Of a stretch of DNA of 64,000 nt, positions 1 through 64,000 are shown one piece after another. The notes beneath the pieces were generated by a model. That model was not told the origin of the DNA and did no database searches. It was given only the letters and a program-made list of their open reading frames with translations. Position numbers and translations under genes: made by a program. The DNA is from Heliocybe sulcata (Eukaryota > Basidiomycota > Agaricomycetes > Gloeophyllales > Gloeophyllaceae): positions 189,775 to 253,774 of the forward strand of contig ML213522.1 of the NCBI GenBank assembly GCA_004369045.1. The letters run 5' to 3'. How positions within the stretch are numbered: the stretch's first letter is position 1; the number at the start of each line of letters is the position of its first letter.

Positions 1-75
1 ACTGCAACACATATCATATAAGGACTACTAAAGTAGTGTATATGACTTCACCACAGTTGTGGTAAATTATATATA
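1..75. repeat. End fragment of the foldback repeat family
   Basis: The window opens inside a copy of a repeat whose end also occurs near 4740-4800 and 24785-24835. The shared core is an 'actaaagtRgtgtatat' block followed a little later by 'acagttgtggtaa'. Only the end is inside the window, so the rest of this copy lies to the left. I see no coding content. Confidence 0.6.
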
Positions 76-2317
76 AAAGTTAGTGACCACTAGTGACAGG
101 AACTCATGTTGTGCTGTCTTGATCCAGGATAAACGTGAACTTATTGATTTTTGACTGCTTGTATGAGGTGCGCCCCTAGTGTATACTGTCCTTCTGAACA
201 TATGGTATTGGTCTTGCTGATTGGCAAGCAAAAAATGTTGTACCAGGCTTGAGGGACAGATTGCTTGCAAGCCTGAGCTCTGCATAGAAGCCCTTAGCAT
301 AGTCTGGGAGAAGCACATAGAGATGAAAGCCTTCAGTACAGTTGCGGAGGTCAAGAAAGTTCAGCTTCCTCAAGGGTTTTGAAGGGAGTTGCACATTCTG
401 AACCAGCTCTTTGCTCTGGGCAATTGCTATCTGCATCATGCTGCAGGCTTTGAGCTCTTGCAAGATATAATGGTGGAGAAGCATGCGCTCCTTTGGGTGG
501 GCATTTGGTGGCGGAGCAATGAGCAGTTCATACAGTACCTGGGCCTGGACCAGTGTAGCATGAAGGTGAGCTCCATCTGGCCACTGTCCTTGCCATTGTG
601 ACTGACCTTCTTGAACATCCCATTTAGCCATTCAAATGCAAATAGCTACCAGCCATAGATAGGCCTGAAGAGCTTAATTATCTCCAAGAAATGCATTGAA
701 AGATGGTGATTGATTATAAGTGGGATGCCAAGATGCAAGCACTGCCTGCAATACTGAACCAGATAATCTTGGCCAAGCCAGGCTTAAGCCATTGTAATCA
801 TCTGAGAAGCAAGAATTCGCACACCAGCACAGAGTTTTAGTATAGCAGAATAGATCAGCCTCAGGTTGCGAGAGTGTGTTGGCTCCTTACTGGGGATAGA
901 GTCCAAGTGGTCCTTCCAAAACCACCAGAGTAGTACAGGAGTGATATGGAGGATCAGCCTTTTTTAAGAGACTGGCTCTCACCTAGCTACATATATGATA
1001 TCAGCCAAGGCCATTTGCACCCACACAACTCACATTCTCCAGTAAACATGTGACATGGCTCAGCCATATTACAGAGTTAACCAGATCTTTGAAGCACTGC
1101 TTGGATGAGTTTGATCCTCCTGAGCTGCTAAACATATATGCCTTAAAGAGGATCTGTGTAAAAAGATGGGAAATAATGCCTTTGAAGGCAGTCAGACATA
1201 GATAAAGCAGTAAGATAAACTCCGAACTGAGAAAGATGTTGTGCTTACTGTTCTGATTGTAGCCCTCAGTCCGATTAATATCAATGCTCATTATCATATA
1301 CCATGGACATGGCATGCTCCCAGAGTATTGCAGTTATTGAGGCATTCATCTGTGAAGATATCCTGTGGCTCTTCTCTGCTGATGAACACGAACACATGAT
1401 GAAACCCAGAAAGAGGAAGATCTAAACAAACAACAACAACCACACACCAGCACCAAGAGATCGGTACTGGTGTTGACAATGTGGGAGCAGAGGATGTAGC
1501 AACAGCTCCCAACAGCTGGTGATAGCTAGGGACGACTCAGGGCATAGAGCAGCAAAGGTTTTGAGAAATGCAGGATACTGAGCCAGGTTTAGCGATGATT
1601 AGCAGGTTTAGTGACAATTAGTGGGATTAGCGAAGGAGATGCAGGAAACTCAGTCAGAGACACAGGAAAGCAAGGGGAACACTGGATTGTGCAGGGAGGA
1701 TGAGATACAAGTTCTGGGGGACTCTGGTAGCCTCGGTAACCTAAGTTATGAGTACAGGAGTTGCTACTCAAGTAGTCTACCTGCCTAAACCAACAGGCCT
1801 CAAGAGCTGCAGCATCCATATGCAGAGGCAGCTGCTGGCCGATGCAAGCATGGGAAAGTGTGCATGTTGCATCCAAAACAATGCTGATGGCCTGCTGGAT
1901 GACGAGCAGTGCTGGCCAGGCACACACAGCCTTGGAAATGACTTGAGCTGACTGAGACTAGAATGCCGGCTGATGCCGAAGCATCACTGCACCGCTGCAC
2001 TGGGCCACTACGATGTGCCGCCAATGCTGATGCCAACACCGACGCAGCACCGCTGCATATTGAGAGGCCAGCAATAGCCTGTGGAATGATTTGGAGGGCC
2101 TGTCAGGCAAGATTGGAGCTCCAGAAAAGCCATGAAATAACGGAAAAATCAATAGAAACTCGAATATCACTCGTAGCACAACACCACAGAAATGCTCACT
2201 ATCGCATAGAGCATGGGAATCTGCACAAATAGCCTGAAATTGTGTTTTTGGAGCTCAGAGACACATAGGGCATATTACTGCATATCTCCATCTTGACACC
2301 TGTAGAAGTGTGATCAC
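76..2317. other. No recognisable gene; decayed repeat-like DNA
   Basis: I find no family motif here. The longest open frames (up to about 150 codons, minus strand, 176-631) show no known domain, no splice-phase continuity and no conserved motif. The stretch lies downstream, in transcript sense, of the Tnp2 transposase remnant that ends at 2318, so part of it may be decayed C-terminal transposase sequence. I could not confirm that. Confidence 0.4.
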
Positions 2318-2950
2318 CTAAGGAGACAGATAAATGTGCATATACTCACCTTGTTGCAATTCCACCATCTCATTTATGGATGATTCCAGGCAGTGGTTGA
2401 GTTGCTCAGCTGTTGGCTCCTTCAGGCCAGGCATGATACATAGGCAGATCAGATTGCGCTGGAGGAACCATTCCCCAATCGGCAAGTCATTGATGCAGTA
2501 ATAAATTGGGCCAGTTGAATGAGGCCTCTTGAGCATTCCAAACCTATAGAAAGGTCAGCCTCACTAATGTGACTGATGTCATCGAAATACCAGTCAGAGT
2601 TAAATCCAACTAATGCCCATCATGTTTTGGAACATCACACATGACACTGCAGTCATTGACTTCTCATTGCATCCTGGTATAGTTCATATGCCAGATATCA
2701 CTGTCTGACATGTCCATCATCAAGTAGTCTTCATTGTCATTTCTTCCTGAGACATCTTCACAGCTATCACAAATCATCTTTGCAAAACCTGGCCACTTGA
2801 AGAACTGACAGAGGGTGGTGATGATAGATGTATGGGACATAATTTTGAGTGCCTGCCACTTTGTGCAGCCCTTTGTACCGATGTATGTCTTCCAGACAAA
2901 GCTGCTACATTCCTCCCATATACACTCAGGGTACGGAAGCATAAGCATGT
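2318..2950 (-). pseudogene. Tnp2-type (CACTA/EnSpm, Transposase_21) transposase remnant
   Basis: Minus-strand frames carry the signature of fungal Tnp2 transposases, the DDE enzymes that move CACTA-type DNA transposons. Reading 5' to 3' on the minus strand there is a segment (about 2948-2664) with a PGF..MC..C pattern followed by an SDIW motif. Next comes a weak match to the family's LNVDWF block near 2600. Last is a well-preserved block (2536-2318) containing INDLP and CIMPGLKEP, which corresponds to the family's 'NLP...GIIPGPKEP' region. The pieces lie in different frames, and the catalytic C-terminal half is not recognisable. Known: these elements end in CACTA-like repeats and make 3-bp target duplications. 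Seen: no ends that I can assign to this copy. This is a dead, old copy. Confidence 0.7.
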
Positions 2951-3489
2951 CTTTGATAGTATAGTGTTTCCAGCAAACTGTGCAGAGGATGTACTGGGTT
3001 ATATACTAGTCTGCATCCAAGCTGAGACACCTCCTAGCAGTCACAAGAGTTTGTGCAGGTGGAGGCACCAAGGGCAGGGCACCTTCAATGTCAAGCACAT
3101 TGAGCTAATTCTCAGCTTGTGTAACAGTGGCATTACCATAGATGTCTGCCATAGAAGCTGTTATGACCATAAAGATAACTGGTGCACTGGTGGCATTGCT
3201 AGATCTATCATTCACTGAGTCCTGCCAATCTCGCATACACCTCTGTAGAGCTAGTAGGGTGTTCTGGAGGCCACCAATGCTGCCAGAGTCAATCCAGAAA
3301 GCAGAGGGCCAATGGTGCATGTGACAATGAAGGGCACTTGCATAATGACGAGTATGATAGAGTCTCTGAGTTTGAATGAGAGTGCATATAAGGCATATCT
3401 CATGGTGTAAAGCAATCACATAAACTGAGTCTGATCACTCTAAGCCAGATATAGAAAATGCTGTGACATTTTAATTAAACCACATGAGG

Positions 3490-4800
3490 TGAACACATTC
3501 CTCAGGTACAATATTCTCACACTTTGTGCTGTGCAACTCATACACACCATTTTAATTGCCCATATATCAATGTATGTTGTACTGGTATGCTTATACATGA
3601 TTGAGCTGGGATTATAGGATGTATATATCAACTGTATATTGCTGAGGGCACATTATACTGCATTTGGATGGGATTACACTAGATTTATAGGGTGTTTCAG
3701 GATATTTATATCATGATTATAAGGTGGGATGGGTGGTTTGTACCAGATTTGTATTCTCTGCTAGTTGATTTGTATGGGATTGTATGCTGCATTGTTAACT
3801 ATAAGGAAGATCTGGTCACATTATATGACATTCATATTGAGCAGGGTGAAATCTCCCATAAATCTGGAATCTTTATAAGTGACTACAGTCTGGCCCAATA
3901 ATATGGGAAATACTCTTCCAGCTGGTGCTATGCCTACCTCCAGCCCCATAGACTATGACGATCCATCCAATTTGCCTCTCAGCAGTCTGATTTCATATCC
4001 CTAGTAAAGTAACTTAATTTACATGGCTTGCAGCAGCCCCTCTAGCTATAACAAGCACTGTCTCCAGCCCAGCATTCCTATCTATGCACACATCTGGAGT
4101 GCAATCCAGACAAGTTTCAAATGCCTACTGCAGTGCTGTGGGCATGCCACTGTGTCCCCTAAGCCAACTCAAGTCAGACTTCTGAGCAGCATAATAGGGA
4201 GGTGGTAACATTCCATAAGGCTGAAGGTAGGGGGAGCATCAGCTGGAAGGGTAGGGTGCACTGATTCTACCCTGGGAGATATTGACCATGTTATTGGGTC
4301 AGACTGTAGTCTCCCATAGGGTGATATGAATACCAGATTTATGAGAGATTCCACCCAGTAGGGCCCCCTGCAATTTCAATATGAATCTCATATAATGTGA
4401 CCAGATCTCCCTAACAGTTACACAAAGTGCCCATACATTTTATATAAATCCAATATAAGGTACTCTGCAAAGGTATATAGCTTATATGCATGTATACAAT
4501 TCCATATAAGTCAACAAGCAGAGGATACAAATCTGGTACAAACTACACATCCCACTTCACAAACCTCATATAAATGTCCTGAGATACCCTTCAAATCTAG
4601 TAGTGTAATCCTATACAGACCCAGTATAATGTCCCCTCAGTGATATACAGTTGATATATACATCTTATATAATCCTGACTCAATCATATATAAGCATACT
4701 ATAATGTGCCCACATTATATACTGTATAATTTAATATATGGAGTACTAAAGTGGTGTATATTGGTTTATGACAGTTGTGGTAATATATATATATATATAA
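3490..4800. mobile_element. Foldback element with long inverted arms
   Basis: Two long arms are inverted copies of each other. The left arm is roughly 3490-3903 and the right arm roughly 4285-4800, with a spacer of about 380 bp between them. Matching blocks include the stretch around 3730-3760 against 4520-4560 and that around 3800-3900 against 4285-4420 (reverse complement). The arms are imperfect but collinear over about 400 bp. There is no coding capacity, and the spacer has no recognisable gene. This layout fits a non-autonomous DNA transposon of foldback or large MITE type. Partial copies sit at 1-75 and 24425-24850, so the family is dispersed. The exact outer ends and the target duplication could not be fixed, and the autonomous partner is unknown. 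Confidence 0.7.
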
Positions 4801-4961
4801 GTGAGGGCTCACTAGTGCTTGTCCTGACCATAAGATGGGCTAAATGGAGTATGCACTGCAGGTGGATAACTGACATGGAGGTATCAGGGTCATTACTCCA
4901 CTAAGTACCCACATCCATGTGTTCTTGTCCAGAGAATCTGCTACCAAGTCATACCAGTGGA

Positions 4962-6600
4962 CTAATGCACACTCAAAATGCCTGCCCGGATATTCAAATA
5001 AAATATAAAGACTCTTGCCACTTTGAGCTGGGGCTGACTAGAATTAGCTTGTAGAATGGCAGGCTTCACAAAGATACAGTCAAAGTGGGCAGGACTGCAA
5101 CACCAGGTTTCTGTTAACTGTATATGCTCACACCACATTCTGCCTATACCAGATGGGTCACTCGGTGCATGATAGGTGGCTTCTATAGATAAATGTATAA
5201 AAATTGATCCATCAAATGTAGGAAGTGCTTTGGATCTGTAGAGGGTATTTTTCTTGTCTATGCTGGCATGTAGAAGTTGCTGCAGTACATGATGAAGTGT
5301 CATACAAATGGTCCCGTCCATAATGCCTCCTGCCTGGTGAGATTGTTGCGCCCCTATGGGATAAAGAGCCAGTTTAGTGAGTATTAAAACAGTGGGTCAG
5401 GAAACAATGCACAACATCTAGATACTAATTTGATACATGCAGGAACTTGTAGGCTACCAACAGAACCATCTTCATCTACAGTTATAGTGGCTAACAAGGA
5501 CACTTCTTTGGTTTATTGGCTATTTATCTTGATTAAAATAATTGAGATGTAATATTGAAGTCACGTACCTTTGCTCCTGGTAGGAATGAGCCCATGGCTG
5601 ACTAAATCCACCTGAGAAGCAGAAATTTTGTCTAGCTGTTGGTTTGTCAACAGCATTCACTCAAGCGTTTCATGTCTGTTAGACCACTAATCTGGTTCTT
5701 TCACCACTTTGATATGTCTTGATTCTGTGATAGACGATGAAAGGGCTCCCCTTCAGCCACCGGCATTATGTGTCATGTGATGTGGCCACTTTGTGTTTTG
5801 CACTTGTTGAACAAAGTAACCTATTCCTCTTTGGAACTCCATTCAACAACTGCAGCCTTGCCAGCTCACTGGCTGTTGAGGTAGCCCTTACAGACAAATG
5901 AAATCTGTTAAAGGCAGTAATGCAATAATTGCATCTACCTAATGCTTCATAGAATGCTAGCAAGGCAGTGAGAATCCATCATCGCAACCACCTACCTCTC
6001 AAAAGATCTCACGATACTTGGGGAACTGAGTATAAGCTTCATTCAGCTCATGGAGGCTCTTGGGTGTGTGAATGTCTTGTCATGCCAGGTAGCAAAACTC
6101 AAGCAGAGCACATATAGCTTAGACCATTTCACATGGTATCAGACCATCCTGTCCTCTCAGTGCTGTCTTTCAGGGAGTGCCAATGAATGAGCCACCCCTA
6201 ATCTTCATCAAAGCCTTTGAATCATTGCCAGTCTATTGCTTGAAGGAATGACCTTGAGGGATCTTCTTATTCCTGTAAAGGGAGAGACTATCACTATCCT
6301 GGACCAGAATTGAGAGTCCCATATGAACCTCGTGGAAGAATGACACACCATTGATTGATCTCATCCATAAGGGTTATTGCTCTCTGCTTCACTGTGCTGG
6401 AGTTTCAAACACTCTACTACCCACTCAATAAGGTGATCCTTGAATGCTCCCTTGATTAGCTGGTGGAGGATATCTGGAGATATAAGTTCATATATGTCAG
6501 CACAAGGAACATTGCTTGTGAAAGGCAGAAAGTTGAGGTTAGTATCATGCCAACCTATCATAAACTTATGAGTCAAATGGTGAGAACTTGAGCAAAGCAA
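4962..6600 (-). pseudogene. Plavaka-type transposase remnant (first family)
   Basis: Several minus-strand blocks occur in the order expected for a Plavaka transposase, a fungal DDE transposase of the CACTA/KDZ-like group. Near 6500-6400 there is SPDILHQLIKGAFKDH, close to the family's 'TPDILHQL.KG..KDH' hallmark. Near 6230-6200 there is an NDSKALMK block, and near 6110-6000 EFCYLA and LNEAYTQFPKYREIF. Near 5230-5000 are the C-terminal blocks FDGSIF, APSDPSGIG and FDCIFV followed by ARVFIF. The frame is lost between blocks and stop codons intervene, so it is non-functional. A 155-bp Gypsy solo LTR (5738-5892) splits the C-terminal half. It is clearly diverged from the better-preserved Plavaka copy at 27195-37767, which has DLLHEFELG at the matching place, so it belongs to another subfamily. 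Confidence 0.8.
5738..5892 (+). mobile_element. Short solo LTR of the Gypsy family
   Basis: The segment begins TGAAAGGGCTCCCC and ends TAGCCCTTACA. It matches the LTRs of the Gypsy element at 16821-22073, in the opposite orientation to that element, but is internally shorter (155 bp against about 246-266 bp). Flanking bases GACGA (left) and GACAA (right) form a near-perfect 5-bp target duplication, supporting insertion followed by LTR-LTR recombination. It is nested inside the Plavaka remnant. A fossil. Confidence 0.75.
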
Positions 6601-7086
6601 AAGTAAAGCAAAAGCAAGGAGCCTAGGTGTCTATCTCAAGACTGAAACAGTAGGTCAATTGGCTAAAATTACAGTACAGGCAACCACTATTACTCATGTA
6701 GATTGGAGACTATAATGCCCATCCCAGAGCCAGTAAGCCCTTTGCTGAGAAGGCCCAATTCCCAGTGAGCCTGTCTCTCATCTCCCAAGATCTGGTCAGA
6801 GTGGCTGCTTGCAGACACATCACTTGCCAACATATCCAAACTATGAGTTCAATCAGCCATGTTAGCCATGGGATAGAACCAATAGCAAAGTTGCAGACAT
6901 AAAGGAATGGCTTCCAAAGCTGTCTCTGTTGGCAATGGACATATTATACAACCAGTCTATAGCCAGACCCTCAGAGATAATAAGTATCCTAGAGGGACAT
7001 AGTACCATATCATCATGCACAGACCATAGCCAATCAGAGGCTAAGGTCTCCACAGGCAGAAAGTTTGACATTTGCAGAGGCCATGA
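6601..7086. other. No recognisable feature
   Basis: This is a short stretch between the Plavaka remnant and the Copia fragment. I see no conserved protein motif, RNA gene or repeat end in it. Confidence 0.4.
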
Positions 7087-7449
7087 CACCCGACTGCAAG
7101 TTCAAGGAGAATGCAACCAAGGTGCAGAAGGTCACGATGGCTGAGCACTGCTGGGATCGCCATAGAGACAAGAAGAAGGCTCAGGGTGCAAACAAGATGT
7201 CTGAGGATGTTGGCGAGTCTGCTAACATCACTGAGTATGCTGCCAGAGCAAGTGTTGCTCTCTCTACTGCTGAGCACCCCTCCTGGCTCTCCTCTCTGGC
7301 AGCGGCTAACTGGAACATGGATACAGGTGCTACTTCACACATGACACCTCACCGTCACTGGTTTATCTCCTACTCACCTCACATCGTCACAGTCTGTCTT
7401 GCCATTCACTCAATCATCTACCCTGCTGGAATGTGGTCTGTGATTTTTG
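7087..7449 (+). mobile_element. Ty1/Copia gag-protease fragment
   Basis: The DNA is closely similar to 13035-13390 of the plus-strand Copia copy. It covers the tail of the gag nucleocapsid region and the start of the aspartic protease region, including the segment around a D-T-G-A motif. It stops abruptly at the LTR that begins at 7450. It is a partial, broken copy of the same Copia family and has drifted more than the two large copies, so it is probably older. Confidence 0.85.
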
Positions 7450-7834
7450 TATCAAGCTGGGAAGCCTGGAGGTCTCAAACACTGCACAGGGAAGCCTGAG
7501 TCGAGCTCTATTAAGTTGGATAATTACATGACATGCAAAAGACATACCTGAGTCAAGCTCTATTAAGTTGGATGAAGAAGAGAGCTTGACTCAGCACCAT
7601 TTTCGCTCTTTGCAGAGCATGGGAAGTGGCTTGGAACTATATAGACGAAATAGGAAATGAGGAAGAAAGAGTAGCTAAGGGGTCCAAGTCAAAGAGGTAA
7701 GCAACAGTCGCATGGTGTAGTGGTAAGAGCACCTACCTGCAGCCTGGAGGCTGCAGGTTCAATCCCGGGCAAGAGCACATATTGTTTTGCACTAGTCTTG
7801 AGTGTTGCTGACCTCGTAGGCACGGATGCCGATA
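7450..7834 (-). repeat. Copia 3' LTR of the left copy
   Basis: This 385-bp LTR is the same repeat as 11538-11923 (plus orientation) and the internal copies at 9696-10074 and 14737-15115. Read in LTR sense it starts TATCGGCATCC (the others start TGTCGGCATCC) and ends AGCTTGATA. A polypurine tract abuts its start on the element side. On its far side it abuts the Copia fragment that ends at 7449. It contains a tRNA-like module on the opposite strand (see 7706-7776). Confidence 0.85.
7706..7776 (+). other. tRNA-like module with A-box and B-box inside the Copia LTR
   Basis: Antisense to the LTR there is a tRNA-like stretch. An A-box-like TGGTGTAGTGG lies at 7713-7723 and a B-box-like GGTTCAATCCC at 7756-7766, spaced as in a tRNA gene. 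Between them lies a perfect 10-bp hairpin (7735-7744 with 7749-7758, loop TGGA) in the anticodon-arm position. The acceptor and T stems do not pair well, so I do not call a functional tRNA. The same module recurs in the LTR at 11538-11923, and in shortened form in the two internal LTRs. It may be an old SINE or tRNA insertion fixed in this LTR family, or an internal RNA polymerase III promoter. Its function is inferred only. Confidence 0.6.
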
Positions 7835-9695
7835 CTCCCCCCTGACGCGGCACCTCTCTCAGACACCCAGCCCAAGCAACCTAACCATCGCCTCCACCTT
7901 CACCTTCACCAGCCCCTTCATCATCACATCCGCTGGCATCACATCCGTCCTAAGATGTGCCAGCGTGATTCGCCCACGCGCAACCTCGTCGTGCAGCCAG
8001 TAGAACCGCAAGTCCAAGTGCTTCATGTGTCCATGGTGTTCCGGGTCCTTGGCGACTTGTAGTGCCGACTGGTTGTCGATGTGGAGCATAGAAGGACCAG
8101 AAGCGGGGTAGCCGAGTTCCTCGAGGAAATTGTGAAGCCAGAGTATCTCTTGAGCAGCAGAGACGGCGGCAACATACTCAGCCTCAGTGGTGGACAGCGT
8201 TACGATCAACTGAAGTTGGCTAGACCAGAAGATAGCGCCAGTACCCATCTTGACAACATAGCCGCTAGTAGAGCGACCGTTGTCCGGGTTGCCAGCATGG
8301 TCAGCGTCCGTGAAGGTGGTGAAAAGAGCAGTCGACGACGAGGGAGCATAAGTGAGCTTGTAGTCGACAGTCCCCTTCAGATAGCGAAAGAGGTGCTTCA
8401 CTGCCTTCCAGTGACGCTTGCCGGGGTTTTTGCTGAAGCGCGCTAAGACCCCAACAGTATAGGCAATGTCCGGACGCGTAGCAACAGACAGGTAGGCAAG
8501 GGCGCCGACAGCATTGATATACGGCACAGACCGCATCTCCTCAACCTCGGCCTTGGTCTGAGGAGCCATGGACACGCTTAGCTTCAGACCAGGGTCCATA
8601 GGCGTTGACACTGAGTCGCAGTCAGCCATGTGCCTTAGACTTAGCGGCAATGGTCATATCATCAACAAAGACAGGAACAATGATACGTGTGTCGTCCTTG
8701 CGATAGACCCAGACACTGTGCTCGCAGGTGAGACGAGTGAAGCCCAGCTTTGCAGTCAAGACCTCGTTCAGCTTCTTGTGCCAGCGACGCCCAGCCTGCT
8801 TCAGTCCGTACAGCAACTTACGCAGCTTCCAAACCCACTCTGGTCCCTTCTCCTCAAAGCCCTCCGGCTGCTTCATGTAAACGTCCTCCTCCAACGTACC
8901 ATTCAGATACGCTGTCGAGATATCGATGCTCTCGAGCTCCAAGTCCTCCAGAGCAGCCAGTGCCAACATAGTGCGCAGCGAGACCCATTTGGGTGTAGGA
9001 GCGAACGTCTCGTTGTAGTCAAAGCCAGGACGCTGTGAGAAGCCCTTCGCGACCAGTTGCCCCTTGTAGCGCTCGATGGATCCATCCGTGTTGCGCTTAA
9101 CACGAAACACCCAGCGGCTGCCAATAGCCTTACGGCCAGGAGGGCACTCAACGAGCTCAAAGGTCCTGTTCTCGACTGGAGACTGGATCTCATCTTGTGC
9201 AGCCTTCAACCACTGCTGGCGCTCTTCCTCCGGACGCTGCATCGCTTCGTGGAACGTACGCGGCTCTCCGGCGTGTTCCCGGCCCTCACAAGTGTTCTGG
9301 ACAACAGACTCAAAAGCGAAGTTCAGCGCCTCGTCTAAAGACCAGTACTCAATGGTTTGGCCGTCCAGAAGGTAGTCCAGTGCCGCAGACATCGCAGCTG
9401 CTGAGTTGGCATTGCCCTCATCCTCAGGTCTGATGTTGAGCTCATCCTCGTCCACGGAATCGTCTGGCAAGAACTCTTCAACTGAGGCGGGAGGAGGTGT
9501 TGGGAGCGCAAGGGGATCCGGAGACGGTGATTCGGACTTGATACGAGCATCCGGCACAGCAGGAGAGACTCTGGTACCAGGAGGAGCTGCATTGCGGCGT
9601 TGGAGCATGCTCTTGTTCAAAGAGCCGCGCTGACGTGTAGAGCATGTCGAGCGTCTTGCGGGAGGTGGCAATGGTGCCGGATCGATTTGTGGGGG

Positions 9696-10074
9696 TATCA
9701 AGCTGGGAAGCCTGGAGGTCTCAAACAGCGCACAGGGAAGCCTGAGTCAAGCTCTATTAAGTTGGATAAATACATGACATGCAAAAGACATACCTGAGTC
9801 AAGCTCTATTAAGTTGGATGAAGAAGAGAGCTTGACTCAGCGCTGTTTTCGCTCTTTGCAGAGCATGGGAAGTGGCTTGAAACTGTATAGACAAAATAGG
9901 AAAGTGAGGAAGAAAGAGTAGCTAAGAGGTCCAAGTCAAAGAGGTAAGTGACAGTCAAATGGTGTAGTGGTAAGAGCACCTACCTGGAGGCTGCAGGTTC
10001 AATCCCGGGCAAGAGCTCATTTTGTTTTGCACTAGTCTTGAGTGTTGCTGACCTCGTAGGCACGGATGCCGACA
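9696..10074 (-). repeat. Internal solo LTR in the left Copia copy
   Basis: A 379-bp LTR sits between the integrase and reverse transcriptase regions. It is flanked by a 5-bp target duplication, GGGGG at 9691-9695 and 10075-10079. Its ends match the 3' LTR at 7450-7834. It lacks part of the hairpin in the tRNA-like module. The right copy has the same LTR at the same site, so the insertion predates the separation of the two copies. A fossil insertion. Confidence 0.85.
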
Positions 10075-11537
10075 GGGGGTGCAGGAGGCTGAGCAGGTGC
10101 CAGCGAAGGAGTGCGAGGTCTAGGTGGAGGTAACGGAGCATCGTCATCGTCGTCGTCTCCCCCCTGATCCGGTACATCCACAGGGAGCTTGTCATCTCCC
10201 CCCGGATCGGGTACATCCACTGACTCAACAGGCTCACCGAACGGGCTAATGTTCCGGTGGTTGCCAGGGAAGCAGCGCTCGTTGAAGACAGCATTGGAAC
10301 TGTTGAAGAACTTGCGCTCCGCAGGATCCCAGAATACCCAAGCATGTGTACCAGCAGCATACCCAACGAAGATGCACTTGCGCATGTGGGGTTGAAGCGC
10401 TTTGCGCTGCTTCTTGCGTATGAGGACGTAGGCCAGAGAGCCAAAGACACGAAGATAGGACACGTCCAGCTTCTTGCCTTTCTTCCAGAGCAAGTAGGGA
10501 ATAGCACCAGAGAGCGTCGCGCGAGGAACACGGTTCTGGACATGAACAAAGCAGTGCACGGCAACAGACCAGAATGACGCCGGGAGCTTCGCCTCGAAGA
10601 GCATCGCAGTCACGGCAGCCTGAATCGTCTGGTTAGTGCGCTCCGCAATACCGTTCTGATACGGCTCGTCCGTCTCAGTGTGTTTGCGCACAATTCCCTC
10701 CTTGCGGCAGAACTCCTCCCACTCACGTCCCACATACTCGCCACCCTTATCATCCATAGTGCACTTGATCTTTGCTCCCAGCTCATTTTCAACCTGCGCC
10801 TTGAAGACCTTGAAGGCAGCAAAGGCGTCGCTCTTCTCCAGCAGGAATGCAACAGTCCAGTAGCGCGTATGAGCGTCGATGAAGGTAATCCAGTAGTGGA
10901 AACCTTCGTACGAGGCGGTAGGCAGTGGACCTTTGAGATCAGAGACGACAAGGTCGAGCGGAGAGGAAGGGCGTGTGGCGTGCTGTGGGACGTCGTGATG
11001 GTGCTGCTTACCAGCAATGCATGGTTCGCAGATGGGGTCTGGAGTGGCAGAGGAGCGGATGGTGAGGCCTTGGACAAGCTGCTTATCTTTCATACGCTGG
11101 ACGTAGTCGTGGTTCACATGAGATAAATGACGGTGCCAAAGCGCTAAGCCGAGTGGTGCAGCGTCCGCTAGTGAAGCATTGTGCGATGTGCCAACCAGAG
11201 TATGGCCATCCAAGTACCCGGTGTTGCGATCATTGACAGACGCGGTGAAGACCAGCTTGTCGTTGAGGTAGAACGCGGCAGACGCGCCCTGGATCTCGCA
11301 GCGATAGCCTTTGGCCTTGGTAAGATGGATGGTAAACAGATAGTAGATTGGACCCAAGCTGAGGAACATGAAGGACATCGTGTAGTAGTACAGCTGCCGC
11401 CTTTGACCCTCTAATGACCGGCTCGAACATCACAGACCCCATCCCAGCAGAGTAGATGATCGAATGATTGGCAAGACGGACTGGGACGATGTGGGGCGAG
11501 TAGGAGATGAACCAGTGACGATGAGGCGTCATGTGTG

Positions 11538-11923
11538 TGTCGGCATCCGTGCCTACGAGGTCAGCAACACTCAAGACCAGTGCAAAACAAAATGCGCTCT
11601 TGCCCGGGATTGAACCTGCAGCCTCCAGGCTGCAGGTAGGTGCTCTCACCACTACACCATTCGACTGTTGCTTACCTCTTTGACTTGGACCTCTTAGCTA
11701 CTCTTTCTTCCTCACTTTCCTATTTTGTCTATACAGTTTCAAGCCACTTCCCACGCTCTGCAAAGAGCGAAAACGGCGCTGAGTCAAGCTCTCTTCTTCA
11801 TCCAACTTAATAGAGCTTGACTCAGGTATGTCTTTTGCATGTCATGTATTCATCCAACTTAATAGAGCTTGACTCAGGCTTCCCTGTGCGCTGTTTGAGA
11901 CCTCCAGGCTTCCCAGCTTGATA
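11538..11923 (+). repeat. Copia 5' LTR of the right copy
   Basis: This 386-bp LTR begins TGTCGGCATCC and ends AGCTTGATA. It is followed at once by the primer-binding site. On its left it abuts the protease region of the minus-strand copy, so the two elements meet head to head at this LTR. A short self-complementary segment (gagtcaagctct ... agagcttgactc) lies in its second half, and the antisense tRNA-like module lies near 11590-11665. Confidence 0.85.
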
Positions 11924-11935
11924 GGTTATGAGCCC
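11924..11935 (+). other. Primer-binding site, complementary to the initiator-tRNA anticodon arm
   Basis: Directly after the LTR is GGTTATGAGCCC. This is the reverse complement of the anticodon stem-loop of eukaryotic initiator tRNA-Met (GGGCTCATAACC). Drosophila copia and its relatives are known to prime from a half initiator tRNA rather than from the tRNA 3' end. The sequence match is direct; the use as a primer is inference from the family. Confidence 0.75.
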
Positions 11936-14736
11936 AACGCTTTAGGACTCTCAAATGGCACTTTTAGCCCGTCATCTGCGCTCTAGAGGTACATCCAACC
12001 TCATCTGGACCCATCCATCCTCCATCCATCTCCAATTCGACTTTTCACACCTTCTACTGGTCCATCCAGACTGCAGAACGTCGAATTCGGTCTCCTATCG
12101 CTGCTATACGCTTTTTCGCTGCGCGATTTCGCCTAGGAACGCTTCCGGACGCCCCAGGACTGCTTTCTGAGCTTCTACTCTTCTGCTTTCGCTCCAACTC
12201 GTCTTTCTGAGCTCTTAGCACTCGCTACTGCATTCCACGCTCATCCTACACTGCTATCGCTCCCATCGACGCCCCATCGTTCTACATCGCCCTACGTCGT
12301 TCCGTCGTCATGTCTACCACCAAGCGAACGTTCCCTGACCTCGGGGAGCGAAACTACGGCGCCTGGGCTGACAACATGGAGGCCTTCCTGAAGACTCTCG
12401 ACTTCTGGGATGTCACCAGCAACCCCAGCGCTGCACCCTTGCCCGCTGACACGACCAACGTCACCCCGGAGGAGCGTAAGGAGATTAGGGACTGGGAGAA
12501 GCGCAAGGCGCAGGCGGCAGGGCATATATGGTTGGCGATTGAGGACACGCAGAAGGTGCATGTGAAGGAGGTGAAGGACAAGCCGGACTTGATGTGGCAG
12601 TGGCTGCGGGATGTGCACATCCAGCAGAAACCAGGTGCGCGCTTCAATGCCTATGACTCGCTCCTCAGCCTCCGCAAGGAGGAAGGGGGGACCCTCGTCG
12701 CTCTCGCTGCTCGCGGGGACAAGGCGCTGCAGGATATCAAGGCCCTGCGCCCTGCTACCTTCACCATCGACCAACTCGACGACGACCTCGCTGCTATGGC
12801 TCTCATCCGCGCTCTTCCCTTCCGAGTACAACAGCTTTGTCTCCTCCCTGCTCCTCCTCGACCCCCCCGACTGCACCAAGCTCCACGCTGCGTTCCAAAA
12901 CAAGGAGTCCCAGCACACTACTCGCAACGTCGACACCACGCTCGCTATGGGTCCCCTCGCTGCCGCTGGCCCCAGCACCTCTTCGGGCGTATGTTGCACG
13001 TTCTGCGACTACGAGGGGCATCTGGAGGCCAACTGCAAGTTCAAGGAGAATGCAGACAAGGTGCAGAAGGTCAAGATGGCTGAGCATCACCAGGATCGCC
13101 GTGGGGGCAAGAGGAAGGCTCAGGGTGCGAACGAGGCGTCTGAGGACGTTGGCAAGTCTGCTAACGTCGCCGAGTATGCTGGCAAAGCAAGTGTTGCCCT
13201 CTCTACTGCTGAGCACTCCTCCTGGCTCTCGTCTCCGGCAGCGGGCAACTGGAACACGGATACAGGTGCTACTTCACACATGATGCCTCATCGTCACTGG
13301 TTCATCTCCTACTCGCCCCACATCGTCCCAGTCCGTCTTGCCAATCATTCGATCATCTACTCTGCTGGGATGGGGTCTGTGATGTTCGAGCCGGTCATTA
13401 GAGGGTCAAAGGCGGCAGCTGTACTACTACACGATGTCCTTCATGTTCCTCAGCTTGGGTCCAATCTACTATCTGTTTACCATCCATCTTACCAAGGCCA
13501 AAGGCTATCGCTGCGAGATCCAGGGCGCGTCTGCCGCGTTCTACCTCAACGACAAGCTGGTCTTCACCGCGTCTGTCAATGATCGCAACACCGGGTACTT
13601 GGATGGCCGTACTCTGGTTGGCACATCGCACGACGCTTCACTAGCGGACGCTGCACCACTCGACTTAGCGCTTTGGCACCATCGTTTATCTCATGTGAAC
13701 TACGACTACGTCCAGCGTATGAAAGATAAGCAGCTTGTCCAAGGCCTCACCATCCGCTCCTCTGCCACTCCAGACCCCATCTGCGAACCATGCATTGCTG
13801 GTAAGCAGCACCATCACGACGTCCCACAGCACGCCACACGCCCTTCCTCTCCGCTCGACCTTGTCGTCTCTGATCTCAAAGGTCCACTGCCTACCGCCTC
13901 GTACGAAGGTTTCCACTACTGGATTACCTTCATCGACGCTCATACGCGCTACTGGACTGTTGCATTCCTGCTGGAGAAGAGCGACGCCTTTGCTGCCTTC
14001 AAGGTCTTCAAGGCGCAGGTTGAAAATGAGCTGGGAGCAAAGATCAAGTGCACTATGGATGATAAGGGTGGCGAGTATGTGGGACGTGAGTGGGAGGAGT
14101 TCTGCCGCAAGGAGGGAATTGTGCGCAAACACACTGAGACGGACGAGCCGTATCAGAACGGTATTGCGGAGCGCACTAACCAGACGATTCAGGCTGCCGT
14201 GACTGCGATGCTCTTCGAGGCGAAGCTCCCGGCGTCATTCTGGTCTGTTGCCGTGCACTGCTTTGTTCATGTCCAGAACCGTGTTCCTCGCGCGACGCTC
14301 TCTGGTGCTATTCCCTACTTGCTCTGGAAGAAAGGCAAGAAGCTGGACGTGTCCTATCTTCGTGTCTTTGGCTCTCTGGCCTACGTCCTCATACGCAAGA
14401 AGCAGCGCAAAGCGCTTCAACCCCACATGCGCAAGTGCATCTTCGTTGGGTATGCTGCTGGTACACATGCTTGGGTATTCTGGGATCCTGCGGAGCGCAA
14501 GTTCTTCAACAGTTCCAATGCTGTCTTCGACGAGCGCTGCTTCCCTGGCAACCACCGGAACATTAGCCCGTTCGGTGAGCCTGTTGAGTCAGTGGATGTA
14601 CCCGATCCGGGGGGAGATGACAAGCTCCCTGTGGATGTACCGGATCAGGGGGAGACGACGACGATGACGATGCTCCGTTACCTCCACCTAGACCTCGCAC
14701 TCCTTCGCTGGCACCTGCTCAGCCTCCTGCACCCCC

Positions 14737-15115
14737 TGTCGGCATCCGTGCCTACGAGGTCAGCAACACTCAAGACTAGTGCAAAACAAAATGAGCTCTT
14801 GCCCGGGATTGAACCTGCAGCCTCCAGGTAGGTGCTCTTACCACTACACCATTTGACTGTCACTTACCTCTTTGACTTGGACCTCTTAGCTACTCTTTCT
14901 TCCTCACTTTCCTATTTTGTCTATACAGTTTCAAGCCACTTCCCATGCTCTGCAAAGAGCGAAAACAGCGCTGAGTCAAGCTCTCTTCTTCATCCAACTT
15001 AATAGAGCTTGACTCAGGTATGTCTTTTGCATGTCATGTATTTATCCAACTTAATAGAGCTTGACTCAGGCTTCCCTGTGCGCTGTTTGAGACCTCCAGG
15101 CTTCCCAGCTTGATA
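14737..15115 (+). repeat. Internal solo LTR in the right Copia copy
   Basis: A 379-bp LTR is flanked by the 5-bp duplication CCCCC (14732-14736 and 15116-15120). It lies at the same position between integrase and reverse transcriptase as in the left copy, and in the same orientation relative to the element. The clean target duplication shows it arrived by integration and later lost its internal region. A fossil insertion. Confidence 0.9.
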
Positions 15116-16820
15116 CCCCCACAAATCGATCCGGCACCATTGCCACCTCCCGCAAGACGCTCGACATGCTCTACACGTCAGCGCGGCTCTTTGAACAAGA
15201 GCATGCTCCAACGCCGCAATGCAGCTCCTCCTGGTACCAGAGTCTCTCCTGCTGTGCCGGATGCTCGTATCAAGTCCGAATCACCGTCTCCGGATCCCCT
15301 TGCGCTCCCAACACCTCCTCCCGCCTCAGTTGAAGAGTTCTTGCCAGACGATTCCGTGGACGAGGATGAGCTCAACATCAGACCTGAGGATGAGGGCAAT
15401 GCCAACTCAGCAGCTGCGATGTCTGCGGCACTGGACTACCTTCTGGACGGCCAAACCATTGAGTACTGGTCTTTAGACGAGGCGCTGAACTTCGCTTTTG
15501 AGTCTGTTGTCCAGAACACTTGTGAGGGCCGGGAACACGCCGGAGAGCCGCGTACGTTCCACGAAGCGATGCAGCGTCCGGAGGAAGAGCGCCAGCAGTG
15601 GTTGAAGGCTGCACAAGATGAGATCCAGTCTCCAGTCGAGAACAGGACCTTTGAGCTCGTTGAGTGCCCTCCTGGCCGTAAGGCTATTGGCAGCCGCTGG
15701 GTGTTTCGTGTTAAGCGCAACACGGATGGATCCATCGAGCGTTACAAGGGGCAACTGGTCGCGAAGGGCTTCTCACAGCGTCCTGGCATTGACTACAATG
15801 AGATGTTTGCTCCTATGCCCAAATGGGTCTCGCTGCGCACTACGTTGGCACCGGCTGCTCTGGAGGACCTGGAGCTCGAGAGCATCGATATCTCGACCGC
15901 GTATCTGAATGGTACGCTGGAGGAGGATGTCTACATGAAGCAGCCGGAGGGTTTTGATGAGAAGGGACCAGGGTGGGTTTGGAAGCTGCGTAAGTCACTG
16001 TACGGACTGAAGCAGGCTGGACGTCGCTGGCATGAGAAGCTGAACGAGGTCTTGACTGCAAAGCTGGGCTTCACTCGACTCACTTGCGAGCACAGTGTCT
16101 GGGTATCGCAAGGACGACGCACGTATCATTGTTCCTGTCTTTGTCGACAATATGACCATTGCGCTAAGTCTAAGGCTGCCATCAGCAGGTCAAGGACGAT
16201 CTCTGGCAACACTTCAAGCTGCGCGACCTTGGTCCAACCTCTTGGCTTCTAGGCATCAAGATTACTCGTGACTGCTCTGCCCGATCCCTTTCCATCTCCC
16301 AGCGCCAGTACATCCTCGACATCTTGCAGTGCTTCAACATGGCTGACTGTGACTCGGTGTCAACGCCTATGGATCCTGGTCTCAAGCTGAGTGTTTCCAT
16401 GGCCCCCCAGACCAAGGCTGAGGTTTGAAGTGGACTGTCAACTACAAGCTTACTTATGCTCCCTCATCATCGACTGCTCTTTTCACGACCTTCACGGATG
16501 CTGACCATGCTGGCAACCCAGACAGCGGTTGCTCTACTAGCGGCTACGTTGTCAAGATGGGCACTGGTGCTACCTCCCGGTCTAGCTGACTTCAGTCGAT
16601 TGTGATGCTGTCAACCACTGAGGCTGAGTATGTTGCTGCCCTCTCTGCTGCTCAAGAGATACTCTGGCTTCGCAACTTCCTTGAGGAACTTGGCTACCCC
16701 ACTTGCGGTCCCTCTATGCTCCACATTGACAACCAGTCGGCACTATAAGTTGCCAAGAATCCGGAACACCATGATGGACGCATAAAGCACTTGGACTTGC
16801 GGTTCTACTGGCTGCGCGAC

Positions 16821-17066
16821 TGTAAGGGCTGGCAAGGCTGCACGTTGTTGAAGGGAGTTCCAAAGCAAATATATACACTCATAAGCACTAGATACATCCA
16901 CTAACAATATCTAAGGGCTTACCTGCACGTTGTTGAAGGGAGTTCCAAAGAGGAACAGGTTAAGGGACCCTTCAACAAGTGCAAAACACAAGTGGCCGCT
17001 CTGTGTGACATGTGACGTCACATCACGGTGGCTGAAAGCGAAGGTGGCTGCAGGGGAGCCCTTACA
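16821..17066 (-). repeat. Gypsy 3' LTR
   Basis: A 246-bp LTR with short inverted ends (TGTAAGGGCT ... AGCCCTTACA). It joins the RNase H region of the right Copia copy on its left. On its right (17067-17090) lies a C-run of more than 20 bases on the plus strand, which is the G-rich polypurine tract in element sense. Confidence 0.85.
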
Positions 17067-20000
17067 TCCCCCCCCCCCCCCCCCCCCCCTTCTAGGTCGC
17101 GGCAACCACGACACGAAAAAAAGAAAGGAAAATAAGAAAGAGAAGAAGTGAGACCATTTGAAAAGAAATAGAGTATTAAAATGACCGTAGAAAAGAATAA
17201 ATTAAATCACACCATTCATCCCCACATCTCCACCGTCCATCGGCCACTTAACCATCGCCTGCGAGAGTGCTGCAAAGGCGACCGCATTGATCTGTCTTAG
17301 AGCAGAAGAGTGTTGCTGATGGAACTTGGCAACTTCCTTCGGCACATGGTCCAAGAATTCTGCTGGCTCCCAGGTGTTCTCCTCAGGCCCATACCCCTTC
17401 CATTTGACCAGGTATTGAAGCTTCAGGATGACGGTTGCTGGTGAGGTTCAAAACCCATGTGCAAATGTCGCCCAGTATCGACCATGAAGGCGTCTGCTGG
17501 GTAGAAATGTGGAGGTGGTTGTTGTACGTGAACTCACCCATAGGCAGCAGCTGGTCCCAGTCATCCTGACGCTCACTCACAAAGAGCCGAAGGAAGCCCT
17601 CTAACTCCTGGTTCACCCGCTCTGTCTGACCATCGCTCTGAGGGTGGTAAGCAGTGGAGTTGCTGATCTTGATCCCCAGGAGGCGATACAGCTCACACAT
17701 GAAGTCCACAACAAACTGCGGACCACGGTCAGACAGGACATCGGAAGGGAGTCCATGGTGCTTCCAAACCTCGCACAAGAACAGGTGCGCAGATCCTTCG
17801 GCATCAAGAGTTGTGTGGGTCGGGATGAAGTGGGCGTGCTTGGAGAGGAGGTTGATGACCACCATCACCGCATCGTAGCCATGCACTTCAGGCAGCTTGA
17901 CAATAAAGTCAACACTAACCTTACTCCAGTGCTCCAGCGGAGTTTCGGTCGGGACAAGTTCACCAAAAGGTGGACAGCGTCGCACCTTGATGCGCAGGCA
18001 GAGGTCACAGTGTCTCGTATATTCCCCAATAAAACGAGACATCTGTGGCCACCAGTAGTTCCGAGACACCAGCTCGAGCGTCTTGAAACGTCCTGGGTGC
18101 CCAGCGATCACTGAGTCGTGGTGCTGCTCGACAATCCAGTGGCGCAAGTCATGCATCGGAGGGACATAGATCCAACCACGGAAATAGAGGAGCCCCTGCC
18201 TCTTGTCCCACTCGCGACTACGCACTGACCACTCACCAGACTTACGCAACTCAAGGACAGCCTTCGCAATAGGTTCCTCCAGTTCATCGTGCCTGACTGC
18301 GAACTAGATGTAGCGGAGGACCTCGGACTCGTCACCCACTGCGGTGAGACCAGAGAGAGTGGCAATGACAAAGGACTCCGGCTTCAGAACAACGACATTG
18401 TCATTGTCGGCAGCCCCATCGCCATGATCTGGACGCCAAGAGAGTGCATCGGGCTTACTCATGGAAGCACCTGGCCAGTGGTGGAGGGAGTAGTCGAACC
18501 TGGCGAGGAAGAGCACCCATTGTGCTTGATGACAGTTGACTTTCTGAGCGCTCTTGAAGTACTCCAGGTTCTTGTGGTCCATCCAGATCTCGACAGGGTG
18601 CTTGGCACCTTCAAGGAAATGTCACCACTCCTCAAGGATGCGCACAATTGCCAGCATTTCCTTGTCATAGATCTAGTAGTTCTGCTCCACAGTGTTAAGG
18701 CTCTTGGAGTAGAAGGCCATGGGATGCCACTTGCCATCTTCCTCCAACTCCTGCTCGAGCATGCCACCAGTCGCAAAGTCCGAGCTGTCAGCCAAGACAC
18801 GGAAAGGACGATTGTCGTCAGGAAGGGCGAGAACAGGAGCGGAAGTGATCAGCTTCTTCAAGAGGTCGAAAGAAGCCTGCTCCGTCTCTCCCCAGGAGAA
18901 CTTCACAGCAGCACGCGTAAGGTCAAAGAGAGGGCGCACGTGCTTCGAGAAGTCCTTGATGAACCGGCGATAGAAGTTGATGAACCCCAGGAATGAGGAC
19001 ACCTCCTTCTTGTCCTTGGGTGTCAGCCAATCCGTCACTCCCGCAACCTTGACCAGATCCATCTTCACACAGTTGTGAGAGATGATCACAGCCAGGTACT
19101 CAACCTCCGTCTTCCTGAACTCACACTTGTCCACGTGCAGGTAGAGCTTGTTCTGATGCAACCGGTCCAGCACGATGCGAGTGATCTGACGATGCTCTTC
19201 GACGTCCTTGGTGAAGATGAGGATGTCATTGAGATAGATGCAGATTGACCCTTCCATAATGCGGTTGTAGAAGATGTTGTTCATCATCGTCTGGAATGTC
19301 GCCAGGCTGTTGTTCAGACCAAAGTACATGACGAGCGGTTCGAAGAGACCACGGTTGGTACGGAAAGCCGCTTTCCACTCATCACTGTCTTTGATCCGGA
19401 CGTTGTTGAAGCCCCAGCGGACAATGAGCTTGGTGAAGTACTTTGCACCTCGCAAGCGGTTGATGAGGTCACGATGAGAGGGAGAGGGTACTGGTTCTTC
19501 ACCGTCATGGTGTTCAGCTTGCGGTAGTCCTGGATGAAGCGAAGGCCACTGTCCTTCTTCTTAACAAAGAAGACGGGAGAGGCAATAGGAGACTTGGAGG
19601 GCCGGATGCATCCCGTCGCAAGGTTCTCTTCCAGGAACTCATCGAGTGCAACTTGTTCGACTGGAGAGAGCAGGTAGACCTTGGACTTGAAAAGCTCCGC
19701 ATCCGGGGTGAGCTCGATTGCATGGTCCCAGCGCTTGCGACCTGGCAGGATGTCGAAGGACTCCTTCTCGAAGACATCCTGGAACTCGAAGAATCACTCA
19801 GGGAGACCGTCTGAGGGATCGCGGACGGTGTTCTTTGCATGGGCTTCTGCAAGGTGTTGTGAGATGGTTGAAGTAGCCTGGATGAACTCCTCCTCGGGTG
19901 CAAGGGTGGTGACGAAGATGCAATCACCTTCCTCCAAGTCCTCCTTGTCTATGCCATGCTCAGTGGGCAGAGGGTCAAACTCGGGTTCCTCATCCTCCTC

Positions 20001-21807
20001 ATCCTCGATGTGGACGTTAGGGGCAGGTCCCAACTGCAGAGCCAGCTTGCGCTTCTGATTGAGGCGACGAGCGGCGAGGCAGAACTTCCTCTCCTGCTGT
20101 ACCTCCAGTCTGCATGCCTGGCAACAAGCGGGGCAGTGCGTCATAGCGACCTTGCCAGTTGGCCAGTCCACATCTGGGTTGTGCTCACGGAGCCAGCCAT
20201 GCCCAAGAATGATATTGTGTTTCCCGAGCCTGGTCACCGCAAGGTTGATGCACTCTGTATGGTTGCGGTAGTGGAGGACCATGTCAACAATCTCTTCAAT
20301 CGAACCTTGCGAGTGGGCAAACCCTGTTCACAAACGTAGGCCAGACTGATGTATCCGGCACTAGTTGCACTGCTGTCGATCAGAGCATCGGTAGAAACCA
20401 CCTTTGCCGTCTGCGTAGACTCTAGCTCCACCTTGATGCTGGTGGAACGTGCTCCGGGGATGGCAGAGACAGTGTACTTGCGTGGAAGCTTACACTCCCA
20501 ACGTGGTAGCAGATGGTACAGAATGAGCTTCTGTTGAACAACTGGGGGCGGAGGTGCAAGTGTGGAAGCAACTACCTCAGGAGCGACTTCTGCCGAAGGG
20601 GGCTCTAGGGGATCAGAGGCCTCTTCGACAGGGAGTGAGGCGAAGCGGTTGGCAGATGGAAGAGCTGGCCGAGAGGTTACAATGACTGCAGGTGCTGGCA
20701 GTGGTTCCACGATTGGGGCAGGCTCAGGAGGGGTCTGATCCACAACTGTTGAGCTGAAAACCTCGCTCTCACAAATGCTTTGAGCGTGGTGCTTTGCTGC
20801 AGAGATCCACCCTTCGAGGTCCGAGTCAGAAGGACAGCCCAATGAGGTGGCTAACGGGGTCTCGATATCAGGGTGAAGACCGCAGCAGAAGTTCAGGACG
20901 TTCAGGGATGCGAGTCCTGGATCCGAAGAGCATAACTGGGCAAGGGGGAGCAACCCATGGAACGAGTCGATATACTCCTTGATCGAAGATGAACCCTGGT
21001 AGCAGTTGGTGCCTACCAAGGTTAAGGCTGCATCCGCATGTTCGTAGGGGGAAATGAACTCGCGTGTGAACTCAGCCTCAAAACCAGCCCAGTCCTCGAA
21101 GTAGGGGCTGCCAGTCTCGCGCTCGACCTCGTAGAGGTTTGTCACAAAGTCCGCAGCTCGCGCAGACTTGAAGAAGCCAAGCGCCCATTGGATCCTCGTC
21201 TGGTCATTGGGGAAATGACTGGGGTTGGTGCAGACGAGATTCCAGAAGTGCCGAGCATACTGCCGCTTCCCATCAAAGTCAGGGGGATTGGGGAAGCGTA
21301 GAGGTGCGAATGGGGAAGTGTTTCCAGGTCCAGGAGTAGGAGACTGGAAGCGCGACAGCACTCCACCATAAAATGATGGGGTAACCGAGGGGGTAGGTGT
21401 AGGGGGTGTGAAGGGTGTGTGGGAAAGGTCACCAGGGTGCGGGGAGACTGGTTCGCTAACAGAAAAGTAGGGGGTATTCGCACCAGAAGCCAGACCAGAG
21501 ACCAATGACAACAACTGATCTAACTTCTCTCTCACACCAACTTCCTCAGCGGCAGCAGCAGAGCTACAAGCCTCCAACTGTTCGAGCCTAGCTAGGATAC
21601 TGGAGGTGGTCACAGCGTCCATAGTTGGCCCAGGGAATGGGTAGAGAGGCCGTATGCTTCTGCACAAAGGAGGGGACTATATGATCCAACTGGAAGGGCC
21701 ACTGGGTCTTGACTACCTGTAGTAAAGGAACGCTGACAGCCAGATGCCAGTGGCAACCTCTAAGTGTGGAATAAAGTCCAGTCCTTCAAAGAGAAACCTG
21801 TTCCTGC

Positions 21808-22073
21808 TGTAAGGGCTACCTTAACAACCAGTGAGCTGGCAAGGCTGCACATTGTTGAAGGGAGTTCCAAAGCAAATATATACACTCATAAGCACTAGAT
21901 ACATCCACTAACAATATCTAAGGGCTCACCTGCACGTTGTTGAAGGGAGTTCCAAAGAGGAACAGGTTAAGGGACCCTTCAACAAGTGCAAAACACAAGT
22001 GGCCGCTCTGTGTGACACGTGATGTCACATCAAGGTGACTGAAAGCGAAGGTGGCTGAAGGGGAGCCCTTACA
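21808..22073 (-). repeat. Gypsy 5' LTR
   Basis: A 266-bp LTR, clearly the same sequence as 16821-17066, with about 20 extra bases near its plus-strand left end and a handful of substitutions. Both LTRs carry a repeated 'gttgttgaagggagttccaaag' type segment twice. It abuts the DIRS-like fragment on the right. Confidence 0.85.
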
Positions 22074-24100
22074 ACCTGGGGCAAGAAAGATCCTCAATGG
22101 GTGAAGTGCGACCCGGAGGAGAGTGGGGGTCACGGGCAAAGCATGACCTGGACTAATAGAGGAATAAGACACTCACAATTTCTGTGACCTCATGGGCAGA
22201 CCCAAAGTGGGTAGGAAAATTGTCAGTATTGATATGGTCATTAGTCGAAGGGTGGTCCCAAGTACCCTTCGAAAGGTTCCTGCAGAGCCTAAGCTTGTAG
22301 GGCTCACTGGGACCCTGCAGCTGCTCCTAGACTGTGAGAGGCGAGCACTAAAATGGGCCAAGGATTTGTTCAACCTCCTCCTTTGAGAAGGGGCCTGACA
22401 TGCAGCCAGCCACTACCTCCTCCGCAAGATGCTCGTCGATAAAGGCGGCATGTTGCTTGCAAGAGGGGTGATTGTCAAATATTACAGTAGAAGTGAAGGG
22501 CCTTGAAAAGTCACCCATAGGAAAGCTGTTGATGAGCTTTTGCAATAAGCCAGAGTGCTGATCAGAGAGACCATGATTAAGAATGCCCTTGTCAAAAGCA
22601 ATCAGGTCATAAGGAGTACAGATCCTATTGGCGATACAACAGCAGCAGGAGGTATCAAGATGAGATGTATAGCAGGAGGAATGGCAGGTAGAACAGGTGG
22701 CTGGAAGATGCAGGTTACTTGTTGGGATTGGCCCTGCAGACAAACTTGAAGGTGTGGTGACCGGAGTGGCTGCAGAAGGAGCAGATATGTTGTCTCCTGT
22801 CACGCCCGCTGTGGGTGCAGTAGGCCGTGTCGCCGAGCATGTTCCAGCACCAGCAGATCTCATTGTCACAGCCCCTGGCAAACAGGGAGCTGTTGCAACC
22901 TTCTGCAAAGATTTGGCTGTTGTCCGCAAATCTGTTGAATGAGCAGTCCAGAACCATATGCCCCTTCTGTGCGCAGACGAGGCAGATGGGCACCGAAGGG
23001 CCACCCCTGTTGTCTGGCTGAAAGGGAGTGCCAAGGCCATGTCCCTGGCCAGCGAATCCACCATGAGATCTGTCTGAAGAAGACCCTTGGGCAAACTTGG
23101 ACTGGAGAGAGTTGAGGAAGGACTTAGTTTGCAACAGCAAGACATTCGCCTCCACCACCTTAGAGTCACCCTCCATCCTCGAGTTGTCACCCAATCTCAG
23201 TCTGATATTCATGCAGACCTCCAGGTACTTGAGGTGGTAGAAAGCGGGATTGAATTCAAAGAGTTCAGAGTGGTATCTCTTGCAAAGAATGACATCAGCT
23301 CTCAGATGGCAGACCAGTTGTCATCGAAGTCCTTGAGGTTGAGGAACCACTGGAAGTGATCAAACCATCACTTGACATAGAGGTCATCACCTATCTTAGC
23401 TGCAAACCAGAGAAAGTTATCTTGACCCTGCCGCTACTCCCAGATCTCCATCTTCCTCTCATCTGGGAGCCAGACAAGGTCCACCATATAGACCTTGTTG
23501 TCCAGTTTCACCTTCTTCATGGAGCTGCCCTCTTTCATGAATTTCCTGAGGGACTTGAGGGTGAAAACCGTGATGAGCATATAGATGTTGTGGTCAGACA
23601 GGTTGTAGAGCTCATCATGGAAGCCAGAGAGCTGAAGAGATTCTCCGGGTCTCACTGACACCTCGCCTGCCATCATGCACAGGGTGTGCTTCCTCTTGCT
23701 CACCGGGACTGACACGTTGTCGGGTGAGCTGAGGATACACTTTGCCCAAGTCTTGGGGGATAACCCCATGAAACCTCTAGGTGGCAGTGGTGGCATCTTG
23801 GATAGGGAAGGCAGAGGTGGTGTGCGGCCATCCAGGGCATCATCTTCTTTGATGCTGATCAAAGACATGTCTGAGGACACACTTGAGAGCCAGTCTGCAT
23901 CCCCAGCAGGATCTTGCGTGCCAGTGCTAGCATCTGCAGCTGTGTCCGGGCCCTGCCTGCTCGCGGCTACCTCTTGGATGGACTGTTTAATAGAATTAGC
24001 AGCCTTCCTTATACCATTCTCTTCCCTCCTCTGAGAAAGACTTAGGCTAGAGACCAGGCCTTCCAGGCCTGAACATTCAGAGACTTGCATTTCTGGCTTG
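22074..24100 (-). mobile_element. DIRS-like retroelement fragment (gag-like region and start of reverse transcriptase)
   Basis: Minus-strand sequence resembles a family of basidiomycete retroelements that I associate with tyrosine-recombinase (DIRS-type) elements. The first region (about 24090-23430) has a conserved unknown domain around CMMAGEVSVRPG and ends KMEIWE. The second (about 23210-22720) has zinc-knuckle-like CX2CX4HX4C and a later CSFCSHSGHHTFKFVC. The third (about 22600-22180) has MSGPFSKEEVEQILGPF and, further on, an FPTHFGSAHEV block typical of the reverse transcriptase entry. The element is cut by the Gypsy LTR at 22073. It is broken (a few breaks), and no recombinase region is in the window. 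The subclass is uncertain; the retroelement origin is fairly secure. Confidence 0.6.
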
Positions 24101-24424
24101 AATATTGAGTCATTGCAGCATCAGTGGAGCTGAAGGAGAGATTAAGTATTAAAGTAGAGTCAGAAGGTGATGGCTAGACAGAGGTACCATAGGCTACAAG
24201 CGATGCAGAGACCAAAGATGAATGCGATGTGCCAAGCAGGTGAGTGTCACATGACTGGGAGAAAGGCGAGGGCACACTGAGCAAGCAGAAAATAAGTTGT
24301 ACATGGGAAGATGCATGCTAAGCACGTGGCACCTTGTGTGTCACTCTTAGCTTGGCTGGACATAAGTCTGGAGCTGTTTGTCCCTCACGTCAGTCTTTGC
24401 GCGGCAACTATATAAATACACCAG

Positions 24425-24850
24425 CAAATGGCATGTATCCAGTATAACTATCCTGCAAGTTTATATAAAGGCACATCAATATCATATACCCCGTATATAA
24501 CTATAGCAGTGCAGTATACAATCTCATAAAAACTGACAAACAGAGCATACAAATGCAGTACAAACCCCCTGCCACATCTCATAAACCCAGTATAAATAGC
24601 CTGAGACACCCTACAATTCTGGTATAAATCTAGTGCCATCCTATACATGCCCAGTATTATGTCCCCTTAACCATATACGGTCAATATATACATCCTATAT
24701 AATCCTGGCTCAATCCTGTATAAGCATACCATAACGTGGTCATATTATATCCTATATAATCTGCCTACAAGGATAAACATATATGGAGTACTAAAGTAGT
24801 GTATATGAGTTGACCACAGTTGTGGTAAAATGTCTATATTTTTAGGGCCC
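24425..24850 (+). repeat. Second partial copy of the foldback repeat
   Basis: This stretch matches 4440-4800 collinearly, including the 'cagagcatacaaat', 'atatacatcctatataatcc' and 'actaaagtagtgtatatgag...acagttgtggtaa' blocks. Only one arm is present. It ends next to the tandem gag-only LTR element, whose 5' part it seems to have replaced. There are no genes. Confidence 0.7.
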
Positions 24851-25087
24851 ACAACTCTGGACATATCACGTGCTTCCATTGCAGTGTCAAGGGGCACTTC
24901 CAGGCCAACTGCCTGACACCGCTGCCTGCGGCCCCAGCTACCACTCCTGAGGTGGCTGCGCTCATTGTTGAAGAATTTGATGACAAAGATGACAGATGGT
25001 TTTAGGCTTACGGGGAAGTCTTTTGGTATGGACTATGCTTCTTTTTCCTTCCTTTTGTTTGCTGTTCATGCCTTGCTTGCGGGGAAG

Positions 25088-25384
25088 TGTTGGAATTTTA
25101 GAATATATATTTCTTTTTATTTTGAGCTTGCATGAATGTGCATGCTCACTGGCATGCTTCACACCATTTATATCGACTTCTGCTTATCTTCAGTTGTTTC
25201 CTTAGTATCGAGGCACGCACTGTTGCGCATCAGTCCCACACATAGATAGTGTATCTCAGACATGGTATATAGGTATTATTGTATCTACGAGAATGCTATC
25301 ACGTTTGCAATGAACGCCCCCCATTCTACCATCATATCCCGCGTTCAAGTCAAATGCGCATAACTTGCTTGCAAAAATCTCACA
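25088..25384 (+). repeat. LTR of the gag-only element (first)
   Basis: This 297-bp LTR starts TGTTGGAATTTTAG and ends AAATCTCACA. It is preceded by a G-rich tract (gcggggaag). It is shared between the truncated upstream unit and the complete downstream unit. Confidence 0.8.
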
Positions 25385-26538
25385 CAAACGTGATCACATC
25401 ACCGACAGCTCTGTCACTCGTTATCTTATCTTGCTGACCTTGCACTCACTCTTGTTACATCTTGTCGCCGCTGGTTGGTACCGCCTCTCTGTAGGCCGAA
25501 CGGTTGCCTACTCGAGGGCTGAAGAACTGTCGCTATTTGCTAGCTGAACCCACGCCGCTGTCACTTGTTGCCATCGAGTGCCGTTAAAGGCCGAACTTGC
25601 TGTGTGTTATCCCGCTCATCGAGAGCCAAACATTCTGTGTCATGTCATTGTTATGTCAGACAGATCAAGTGTGCTGAAGTTGAACAGCTCGAACTATGAG
25701 ACGTGGAGGATATTGATGGAAGCCTTGTTGGTCAGGAAAGGTGTATGGGATGTCGGACTAGGTGAGCTGAACTCGTTGCAGGGAAAGGCCTGGTGAAGGA
25801 AGAATGATGAGGCACGTGTGGAGATGATTCTCCATGTCAAAGAAGAACAGCTAGCTCATATGACAAGCACTATCACTGCGGATGTCTGGGCAGAGTTGGA
25901 GAGGGTACACTGCACTTGAGGCTTCGCTACGTGGATCTCATTGTGCTGCCAGTTTATGTCTATGTGGATGAAGAAGGAACAGGCCATGTCTTCCTGGATT
26001 GCTGAGGTACGTGCGATTACTTTCCACCTCACCATGAGTGATGTTGCTGTCGACAATGAGGACCTCATACTCGTCCTCACTATGGGTCACCCGCCATCCT
26101 ACAAAAATCTCGTCATCGCACTCGATTCTACCCCTGCCAACATCTTTACTATTGATTTCATTATCGGTTGCCTCCTTAATGAAGAATCATGTCAATTCGC
26201 TCACAGCACCACCAGCACCCGTGCTGTATGCACTGCCACACGCTCTCGACTTTCGAGCAATGAGGCTATGATTGTCGCGCCTGCTGCGCAACCTGCATGT
26301 TGTGGTCTCACTCATATCACCTGCTTCCATTGCAGTGTCAAGGGGCACTTCCAGGCCAACTGCCTGACACCGCTGCCTGCAGCCCCAGCTACCACTCCTG
26401 AGGTGGCTGCACTCATTGTTGAAGAATTTGATGACAAAGATGACAGATGGTTTTAGGCTTACGGGGAAGTCTTTCAGTATGGACAATGCTTCCTTTTCCT
26501 TCCTTTTGTTTGCTGTTCATGCTTCGCTTGCGGGGAAG

Positions 26539-26845
26539 TGTTGGAATTTTAGAATATATATTTCTTTTTATTTCGAGCTTGCATGAAATGCACGCGCACA
26601 CTGGTGCACTTTATACCATTTATATCAACTTCCGCTTATCTTCAGTTATTTCCTTAGTATCGAGGTACGCACTGTTGCGCATTGGTCCCACACATAGATA
26701 GTGTATCTCAGACATGGTATATAGGTATTATTGTATCTATGAGAATGCTATCGCATTTGCAATGAACGCCCCCCCGCCCCCCCATTCTACCATTGAATCC
26801 CGTGTTCAAGTCAAATGCACATAACTTGCTTGCGAAAATCTCACA
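26539..26845 (+). repeat. LTR of the gag-only element (second)
   Basis: This 307-bp LTR is the same as 25088-25384, with a longer C-run near 26770 and a few substitutions. The same G-rich tract precedes it. The right flank is unrelated DNA rich in 'gctgagc' motifs (26846-26965). Confidence 0.8.
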
Positions 26846-26975
26846 GCTGAGCCCAAGCCTGGCCAAGCCTACCATAGACGGCTTGGCCTGAGGTTTTTGA
26901 AAGCCTGAGCTGCTTGATACCAAGCTGAGCTGCTGGCTTTGAGGCTGAGCCAGGCTGAGCACAACAGTACTAGCC

Positions 26976-27191
26976 ACCATGACATGATGTCACTTGTCAC
27001 ACAGAGCAGCCACTTTGTGCTTTGAAGGGTTCTTTAACCTGTTCCTCTTTGGAACTCCCTTCAACAATGTGCAGCCTTGCTAGGTCATCCATTGCTAAGG
27101 TTGCCCTGACACTGTGCACCCACTGGATCCTCATCTGGTCATCAGGAACATGACTGTGGTTGGTACAGATGATATTCCAAAAGTGCCAAGC
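26976..27191. mobile_element. Rearranged Gypsy LTR and gag fragment
   Basis: Bases about 26980-27112 match the Gypsy LTR in plus sense (segments around CACACAGAGC, CCTGTTCCTCTTTGGAACTCC and the terminal CCCT-ACA). Bases about 27113-27190 match the Gypsy gag region near 21190-21260, but in the other relative orientation. This is a small mosaic left by rearrangement of old Gypsy copies. A fossil. Confidence 0.65.
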
Positions 27192-27194
27192 ATG

Positions 27195-27209
27195 CACTGC
27201 ATTTAAGGG
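27195..27209 (+). repeat. Left terminal inverted repeat of the Plavaka element
   Basis: CACTGCATTTAAGGG directly follows the target copy ATG. It matches the right end at 13 of 15 positions. Subterminal GACTAG/CCGGGACT repeats follow to about 27260. Confidence 0.8.
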
Positions 27210-27829
27210 TCGTCTAGATGCTCACCGACTAGCCGGGACTTGCTGGGACTAGCCCCAACAGGTCATGATTAGTCGGAGATGGTTGGTTGCCACAAATAGA
27301 TGAGATAAGATCACCCCAACTTGATAAGATCAAGTTAGACTACGTGAGATCGACACGTCGCAGCGCGCTCATCTACTTGCTCTTAGCTACTAGCTGTGAC
27401 CCCCAGCTACTAGCTGAGTGCCATAGTCTCTCCTCGACAATGACGTGCTCTTTGCTTTGCTAAATCTCCAAGTCCCTCAAACTGCATACCGACTGACTCA
27501 TCAAGTTCAAGCTCTGCCAACTGCCCTTTGCAGCCTCGACACAGAATCGTAGCAAGTCCCTCCATTGCTCTGTCCTGTACGCCCACCTTGGCAGCCACTC
27601 TCAGACCCTTGCTCAACTGTCAACTATGCTCTGTACTGCTCGCCATGTTCAAGTCATCATGAAAAGAGGGAGGAACATGCAGTACCTTACCAACATCTGC
27701 ATAACCCGCCGACGATGTAACCTGGCGAGTTTTCCGGCCGGCTATGCATAGGAACTTTGAGCTTCGCCGGTGGTCCCAGCACCAGTCCACTGGGGGCAAG
27801 CCCAATCAGCCAGGTGACGGTTGGGCCAT

Positions 27830-27889
27830 CACTGGCCGGTAGCTCGACCGATCCCAGGTCACTGGCTGGTAGCTCGATCGATTCCAGGT
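27830..27889 (+). repeat. Two tandem 30-bp repeats
   Basis: Two direct copies of a 30-bp unit beginning CACTGGCYGGTAGCTCGA lie end to end (27830-27859 and 27860-27889), differing at a few bases. They lie in the left non-coding arm of the Plavaka element. Possibly regulatory or transposase-binding; not shown. Confidence 0.6.
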
Positions 27890-28346
27890 GTCGCAAGGGC
27901 CACCGGGGCTTGTATAGGAATTGTGACAGCTGGCAGGACATTCCTGCCTGCTGATGCTACGCGCGGTAGCTTGCTGAATGGGCGCATCACACCGAGCTCT
28001 TCATGCCAGATAAGAGTTCGGAAGCCATCACTGAGTAGGCTAGAATGTCGCAACGTAGGTATGATAGCCCAACGTAATCTCATTACACCCTATCGAACAT
28101 GATACCGTGACAGGCAAGAGAAGATGACCATGTATACGACAGCTTAATTTCCCCCTGGACCCTGTACCACTCCAGCCCGAGCACGCTTCGCCACCCTTCG
28201 TGCCTTCAGCCGCTCCAAAGGGTTATCTTCGGAAGGCTCATTTGAGGAGCGGGCGCCCAGTGGTTCCCTTCCATCAAGGGGTGCGCCGAACAATTCACTG
28301 ATGCAATTCCTCTTTCAGTGCGAAGCTACTTGAGCATATAGTGGAC

Positions 28347-29547
28347 TCACTGATTGTAGAACCGGAGCACATCTGCCAACTCGCCATCATCGAATAGGGA
28401 GACCAGATTCCAATAAAAGACCTGATAGTCAAAATCTCGATCCATCTGATTCCATTCTTGGACATCGGAGAGAGCGAAGCGAACCTGAAAGCAAGCACAT
28501 CAGAGCCAGTGACAGGGCAAGATTTACAAGCACACTTAACCTGACAAGCGACATAGGCAAGCGCGCGTGGTGTCATCTTGTCCATCTTGATGATCTTCGT
28601 GACTCCAGCATGTCCCTTTTGCCATCCTGCTGCTTGCAGAGCACTCCCTGGCCCGATGAACATATGCTTAGCACACTAGATCAATAGAGCGCATCAATGA
28701 CCACTCCATTTAGAGAACTTGCTCTTACCCATCACATAACATGTCCTTTGAAGAGGCCTTCCTCAAACTCGTCCTCCTCATACACCTTATCCTCTGGGTA
28801 CAAGAACCGAGGGAACTGGTTGGCTGTGATGTGGACCCGGCCCTCTTTCACATCATTGTTGAACCTTCCTCATCAATGTAATCGGCAGAGACTCTGGAGA
28901 GGAGGGACAGACTTACGATTTGCCGGGTGTATACCCGATGGGCGTGAGAAGCTCTGCAGTGACCTGGTGGTTCCACCCATGGTAAGATTTGAGAGCGTAT
29001 TTGGCCGGGATTGGAGGGTCCAGCGCCTGCGTGTGGTCCAAAAGGAGATAGCCGAGGATGTGCAGCTTCAGCGATGAGGTGTCGTCCCCACGTGCGTCGT
29101 CCACTCCTTTTGCCATCTACAACACTCGTCAATGATGCAAGGCCTACTCGCCGACTAGTACAGCCGACAAACCTGACTGCAGATAGTGCGGTGCACTAGC
29201 CCTTCCTGCGCAAGCTCGACCATCTGTGCTTCTAAAGTTGGGACCACCTTGATCAAAATGCACCAACTCTCGGTCAAACGAGTTTCCCTATCGCATGCAG
29301 GCCGACATAAGGGCATTCTATGGAGCAGAGTGGACAGGTATGGCACTTACTGTACTGTGAGCTCAGTCTCATTGTCACTTTCTCTTGCGTTCATAGCTAG
29401 ACCATGGTGAACAATCGTAGCTATCCTCTCAAAAGGACCACCCAGACGAGCAAAAGTGCGACCATGCTCGCGATAGTCACTCTTGATTGCAACACCACCA
29501 TTCTCGTCGGGTTCCTCAGCATCTTGCCTTATGGTTCCTGCCAACAT
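28347..29547 (-). CDS. DUF6698-family protein carried by the Plavaka element
   Basis: Seven minus-strand exons keep one open frame: 29547-29351, 29317-29173, 29116-28917, 28864 to about 28742, 28675-28541, 28484-28347. The fourth-to-fifth boundary is uncertain, because the frame needs a weak GTTATG donor. Introns are 34-66 nt with GT..AG ends. Blocks recalling DUF6698 proteins, a large Agaricomycete family of unknown function, are DPDENG-like EEPDENGG, GRTFARLGGPFERI, KGVDDARGDDTSSLK, HGWNHQVTAELLTPIG, a 'ITANQFPRFLYPED' block, MFIGPGSAL, and ALAYVACQ followed by VRFALSDVQEW. It ends RFYNQ. I chose the ATG at 29547. An upstream exon (to about 29731, MSPAVQ) may exist but its phase does not join cleanly. 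The gene is divergent from the transposase gene and inside the same terminal repeats. No signal peptide or membrane segment is seen. Confidence 0.75.
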
Positions 29548-30071
29548 TACTCAGCATATATGGAAGTGAGAACAATGAGGTGACATACCCCTTTCACTTC
29601 CGTTTCTCCCTATGACCCTCCCCTTGCAACCTAAGGAACTGCACCACCAGTGAACCCAGTGCATCCCGTGCCGCTGGAGTTAGGGTCTCATCTTGACCCT
29701 CGGGTTGACTAGAAGGCTGGACAGCTGGAGACATGAAGGAGCTGCTATTTGGGAAAGTTAGAGATGCCTGGCTAGCAATCGTACGTCCATTGCTTATATC
29801 GTCTCGCCACACCCCCCTAAGTGTCTGACAATCGTGTGATTGTGTCAGAACCCACGTTCGGCCGGCTCATTTATCCGCTCCGACTCTCCCTGTTCCTGGG
29901 CAGTTGTCAGCCATCGAATCCGACTCATCCAGCACCACCAAACTTGGCCTCAGCAACAATTCGGACGGTTTCAACAGTGTCGCTCTGCTGGGGAGTTGCA
30001 CCCTTGGCGCTGGAATGTCCTCTCGCCAACTGCTGCCAGTGGTCATCCTTGCCGCCTTGTGGATCTTCTCA

Positions 30072-33000
30072 ATGTCCTTCCAATGTATTCTGGCATGTTC
30101 CCTCGCTTTCGGCAGTCGGCGAGCCCTCTCGATCCATGAAGCTGCCTGCCCCCACCTTGCCAGCCCAGACGCTAGGTTCCGAGACTTTGCCACTCAACTC
30201 GAGGAGAAGCGTGCCCATAAAAGGCACTGATGCGAAGAATCTGCAGCTTTCCAGTCACAACATGAGGCCACTGCGACTCAAGATGTTGACATGCCTGATA
30301 CCAGTGATGTACGAAGCGTATCCACTGATCGCTTCTCTGTACATGCCTAACACCCTAATTATAGGTATTCATGCATGACCATCATCCGGATACTGTACCA
30401 CTCCCTGTGGCCGATGTCCGTGAGGTTGTACCAGAGCCAACTGGGCGCTCAAAACAGATAAAATGGCCGACTTGGAAGATCCTGGAGCAGCTCCCAGAGC
30501 CACGCAAGATGGAGGTCCAAGCTCCACCTGCAGCTGACTCAGACAGTGCCAGTCCAGACGACTCGGCCTCGACTTATCACACTATCATCTGGCACACCAT
30601 CTGCACCATCGCCAATTGGTTTGGCATCTATCGCCAGTTTCTCACAGTGCCATCCCATCAGCCCGACACTACCATTGCTCTCGATGACCTCTCTAATCTC
30701 CCAAGACCATCCGCCTTGCCACCCACAAATGACCCGAAAGCTTCCTCGCCCCTCCCCTACGCACCATTTGCAAATATGACGCTCTTCCGTTTGATGAATT
30801 GGATGTGGAATGGCTCGCACACAAAGTCATTGGATGAGCTGAATAAGCTTGTTCACGACGTTCTCTTAGCTCCTGATTTTCGCCAGGAACACCTCGCCAG
30901 CTTTGATGCAAAACGTGAGACCAGCAGACTTGACCTATCACTGATGCAGCAGTCTGATGGTAGCAGTAATGCTATAGATGCTTGGCGTGAAGTTGATGTC
31001 TTGATTGATGTGCCTGATGGGAAGCCCCATCGCACAGCAGCAGAGGGTGGAATCCCTACGTTCGCGGTACCCGGCCTTCATCACCGATCAATCACCCAGG
31101 TGATCAAGGCTGCATGGACAGATCTGGGCGGGCTTCGCTTCCACTATACTCCCTTCAAGGAGTTCTGGCAGCAACCTGAGCAAGAGCTTCCTCAACGAAT
31201 CTACGGAGAGCTGTACTTGAGCGATGCCTTCATCAAGGCCCACAAGGAGTTGCTTGAACTGCCTACTGAGCCTGGCTGCACCCTGGAGCGTGTCGTCTGT
31301 GGACTCATGTTCTGGTCGGACTCGACGCACCTGGCGAGCTTCGGGAATGCATCCCTATGGCCCATTTATATGTTCTTCGGAAACCAGAGCAAGTATGACC
31401 ACGTGAAACCGAAGTCGGGTGCTTGTCATCACATTGCTTACATTCCTAAGGTGAGCGTCTTGGCCATTGATCCTTTCATAACATTAACAGCCACATCTCA
31501 GCTGCCTGACACGTTCCATGACTGGTTCTTTGACTTGACGGGCACGGGCCCAACCGCAGATGTCCTGACGCATTGCCGGCATGAGGTGATGCATGCCGTA
31601 TGGAGCCTGTTACTGGACAACGAATTCCTGCAGGCCTATGAACATGGGATCGTACTGCAATGTGGCGATGGCATTATGCGGAGGGTCTACCCATGTATCT
31701 TCACGTACTCTGCCGATTACCCGGAGAAGTGAGTCGGAGACTGTCTTCCAATGTCGGCATATGCTTACTCTGGATATCCATCAGAATCCTACTTGCCACG
31801 ATCCGGAACCTCGGGAGCTGTCCCTGTCCACGATGTAAGACACCCAAGGCAAAAATATCCGAGATCAGAATGAAACGGGATGAAGCTCGGCAGTTGAAGG
31901 ATGCTCGTGTCGATGATTCGTATTTCCGCAGACTAGTCGAGAAGGCCCGGAACTTTATCTACCGGGACGTGAAGGGGGTGAAGAGTAGCTGGGTCGAGAG
32001 TTTGCTCGGAAAGGAATCACTGGTACCAACGAAGGTATGTTCCTATTTCAAATCAGTAGTGCGCTCCACTGCTCATGACTTGTACAGAATGCATTCTCCG
32101 ATAAGCTGTCTAGATTTGGATTCAATGTATTCTCGGTCCTGGTCATTGATCTCTTGCATGAGTTCGAGCTTGGGGTCTGGAAGGCGACTTTCACACATCT
32201 GCTGCAAATATTATATGCTCAGGGAGACGATGCCATTCAGCGACTCAACCAGCAGTGATACGGCCGATCAGGGTTCTGCGCTCCGAAAATGCGTTTTAGG
32301 GTTGTTTCATGATCGCGGCAACGTTGCGACTCTATTGCGCATTCGCTCGCCGCTGACAGCTCCTTGGAAGGCGAGCGACGACTATACTGGCAACCCCGAC
32401 TATTCACTCTGGCAGCGAGCCCGCGACTCTATTCCCCGCAGCGCGGCGACACTCACTCTATTCAGCGGGACTCAATGCAAACCGATCTATTCTGGTCTCG
32501 TGAACTATTCTTGGACTCGGCCACAACGACGCATAAGCCTCGGCCTCCGGATCTTTCCGATCGAGTCAACGGCAACTCGGCACAACACAGTCCGGTCGGT
32601 CCCGAGGAGTCTAGGCCATCGAGTCATTCTAGATCGACCATCCCACTCAATGTCCCGCCTGTCATTCCCATCATTGCCTTCGCCGCTCGTCAGGTCGCAT
32701 GCTCAGGGCGCCCGTACGCATCAACTCACCGCCTCCATCATTGGTTTCGGCTCCCTCCGCGCGACGCATCACTCGCCCGACCCACTACCCCTTTCGGCAC
32801 AACCGCGCCACTCTTCGGCAACTATGCCCACCACTCAAGTTACTGTGGCACCGCCGCATCGACGCAAGGTCTCGTACGGCGTGGCACGAGGACAAGACTC
32901 GTCACGCATTTCAAGCTAGGCTACGAGCGTACTCATGCAGGCACCGCGCCGCGAGGAGATGATAGGATTGGTAGGAAAGTTAGGTACAGGGCAGTTGGGG

Positions 33001-35537
33001 CGATGCGCGCCTTGTGGACGAGCGCGCGGCGTAGGAGATGGTTGGTGGAAGATGGTTTTCTCCTCATGTGCGACTGCGAGTAGTGTAGCGGTGACATTTG
33101 TACTTAAACCCTTTCTCTTTGTCTCGAAAATGCAAGTTATCTTCACCCTTCGTATCTCGTTCTCGGCGCAAGAGTTTCCTCTAGAGTATAAGGCTTTCGA
33201 CGGTCTTCCGACTTCACCCAGAGTTTACGCGAACCTTCCGACAGTGCGCGCGATCAGTGAGCTCTTTCGTTTCAAAGTTTCTCTTAAGTCCGGCCTCGTG
33301 CGCCACCCGTCTCGTTAATCGCGTTCGAGTCGTCTCGAGTTTTAGAAGCATCGCGCATCGCATCGACAGCATTGTACGCGTGCCTCGATTGCATCGCGTA
33401 GGCGATCCCGATCCCGCTCCCTCCGAGACCGTGCGACAAGCGCACGCTCCGCGACAGCCCGAGAAGTTATCGCACCAAGCGCGCACCGAGTGCGTTAGAA
33501 TCGCATCGTCAAGCGGAGTACGATACAAGCGTCTCCCGAAGTGAGCGTATCGAATTGAGACTGCCGCATGACTGCGACTGGTCTGCGCCAAACTACCTTT
33601 AGCCCCACCTATACGTCTTACCCTACCCTATCCCTCCGAATGTCTATTATACCCTTCGTCGCCCCGGACCTCGCAGCCATCTAGCACCAAGGGATTGGTG
33701 CTACGCTTTGTGGTTGTTGTTCCCCTTTAGGTCTGTGCGGGTTTCGTCGCGTGTTAGTGCCTTTCAGCGGTAAGTATAGTTCCTAGCACCCCTTCCGCGC
33801 AATAACAAACTGGGTATAGATTCCATAAGATCCCAACATTCGGATGGTCCACTATTCGATGTTTTTCAAATAATGTCTCCGCCATGAAGAAGCTGGCTGG
33901 GCGGGACTTCGGGGTCATCCTCCAGGTATGTGCGCATGGTTGTTTAGACTGGAATACTCGACTGACACAACTTCACAGTGCTCATTACCCATCTTCGAGG
34001 GCCTGCTCCCAGAGCCGCATGACAAGCGCATACAAGATTTGCTCTTTGCATTGGCCAACTGGCATGCATGTGCGAAGCTGCGATTGCACACTGAGAGCAT
34101 GCTCAGTCATCTTCATGCGGCCACATCATACCTTGGCTCGCAACTCCGCCATTTTGTCAAGACAACATGTCCTCACTTCGATACCAAGGAGCTACCATGC
34201 GAAGAGGCTGCACGGGTACGTCGTCGACAGAAGCAAGGCACAACAGGTGCGAATCTGTCAAGTTTGCCCGGAGCACACAATCGCAAGTCTCTCAACCTCT
34301 CCACTTTCAAACTGCATGCGCTTGGCGATTACGCAACACAGATTGAGCTGTTCGGGACAACAGACTCATTCTCAACACAGACAGTAAGTTCGTTACTGTA
34401 TTCCGCGCAGCATCTCTGAGCTGCAATGTCAGGGCGAGATGGAACATAAGTTTGTGAAGAAATACTATGCCAGGACGAACAAGAACAATGCTACTCAGCA
34501 GATAGCATGACTGGAACGTCGTGAACAGGCTATGTCTCTGCAAAGTTGTAATCAAACCCATGGTCGAAAGAAGCCAGGTGTACTCTTCAAAGGCGAAGAG
34601 ACTCTGCCGTTTACTCCGCCTGATATACATCATCACATTTCACCATCACGTAACTTTCCCTTATACGTCCCGCAATGGTTGCACAATAACTCGGACGACC
34701 CAGCTCTTAAGGTGAGTCGCGTGTGATCTTGATCATGGGAACGGTCGTACTGAAAAGCCGTCTAGGATTTCATGCCGAAGCTCAAGGACCACCTCTTGGA
34801 ACGTCTTCAAGACCCTGACTTGGCAAGCGAAGGCAGAATCTTTAGTGAGGACAAGCGCACTCGGCTTGTCATCATTGGGGATCGTCTATTCAAGCACAAG
34901 ACAATCCAGGTAAATTACACCACCTACGATGTGCGTCGCGAGCAGGATTCCATGAATCCTCGAACACATTCCGACATCATGATGCTCCAGGGTGATCTCG
35001 AGAGTGCCGAACATCCCTTTGCCTACGGACGGATACTGGGGATTTTTCATGCGGATATACTGTACAACATGCCGGGTGCAGAGCCCACGATTACTCCTAT
35101 GGAATTCCTGTTTATACAATGCTTCTCTCTCGACAACCACTGGAAAGCGGGCTTCTCGAGACGCCGACTCTTTTGTCTTCGATTTCTGCCAGTGAGAGCT
35201 AAATTCTTTGTATTCCAGGTTTGTTGATCGTGACATGTATATGAGGTATAAGGGGGGCGGGGTGGGCCATTACGCAGTCTCACCAGTTGACGGCACAGGT
35301 CCTGGTCGTGAGGAGGATGAGATAGATGGCCCAGAGGACCATGAAGAGCTGATAAGCGGGGCTGCTGAAGGTGAGGACTCAGATGATGAAGTGGAGGATG
35401 CAGAGGATTCAGAGGTCGACGAAGTAGATGGGGAGGATGGTGAAGATGGGGAGGATGGTGAAGACGGGGAGGATGGAGGTGGTGGCGATGGCGAGGAGGA
35501 AGGGGAGGAAGCACTGGCTGGGTACGCAGATCTGTAG
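30072..35537 (+). pseudogene. Plavaka transposase gene (second family), interrupted
   Basis: A multi-exon DDE-type transposase that would cut and rejoin the element at its CACTG ends. The N-terminus has a C-x3-C-x12-H-x4-C finger-like cluster (30083-30150). The core (from 30371) has PFANMTLFRLMNWMWNGS, LNKLVHDVLLAPDF, GELYLSDAF, MFWSDSTHLASFGNASLWP and FFGNQSKYDHVKP. Next come YEHGIV, FTYSADYPEK, CPCPRCKTPK and DLLHEFELGVWK, and after the insertion IPTFG.STIR.FSNNVSAMKKLAGRDF and LRLHTESMLS. The C-terminus has RFVDRDMYMRYKGGGVGH and a long acidic tail of Asp, Glu and Gly. Introns include 31451-31501, one just after 31732, and ones near 33927, 34384 and 34711. The gene is disabled by a 1.55-kb insertion (32256-33807) and an in-frame TGA near 34508. 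Otherwise the frame is well kept, so loss was recent. Confidence 0.85.
32256..33807. mobile_element. LTR-like insertion in the transposase gene
   Basis: A 1,552-bp block splits the Plavaka coding sequence between the LLHEFELG exon and the IPTFG exon. It starts TGATACGGCC and ends GCAATAACA, giving short inverted ends (TGATA / TAACA) like an LTR, and it has no recognisable retroelement genes. The flanks AGCAG and AACTG do not form a clear target duplication. The best guess is a large solo LTR or a non-coding LTR element. A fossil. Confidence 0.5.
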
Positions 35538-35617
35538 TAGTTATGCATACCGAATGTGTAGGCATCGCCTGTGGCTGCTATGAAGTTGCGGTGTGCCTGG
35601 GATGCGGAATGAGGAGT

Positions 35618-36357
35618 ATGCGGAGGAGTATGGCAGTATGATCTGCCTGCCGCCGGCCTGCTGAGTTGAAAAGCATGCAGTCAGGGGCCCCTAGAGGTTA
35701 CCTGGCTTGCCCTCGTACGCTCAGGTGTCCTTCTGTGCTTCACCGCCCGACAACTCGATGGCTATAACATACTCGGTAGAGCATGGCAAGGACATTGCTA
35801 CTTGCCAGATCCGGACATTTACAGAGAATGGACTGCGGAAGTTGAGCATTGCCATTGTCCCAAGGGATGTCGGGCTCAATATGATTGTGAGTACTAGGAC
35901 AGGGATGTATTAAAAAAAGGCCTCTTTACTGACTAGGGCATCCTACTGTGCACAGAAGTTAAACATCTCGTTGAACAATGAGCCGTGCGAGATCACACCC
36001 ACAAACCCGGTGATTGTACCTCCTGGTACACCTTCATCTACCAGATTGCTCGACTGGGTTGAGGGACAGGTCAACGGACCGCCGTATCCTGATGTCGAGC
36101 AGGGGAGTGTGGCCAGGCTGGAAGATGGTCAAGAATCGGAATTGCTGACCGCCACGGAATCGGACTCCCTGGAATTACCCCCAGTCCGCTATTCGCCAGA
36201 GGAAGTGCGAGTATTTCTTGAGAAATATCGCGACACTGGGAAGATGCCTATGCCATTTGTAAGTGATATTTATGATTCGGAATCCGGCTTCAACACTCAC
36301 TTATAACTGTGTCTCGTCAAGAACATGCCCAAGAAGAGGAAGCCGCATACCTCGTGA
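35618..36357 (+). CDS. Small gene of unknown function in the Plavaka element, with basic PKKRK end
   Basis: Three exons keep frame: a possible first mini-exon (35618-35635, MRRSMA), then about 35725-35887, then about 35956-36257, ending with a short last exon to the stop at 36357. Introns have GTATGA..CTCAG, GTGAGT..GCACAG and GTAAGT..GTCAAG ends, all in phase. The predicted protein is about 170 residues: an uncharged-polar N-terminal half (FCASPPDNSMAITYSVEHG), an acidic middle with many Glu and Pro, and the C-terminus NMPKKRKPHTS, which contains a classic nuclear-localisation-like PKKRK. I recognise no domain. It lies just downstream of the transposase in the same sense, so a helper role is possible but unproven. 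The first exon is uncertain. Confidence 0.45.
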
Positions 36358-37752
36358 GCCAGGAGAAGGACTGTGTTCGGTGAAAGTACATACAGTAGCA
36401 TTCCCGAACATGTGTTGTAGAGGCCCAGTCACCGTTGGTGCTATGGCTGACCTGGAATGTTATTCAAGCTGCTGTTGCTTATGTTATAATGCCAGACATG
36501 AGTCGCAGATTGCAAGAGAGTGCATACGTGCTACGCACGAGGTAACAACTGATCACCTCAACCACAGTAGACATCCCTATGTAGTAGTTCCGCATACATG
36601 GTCACACCATGGCGAGAGCACAAGAGCCTGGCAGACTGCGAAGGTTGAGTTGGAATGTCTGCATACCCCGGTGAGGCCTTGCTGGGAGGCGCCACCCGGA
36701 TGATGCGCTGCATACGCCACCGGACATTACAGGTTAGTCCCGAATTTGCTGATGGTGCAAGGCCGAAGACGACCTGCAGAGCAGCTCTCGACCAGTCAAG
36801 CTCTACAAGTGTCATTGCTCGAAATGCAATGGGAAATTGCAACCTCGGCATGTCAAGAACAAGCATAAACAAGAAGAGAGCCATTCCAAGAGCCTCAGCG
36901 CTCTCGAGGGCTTTGGATGTGACTTGGAGGACAGACTGGCTGGCCTTCTCAGGTGAGCAACAGCCCGCGATTTGCCCAAGATCCTCAGATGCAAAGCCTT
37001 GCCAGCCCCACAGGCATCCGGATCCTCCACTAATCTCGATGCTCATACCATATGATGCATCTCTAATGCTTCCACTGGCCAGGGTAGTCCTTCACTTCAT
37101 GATATCGAGCCCGACAACCACTCCTTACCTAGCATCTCACTCAGGGGTGAGTATATGCTGAATGCTATGGTGATTGACATGCCAGGAATTGAGGTGAGTG
37201 CTGCTCATTAAATTGCGGTAGTAGCAGGCTCAGTCACACCCCTTCTACACTAAAGACTTGCGTGCATATACCTGCTCCCTCCATGACCAGACTCCAGTTT
37301 TATTCGCTCGACTCCCACAATCAGCTCCCTATGCTACCTCAACTTCTTCCTCGCCTTTCTCACGTTGTATAACCTCGGACTCGACCTCTTCACATCGTCG
37401 CGACTCGCGAGCCTGCAGCACCCTTCGGCTTTCTATCGCAGATATGGGTCGGGACGCATTGCCTGTGCTTATGTAATTTACCAGATCCTGATTAATACAA
37501 TATATTCTGGAATTTTATATTGATTACAGGCAGTGGATACAAATAGCGAAATAGTCCGACCGGCCGTGAGCAGTCCCAGATAGTCGGAGAACGACTATCC
37601 GAAGTAGCCTCAGATAGTCAGATATTGACTATCCTGGACTCGTTCAGCTAGTCGGACGGCGCCCAATGCCAATGTGGTAGTCCTCGTTGTGGGTTGTCGG
37701 CCAGTACCGACTAGCCGGGACTACCTCGGCTTGTCGGGTACCGACTAGTTGT
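36358..37752. other. Non-coding right arm of the Plavaka element
   Basis: No motif-bearing frame with splice continuity is visible. The last 200 bp (37556-37752) hold many short GACTAG, GACTATC and AGTCGG repeats that resemble those at the left end, consistent with subterminal transposase-binding repeats. Confidence 0.5.
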
Positions 37753-37767
37753 CCCTTGAACGCAGTG
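37753..37767 (-). repeat. Right terminal inverted repeat of the Plavaka element
   Basis: The inverse of CACTGCGTTCAAGGG is followed by the target copy ATG (37768-37770). Subterminal repeats with GACTAG and AGTCGG cores extend inward to about 37556. Confidence 0.8.
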
Positions 37768-38072
37768 ATGCTCCTGCTTCCCATCAGACTCAGGAGGGTC
37801 CGGGAAGTATGGTCATGCAAATAAGGAAGGATCTCCAGACACAGGAGGAGGGGAATGAACTGATGACAATACTCTGCTGTCCAGCAGCCAAGGACAAGAG
37901 CAAGAGGGGGTAGGGGATGTAATGGGTGCAACCAAACTGCTCATGATTCCATGAGGAAAGAACTAGAGACAGCATTCCAGACTTTCCAAACAGATTATCC
38001 AATCCTCACAAAGAACCTGATATGATAATATAGACCTTAATACTTAATATACACCTATAATGGCAATGAAAC

Positions 38073-39936
38073 CTAGGACTGCCCCCCACCCTTCTTCACA
38101 TTCTCCTTCTTCTTCTGCCGCTCAGCATTCCACCGATCCAGTTCCTCACGTAACTTGCCCACTCGAACTTGATTCTGGGGGTGGGAAGCTCCGGCCATCT
38201 GCATCGCTAGATGGACATACTTGCGAGCAGAGGATTCCTCCTCAGTTTGATTCTGCTGTGCTCGCTTGGGTGAACACTCGGCAGTTTGAGGTGTCTCGAC
38301 TCGGTTTTCCCAAAAGGCGACAGCGGCGCTGGGTTCGTAACCAGCATGAGCGAGAAGCCTGTCAATATGTCAGCACTGTGACGGATATTCTGCAACACGA
38401 GTGTTACACACCGAACAGAAACGACGTCTGCCTCAATCTCCTGCTTGACACTATTGCAATACTCCCCGATCCTAGCCAAGTCGCCGCTCCCCACTTTCCC
38501 CAGCTTTGCTACGGCATCGTTTACGAACGGTCCAAACAGCATAGTGAATGGGAACAGAAGTGTCCGTGCGACGTCGGCCAACATTGAGGAGACACCCGGG
38601 ATGATGATATTACTTGAAGATAAGGTTTCGAGATGATGCGAAAGAATGAGGTGGGATAGTTCATGCGATAATAATACAGCGAGTTCTGTAGTTTGCTCTT
38701 CCGTGGGCATAGGACATGGCGAGATAGGGGTCGAGAACAAGGCTGAGAAGGGGTTACGGAGGAAAGCTGTCCAAGATGTCGATGACTCTTCCGGAGGGCA
38801 AGATTGGACGTCGGGCTTCGCGGGGTATTTGGCAAGGACTTCATCCAGGAAGCCGGAGTAGACGACGATGCCACCAGCTCCGTCAGGCCCGAATCCATAG
38901 GAGAAGGCGTTGGCAGCATCGGGCTTGTCGACTACGATCAAAGAATAAGGCGGCCCAGGACTTGAATGCGAAGCGGGCTGCGGCGTGCCTGCAGTCATTT
39001 GCTCGCAAAACATGCGGAAGTAATCCACTCCTCTCGGTCGAGGACGAAGAGGATATTCAGCCGGCGGAGGGAATGGTTTGTCGTCGCTACCACGCTCAAG
39101 CCATGAGGGGTCGAGCGAGTGTTCGCGGCTAAGCGCCGGCACGGCCTGCTCCAGCTGCCGAAGTGTGCTCCGTACCCACTCATACCGCCAGTCGTCCGGC
39201 GATAGCAGAGTAGGCGGGCTCTCTTGAGACAAGATGTCGCCTACCGCCTGGTACCAGCCACTTCCCGCAAGTTGCGCAGAGATCTCATCTTCCTCTTCAG
39301 GTGACAGTAGGATCAGTCGCCATCTAGGATGCACTCGAGATAAATGCCCGGCTGCGCGTGGAAAGTGGTGATCAACAGACATACCTGCCCGTCAAAGGCG
39401 TCCTCTCCAAACTGGCCAGGATAGCCGCCCAGAACAACGCGACCGGTGTCAAAACGAGGAATCGGAATATGATGGTCCTGACACGCATGCTCTTCAACAA
39501 CATCTCCCTCTTCTCCTCTAACCCAGGCCTACCCTCCATCCGGGCGGCCGCTTTCAAGAATCTCCGTGACTTGTGGTTTTTGAGAATAATAACGGGTACG
39601 AACGTTAGGGCGATTCGGCCTATCGTTTGGGCAGCCTGAATAGCGGTCGACGCCTATTAACTCCAAAATCGGCTTAGTTGGGATATACTGAATAGGGAAC
39701 ATAATTTTTCAAACCTTCAAAGCTCCCAGCACAGCGAGGATGGGCAGACCTTGAGCTCTGGGAGTCGCATGGAAATACCTAGAGGTGGAAACAGACACTG
39801 GTCTCAAAAGCGCATTATCCCGTCGGAGGCAAGAACGGGTAGCTATGGCAGATGAAGGCGGGGACGGTGGTCGAGCATGTGCAGCCAGTTGTCGAGTGGG
39901 ACGCAGGGGAGTGCTGCGAGAAAGAAAGCGCAACAT
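38073..39936 (-). CDS. OMA1: OMA1-like mitochondrial inner-membrane metallopeptidase (M48)
   Basis: Zinc metallopeptidase of the M48/OMA1 family. In yeast and animals OMA1 cleaves inner-membrane proteins under stress. Four exons join in phase: 39936-39715, 39635-39385, 39323-38412, 38358-38073. The N-terminus (MLRFLSRSTPLRP...) is Arg- and Ser-rich without acidic residues, a likely mitochondrial targeting sequence. A membrane segment (RFLVLTPVALFWAAILASL) follows in exon 2. The protease core has the zinc motif HELSH in LLSHELSHLILSHH and the third-ligand region EIEADVVSVR, then LLAHAGYEPSAAVAFW. The length, about 560 residues, is longer than yeast Oma1 because of an inserted Pro/Ser-rich stretch before the HELSH motif. 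All key residues are present. It is the first host gene after the transposon block. Confidence 0.9.
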
Positions 39937-40152
39937 AGTACATTGTACGAGAGGGGGCCGTTGCGAGTTCTAAAGTGGCTGCAGGCTCATCAAGAGGGCG
40001 CGGTTCCGAGCCGCGAATTGCCGTCGCATACGAGTCAGTCTATGATAGCTCACACACTGCAGGTAACATTCGAGGAAATACAACTCATTCGCATTAATTC
40101 GCAGACGTTAGGATAACTATAAAGGTACAACCGCCCCTACGGATTCGGTGCT

Positions 40153-41576
40153 TCATGAGATGAACGTCGCCTCACTATACAATTTGCCTTCGATGGTCAG
40201 GCCTTCTGACAGTCCGGGGTGGACAGACTCAGGCCCCTTGACGACGAGCCTCGCGTCCTTAAACCACTACGTATAGCGATGAGTATACGCCACGAAACAT
40301 CATCAGTCAGGGACAGACCTGGTAGATGTATGGCTTCGTGCCGGCAACATAGTTGACCACAGTCTTCAGGACGTACGGGATCTCCGCCAACACGTCCACC
40401 TTCTCAATCAAGCCATTGTAGCTGCTCGGGTCACCAAGTGGAACCTGAAGCGTGGCATCGACAGGCCCTTCGCTGCCAATCGACGGTCCCGCCCACCGGT
40501 AGACAATCTCCGTGGGTGCGTCGTAGCCAGTGTCGGGATCGTGAGCGGGCTTCAAGTGTACCGCCCTCGACATAACATTTCCAGCCTCAGGCAGCGGTTC
40601 ATCCGGCCACTTCGTTTCCGTGGTAACTAATGCAAGCTTGCCACCAACGACCAGCGAGCCCACACTGACCGTCACGAAACCAGACCCTGCGCCCTTCCGT
40701 CCGTACGCATCTGTAGTCGTGAAATCCATCAGGATCGCACTGACGCCGTCGTGCTCCTCGCTCTGGAAGTTCGCAAAGTTCCACCGGGATGCAACGAGGT
40801 TGGGCCGCATCCCTTGGATAGCATGGACAAACATGCCAGGGCCGTGAATCGGCGTTGCTTGGCCTTTATGGATGATATGGCCCGACCCAACGTTGCGCGG
40901 CCAAAATCGGTGGATGACATAACCCTCAGGCTTCTCTGTGTCAGCGCCGAAGTATGAGTAGCCTCCCTTGGGCCCCTTCCCGACCTTGAAACCTGGCATG
41001 GATGCGGGGCGCTTGATCTCCAGTGAGATCTGGAGATCATCAGAGAGGTTAGCATTGATGGTATAGCTCTCAGGATAGTCAGAGCCGGCATAGGTCTTGT
41101 GCGTGATCGTGAACTGATCCGACTTGCTGGATCGCTTGTCAAGGCCAGGAGGAGGAGAGACGAAGTTAGAGACGTTAACTGATCGCCATATCTTCTCCTT
41201 TGAGGCCGGATTGTACAGCTTGGATGTGAGCTGGATGGTAGGGTACCACACCCTTCCACGGCGGTGAGATGACGGAGACGGATATGGAATGAAGTAACTC
41301 ACCCGACACTAGAGTGGATAACCTGAACCATCAAGACCCTCCCATCGTCGAGAGTATTGTACCACGTCTGAGTCTCGGTCACGAAACCGCTGGAAGTTGC
41401 CAGCCATTCTGTGTCTTTAGGCTCGAGCTCCCCGAAGAGGTCCGAGTCCGGCCTGGAGGACACGGGATGGAAGTTGGGTGCATGAGGATCCGCCGTCGCG
41501 CCCGACCTGTAGAAAGGTGTTAGTGAGCTATCTGGCAGGTTATCCTGTCTATAACACACCAGAGTGAAGAGAACAT
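40153..41576 (-). CDS. SVF1: SVF1-like survival factor
   Basis: Four exons: 41576-41560 (17 nt, MFSSLW), 41506-41303, 41252-40319, 40266-40153. Joined, the protein is about 420 residues, close to fungal Svf1. The N-terminus carries DPHAPNFHPVSS, FGELEPKDTEW and TETQTWYNTLDDG, then VIHSSVG, all matching the Svf1 N-terminal lipocalin-like half. The second half has IHGPGMFVHAIQGMRPN and WNFANFQSEEHDGVSAILMDF, matching the C-terminal half. It ends with an EATFIS tail. In yeast, Svf1 is linked to survival under oxidative stress and ceramide transport from the endoplasmic reticulum. That role is transferred by homology. The frame is intact. It reads in the same direction as OMA1, with about 215 bp between them. 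Confidence 0.9.
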
Positions 41577-41833
41577 GATGTACTGAGAGAGGGAGAGCAG
41601 TCGCGCCCCGTGCCTTCCTTATTAGTAGCGCTATGTTTGTAATTATTGTAATAACCCCGCCTCGGCATGAATGTATCCTTTCGTCACGACTCGCATCCTG
41701 ACCGTAGTAGATCCATACATTGATGATAAATAAGTAATAGTAGATTACTAAAGACGTGTCCGAGGACAAATAAGTGAAAGGAAACTTGAATGAATCTCGC
41801 AAAAGGGCGTTCCCATTGCCTTCCAATCAACTA

Positions 41834-43569
41834 CTACGCGCCTCCTCGCCCAGCATCTGCCCGAGGTAACCTACCGAAGCTGATTCCCTTTCTTGCATCC
41901 CTGAAAAGCTTAGCCCGAGTTTCGCGCTCCAGAAGCGGAGTATAGATATTGTACGGACCGAAAACAGAGTATTCGCGACGATCGGGCTTCTGGTCTTTAT
42001 CCTCGTTCGGTTCGACAGAGGCCTCGGGCATCCAATATTCGACGAGAACCTCCACAGCGTTCTGGTCAACGTCCTGGGCGACCACATCGACCTGTTTGAG
42101 TGCCTTGAAGGCCTCCACACGCTTGGACGCGGAATTGCCAATCTTGCGGGAGAGGAAGGTTGAATCGTAGTTGCCGCTGATGAAGCTGGGCGTGTATGCT
42201 TCGTCTTCGTCGTTTCTGATGATCAAATTACCAGAGCCGTCAGACAGAGGAGAGACCGGCCCGGGATTGGTCTTGAGGGAGCTGGCCTCCCCGCTGTAGA
42301 GTCCTAGACTGGTCGAGCATTCCGCAGCAGTTTGTCCCCATTGAGCTTCGAGATCTATATCGTCCGTCGTAGGCGTTGTCGGAGGAGTGTAGACCCCCGC
42401 CTTGTTCTTCATCGCATCCCGCTTCGCCGCCACCTCTAGTAGAAGGCTCATTCGCTTACGGCTGTCCACTGTCGCCGCCTCCTTCCTGCCGTTGTCCCGA
42501 GCAGCAGTGGTGAACATCAGAGCAGTCATGCGCTTATGAGAATCGATCAGCCTTTTAGCTTCGGTGTTCGATTCCCTGAGTGTCGGTGTCAGGTTCTCGG
42601 CGCCAGGCAAGCTCCAGGGTCGGACACTGCTGCCGCTCCCCTGGTAGTGAGGAATGATATTAGAGGTCCGAGTCGAAGGCCAGCTCCAGGGTCGAGTAGT
42701 ATTAACAGAGGAGGCGAGAATATGAGCCATTTGCACGGGCAGGGGAAGCTCCTCGACAGCCCCGGAAGAAGTAATTTCGGAAGACTCGGGAAGTGAAGAC
42801 CCGGGTCCAAGCCAGGCTGGAGACTGTTCGGCACCGAGAGAGCAGGAAGAGGACCACTGATGCGATATGGGGATCGTAGCGCCAACAGGCTGCAGAAATT
42901 CTGAAGAATCGTCGGTCGATAGAGGGATGCTGTCGGATATAGCGTCAAGTATGGGAGTAGCGCTTGCGTGGGGAGCCTTCGCCTCTCGCGCAGTCCAGAG
43001 TATGTGCAGGAGCCGGGGTTGTGAGATGACGATGAATCCGTGTGAACAGGGTAGGGTTGCGGCTGGTATGGTAAGATCCGTTCCGGAAGGCGAAGTGAGG
43101 AGAAGTGCCGGACCGCGAGGAAAGAAATTATAATAGAGGCCTTTGATATTCAGAGGTAGCTCAATGATGAACGATTTAATGTTCGAGGGCAGATTCCAGA
43201 TGTTTATGAACTGTTGTAAAAGGTAAGCATGTATAAGGATGGACACGAAAGGAGAAGCCTACCAAGCACTTGAAACGACTAGGTCCAATGCTGATGTGGT
43301 CTTCATCCTTCGAGAAGAGCCACTAGAGGTATGGAATGTCAGCCGCTGCACTACAAAGCATTTCCTAGATATCCTCGTACGGCTACAAAAGAGTCATCCT
43401 CAACATCTTTAATGTCCTCGGTCGGATCCGAAGGCCAGTTAAACCTGTATACGGTAGGCCGGCAGAGGTACTCGACGTAAACCAGACCAAGCAGAAGTCC
43501 CGAAGCGAGGGCGAAGCATGCAAGGGCGACGAGGGCCAGCAAAATGATGAGCGTCAAAGTGGTGTCCAT
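41834..43569 (-). CDS. Membrane-anchored protein of unknown function
   Basis: Three exons join in phase: 43569 to about 43384, about 43327-43264, then about 43213-41834. The first exon begins MDTTLTLIILLALVALACF and holds one strong membrane segment (residues about 5-30), then YVEYLCRPTVYRFNW. Exon 2 carries FSKDEDHISIGPSRFKCL. Exon 3 is long, with FINIWNLPSNIK and NFFPRGPALLLTSPSG, then a disordered Ser/Pro-rich middle and a conserved-looking C-terminus (EYSVFGPYNIYTPLLERETRAKLFRDAR). About 540 residues. It resembles type-I or tail-out membrane proteins with a cytosolic disordered region. I do not recognise the family. The intact frame and splice phases support a real gene. Confidence 0.7.
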
Positions 43570-43697
43570 GGTTTGGGTAGACAGCTGTGTACTCCAGTAG
43601 ATGGAAGTTGGACAAGAGGGGAGCGTCCCAGCCAACTTGGATTTATACGCCCATGCAGCGGCTGACCCAGGGATGTGCAATGCATGCCAGCCGCGCA

Positions 43698-43973
43698 CTA
43701 GCCAGCCGCCAACGGGCGCAGATAACCATCCAGTCTTGTCCTTGATAACGCGTCGAGGCCTCCGAGGATTTTGATCAAGCGTGCCGTTGGGTGGGCGAGC
43801 GAGACATAGCGGATGCTTTCACGCCAACTCGTCCTTAAAACCAACTTAACTCCAGCAATCGCCAAGCATAGCAGCAAGTACAGAAGGCCTCCGAGCGCAG
43901 CGTTCCTATCCAGTACTCCTCGAGGAGACTTCAGATACAGGCGCAATACGTACGCGCCAAGTTCAAGCTTCAA
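43698..43973 (-). CDS. Possible small membrane protein (91 residues)
   Basis: An intronless frame begins MKLELGAYVLRLYLKSPRG, with one hydrophobic segment (GGLLYLLLCLAIAGVKLVL). There is no family match and no supporting splice or context signal. It lies just upstream of the membrane-anchored gene at 41834-43569 and could be chance. Confidence 0.2.
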   Translation of the reverse strand: MKLELGAYVLRLYLKSPRGVLDRNAALGGLLYLLLCLAIAGVKLVLRTSWRESIRYVSLAHPTARLIKILGGLDALSRTRLDGYLRPLAAG

Positions 43974-45340
43974 GTTCGGGCGCTTCCTCTGCGGTGGTGG
44001 CTGTGTCGAACAATAATACCTCCAATAAATGGCCGAGGGGCAAGCGCGGAGATTTCCGGCGACGTCAACTACATGACTTTACGGGGTCCTAGTTTGCGTT
44101 TTCCTGCAGCATTTGCCTTCACTTTCTGCTGCTGCTCTTAAGGAGTGTCCCTTCGCTCTGGAAGTTGGTATATATGAATTTATGATGTATCGTAACATGC
44201 CTGGCTAGTTAACTAAGCCTCCCTGCATGTATATACGTGTGCTAAGGCCGATTGACGGTTCATGACCGTAGCTACCACTTGTCCCGATTTGGCAAGTCCA
44301 AATGGGGTGCAATCTGCTCGCCCGGTTCCTCAAAGATGATTCACCTCTAGCTTATAACTGGGAGGGCAAATTGCTGATCACTGGTGAGTAACATGATTGA
44401 GATATATTTCTAGAGAGTATTTTGAATCCTGTGAAGCTGAATTCAGCTTCAAATATCCATCTCCAGGCTAGGAGGTCCCTCACAGTACAATCCCGCCGAA
44501 GCTACGGCTTCCATTCCGGCTCCCGCAGATGCTGCCGCCGCTCTCTAAGGACCAGCCCCGTATGTTCGTGATCAAACACTTGTATTAGTCGCCGTATCCG
44601 TCTGTGCGCAACAGCAGCCGGTGTCGCAAAGAGCGGCTCCGGTTAATACCAGTACCATAAACACATCGGTTACAAGCAGTGCAACAGGATAGCTTGCAGG
44701 GAAGATAATGCAGCTTTTACGGGCTCTGCTGCAATAATCAGCGAGTCTGTGGCAAAGCATCTGCAACCCTCGACACATGTACGCTGCAACTGCTCCCAGC
44801 CACAGCTAATATTGCTCAGCCTCTTCTTGCGATACCACCTTGCCATTTTGCAGCGCTCTTGCTTGAGCCTGAAACACTGCAGAAGTTCTCTAATGGCCCA
44901 GCCCATTTGCTCCTAACAGCCCGACTGCACCAAGCAAGGCTACCTTCACTCAGCTGTCGGCTCTCGCACCGTCCGAAGATGAGACGCACGGTGTAGGAGG
45001 GACATGCGTACTCTAATATAGCTCTCTATATGCATATACAAGAATGTACACTTTGTACTGCAGATGTATGGCTACGGACTTGACCTTCCCTGACTTGTTT
45101 CGTGCAGCAGCAGCATCTGGCTCAGCCACATATTTCCTAAAATGGGTGGTGGTCGCGCTTCTCTACGGTTTCGGGGTCCTCAAGCGCTTTCTTGAGTTGA
45201 TGTCGCGCGTTTTCTAGCCGCCGGCCCCCTGAAATGGGCATCCCGCGAGTGAATGAGCGGTGTCTCCCAGTACCTAAGCTGGTGGCTGACGAGAGCGGGA
45301 AAACCTATCCGGAGTCTAGTACAGTCTGCGGGTCCTACGA
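43974..45340. other. Intergenic region, nothing recognised
   Basis: About 1.4 kb without a convincing gene. Open frames are short (under about 80 codons) and lack domains. No tRNA, repeat end or transposon motif was seen. Confidence 0.4.
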
Positions 45341-46714
45341 CTAGCTCATCTCCACATCGCTATCTCCTTCGCTCTCCTCTGCATCCTCCCACCCATCCTC
45401 ATCTCCCTCTCCCTCTCCCTCAGGCGAAGGCTCCACCCCTAACGCCTGCAATTGCCCTATAAGCTCCTTCACATGCTCTGTCATCGGCACATCCGGATTT
45501 GCCTCGTTGGCACTCAGCTGTCCACGCCGCATGTCAGTCCGCCAACCCCGTTAATGTGTTACAAAATGGCCTCGCGTACCTTCTTGCACATCTCCAAACA
45601 ATCTCTCGCATCCCGAGCAAGGTCCATCCAGCTCAGCCCCTCAAGGTCCGCCCCAGATTCACGCGCCTGCTCAGCCATGAGGAAAAAACACCACCCTTCG
45701 AGGTACCACGCATCGACCAACTGGTCGTCTGTAGCAATAAGACCTTGGAGAACTTCCAGGGCAGGCGTGTACAGGGACAGTTCGAGCAGTAGCTTGACAA
45801 GAGACAGACGGGCCTCAATAGAGGGCATTGATTCGTCATCTATGTTTTAGAAAGTGTACGGTCGTTTAGGATGAGTAAGGCCCGACATAGAAACAATATG
45901 TACCTAGCTCTCGGTTCTTCCATTTTGCCCAGGCTTTTTCTAGGATCTGTTTCGCATCATCTGGTCGTGACTGTGATAACCGGACAGACGCGAGGGTCTG
46001 AAGCGCTTCTGCATTGTCCGGATCAATCTGAAGCGCGAGATTCAGAAGGTTCTCGCATGTCTGCTCTGCTTCAGGCGCATCACTTTTCAATATTCTGAGT
46101 ATACTGCACTTGGTGTCAGCAGAGTATGACATACCATAAATCATAGGATGGGTCCATCCATATTTCCACCATACTAATAAGAGCCTGCACGGCTGTACTT
46201 TTGAGCGATGCGTCGTCCTTGCCCGCGATGACGTCTACTGCACGCTCCTTGCCCTTAAGCTGGACCGTAATCATATCAACAGCAGACTGATAATGCCGAA
46301 GTGCAAGGCGCGGATGGTCGTCGTTCAGTTGTGCGAGGTAGAGATGAGCAGACGCGGGTGCCAAGGGTGAGGCGAGCAAAGAGGTGAACGTCTGCAATCT
46401 GGTTCAGTAAGCGGTGATCGGAAGGGCAAGATCCAGGCGTGATTAAGAACGAAGCACACCTGTTTAGCGGCATTGAGGTCACCGGTCTCTATTTGCACTA
46501 CTCCTAGCATCTCCTTCGCGTCGACATGGTCTGGCTGGCTTTCGAGTACCCGCTCTACGAAGCGGCGAGCAAGGTTATAGTCGCATTGGACTAAGAGTTC
46601 TCGGGCTTTCTCCAAAAGGGCAGATATTGATGGCGCGGGTTTCGATTGTTCTGGTGAAGCAAGTTTGGCGATAGACGAACTGGTCTTCTTTGATTTCGTG
46701 CGGGAACGGCCCAT
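45341..46714 (-). CDS. ACL4: TPR protein resembling ACL4, the RPL4 assembly chaperone
   Basis: Five exons join in phase. The start MGRSRTKSKKTSSSIAKL is basic. Next come TPR-like helices (ARRFVERVLESQPDHVDAKE, LNAAKQ), then TFTSLLASPLAPASAHLYLA, and LALQIDPDNAEALQTLASV with further TPR helices through DAWYLEGWCFFLMAEQARES. The C-terminus is strongly acidic (GEGEGDEDGWEDAEESEG), ending SDVEMS. A TPR array with a basic start and an acidic tail fits Acl4, which in yeast binds newly made ribosomal protein L4 and carries it to the pre-60S particle. About 400 residues. Other TPR proteins are possible, but the layout agrees well. Introns lie near 46460-46394, 46139-46110, 45905-45842 and 45582-45521. 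Confidence 0.75.
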
Positions 46715-47296
46715 GGTAAGTGTTGTGGCGTTACTGTGGCGAAAGTAAATTGTCGTATGTGACTGCTGTGACCGTTAGCAAATCGGTCCGCCTGATTCCG
46801 TGTAGCCACTTTGTGGCTTGTTCAGTCGGCCCGCATTAGGACGCATTTTGTGACGGGTCAAACTCGCAGATCTGGACTGTGTGTTCAGGATCTCTCGTTA
46901 TCCTGTCCACGCCGCCACTGCTTAATTTCTGTTGAAGAAGTACACCAGCTGCATTGGAACCGCTTTCAAATTCATAATGCACTAGAACATGGCGGACATG
47001 GTCTTATCAGTGCACCAAAAACATGAAGAGGTCAGGGTCAGTCTGTACATGTAACATGATTCAGCGAGCACAGGAGACCAATTTGTTATTGTCAAGGTTC
47101 ATGGAGAGCAATACCTCCACTTTCTTTCTCTCGGTGCCAATACTAGCGTAGCCTGGAGGATACGATAGTACCAGTGCTGTCAATTGTCTCGTAGAATTTC
47201 CCTAAATTTGCGTGGCGCTTAGCGCTTGCCCTGGTGTTAGAACCCAATTAATGCGATGGGATGCCACTAGCTCCTGTGAGACTGGGTGTAGAGATG
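46715..47296. other. Intergenic region, nothing recognised
   Basis: No conserved motif or RNA gene seen. It contains the upstream region of the ACL4-like gene. Confidence 0.4.
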
Positions 47297-47650
47297 CTAC
47301 TTTGGCAGGATGGAAGCCGGAGGAGGAAGCTCAAGGGCCACAAGCCTAAGATGCGCACGGAGATATCCGAGTGCGATTCGCACGCATCGCATCTGCTCTA
47401 GCCGATCGTCCAACGAATTCATCCGAGTCCGAGCCGAAGACTGTTTTCCTCCAACAATCTTCGCTCGAGCTTGCTTCCTACCTTCGTCTGCCTCGAATTC
47501 TGGGGTAACTGTGAAGCTTGCTTTTACAGCTTCAGCATGGTGTGGCTTGCATGTTTTCCAACCACCACGGGTACCTAACATAACATGCCCTAGGCAGGCC
47601 TTCTTCCCCGCCTCCCAGGCCGGTGTGGCTTCGACATCTTCTTGCGACAA
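47297..47650 (-). CDS. Possible small protein, head-to-head with the RMND1-like gene
   Basis: An intronless 117-codon frame begins MSQEDVEATPAWEAGKKACL and ends PPASILPK. Its start overlaps the start of the plus-strand gene at 47642 by nine bases. It has no recognisable domain; it is basic and rich in Arg and Ala. The opposite strand is also open here, so it may be chance. Confidence 0.25.
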   Translation of the reverse strand: MSQEDVEATPAWEAGKKACLGHVMLGTRGGWKTCKPHHAEAVKASFTVTPEFEADEGRKQARAKIVGGKQSSARTRMNSLDDRLEQMRCVRIALGYLRAHLRLVALELPPPASILPK

Positions 47651-48959
47651 AGCAATTCAATATTAAGTCTATCACCACACCTTCGCCGAACTCTGGCAAG
47701 TGCACCGGGACCCCCATCTTCCTCGTCGGCGTCGACAGAATCAGTCCCTAAACCACTCCGCAAAGTTGCAGCAACTGTTCTTCGGCGTACCGCCGCCGCC
47801 TCCATACCCATCCGTACAAACCCTACACCTACGCGAAGTAATATTCAGCCCATATTCACACTGGCAACTGCAGAGCGATATTTATTCTCTCGCCTGCGCA
47901 GTCGGCTGCCTGCTGCATCGCAGCTTCTCCACGAAGCGTTCTGGGTCCCTGAGTGGCGAGGCGGTGAGGTGTTCATATTTGAGAATGGTAGCTTTGTCTG
48001 CTGGGGTCTTGGTGAGGGCGAGGCGAGACAGTTTTCGCAGCAAGTAATGGCTGGTGCAGGTGCTGAAGTCGGGCCTCTAAAGGAGGCGGAGACGGAGGAG
48101 TTGGATTTCGTTATGGACCCTACTGAGTACGTGATGATGTAGTATACTTTCGACGACATCCTCTGACGCACTTTGGTACATAGGACGACACGGTTACAAG
48201 GCGACCTCATCATCCTCGGCGACTCGCCCTCCCTCTCGTCTCAGGACTCAATGCCCTCCTCTCTCCCCTCATCAGCACTGCCGCATGAAACCTTACTAGC
48301 GCGCTACTCATTCTCCCAAGCCATCTCGCGCTCCACCGCTCTCTCTGCATTAGAAGTTGCCCTGGACGACTACCTCTCCTCCGTCGCCGCGCTGCCCAAT
48401 TCCCTAGAGACTACGGGCAAGCCCGGGTTGGGAAGGGAAGCGCTCATCAAGAAGCTCGGGCGCTTGATGAAGTTCCGCCAGGGTCTAAATCTGAACAGGG
48501 AGAACTTCTTGGAGACACCCGACTTTTACTGGGCAGAGCCTGTCCTTGAAGGTACTAGCTCCGCAACTCGAGTGAAGGTGGCGGCATTAACGTTCAGATG
48601 TGTAGGCTACTTTAAAACACTCAGCACCGCTCTGGAGATGAAAACCCGTACCAACTCGGTCAACGACAAAATAACGTACGCGGCCGAGGTGCAGTCTGTT
48701 CTCCGGCAGCTGCTTACCGAGGTAAACTCTTTGCCATCCTTTTTTTTTCGATTTCAAGCCTCTGAACCTGCGTGTGTTGCGTCTCTTGTGATATAGTCGA
48801 CCGCTCACCGCATGGAACTGGTGATTATCGCACTTATCGCAGTCGAAGTCGTGGTCGTAAGTCCTCTCTTATTATATATCCTTCTAAGTGCTCATTAAAA
48901 CTGGCCTCAAGGCCCTCATCCGAGACGGGCCAGAGCTCTGGCACATGATTACCAGTTAA
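47642..48959 (+). CDS. RMND1/MRX10-type mitochondrial protein (DUF155 family)
   Basis: Four exons join in phase: 47642-48126, 48184-48721, 48797-48856, 48912-48959. The N-terminus (MRQSNSILSLSPHLRRTLAS) looks like a mitochondrial targeting sequence. The DUF155 domain follows, with blocks FIFENGSFVCWGL (near 47990), ETLLARYSFSQAISRSTALSALE, LNLNRENFLETPDFYWAEP and VLRQLLTE|STAHRMELVIIALIAVEVVV, the last being the usual C-terminal membrane segment. It ends RDGPELWHMITS. RMND1 and yeast Mrx10 act at the mitochondrial inner membrane near mitochondrial ribosomes. RMD1/Sif-type relatives share the fold, so the exact ortholog is not fixed, but the targeting sequence favours the mitochondrial branch. 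Confidence 0.85.
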
Positions 48960-50238
48960 ACAGATAGGCGCGATATCGGTGGTTAGTAGACACTACGTTT
49001 TGCCATAGAGGCTACCTTTTTCTTGATAATCTGCGTGTACGATGATAATTTGCCTCCCCACTTACGATAGGACACAGCCCATCTTTTGAACCAAGCCCCA
49101 GTCTGCGACACGGTAGCAATGAGATACACTTATCTACTGTAACAGTAAGTCCTGCCAGTAATTCCATGTTTGACCGGGCAGAATATCGAACATCATGCGC
49201 ACTGCAATTGCTGGTGTGGTTGAAAACTCGCTAATCGGTCGTAAAGTAGGGCATCACTACTCAACCGAGAAATATGTATACATGTGTTCAACCATGCTCT
49301 GCAGAAATCCCGGAGTAGTGGATCCTTGTGATTTACGTTGCATACCTACTGGGATTTCCTTAAGAGTCTCGCTTGCAAGTTCAAGTATAAGATTCCACAG
49401 AATGAAGCCGTGGGCCAGCTTTGGCAGTCTGACATACGTGAAGCCCAATAGAACTGGGTTGTCCAATGGTCCTGTGGTGGGGCATAAGCCAAAAGTGGGC
49501 ATTGGCTGAGATGAGGAGAAACGGGGATTTGTGCTGACCCGCAGAGCAGCCGACGTATGATTTATGATTGGCTACGGCAATTTCCGGCGGAGCTTCAGCT
49601 TCACTACTTCATCTCGACTACGGTCGGTACGCCCGTGCGGGAGTATTACGTGCATGTCTTGTACTATCTCGTCTCCCCGAACGGCGGCGTTTCTGCACTC
49701 CTAGTGTGGTAGTCTGAACATCATCGGGAAGATCTCATCTCGGTCTACCTCTCACGACAGAAAGGCGCGGGCGCACCTTTCCACGGAGTCTATGTATGTG
49801 GACAGCTCAGATCCTCTGATGGTCCTACTGAAGTGATGGTAGGAAGCGACATGACCGGCGTCTGTCTCGGCCCAGTGGGAAGCTGAGACTCGTTCTCCAG
49901 TGAGCTTCCAGGGTTGTAGCTGGTATCTGATATATCAAGACATTCCCAGCGGGTCGCCAAGCGCACTGATGATTCTGGAAGCACTTCACAACTATTTTAC
50001 CCCGATCTTGATGGGAGATACCGAGCAGTCAATCAGTATGTTGATGGGCGGATATATCATAGATCAATATCTTGCTAGGATGTCAGCCTCGAACTTCGGG
50101 CTGTAAAGTATGTCATTCGGCCAGCTTCTCATCGCCCCCCAGACAAAGTTAAAGAGAGAATCCCCATGATAGGAGAGGAGACGGTCGAAAGCACCTCAGC
50201 CTAAAGTCACACAATCGGCATTCCTCGGGCCCACTGGT
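48960..50238. other. Intergenic region, nothing recognised
   Basis: About 1.3 kb with no motif-bearing frame of meaningful length. Short frames around 49195-49509 and 49900-50106 have no domain or splice support. Confidence 0.4.
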
Positions 50239-51625
50239 ATGCACGATAGCCTCTTCCTTCGCTTTCCCTTTCTGTCGCTGCTCTACTGCATCTCGGCGGC
50301 TGGTGCAACTCTCATGAATAGGACGATAGACGACCAGTATGGAGACGAGGGATCGGGAGTTCTACCGACGTACTCGCCGCCTTCTGTATGGTATCAGGGA
50401 AACAATTGCACCTCGTGCATAATCCAGCCCGACCCCAATCAAGCATATATGAAAACATGGCATCAGGCGACCCGCCAATCGAGTTCAGACGATCCACCTG
50501 TGATAAGTCTTTCTTTCAGTGGTACGTTCGTATTGGGCACTCCACTGACCGACTGACCGGCTAACCTAGGAACAGCAATCTATGCATATTGTATCCTTTC
50601 TGCGGATCTCCCGGGTGTAATCACCAATACGAATCTCACCTTCCGCCTCGATGGTGACAGTGTTCAGCAATACTTCGCTTATTCAGCACCAGCCTCCTCG
50701 GCGTCCGACCAAGTGTCCCAGTATAATGTACCGGTCTATGTGAATGACTCGATATCAAGCGGTCCGCACATTCTAGAGATAGAGGCCTCCCCATACACCG
50801 ATACATCTGTGATATTATTCGACTATGCAGTTTACAGGTGTGTCTCCTTGCTTTGTCCTTCTATCCACGTTCATAGTCGCTCCCAGGTTCGACTCGGCCA
50901 CTGACCAAACCTCCTCAACATCTTTTCCCTCTCAATCATCCTCTTCGACATCTTTCCCCTCTCCCTCATCACCCTCTGCTGTCCCAGCCTCTTCAACTCC
51001 GTACTCCATACTTTCCTTCAGCACTGTTTCTTCTGCTTCTACAGCGATGTTGCCGTCCTCGTCTCAGGCGTCGCAAACACCTTCATCCAAAGAGTCCAAG
51101 ATTAAGAGTTCTCTTGCTGGTGGTATTGTGGGAGGGATAGCATTCTTGGGACTACTTGCGGCATTGCTATACTGTAAGGCACGTCAGCCGCGCACGATTG
51201 TGCAGCGGCAGAGACGAGTCGATGTCAGTTCCCATGAGAATACTCCAGCTTCGCCTGCAAGGCCGCAGAGGGCCGGCACTCCTGTCGCAAATCCTGCGCC
51301 GACGACCGTTGGTCTCCCATCGCGATCCAAGGCAGTCATGCTGGAGGGAGCCTTAGCTTCTGAAACTCGTCAGGAGGACGAAGAGGAGGTCCATAACGAA
51401 AGAAGCTCCGACCCCGCGGCGGACTTGCAAGCTGCCTCGGCCCGCAGTTCACGGCCTTGGTCATCTTCCATCTCAGCATCGTCAAGATATAGTACTGGCG
51501 AGGAGGAGCGTCAGAACCAGATTGCAGCACTGCGTGAGGAATTGGCGGAGTTGCAGAGACATGTACTGTGGGACATGGACGGAGAGTCACCGCCTGAATA
51601 TGAGGAACACTGGCTCAGTGAATGA
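50239..51625 (+). CDS. Single-pass membrane protein with Ser-rich stalk
   Basis: Three exons join in phase, with introns at about 50522-50569 and 50840-50887. The protein has a signal peptide (MHDSLFLRFPFLSLLYCISAA), then an extracellular domain with several N-glycosylation-like sites (NRT, NCT, NLT, NDS). It continues with a Ser/Thr/Pro-rich stalk (from about 50890 to 51100, likely O-glycosylated), one membrane helix (LAGGIVGGIAFLGLLAALLY), a basic stop-transfer end (CKARQPRTIVQRQRR), and a cytosolic tail with an EELAELQRHV coiled-coil-like end. The plan recalls cell-wall sensors of the Mid2/Wsc type. I see no Cys-rich WSC domain, so a sensor role is only an inference. About 430 residues. 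Confidence 0.75.
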
Positions 51626-52480
51626 CAATACATAGAGCACTTCTCTAGCGAATTGTGGAAATGTGGATTTCAGTATTTACGTCCGATGGCTCACGTTGAG
51701 TGTCTCCTCAAGGTGGCAAACATGCTCCTAGGCCTGTACCTGCGGTAGAAGAGAACACGGCAATCAACCAGAGAAAGAGCGCTGACGCTACCTTGCTCCA
51801 ACTGAGGTCCACTCGCAAGATATATAACTGGGTTCTAGGAATATCCATCGCGTCAACCTCGTTAGCCGGCATACCTTAGGTATATCATACAGATGCATCG
51901 CTCGGAGATCCTACCGACATCAGTGTCGGCCTGCTCAAGAAATCCGCGGTTTGTCACTCGTAATTCTACTGTAGGACTACGTGAGCACTAGCCAGCTTGC
52001 TCGGGTGTAAGGCATTCGCACGAGAAACGTACTGTGGCACATAAGCGCTTGTAGACTGACCTCAGCTTGAAAGACAATCGCCACATTGTACAATCAACGA
52101 CAAATAACGTCGTTCAATAAATTGCTTCGGTGCGCGACGCGTCCCTCTTTACCAGACCTCACGGTATCTCTGCATCTCCGCGGACGTCTTGTCCGGCCCT
52201 GGGCTGCAGAATGGTGCTGATATGCTTTTATGTGATGGTCAAGACCAAACCAGCCGCCTTAATCGCTCCGTTCACGCTATCCTACGTTGCAATGGAGTTT
52301 CATGTCGTGGCCACATTCTTCCCAGTCTGCCTGTATCCGTTAGTCGAGATAAATTTACCGAGTAATATTCCATTAATGCATGATGATATCGCAAACACAT
52401 AGAGTGATGATTATACTACCAATATAGAGAGCATATGCAAGATACAGAACAGACAGCTGCGTGAACACCCTGGGGGCATT
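51626..52480. other. Intergenic region, nothing recognised
   Basis: No conserved frame, RNA gene or repeat is visible between the two convergent genes. Confidence 0.4.
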
Positions 52481-54553
52481 TCACCGTCTGTTGAAACTGA
52501 GTACTGACCCTCCCTTGCCAAAGAACGACCTCGGCACCACGGGCTCGCTGTCCTTGACTGGCGATAGCTCTGTCGGTATATCCAACCCTCCATCGCCCTA
52601 CCATCCGTTCAACATCAGCTTCAAGATAAACGAGGACGGAGGACATACTAGTTTGAAGTCCTGCCACGGGAACGACGCGGCCTGCGCGCCGGGGAATAGC
52701 TTGATCTTGCGCTTCTTCTTCTGAGGAGTATCTTCCTCCTCCTCGCTGTCATCAATCACAGATACCTTCTTCGTCGGTTTCTTGCCCTCTGTTTTTGACG
52801 TGGGCTTGCTTCTTTTCTTAGGCGGCTGGCCCTCCTCTTCCTCCTGTGCTTTCTTCTTCTGAGCTTTGCCCGCGGGGCTGGATGGTTTCGCTTTCCCCTT
52901 TCCCCTCCCCTTTCCCTTGTCCGTAGGCTCCACAATCTCCACATCGTCACTGTCCTCGGCACCGTTCTTCTTCGCGGCTGCCTTCTGTTTGCTCTTCGCC
53001 TTCTTCGCCTTACTGCCTTCCTCTGGTTCGCCATCGGGAGACTTCCGTCTCTTCTTAGCATTCTCGTCAGCAGCTGCAATCTCCTCCGTCTCTTTCTTGC
53101 GATTAGCTGGTCGGGGTTTGGGCCGTGTCTTCATAGGCGGTTCTTGGGGCACAGGCACGTCCTCGACGCCTTCGACACCGTCCTCAGATGGGGAATCCGG
53201 TGTAGCTGGCTTTACGAGAGGCCTGGAGGACCCTGGCGCTTTCGCCTATCGTATGTCAGTAGTGCAACCATGTAAGGACAGCCGGCAAGTTAAGCATTAC
53301 CTTAAGTTCATAACCATCAGCTCTCGCCTTCTGGAGGTCCTCTTGCAACTTTTCAATCTCCTTCCGGGCCTTTTGCAGCTGCCGCTCCGCGTCCTGCGCT
53401 TGCTTTTCCCATTGTTCCGCTACGCTCTGTGCCTCCTCCGTTTCGTCCTACGAAAGCAACAGATCGGCAAATTAGGCAACCTAGCGAATCGCAACATCAC
53501 GCACCGTATGTTCCTTCCAAACAGCCTTGAAATTCTCCACCTTCTCTTTATACTTCTCTGCTCGCTCTTTCAGCTGCTCCTCGCGCTCATCCGCATCTCT
53601 GAGTCTTCCTTCCAACTCCTTCACCCTTATCTCTGCTTGTACCCGTTTATGTCGTTCTGTCTCGCCGACCTTACTGCTCTTCCCTTCCAGGTTCTCCCAC
53701 TCATTGACCTTCCGTTTCAGCTCAGCGTTGCTACGTTCTAAGTCTTGCTTGAGACGTTCGAGATCGTCATTACTGGACTTGAGGTCAGCGAGTTTCAGCT
53801 GAAGGCGATATACTTGGGTGGTCGTGGACGATGACGAGGTCAGGAGGTGTCCGTTCTCTTTGCGCAGGTCAGAGAGCTCAGTCTACGTAAGGGCAGATCT
53901 TCATCGTACGCATTGGCAATTCTATAGATACACGAGTGTGTACATACTTGTAGCTTATCCGTCGCCGTCCTTTCGTCCTGCAGTTCTTCCCGGTACTCCT
54001 CGAGCTCAGACTTGAGGTCTGCAACGCGTGCTTTCGCCTCGAGCAAAGCCTGCTTGTGCTCTGACATCAGATAGCGCACTCGTTGATCCGCATCTGCTTG
54101 AGCCTCGCCAAGTTCCTCCTGGAGTCGGGAAATTTCATCCTCGAGTTCAGCTTCCTTGGCCTGGAACAGGGTAAGGCGGTAATCGCGATGTAGCCGCGCA
54201 CTCTTCTCCATCCGCGCAAGATCGCGCTCCTCCAGCATGAGAGACCGCTCCTTACCCAATTCCAGCGTAGTCCTGAGATGGGCGATGCGATGGCATGCCT
54301 GAATTGTCTCGCAGCCCTCGAGCCATTCCCGACGCTCCGCCTGCCACTGGAGTTGGATCTGCTGCAGAGCATCCTTGCTACGCATCTGTTCACGTGCAAG
54401 GTCTTCCTGTAATCGCTTAATAGTCTGATCCTGCGTCCGAGACTGTTGTACGAGCTGGTCTATGTGAGCTTGCTGCGAAGCAGCCATGGCTTCGTACGGC
54501 GCGGATGAAGGGGCCGCCCGCAGAGGAGTCGGGCCTTTCTTGAGTTGGGACAT
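52481..54553 (-). CDS. Long coiled-coil protein with basic, lysine-rich nuclear-type C-terminus
   Basis: Starts MSQLKKGPTPLRAAPSSAP. A long coiled coil of heptad-rich helix runs from about residue 25 to 400 (for example IKRLQEDLAREQMRSKDALQ and LEDEISRLQEELGEAQADA). A disordered Lys/Arg/Glu-rich region follows, with several nuclear-localisation-like clusters (AKKRRKSPD, PPKKRSKP, PQKKKRKIKLFP). The last exon adds DIPTELSPVKDSEPVVPRS and ends with SVLSFNRR. Introns lie near 53940, 53500, 53290 and 52660-52600, in phase. The C-terminus has Ser-Pro sites (SPVK), possible kinase targets. I cannot name a family; the layout suits a nuclear scaffold or spindle-related coiled-coil protein, but this is not shown. 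About 630 residues. Confidence 0.75.
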
Positions 54554-54708
54554 GGCTGCACTTGACTATAGGTTGACTAGGGTGTCGCATATGCAAGAAA
54601 GGCGCGATGATAGACGTTAGTAGCCAAGTCAGGGATCAAGTTCGAAAACGCGTCTGTGGCCACCGCCACATATTCCTCTCTTGCGCTCTCCCACATCGAA
54701 CACTCAGC

Positions 54709-54912
54709 ATGTCTCCTGGAAAACCCGCTCGAACAATCAAAGTCCACGTCCCAAGACATAACTCTCAGCGTATAGGCCCTGCCCTGACAAATCAAGTCCA
54801 GACTCTCGCCAAAGAGCAGCGTCTCAGAGCGGACGTGCAACAGTCAGCTCCCGACCACTCGAGCGCTTTGGCACTCGCAATCGTGAGTGCTCTCAAGTTG
54901 TATGGAGACTGA
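54709..54912 (+). CDS. Possible small basic protein (67 residues)
   Basis: A frame starting MSPGKPARTIKVHVPRHNSQ, divergent from the coiled-coil gene. It is alpha-helix prone with an AlaLeu-rich end (SALALAIVSALKLYGD). No family recognised. It may be real or chance. Confidence 0.3.
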   Translation: MSPGKPARTIKVHVPRHNSQRIGPALTNQVQTLAKEQRLRADVQQSAPDHSSALALAIVSALKLYGD

Positions 54913-55064
54913 GCTCTAAAGAGTCCTTGTTATATGTAACAAGGAGAGCGCTTCAGAATGGAACTCCCTCTTGATCACGGCGCGCGCTGAGCGGGGACCT
55001 CAGTGGGATTGTGGAACACAGCAGTACGTCCCCCATTCTATCCTACTCTTATCACGCTCTCACT

Positions 55065-55448
55065 ATGTTCAGATTCCTGACAGATGAAGGTTCTGAGCTC
55101 TACTACAACCCGGCACCTCTACTGGAGACTGTCAAGAACGAAATGGGCGTTCCCAAGCATGGAGAATCTGGTTCAATGCAACCGCCCGAGATGATGGCGC
55201 GCTCGCCGTCTACGCACCGCGGAGGCAGCACAGGTCAATACCCGTATAACATTCCTATATCACCTGCGACGCCCTCCCGCGGGGGAGGCTACCCTGCGCC
55301 TGCGAGCCCATATGGCGCTGCACCATCGAGCCAATACTATGGTGATGGTGGCTCTCCGGTCAAGATGGGATACCCTCAGAGCGACTATTCAGGGCGGAGG
55401 ATGACGAGGGGTATGGGCGATGATGGGTTCCCTGGCTATGGGAATTGA
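55065..55448 (+). CDS. Small Gly/Pro/Tyr-rich protein
   Basis: Frame from ATG at 55065 (MFRFLTDEGSELYYNPAPL) to 55448. An upstream exon ending just before a donor at 55024 is possible but has no start codon I can find. The N-terminal 25 residues look ordered; the rest is disordered, rich in Gly, Pro, Ser and Tyr (GGYPAPASPYGAAPSSQYYG), ending DGFPGYGN. No domain recognised. It may be a small disordered adaptor. It is convergent with the GNAT gene, with about 145 bp between stops. Confidence 0.5.
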   Translation: MFRFLTDEGSELYYNPAPLLETVKNEMGVPKHGESGSMQPPEMMARSPSTHRGGSTGQYPYNIPISPATPSRGGGYPAPASPYGAAPSSQYYGDGGSPVKMGYPQSDYSGRRMTRGMGDDGFPGYGN

Positions 55449-55591
55449 CGAGCTCAGGGATCTTCAGGGGCTTCGTTCTGTTTGCTGTATGTTTGTTATA
55501 GGTTTGCATGTGGTTGCTCTCGACTTGTTCCCGCTTTTGCTGTCTACAATTTTACGTCGGTCGCATTTCAGGTTCCACATTCCCATATCCT

Positions 55592-56341
55592 TCACCTCCT
55601 ATCCATTACCTTAGTGGCAGCCTCCCTTCCCGCGCTCTCCCAATCATCCCAGCACATCGCGTACAGCACCATGTCCACGCCCGGTCTCGGATCGCCAGGC
55701 CTGTCCCGTCCTCCCCCCTTCCCCGGGGCCAACAGCCAATTCCACCGACAGGTCACTTCCTGCTTCATCGCCATCTTCTGTGCGCCCTTGTTCGACGCGA
55801 CATTCTCCGGCGCCGTCGCCCATATCACCCTCCTCAATCCCAGCCCCGGAGGGGATGCCGTCTGGAGGTCCAAGCAATACCTCATTGCGAGCCCGATGGC
55901 GTTTGAGGCGACGTGCGAGCGCTGGAAGGCGGGGAAGACGATGATCGCGCCGATTTCTGCGACCAGGTTGCGAGGATCACACCGGATGACGCCGATAATA
56001 CCCGCCAGCGGCTGGCCTTGCCTCGTCTTATCGAGTATCGCGAAGAGAACGCCCGTCGGGTCCTGTCGGTACCTTTCGACGAGGGACAGGAACTCGTCCA
56101 GCGATTGGGGGCTCCACGGGAGGTAGTCGTAGAGCCCCGGTTGCCGGGTCGGGTGAGCCTCCGTCCAGTAGCCCTCAGCATGCAGAGCAGGGATGAAGGG
56201 TGTGAGTTGGAGTTTGTCGTTCTCGAGGATCTCGGGCTTAATCGGGAAGACAAAGTTCAGGTCATATGGGTCGGTGCCATAGGTAGGGTCCGGGAGGTGT
56301 TTAGCTGGTGGCTTGTACAAGTTCACGAATGCGCCGGGCAT
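55592..56341 (-). CDS. GNAT-family N-acetyltransferase (RimJ/RimL type)
   Basis: A single-exon frame of 249 residues. Blocks typical of the GCN5-related acetyltransferase fold: PFIPALHAEGYWTE at the start, LAGIIGVIRCDPRNLVAEIGAIIVFPAFQ (acetyl-CoA-binding strand region, residues about 112-140), LGLRRVIWATAPENVASNKGA (helix and substrate side), and a C-terminal GGRDRPGDPRPGVDMVLYAMCW. The usual R/Q-x-x-G-x-G/A loop is weak, which is common in this subgroup of fungal acetyltransferases. Substrate unknown. It is divergent from RNase H2A with 234 bp between starts, so the two probably share a promoter region. Confidence 0.85.
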   Translation of the reverse strand: MPGAFVNLYKPPAKHLPDPTYGTDPYDLNFVFPIKPEILENDKLQLTPFIPALHAEGYWTEAHPTRQPGLYDYLPWSPQSLDEFLSLVERYRQDPTGVLFAILDKTRQGQPLAGIIGVIRCDPRNLVAEIGAIIVFPAFQRSHVASNAIGLAMRYCLDLQTASPPGLGLRRVIWATAPENVASNKGAQKMAMKQEVTCRWNWLLAPGKGGGRDRPGDPRPGVDMVLYAMCWDDWESAGREAATKVMDRR

Positions 56342-56575
56342 GATAGCACAATGTTCTACAGTCTAGGCCTAGCATGCACCTGGGATAGGGCAGGAAAATC
56401 AGCGAGGTGGATGGAAGGGCTTATTTATTCGGTCCTGACCGCAGTCCGCAGTATATGGTCCAGCAGCGATCCTGGCAAACATGTCGGCGCGATCCTACTA
56501 CAAACAGCCACAAATAACGCGAACTGTAACGCGTCGCGCCGCGCGCGTGTCTTGACTTCCACTGTCCGACCAGTC

Positions 56576-57760
56576 ATGTCCCAAGACACAGGAAAGGCGT
56601 CGTCCTCCTCAATCCCAGGCTCCAAAGGCCCTCTAACAGCGTCCTACACTTACCACTCACCCAGGCCGACAGCGGAAGGGCCGTACATTCTCGGCATTGA
56701 CGAGGCAGGCCGTGGTCCGGCACTAGGGCCTTTAGTCTACGGCGTCGCATATTGTGCTGCCTCTCACAATGAGCAGTTGGGGGAGATGGCATTTGCAGGT
56801 CGGCGTTGGCATAGAGCGCATATGCAACTTTGGCTCAACTCTAACAGACTCCAAGACGCTGACAGCGGAGACCAGAGCTTCTTTATTGGTGACCTTGAGT
56901 TCGGTACCTGACTGGCTGGGGTGGTCTGTCAGAGTCGTATGGTATGTAATGCGACCTCACAGATCTCAGTGTCTGATGATCTGGATTTCAGCCCGCAGTC
57001 GATTTCCAGTGGCATGCTTCGGAAGCCACCAATAAACCTGAACAGACAGTCTGAAGAAGCCACGGTCCTTCTCATACGCGAAGTGCTCCAGAGTGGCCTG
57101 AAATTGTCAGAGGTGCGTAATAAAGGATAGCGTTGACGAACGTCACCTAACTGAGATGGGATGCCAGGTATACGTCGACACCCTAGGTAACCCTGTGACC
57201 TACCAAGCATACTTGTCCTCTCTGTTTCCGGGCATCGATTTCACGGTAGCCAAGAAAGCCGACTCGATATATAAGATCGTTGGGGCAGCGAGTATCGCGG
57301 CAAAAGTGAATCGAGACGCATGGATAGATGGGTGGATATTTGAAGAGGAGCATTACCACGGGAAAGCGGTGGCGGGCGAGGAAGATACGTCGCACTCCTT
57401 CGGAAGTGGATACCCTTCAGGCATGCAGGATCTTCCCAGTAAGGGATTGCATCTGACATTCCGCCAGATCCAAATACGAAGAAGTGGCTCGAGGGATCGT
57501 TGGAGCCTACCTTTGGGTACCCGTCAATAGCACGTTTCTCGTGGAGCACCATCAAGGTCGCTTTGGACAAGCATGGCCACACCGTGAAATGGTATGCTTC
57601 CTTCTGAGTTTGTGGCTCTCCCGGAAGTCTGACATGTGCCACTAGGATTGACGAAGGCGAAGATTCTCTCATCAAGGCTTTCGAGAGCGCCAGCGCGCGA
57701 GATCAAGGTCGCTGCGCCGTTACTAAAGACTTGTGCATACGAAGCATCGGATTCTTATGA
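56576..57760 (+). CDS. RNH201: RNase H2 subunit A (catalytic)
   Basis: Catalytic subunit of ribonuclease H2, which removes ribonucleotides and RNA from DNA. Exons join in phase: 56576 to about 56793, about 56849-56940, about 56991-57113, about 57168-57420, about 57471-57593, and about 57648-57760. Signature residues of the RNase HII fold are visible: GIDEAGRGPALGPLVYG (first catalytic Asp-Glu), DSKTLTAE, SVRVVCPQSISSGMLR, then the D-x-x-G region VYVDTLGNP (third Asp) and KKADSIYKIVGAASIAAKVNRD. Near the end is GYPS|DPNTKKWLEGS. One intron (starting at about 57420) has a GC donor rather than GT. All catalytic residues are intact. About 310 residues, as usual. Confidence 0.92.
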
Positions 57761-57851
57761 AATAATGCGGTCCACTCTACACTCCTATAGGCATCGTTTC
57801 CAGTAATACGCGTATGATATAATGACAGTCCGGGCTAAGCTACTAAATAGT

Positions 57852-60806
57852 CTATCGTCTTTTCGGCGGCGGTGATCCCTTCGCTTGCTCGCTTGCCTTC
57901 CTCTTCAGTGAGAGCGCCACTTTCATCCTGTCTCCGGCAGAGCTCGGCTTGCCCTCATAAGCTGCAGGGACAGAAGTAGACGACGCAATGCTCTTGAAGC
58001 CTGGCCTCGGTGCAGGCGAATCAGCATGTGAGGCCACACCCGAGCCAATCGCCGGTGACATTGGTACTGGGCTCGCAATGTTGGACACCGGTGCAGGTAA
58101 GGTAATAAAGCCTTGTTCTTGGTCAACGGTGTTCTTCCCCTCTTTCTCCTTCTTCTTAGCCTTGGTCTTCTCCGTCTTCCCCTTGGCAAGCTGCGGGGGA
58201 TCAAGGAAGGCTTCTGCTTGCGGCACAGCACTAGAGACCGCCATCAGCGACACGCCGGTAGAAACAGATAGGCACTCCTACCCTCTATTCCCAACCGACA
58301 GCACGAAATGCGCCTGGCCCGTCTTCTCCTGTCTCATCTGGAACGCCCTACTCATACTCAGCGGCGTATCGCCACTCGCCATCGCCTCCTGCTTCTTCTC
58401 CTCTGCGATCTTCTTCAGCCTCTTCTCCGTCTTCATCTTCCCGCTGCCCTTCCCATGGAACTTGTGGGACAATGCCTTCCAAGCCTCCTTCACGTTCATC
58501 TCCCGTCCAAACTCATCGTAATACACGATATTCACGTCAGGTTTGTAGTTCTTGTACATCTCCAGCTGCTCCCTTGCTTCTTGCTGCTCCCTCAGGCGAT
58601 TCTCATACTCTCGAGTAGCCTGATCCTTCGGCGCGCCGCGAGCCTTGAGACGCTCCAGCTCACGTTCAGCCAGGCGACGTCGCTGCTCGGCCAACCACAG
58701 GTCTCGCTGTTTCTGCACCAATTCTCGGTCCCTTGTATCTGCTTTAGGAGCAGCTAGGATGCCTTGCTGGCGAAGGAGGTTGAGCGTGGAAGCCATGCCA
58801 CCGCTGAACGTCGGCTCTGAGGACGTCCCAATATCCACTTCCGCTGTCGCTTGTTGAGCGACAGCTTTTCTATCTTCTTCCTCCTGCTCGCGTAACGCAT
58901 TTTCAATATCATGCAACATCGCTTCCTCGTCCTCCTCGTCCTCTTCCTTCACCCTCACCTCACCCGCCTCGAGCTCCTCCATGGCCTCATCACCGTCGCC
59001 CATTGCAACATCGGATTTCGCTTCCGACTTCGCCCTACCGGGCGCAGCTGGCTCAGCTACCTCCTTCTTCACATTCAGGTCCTTCTTGGTAGCATTCGGA
59101 TCGAACGTGATGGAGCGCACAAACTCGGATGTATCATCAATTGTCAGGCCGTCGCCTCCGTCCGCATCTTCGTCATCTTCGACCTTTATAACTTCTGGCC
59201 CTGCCTCCGATTCTTGGCGCGCCCGCTCTTCCGCAACTATAAATAACGAGTTATCAATTAAAGCCAATCGCGTTAAAAACGTTTGACTGACTTTTCTGCG
59301 CGATCTCCTCCGGACTCAGCTTCTTAGCCTTCTTGATCTTTGCCCTTCGTGAACGAGCCAGAGCAGACTGTAGCTCATCGTCATCGACGAAGTTTGCGTC
59401 CTCTAAGTTCAAGGTACGAGGACGGGGGACTATCGGTTTCTCGTCGATGTCCATCGCGTTTCCATTGTTTACGGGCTGCAGGTCGGGATCTTGCTCTACT
59501 CTGCGGGTCGAGCGTTTCTTCTTAGTCTGCAAGAAGGATTAGTAGGAGTGAAGAGAGACAAGACGTTCACTACCTTAGGCTTCTTGAACCCGACATCGCC
59601 TTCCTTCAAATAGTCGACAGTCTCGAGGTTTTCTATAATAGCACGTGCTCTGTGAGGAGACGCAACCTCATTGCCCTACAGGAGGACTCACTAGCATAAT
59701 CAATGGATAACAGTGTTTTGTTGACGGCAGCAGCGACTTGCTCCTCCTGTGTACGTCTACTTTCGGAGCCTGCCATCGGCGCGCCCAATCTGAAGGACTG
59801 TATGGTTGGGTACCATTATAGAAATATTAGAAACTAGGATGAGCAAATAATAGAAGTGTTCCACGCACGGTCTCCTTGGCACCCTCCAAGCCTTCGTCGT
59901 ACTTTGCCAATATTTCCCGCTTAGCTCCCGTATTACCAGGAGTGAACTCGTCATCATCGTACCCAGTATAGTCACGCCGCTTGATCTTCATCTCCTGATT
60001 CTTCTTGCGGCGGTCCTCCTCAGCCATCTCCACGTTCTGCAGCTCATCCTCTGGAACAACACATCAAATGGGGTTGTTGAAGGAGTAGAAAGTTGAGGCG
60101 GCATACCTTCGTTGTCAAGGATACGGCTGTCTTTGAGGGTGAGTATCTTCGCCTCGCCTTCATCCATGTCCTCAAAGTCATGGCTAACCTTGAGACCGGC
60201 GAGGTCCTCTACACCATAACGTCAACACCATCTATCGAACGTCAGAGAATTGGCGCACTCACTCTCGCCGTACTCTTCCTGAAACATTTTGTCCATGCTC
60301 TCCAGCTCTTCTTGCCTCTTTCTTGCGAGCTCCTTCTCTCGCTTCTTCGCGCGCTTAACCCACTTTATCGTGTCGTCTACATCTTTGTCTGCGTCACCAA
60401 GGGTGGCCCCGCCGATCGACGCATTCAATTCGCGCCGGTTTCTCACCCTATACAGTTACGAGTTTGCGTGAGTAAGCACCAAGGCATTCTGGAACGGGGT
60501 CTGCAAGCCCGCAAATATATGGAAGTAATGCGCGGAGTATGGTGGGGAAGATGTACTCACTTTGCTATGCGATCCTGGATCGCCCTGCAGAAGGTGTGCG
60601 AATGAGAGCAAATCCACAAAGAAACTATAGACTGCGTACTTCTTCTCCTTCTCCTTAGCTGCTTCCTCCCGGACTTTGGAATAGTTCGCCTCGGCCTGCT
60701 GCTCCTTGTCATTGGCGGGCGCCTTGTCGTCAGTGAGAGGCTTGAGACCGAGAGAGATACGAATCTTGTTCGTCTCCTCCAAGCTGATGCTCTCTTCCAT
60801 AGACAT
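57852..60806 (-). CDS. SNU66: SNU66/SART1, U4/U6.U5 tri-snRNP component
   Basis: Spliceosome protein of the U4/U6.U5 tri-snRNP (yeast Snu66, human SART1). The N-terminus has MSMEESISLEETNKIRIS followed by LGLKPL, the family's start. Next comes RNRRELNASIGGATLGDAD and IKWVKRAKKREKELARKRQ, then DFEDMDEGEAKILTLKDSRI, and later ENLETVDYLKEGDVGF. The C-terminal half has NIVYYDEFGREMNVKEAW and LSHKFHGKGSGKMKTEKRLKK with DTPLSMSRAFQMRQEKTGQ, the strongest SART1 block. A disordered end with LKRKASEQAKGSPPPKRR finishes the protein, joined by an extra exon after SVGNRG. About nine short introns. The start at 60806 was chosen by homology; an in-frame ATG lies 21 bases upstream at 60827. Divergent from the amylase, with about 200 bp between starts. 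Confidence 0.95.
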
Positions 60807-61008
60807 GACGGACAGACTCAGTGGCACAGGGTAGAGCGTTTAATGACTAAGTTAGTGAGCAAGTGAAGTAGGCCGCGGACCGAGCAACATCATACACATT
60901 TGTGCTTATTTGGCTTCAGTGGCTTAGAGCAGACGATACATTGCTTGTGACTTGGCACTTACAGCTTACAGCGTTACACCGTGCTTATAGTCTGTACGGT
61001 CTGTACTT

Positions 61009-63574
61009 ATGGAGTTCTTCACACACTTCAAGCGATGGGTATGGGACAGGTACGCATGGCCAGAGCCAGCGCTTCCCCAGATGAACTTGGGTCCTGGCTC
61101 AGACCCGGAGGCAGACAATCCTCTAATGGTTCGCAGATAATGTGGCAAGAACCTTGGAGATCACTAATCCTACTTTTGATATTAAGCTCCAATTTTTCAC
61201 CTGGGACAGTGAGCATCCTGAGATGAGCTGGTGGCAGCACTTCCAAGACGAAGTCCCGCAGTTGCACGACCTTGGTGTAACCCAGGTCTGGCTACCGCCT
61301 CCAAATAAGGCCATGCATGGCAAGGTGAGTATCCTCTACTATGGAATCGAAGTCTCGTGCTGACACAATTCAGCATGGCAGAGGATATGACGCTTATGAT
61401 CTGGTATGCCGTCGAATATATTCACGTGACAAACCTTATCCTGACCAGGACCTTCAGTGGGATCTTGGTGAATTTGATCAGAAGGGCTCCACCTCGACTC
61501 GATGGGGGACCAAAGACCAGCTATTGGAAGGAATCAACACTGCTCGGAGGCATGGAATAGACGTCCTTATAGACGCTGTCCTGAACGTAAGCGAGCACTT
61601 CAGTATCTTAGAACTTACCCGACTGAAGATCTGATGTAGCATAAAATGGGTGGTGACAGACGCGAAAGATTCAAGGGTGTACCTGTAAGCTCAAATAATC
61701 GACTAAAGGACATCGGACCTCCTCGAGAGATCGAGGTAGGTCTTTTCGTAACGTAGGAGTGCGTCTTCCTGACAACTGTAGGCTTGGACGGCCTTCGACT
61801 TCCCAGGACGAGGTAATAAAGTAATGCCTCTCACCCATGTTTGTGGCTGCTCGCTTATGACTAAACGTGTAGTACAGTAGCATGAAATGGACGCACGAGC
61901 ACTTCACAGGTCGGTCTTGTGAGCTTCGACCCGTGCAGCTCTTCTGACCCTCAACACCCATGTCCAGGCATCGACTGGGACGACATCACCCGCAGCTCTT
62001 CTGTCTTCCGGATACCTACGGCCGGAAGAAAAGGATGGTCCCGCCTCGTCGATAATGAGTTAGGGAACTACGACTATCTTATGGGCGCTGATGTACGTCC
62101 GTCCTGCTCCCTGCATATCACAGATCGTGACCGCTCTATATTATTCTAGATAGATCATAATCACCTAGACGTACAGAAAGACTTGTTTGAGTGGGGGTCT
62201 TGGGTGCTCGATGTCAGTAGCCGTTTTTCTCGTGATTCATTAGGCTGCGCGCGCTAACGGTCTCAGACGACAGGTGCCACCGGATTCCGCCTGGATGCTA
62301 TCAAGCACATTGACCGGGCCTTTCTTCTTCAATTTGTGAGCACCAGGCACATACTGCGGCCTCATCCACTCTCATTAAACCCTCGAGGTAGCTTCTCAAG
62401 ATGAAGCAACGACCTGAACGAAAGAAGATGTTTGCGGTTGCAGAATATTGGTCCGGCAAGTGCGTTTGTCGTCTTCGGCTATGTTTTTGCCCCTTTGATC
62501 TGTTGTTGCCATACAGCGTTAACCTTCTTCTTCCTTACATTCGAGCCTTTCAAGGACAAGTAAGTCTCCGCACTTTCCTTCTCCCAAGTTGCTTCACCGT
62601 TTACTGCAACTCAATATATCTGACTGTACGTATCTGTAATCTACAGTTGGCTTTCTTCGACGTGCCCTTGCATTATAACTTCCACCGTGCCTCCCGCCTC
62701 GGGCCAAACTACGATTTGCGTATGATATTTGGGAGGACGGTGGTCCAGCACCGTCCGGGGGACGCAGTGACATTTGTGGATAATCACGAGTGCGCTTTCT
62801 TGCAATTATTCCAGTTCCTTCCTTCCGCTAATACTTGACTCAACCTGTCTGATTTGATAGTACGGTATGATCTATGTTATATATGCGTTCTTGACATAAA
62901 TGGACTGACATACTTGCTACAGGAAATCGGCCAGTCTCTTGAGAGCTGGGTACACGACTCGTTCAAGCTGCAAGCCTACGCGCTCATCCTCCTTCGGCCT
63001 GCCGGTCATCCGTCTGTATCCTCTCGCTTCTCTCCTCGTTTCGCTGTCCCCTCATTCACTCTTCTCATAAATTCTTCCTCTAGCTGCGTTTTTTATCACG
63101 ACCTCTATTCTGCCTCCTCATCCCACATCGCCTCGAAACTCCGCCTCCTGATGCGAGCCCGCAAGACTCACGCGTATGGCGCCTGCGCTGACTACTCCGC
63201 GTCGGGCAATTGTGTTGGGTGGGTAAGGGTAGGCGATAGGAGGCGTGCAGGCTGCGCAGTCGTGGTATCTAACGCCAAGTAAGTCACTCGATAGACAACG
63301 TTATGTGGGTATCTAATGTGTATAGGTTGCCCAGGAAACAACCGGGCGTGAGGATGAACGTCGGCGTGGTATGTATCTCGTTCAGGCTCAATGTTGTTCC
63401 TCTCATACTCAGCGCGGCCTACGTGATGAACCTTAGCACAACGCTGGCCTCACCTTCAAATCCTACTTCCATGGCAGCCATGGGGACTCCCGTCTGATTC
63501 CTATCGACGCAGACGGCTTCGGTGTATTCCCTTGCCCGAACGACGTTATGGTGTGGGTGCGAAACAGCGAGTAG
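61009..63574 (+). CDS. Intracellular-type GH13 alpha-amylase
   Basis: Family GH13 (subfamily 5-like) alpha-amylase, which cuts alpha-1,4 links in starch and glycogen. No signal peptide is visible; the start MEFFTHFKRWVWDRYAWPEP leads to NPLM|LQFFTWD. The conserved regions are all present: DAVLN|HKMGGD (region I), GFRLDAIKHI (region II, nucleophile Asp), AVAEYWSG (region III, acid Glu) and FVDNHDT (region IV, built across a 4-nt exon, see findings). Also seen are RGYDAYDL|WDLGEFDQKGS, AFDFPGRG, NYDYLMGAD|IDHNHLDVQKDLF and YIRAFQGQ|LAFFDVPLHYNF. At the end are VFYHDLY, GVRMNVGV and DGFGVFPCPNDVMVWVRNSE. About 15 exons with short introns. Full length, with all catalytic residues in place. Relatives in filamentous fungi act on storage or cell-wall glucans inside the cell. 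Confidence 0.9.
62861..62864 (+). other. 4-nt micro-exon in the amylase gene
   Basis: Between introns 62790-62860 (ending TGATAG) and 62865-62932 (starting GTATGA, ending CTACAG) lies TACG. Joined, CACGA + TACG + GAAATC gives the conserved NHDTE reading of region IV; skipping it breaks the frame. Confidence 0.65.
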
Positions 63575-64000
63575 ATGATAGATGGAGGACGATGAAACTG
63601 CGCATCATACGAAACATAATATTACTATAGACAGGTTCAATAATCAGGTTCAATAATATTACGATGGAGTACACCGAGGCCGACCCAAATAGTTTCATCT
63701 GACTGCGCAAAGCGTAGAGTGGGATCTCGTGCAGCAGGGATTCGCGCTGATTAAGGATAGTGTAACACAGCATCAGGAGCATGTTAACTTGTACATATGT
63801 CAGGGCAGTGTTTTCCAGACGGCCTGCGGATACGACATGCGTTAGGTTATGGCGCACAGCAATATCGAGGCAATCACTGTTTCCTTTACCCATCAGTTGC
63901 CGAGAATCCTCTCCTTGCACGAACGAAATAACGTAAACCTCATGAGCTCATAAGAGACGTCGTATTACATACAGACATTCTCGAGCCCACCAAGGGTCTC
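63575..64000. other. 3' flank of the amylase gene, nothing recognised
   Basis: No conserved frame. A 124-codon minus-strand frame (63546-63920) overlaps the amylase end and has no domain. Confidence 0.4.

Follow-up and report, generated by a model that had tools for sequence, protein, structure and literature searches.

The window, the 64,000-nucleotide stretch of Heliocybe sulcata DNA analyzed here (contig ML213522.1), contains two nested transposable elements. The outer element (27195–37767, no strand assigned) has CACTG-type ends, is flanked on both sides by the target site duplication (TSD) ATG (27192–27194 and 37768–37770), and is split by a Plavaka element. Its own sequence comprises 27195–27654 and 36757–37767 (approximately 1.47 kb), and no gene was found inside. 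Two copies with the same ends are located at C1:2286172–2287621 (TSD AGT) and C17:137807–147825 (TSD AGC), both without the block 27655–36754 plus one GT. Repeats resembling CCGACTAG occur at the ends of the outer element (9 observed versus 0.1 expected; some 8-mer was present nine or more times in 7 of 100 control windows). With its CACTG ends, 3-bp TSDs in three copies, and subterminal repeats, the outer element is a non-autonomous CACTA/EnSpm-like element.

The inner Plavaka element (27655–36754, plus strand) is 9100 bp long, including a 1.5-kb repeat, and carries a DUF6698 gene and a transposase gene. It has CATCA..TGATG ends and is bordered by a 2-bp duplication of the target, GT, on the left (27653–27654) and on the right (36755–36756; no strand assigned to either). 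When the window flanks are joined, the 80 bases across the junction show 3 differences from the empty site in C1 (77 identical) and 10 from that in C17 (70 identical); therefore, the inner boundaries are not due to chance. The right end also resembles the ends of a related element in C13 (382822 and 389561) and an end in C10 (6204). CATCA..TGATG termini with a 2- or 3-bp duplication characterize PlavakaB, and these features are present at 27655 and 36754; the label PlavakaB-type rests on these termini, the transposase having been compared within a set of 17 cores of this genome. CAC..GTG ends with a 3-bp duplication of their own, as in CACTA/EnSpm, are those of the outer element and not of the element bearing DUF6698. 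No repeats above control were found at the ends of the window Plavaka element, and a sigma-70 promoter scan of its left end, which is not meaningful for a fungus, gave no match.

The sequence-only reading had taken the whole region as a single CACTA-like element with CACTG ends that bears both genes. The ends, the ATG duplication, and the subterminal repeats do enclose both genes; however, these ends are not the termini of the element carrying the transposase and DUF6698, whose own boundaries lie further inside. The copies in C1 and C17 lack the block 27655–36754 and one GT, the block has its own CATCA..TGATG ends, and the relatives in C13 and C10 end in CATCAGC-type sequences, not in CACTG. 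We also considered whether C1 and C17:137807 might derive from a single large CACTG element by internal deletion. This was rejected, because one would not expect the edges of a deletion shared by the two copies to fall on CATCA..TGATG transposon termini and a GT target duplication. The single-element model is thus hardly credible. The broader claim that DUF6698 lies inside a Plavaka element stands, since both genes are within 27655–36754.

The DUF6698 gene is on the minus strand (28144–29734) and was modeled with eight exons (29734–29598, 29527–29351, 29287–29173, 29116–28917, 28864–28741, 28675–28541, 28484–28351, and 28297–28144), the splice sites of the window model being hand-picked. The spliced protein matches PF20414 over the full 206-position profile (1–206 of 206) with an E value of 4e-53 and 180.6 bits (cut-off 23.7), and the exon-by-exon Pfam matches span 28344–29110 (C20:218118–218884) on the minus strand. 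The identification of this gene as DUF6698 was therefore right, but two details have to be revised: seven exons had been counted instead of eight, and the frame described as open contains two in-frame TGAs when the donors homologous to those of the relatives are used, which are avoided only with weaker donors. PF20414 has no assigned function in Pfam, and a search for DUF6698 or PF20414 found no mention of them in the papers available.

The second gene, on the plus strand, is a multi-exon Plavaka transposase gene with approximate limits of 30365 and 36264, drawn from a PF18759 match and from tblastx similarity to C10, which extends to approximately 36264. The PF18759 match (30365–31732) has an E value of 3.2e-20 and 73.1 bits (cut-off 26.3), and its best stretch corresponds to profile positions 49–164 of 325. 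D, D, C(2)C, H, and E motifs are all present in this order, split by a repeat, and their catalytic roles are assigned putatively. SDSTHLASF (31316–31342) and SADYPEK (31709–31729) would provide the first and second catalytic D, CPCPRC (31819–31836) is the putative C(2)C motif following the motif order in the available part of PMC12730594, and HEFELGVW (32157–32180) and FEGLLPEPHD (33994–34023) are candidates for the H motif and the catalytic E, all on the plus strand. The putative H and E motifs are separated by the 1.5-kb repeat (approximately 32256–33765, no strand assigned), which is solo-LTR-like, with TG..CA ends and the flanks GCAG and GCGG (alike at three of four bases), and which recurs elsewhere in the genome in at least 43 matches of approximately 670 bases or more. 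A TGA at 34508–34510 (plus strand) is in frame within the tblastx match to C10. The enclosed Plavaka transposase and its disabled state, both noted from the letters of the window, are confirmed by these results, and the window copy of the element is dead.

A second element carrying both genes is located in C13, where the DUF6698 model is complete (405 amino acids, eight exons). Its ends were defined by comparison with the repeat that it interrupts, which is uninterrupted in all 13 other matched copies (the C15 copy was inspected). The termini are CATCA..TGATG, the halves of the target repeat overlap by 3 bases (2 in C10) and share ACC at the empty site, and two additional bases are present at the right junction. 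Fifteen places match the left end and fifteen the right end, and 12 pairs of them span 822–1093 bp (two were inspected); the existence of these short pairs indicates that the C13 ends have been mobilized. Sites resembling TGGCCATC are clustered in the C13 ends: 400 bp contain 12 hits, or roughly 8 separate sites, versus 0.4–0.5 expected, while some 8-mer occurred 16 or 17 times in 2 of 60 control pairs. Searches for CA..TG ends with an exact TSD around C13 and C17 gave chance-level pairs only. In C17, the DUF6698 model is also complete (373 amino acids, seven exons); a search for element ends found none there, and no pair convincingly encloses both genes. One pair, 61779–63014, was discarded as part of another short Plavaka-type element. 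The fourth locus, C10, is truncated by the end of its contig, so that the left end of the element and most of the DUF6698 gene are off the contig; the N-terminal part of the gene remains and adjoins a Plavaka transposase. The only other genomic match of the right part of C10 is 54 bp in the window. Local alignments of the C13 and C17 proteins show a match of only about 25–33%. By eye, several introns of the DUF6698 models are at corresponding places, and basic stretches, which may be nuclear signals, are found near the protein ends.

The co-location of the two genes was analyzed in one genome, that of the window (31.6 Mb), and the genome counts are lower bounds. In a tree of 17 transposase cores, all from this genome, the transposases of C13, C17, C10, and the window form one clade with a support of 0.965 and a long stem. 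All four DUF6698 loci found adjoin members of this clade, and none of the 13 other transposases in the tree has a DUF6698 gene beside it. C29, which is placed beside the clade (support 0.601) on a very long branch (2.35), was rejected as a fifth member, as no DUF6698 match was found in the 9 kb fetched (E up to 0.05); the tally is four of five when it is counted in. The best single Plavaka matches of the clade transposases score 34–59 bits (73 for 30365–31732 of the window as a whole), compared with 217–373 bits for ten of the other transposases, about 105 for C9 and C8b, 58 for C24, and 38 for C29. Judged by sequence, the clade is a divergent Plavaka branch. Matches over the Pfam cut-off were obtained at three DUF6698 loci and with three of the four DUF6698 sequences, that of C10 being the N-terminal part. 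The expectation that DUF6698 genes lie near Plavaka transposases holds in this genome: each of the three loci detected by Pfam has a Plavaka match no more than 3.2 kb away, while 0.64% of the genome is within 4 kb of such a match, and a control repeat gave co-location in 2 of 43 matches. The expected divergent orientation is not a rule, however, as two loci are divergent (window and C10) and two are tandem (C13 and C17).

These data bear on whether DUF6698 is a host gene carried passively, with no benefit to the element. Its ordinary introns and its variable orientation relative to the transposase would fit such cargo, and the complete C17 model, found without detectable element ends, could reflect retention by the host. 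In contrast, DUF6698 is present in four of four clade members, and no DUF6698 was found outside this clade in the genome, where the only other match (C11) is insignificant (E = 0.52). The window and C10 copies of DUF6698 differ at codon positions 1, 2, and 3 by 15, 12, and 31 bases in 47 codons, and the two transposases differ by 9, 13, and 55 in 91 codons and by 22, 12, and 53 in 86. Both genes therefore appear to be under protein-level constraint, and passive cargo is improbable. The constant position of DUF6698 beside one transposase clade suggests that the protein works for the transposon, and DUF6698 is very probably a resident gene beneficial to the element.

We propose that a two-gene PlavakaB-type transposon, with DUF6698 as a resident gene accessory to the transposon, inserted with a 2-bp duplication into the CACTG-ended element and then died; as a whole, this explanation is somewhat favored. 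DUF6698 would have been retained in this lineage by helping the element. The protein would enter the nucleus and most likely serve transposition in an accessory role, as a factor or regulator working on the ends of the element, in the way that TNPA does for plant CACTA. The repeats at the C13 ends are what TNPA-type binding would need; against this, the ends of the window element show no repeats above control. A TNPA-like role in particular falls a little short of an even chance. Alternatively, DUF6698 could be an anti-silencing protein that lifts repression of the element by the host, with a role like that of transposon-borne TET/JBP or VANC rather than in DNA cutting or joining. Every Plavaka family that Kojima reports as carrying TET belongs to PlavakaB, in the available part of that work (PMC12730594), VANC provides a precedent (excerpt of PMC10398659), and an element-linked, constrained second gene would fit equally well. 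On the other hand, Pfam (E up to 1) found no domain other than DUF6698 in the four sequences, including no dioxygenase or chromatin domain, and we regard the anti-silencing role as rather unlikely. A PDB sequence search with the DUF6698 alignment A1 gave no match with E up to 10.

More broadly, the chances appear evenly balanced that the DUF6698 family as a whole is transposon-born, as the second protein of a PlavakaB branch, needed for or regulating its movement. The copy-number swings in mushrooms, as stated in the sequence-only reading, would then reflect transposon bursts, and occasional copies would outlive their decayed transposon intact and be open to host use; the C17 DUF6698 gene may be one such copy. 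Relatives of DUF6698 were found neither in viral contigs (alignment A1 and the C17 protein) nor in prokaryotic genome contigs (C13 protein). If the association is true in other mushrooms, it would place the Pfam family DUF6698 in a transposon and give it a function that can be tested, while genome annotations listing DUF6698 as host genes would be tallying transposons. The C13 family, with its well-defined ends and short derivatives, can be used to design an excision assay.

Among known systems, PlavakaB, of the CMCT clade, is similar in its PF18759 transposase, its CATCA..TGATG termini, its 2- or 3-bp duplications, the D-D-C(2)C-H-E order, its fungal distribution, and the possibility of a second gene (PMC12730594, as excerpted). 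While the second gene reported there is a TET/JBP dioxygenase, that of the present element is DUF6698, which would be a second accessory gene for Plavaka elements. VANDAL elements with VANC and the TET-carrying transposons, as far as the excerpted accounts describe them, likewise have an accessory gene serving the element, but from protein families other than DUF6698. Spm/En depends on both of its proteins, of which TNPA binds subterminal repeats (PMC2613891, in excerpt). The plant CACTA elements with TNPA and TNPD resemble the present element as two-protein transposons of the same broad clade, and C13 has subterminal repeats; however, the inner element has CATCA and not CACTA ends, and the likeness of DUF6698 to TNPA would be one of analogy. 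DUF6698 (PF20414) itself is listed in Pfam without a function and is located here inside a transposon.

A Pfam profile search of the genome (31.6 Mb, 51 contigs; the window is G000:C20:189775-253774) found exon-wise matches to PF20414 (DUF6698) at window 28344-29110 on the minus strand, and the spliced model covers the full profile (E 4e-53). PF18759 (Plavaka) matches at 30365-31732 on the plus strand (E 3.2e-20). The identities proposed in the sequence-only reading, a minus-strand DUF6698 gene and a Plavaka transposase, are thus borne out, and the families detected agree with an Agaricomycete genome. Five putative catalytic motifs lie on the plus strand of the transposase at 31316 (first D), 31709 (second D), 31819 (C(2)C), 32157 (H) and 33994 (E), and they keep the order given for this transposase clade in the accessible text of PMC12730594. 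A long acidic repetitive stretch with runs of DGE in the transposase region (35300-35530) is paired by tblastx with stretches at the corresponding place in C13 and C17, two related loci on other contigs. A separate Plavaka transposase fragment (PF18759 positions 275-325, 58 bits) is located at 6418-6564 on the minus strand.

The CACTG ends previously assigned to the element carrying these genes do exist, at 27195 and 37767 with ATG flanking each, but they belong to a different element. Scanning the genome for the end pattern with at most one mismatch gave 16 matches, compared to 4 for the reversed pattern as control, and paired end matches delimited copies at C1:2286172-2287621 (flanks AGT/AGT) and C17:137807-147825 (AGC/AGC). 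Window 27655-36754 is absent from both copies, as is one of the two GTs that flank it. At 27655 the edge of this block reads CATCATGAAAAG and at 36754 TTTGCTGATG, with GT on either side. When the window flanks are joined with one GT, 80 bases across the junction contain 3 differences from C1 and 10 from C17, and both copies have GC at the position of the GT; the junction length agrees with a 2-bp duplication plus one substitution between lines. Missing from the C1 and C17 copies and having its own edges and GT/GT flanks, the block is thus a distinct transposon inserted in the CACTG-ended element. Near the outer ends, CCGACTAG-like repeats occur 9 times in 390 bp versus 0.1 expected, in ends picked after inspection and with 7 of 100 control windows holding some 8-mer at least nine times; these repeats belong to the outer element. 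The C17 copy is split by a different insert of ~8.7 kb, in which Transposase_21 (tnp2) and an HD domain are matched weakly, each under the curated cut-off.

The transposase is disabled, as had been noted: a 1.5-kb repeat (32256-33765) interrupts it between the H and E motifs, and a TGA lies at 34508-34510, within the match to a third related locus, C10. The repeat has at least 43 other genome rows of ~670 bases or longer, from a scan that scored the best 39 among 165 candidates. TG..CA ends are found in its sister copies, and by eye 7 of the 10 with inspected flanks carry a 4-bp duplication, each with CG in the middle; in these features it resembles a solo LTR. The DUF6698 frame, described as open across seven exons, has eight in our model. 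It is not simply still open, because donors matching the C10 and C13/C17 gene structure give two in-frame TGAs; weaker donors give an open frame of 391 aa.

The C13 element (C13:382822-389561, 6740 bp) encloses both a transposase and a DUF6698 gene, with ends CATCAGCAAATTC and (reversed) CATCAGCAAATCC. It splits a ~1.1-kb repeat (region C13:382469-390303, with a stretch inside it given as N), the halves of which adjoin in all 13 other matched copies with a 3-base overlap (2 in C10). ACC is common to both junctions, with two additional bases at the right end. Elsewhere in the genome, at least 15 places match its left end and at least 15 its right end, forming 12 pairs with spans of 822-1093 bp; the two examined in full share the ends of the C13 element, with a clean TC duplication in one and AAG shifted by one base in the other. 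The C10 element has its right end, TTTTGCTGATG, at 6204. With hand-picked splice sites, the DUF6698 models of C13 (8 exons, 405 aa) and C17 (7 exons, 373 aa) are complete. The latter (C17:67084-68529) adjoins a transposase, and a search for element ends at this locus found none; the gene was possibly retained after transposon decay. At C17:61779-63014 there is a short element, 1.24 kb long, which has CATCAGG..CTGATG ends and is flanked by AA at each end; portions of this element are also present close to Plavaka transposases at C6:1.29 Mb and C8:1.29 Mb.

Only the best candidates were scored, so that genome counts are lower bounds: at least three PF20414 loci (C13, C17 and the window) and at least 39 PF18759 matches. 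For the three DUF6698 loci detected with Pfam, the distances to a Plavaka match are 1.8, 2.0 and 3.2 kb, and 0.64% of the genome is within 4 kb of any of 21 matched Plavaka intervals, giving a chance of ~3e-7 for three independent loci. Because transposons cluster, we added the 1.5-kb repeat as a control. Of its 56 rows, 43 were used, after removal of 11 short fragments and the 2 rows of the outer element; a few of the rows belong to a single copy. Two of the 43 lie within 4 kb of a Plavaka match and four within 10 kb; at the 4-kb rate, the chance of three out of three is ~1e-4. The suggestion that DUF6698 lies nearer Plavaka than chance therefore holds in this genome. A fourth DUF6698 locus came to light through the C10 transposase, the one most closely related to that of the window; it lies at the start of the contig, and its N-terminal exons run off the contig. 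In a tree of 17 transposase cores (fragments C41:57258, C20:196192, C9:805163 and C8:1186119 excluded), the C13, C17, C10 and window transposases form one clade on a long stem (support 0.965; 0.924 and 0.988 within). DUF6698 adjoins all four, versus none of the 13 other cores, as no further DUF6698 locus was found in the genome. The C29 transposase sits next to the clade on a very long branch (support 0.601), with no DUF6698 match in its 9-kb surroundings; counting it in gives 4/5.

The divergent orientation described for the gene pair is found in the window and C10, but in C13 and C17 DUF6698 lies downstream on the same strand. The two bounded elements (window and C13) differ in transposase direction, and in both DUF6698 is directed toward one element end, stopping ~400-490 bp short of it (28144 vs 27655; C13 383217 vs 382822). 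Window and C10 differ mostly at third codon positions in both genes: 15, 12 and 31 differences at positions 1, 2 and 3 in 47 DUF6698 codons, and 9, 13 and 55 in 91 codons and 22, 12 and 53 in 86 codons of two transposase stretches. The window DUF6698 is 44% identical to the C10 part, 24% to C13 and 27% to C17. A motif like FAR....F..I..I..HGL lies N-terminal of the Pfam domain in all four (with variations in C13), and several intron positions are, by eye, common to the full models. The third-position bias, common motif and common introns fit a single old acquisition maintained by selection.

The founding Plavaka paper is reportedly that of Iyer et al. in 2014, which PMC8290104 cites. The literature searched, with most subscription papers outside its reach, contained no mention of DUF6698 or PF20414, and its presence in Plavaka elements is not described in the accessible portions of PMC12730594 (supplementary sequences outside the search), PMC8955403, PMC8290104 and PMC9674265. 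As this coverage is incomplete, a prior description of the link is possible.

In the mechanism we propose, the transposase would cut and join at the CATCA ends, and the simplest role for DUF6698, as a constrained second gene of an element related to CACTA, would be TNPA-like, that of a DNA-binding transposase partner reading repeated sites near the ends. According to the available part of PMC2613891, TNPA binds repeats near element ends and both proteins are needed in Spm/En. The C13 ends contain ~8 distinct TGGCCATC-like candidate sites in 400 bp versus 0.4-0.5 expected (12 hits, palindromes counted twice), with 2 of 60 window-derived control pairs exceeding the top count (16 and 17). At the window element ends, a search for comparable repeated sites gave none above control. 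The main rival is that DUF6698 would counteract silencing; the TET-bearing Plavaka families reported in the accessible text of PMC12730594 are PlavakaB. The data do not separate this from the TNPA-like role. With its CATCA..TGATG ends and 2-bp duplication, the window's inner element resembles PlavakaB, for which Kojima reported these termini with 2- or 3-bp duplications (PMC12730594, section 3.2.2, as far as accessible).
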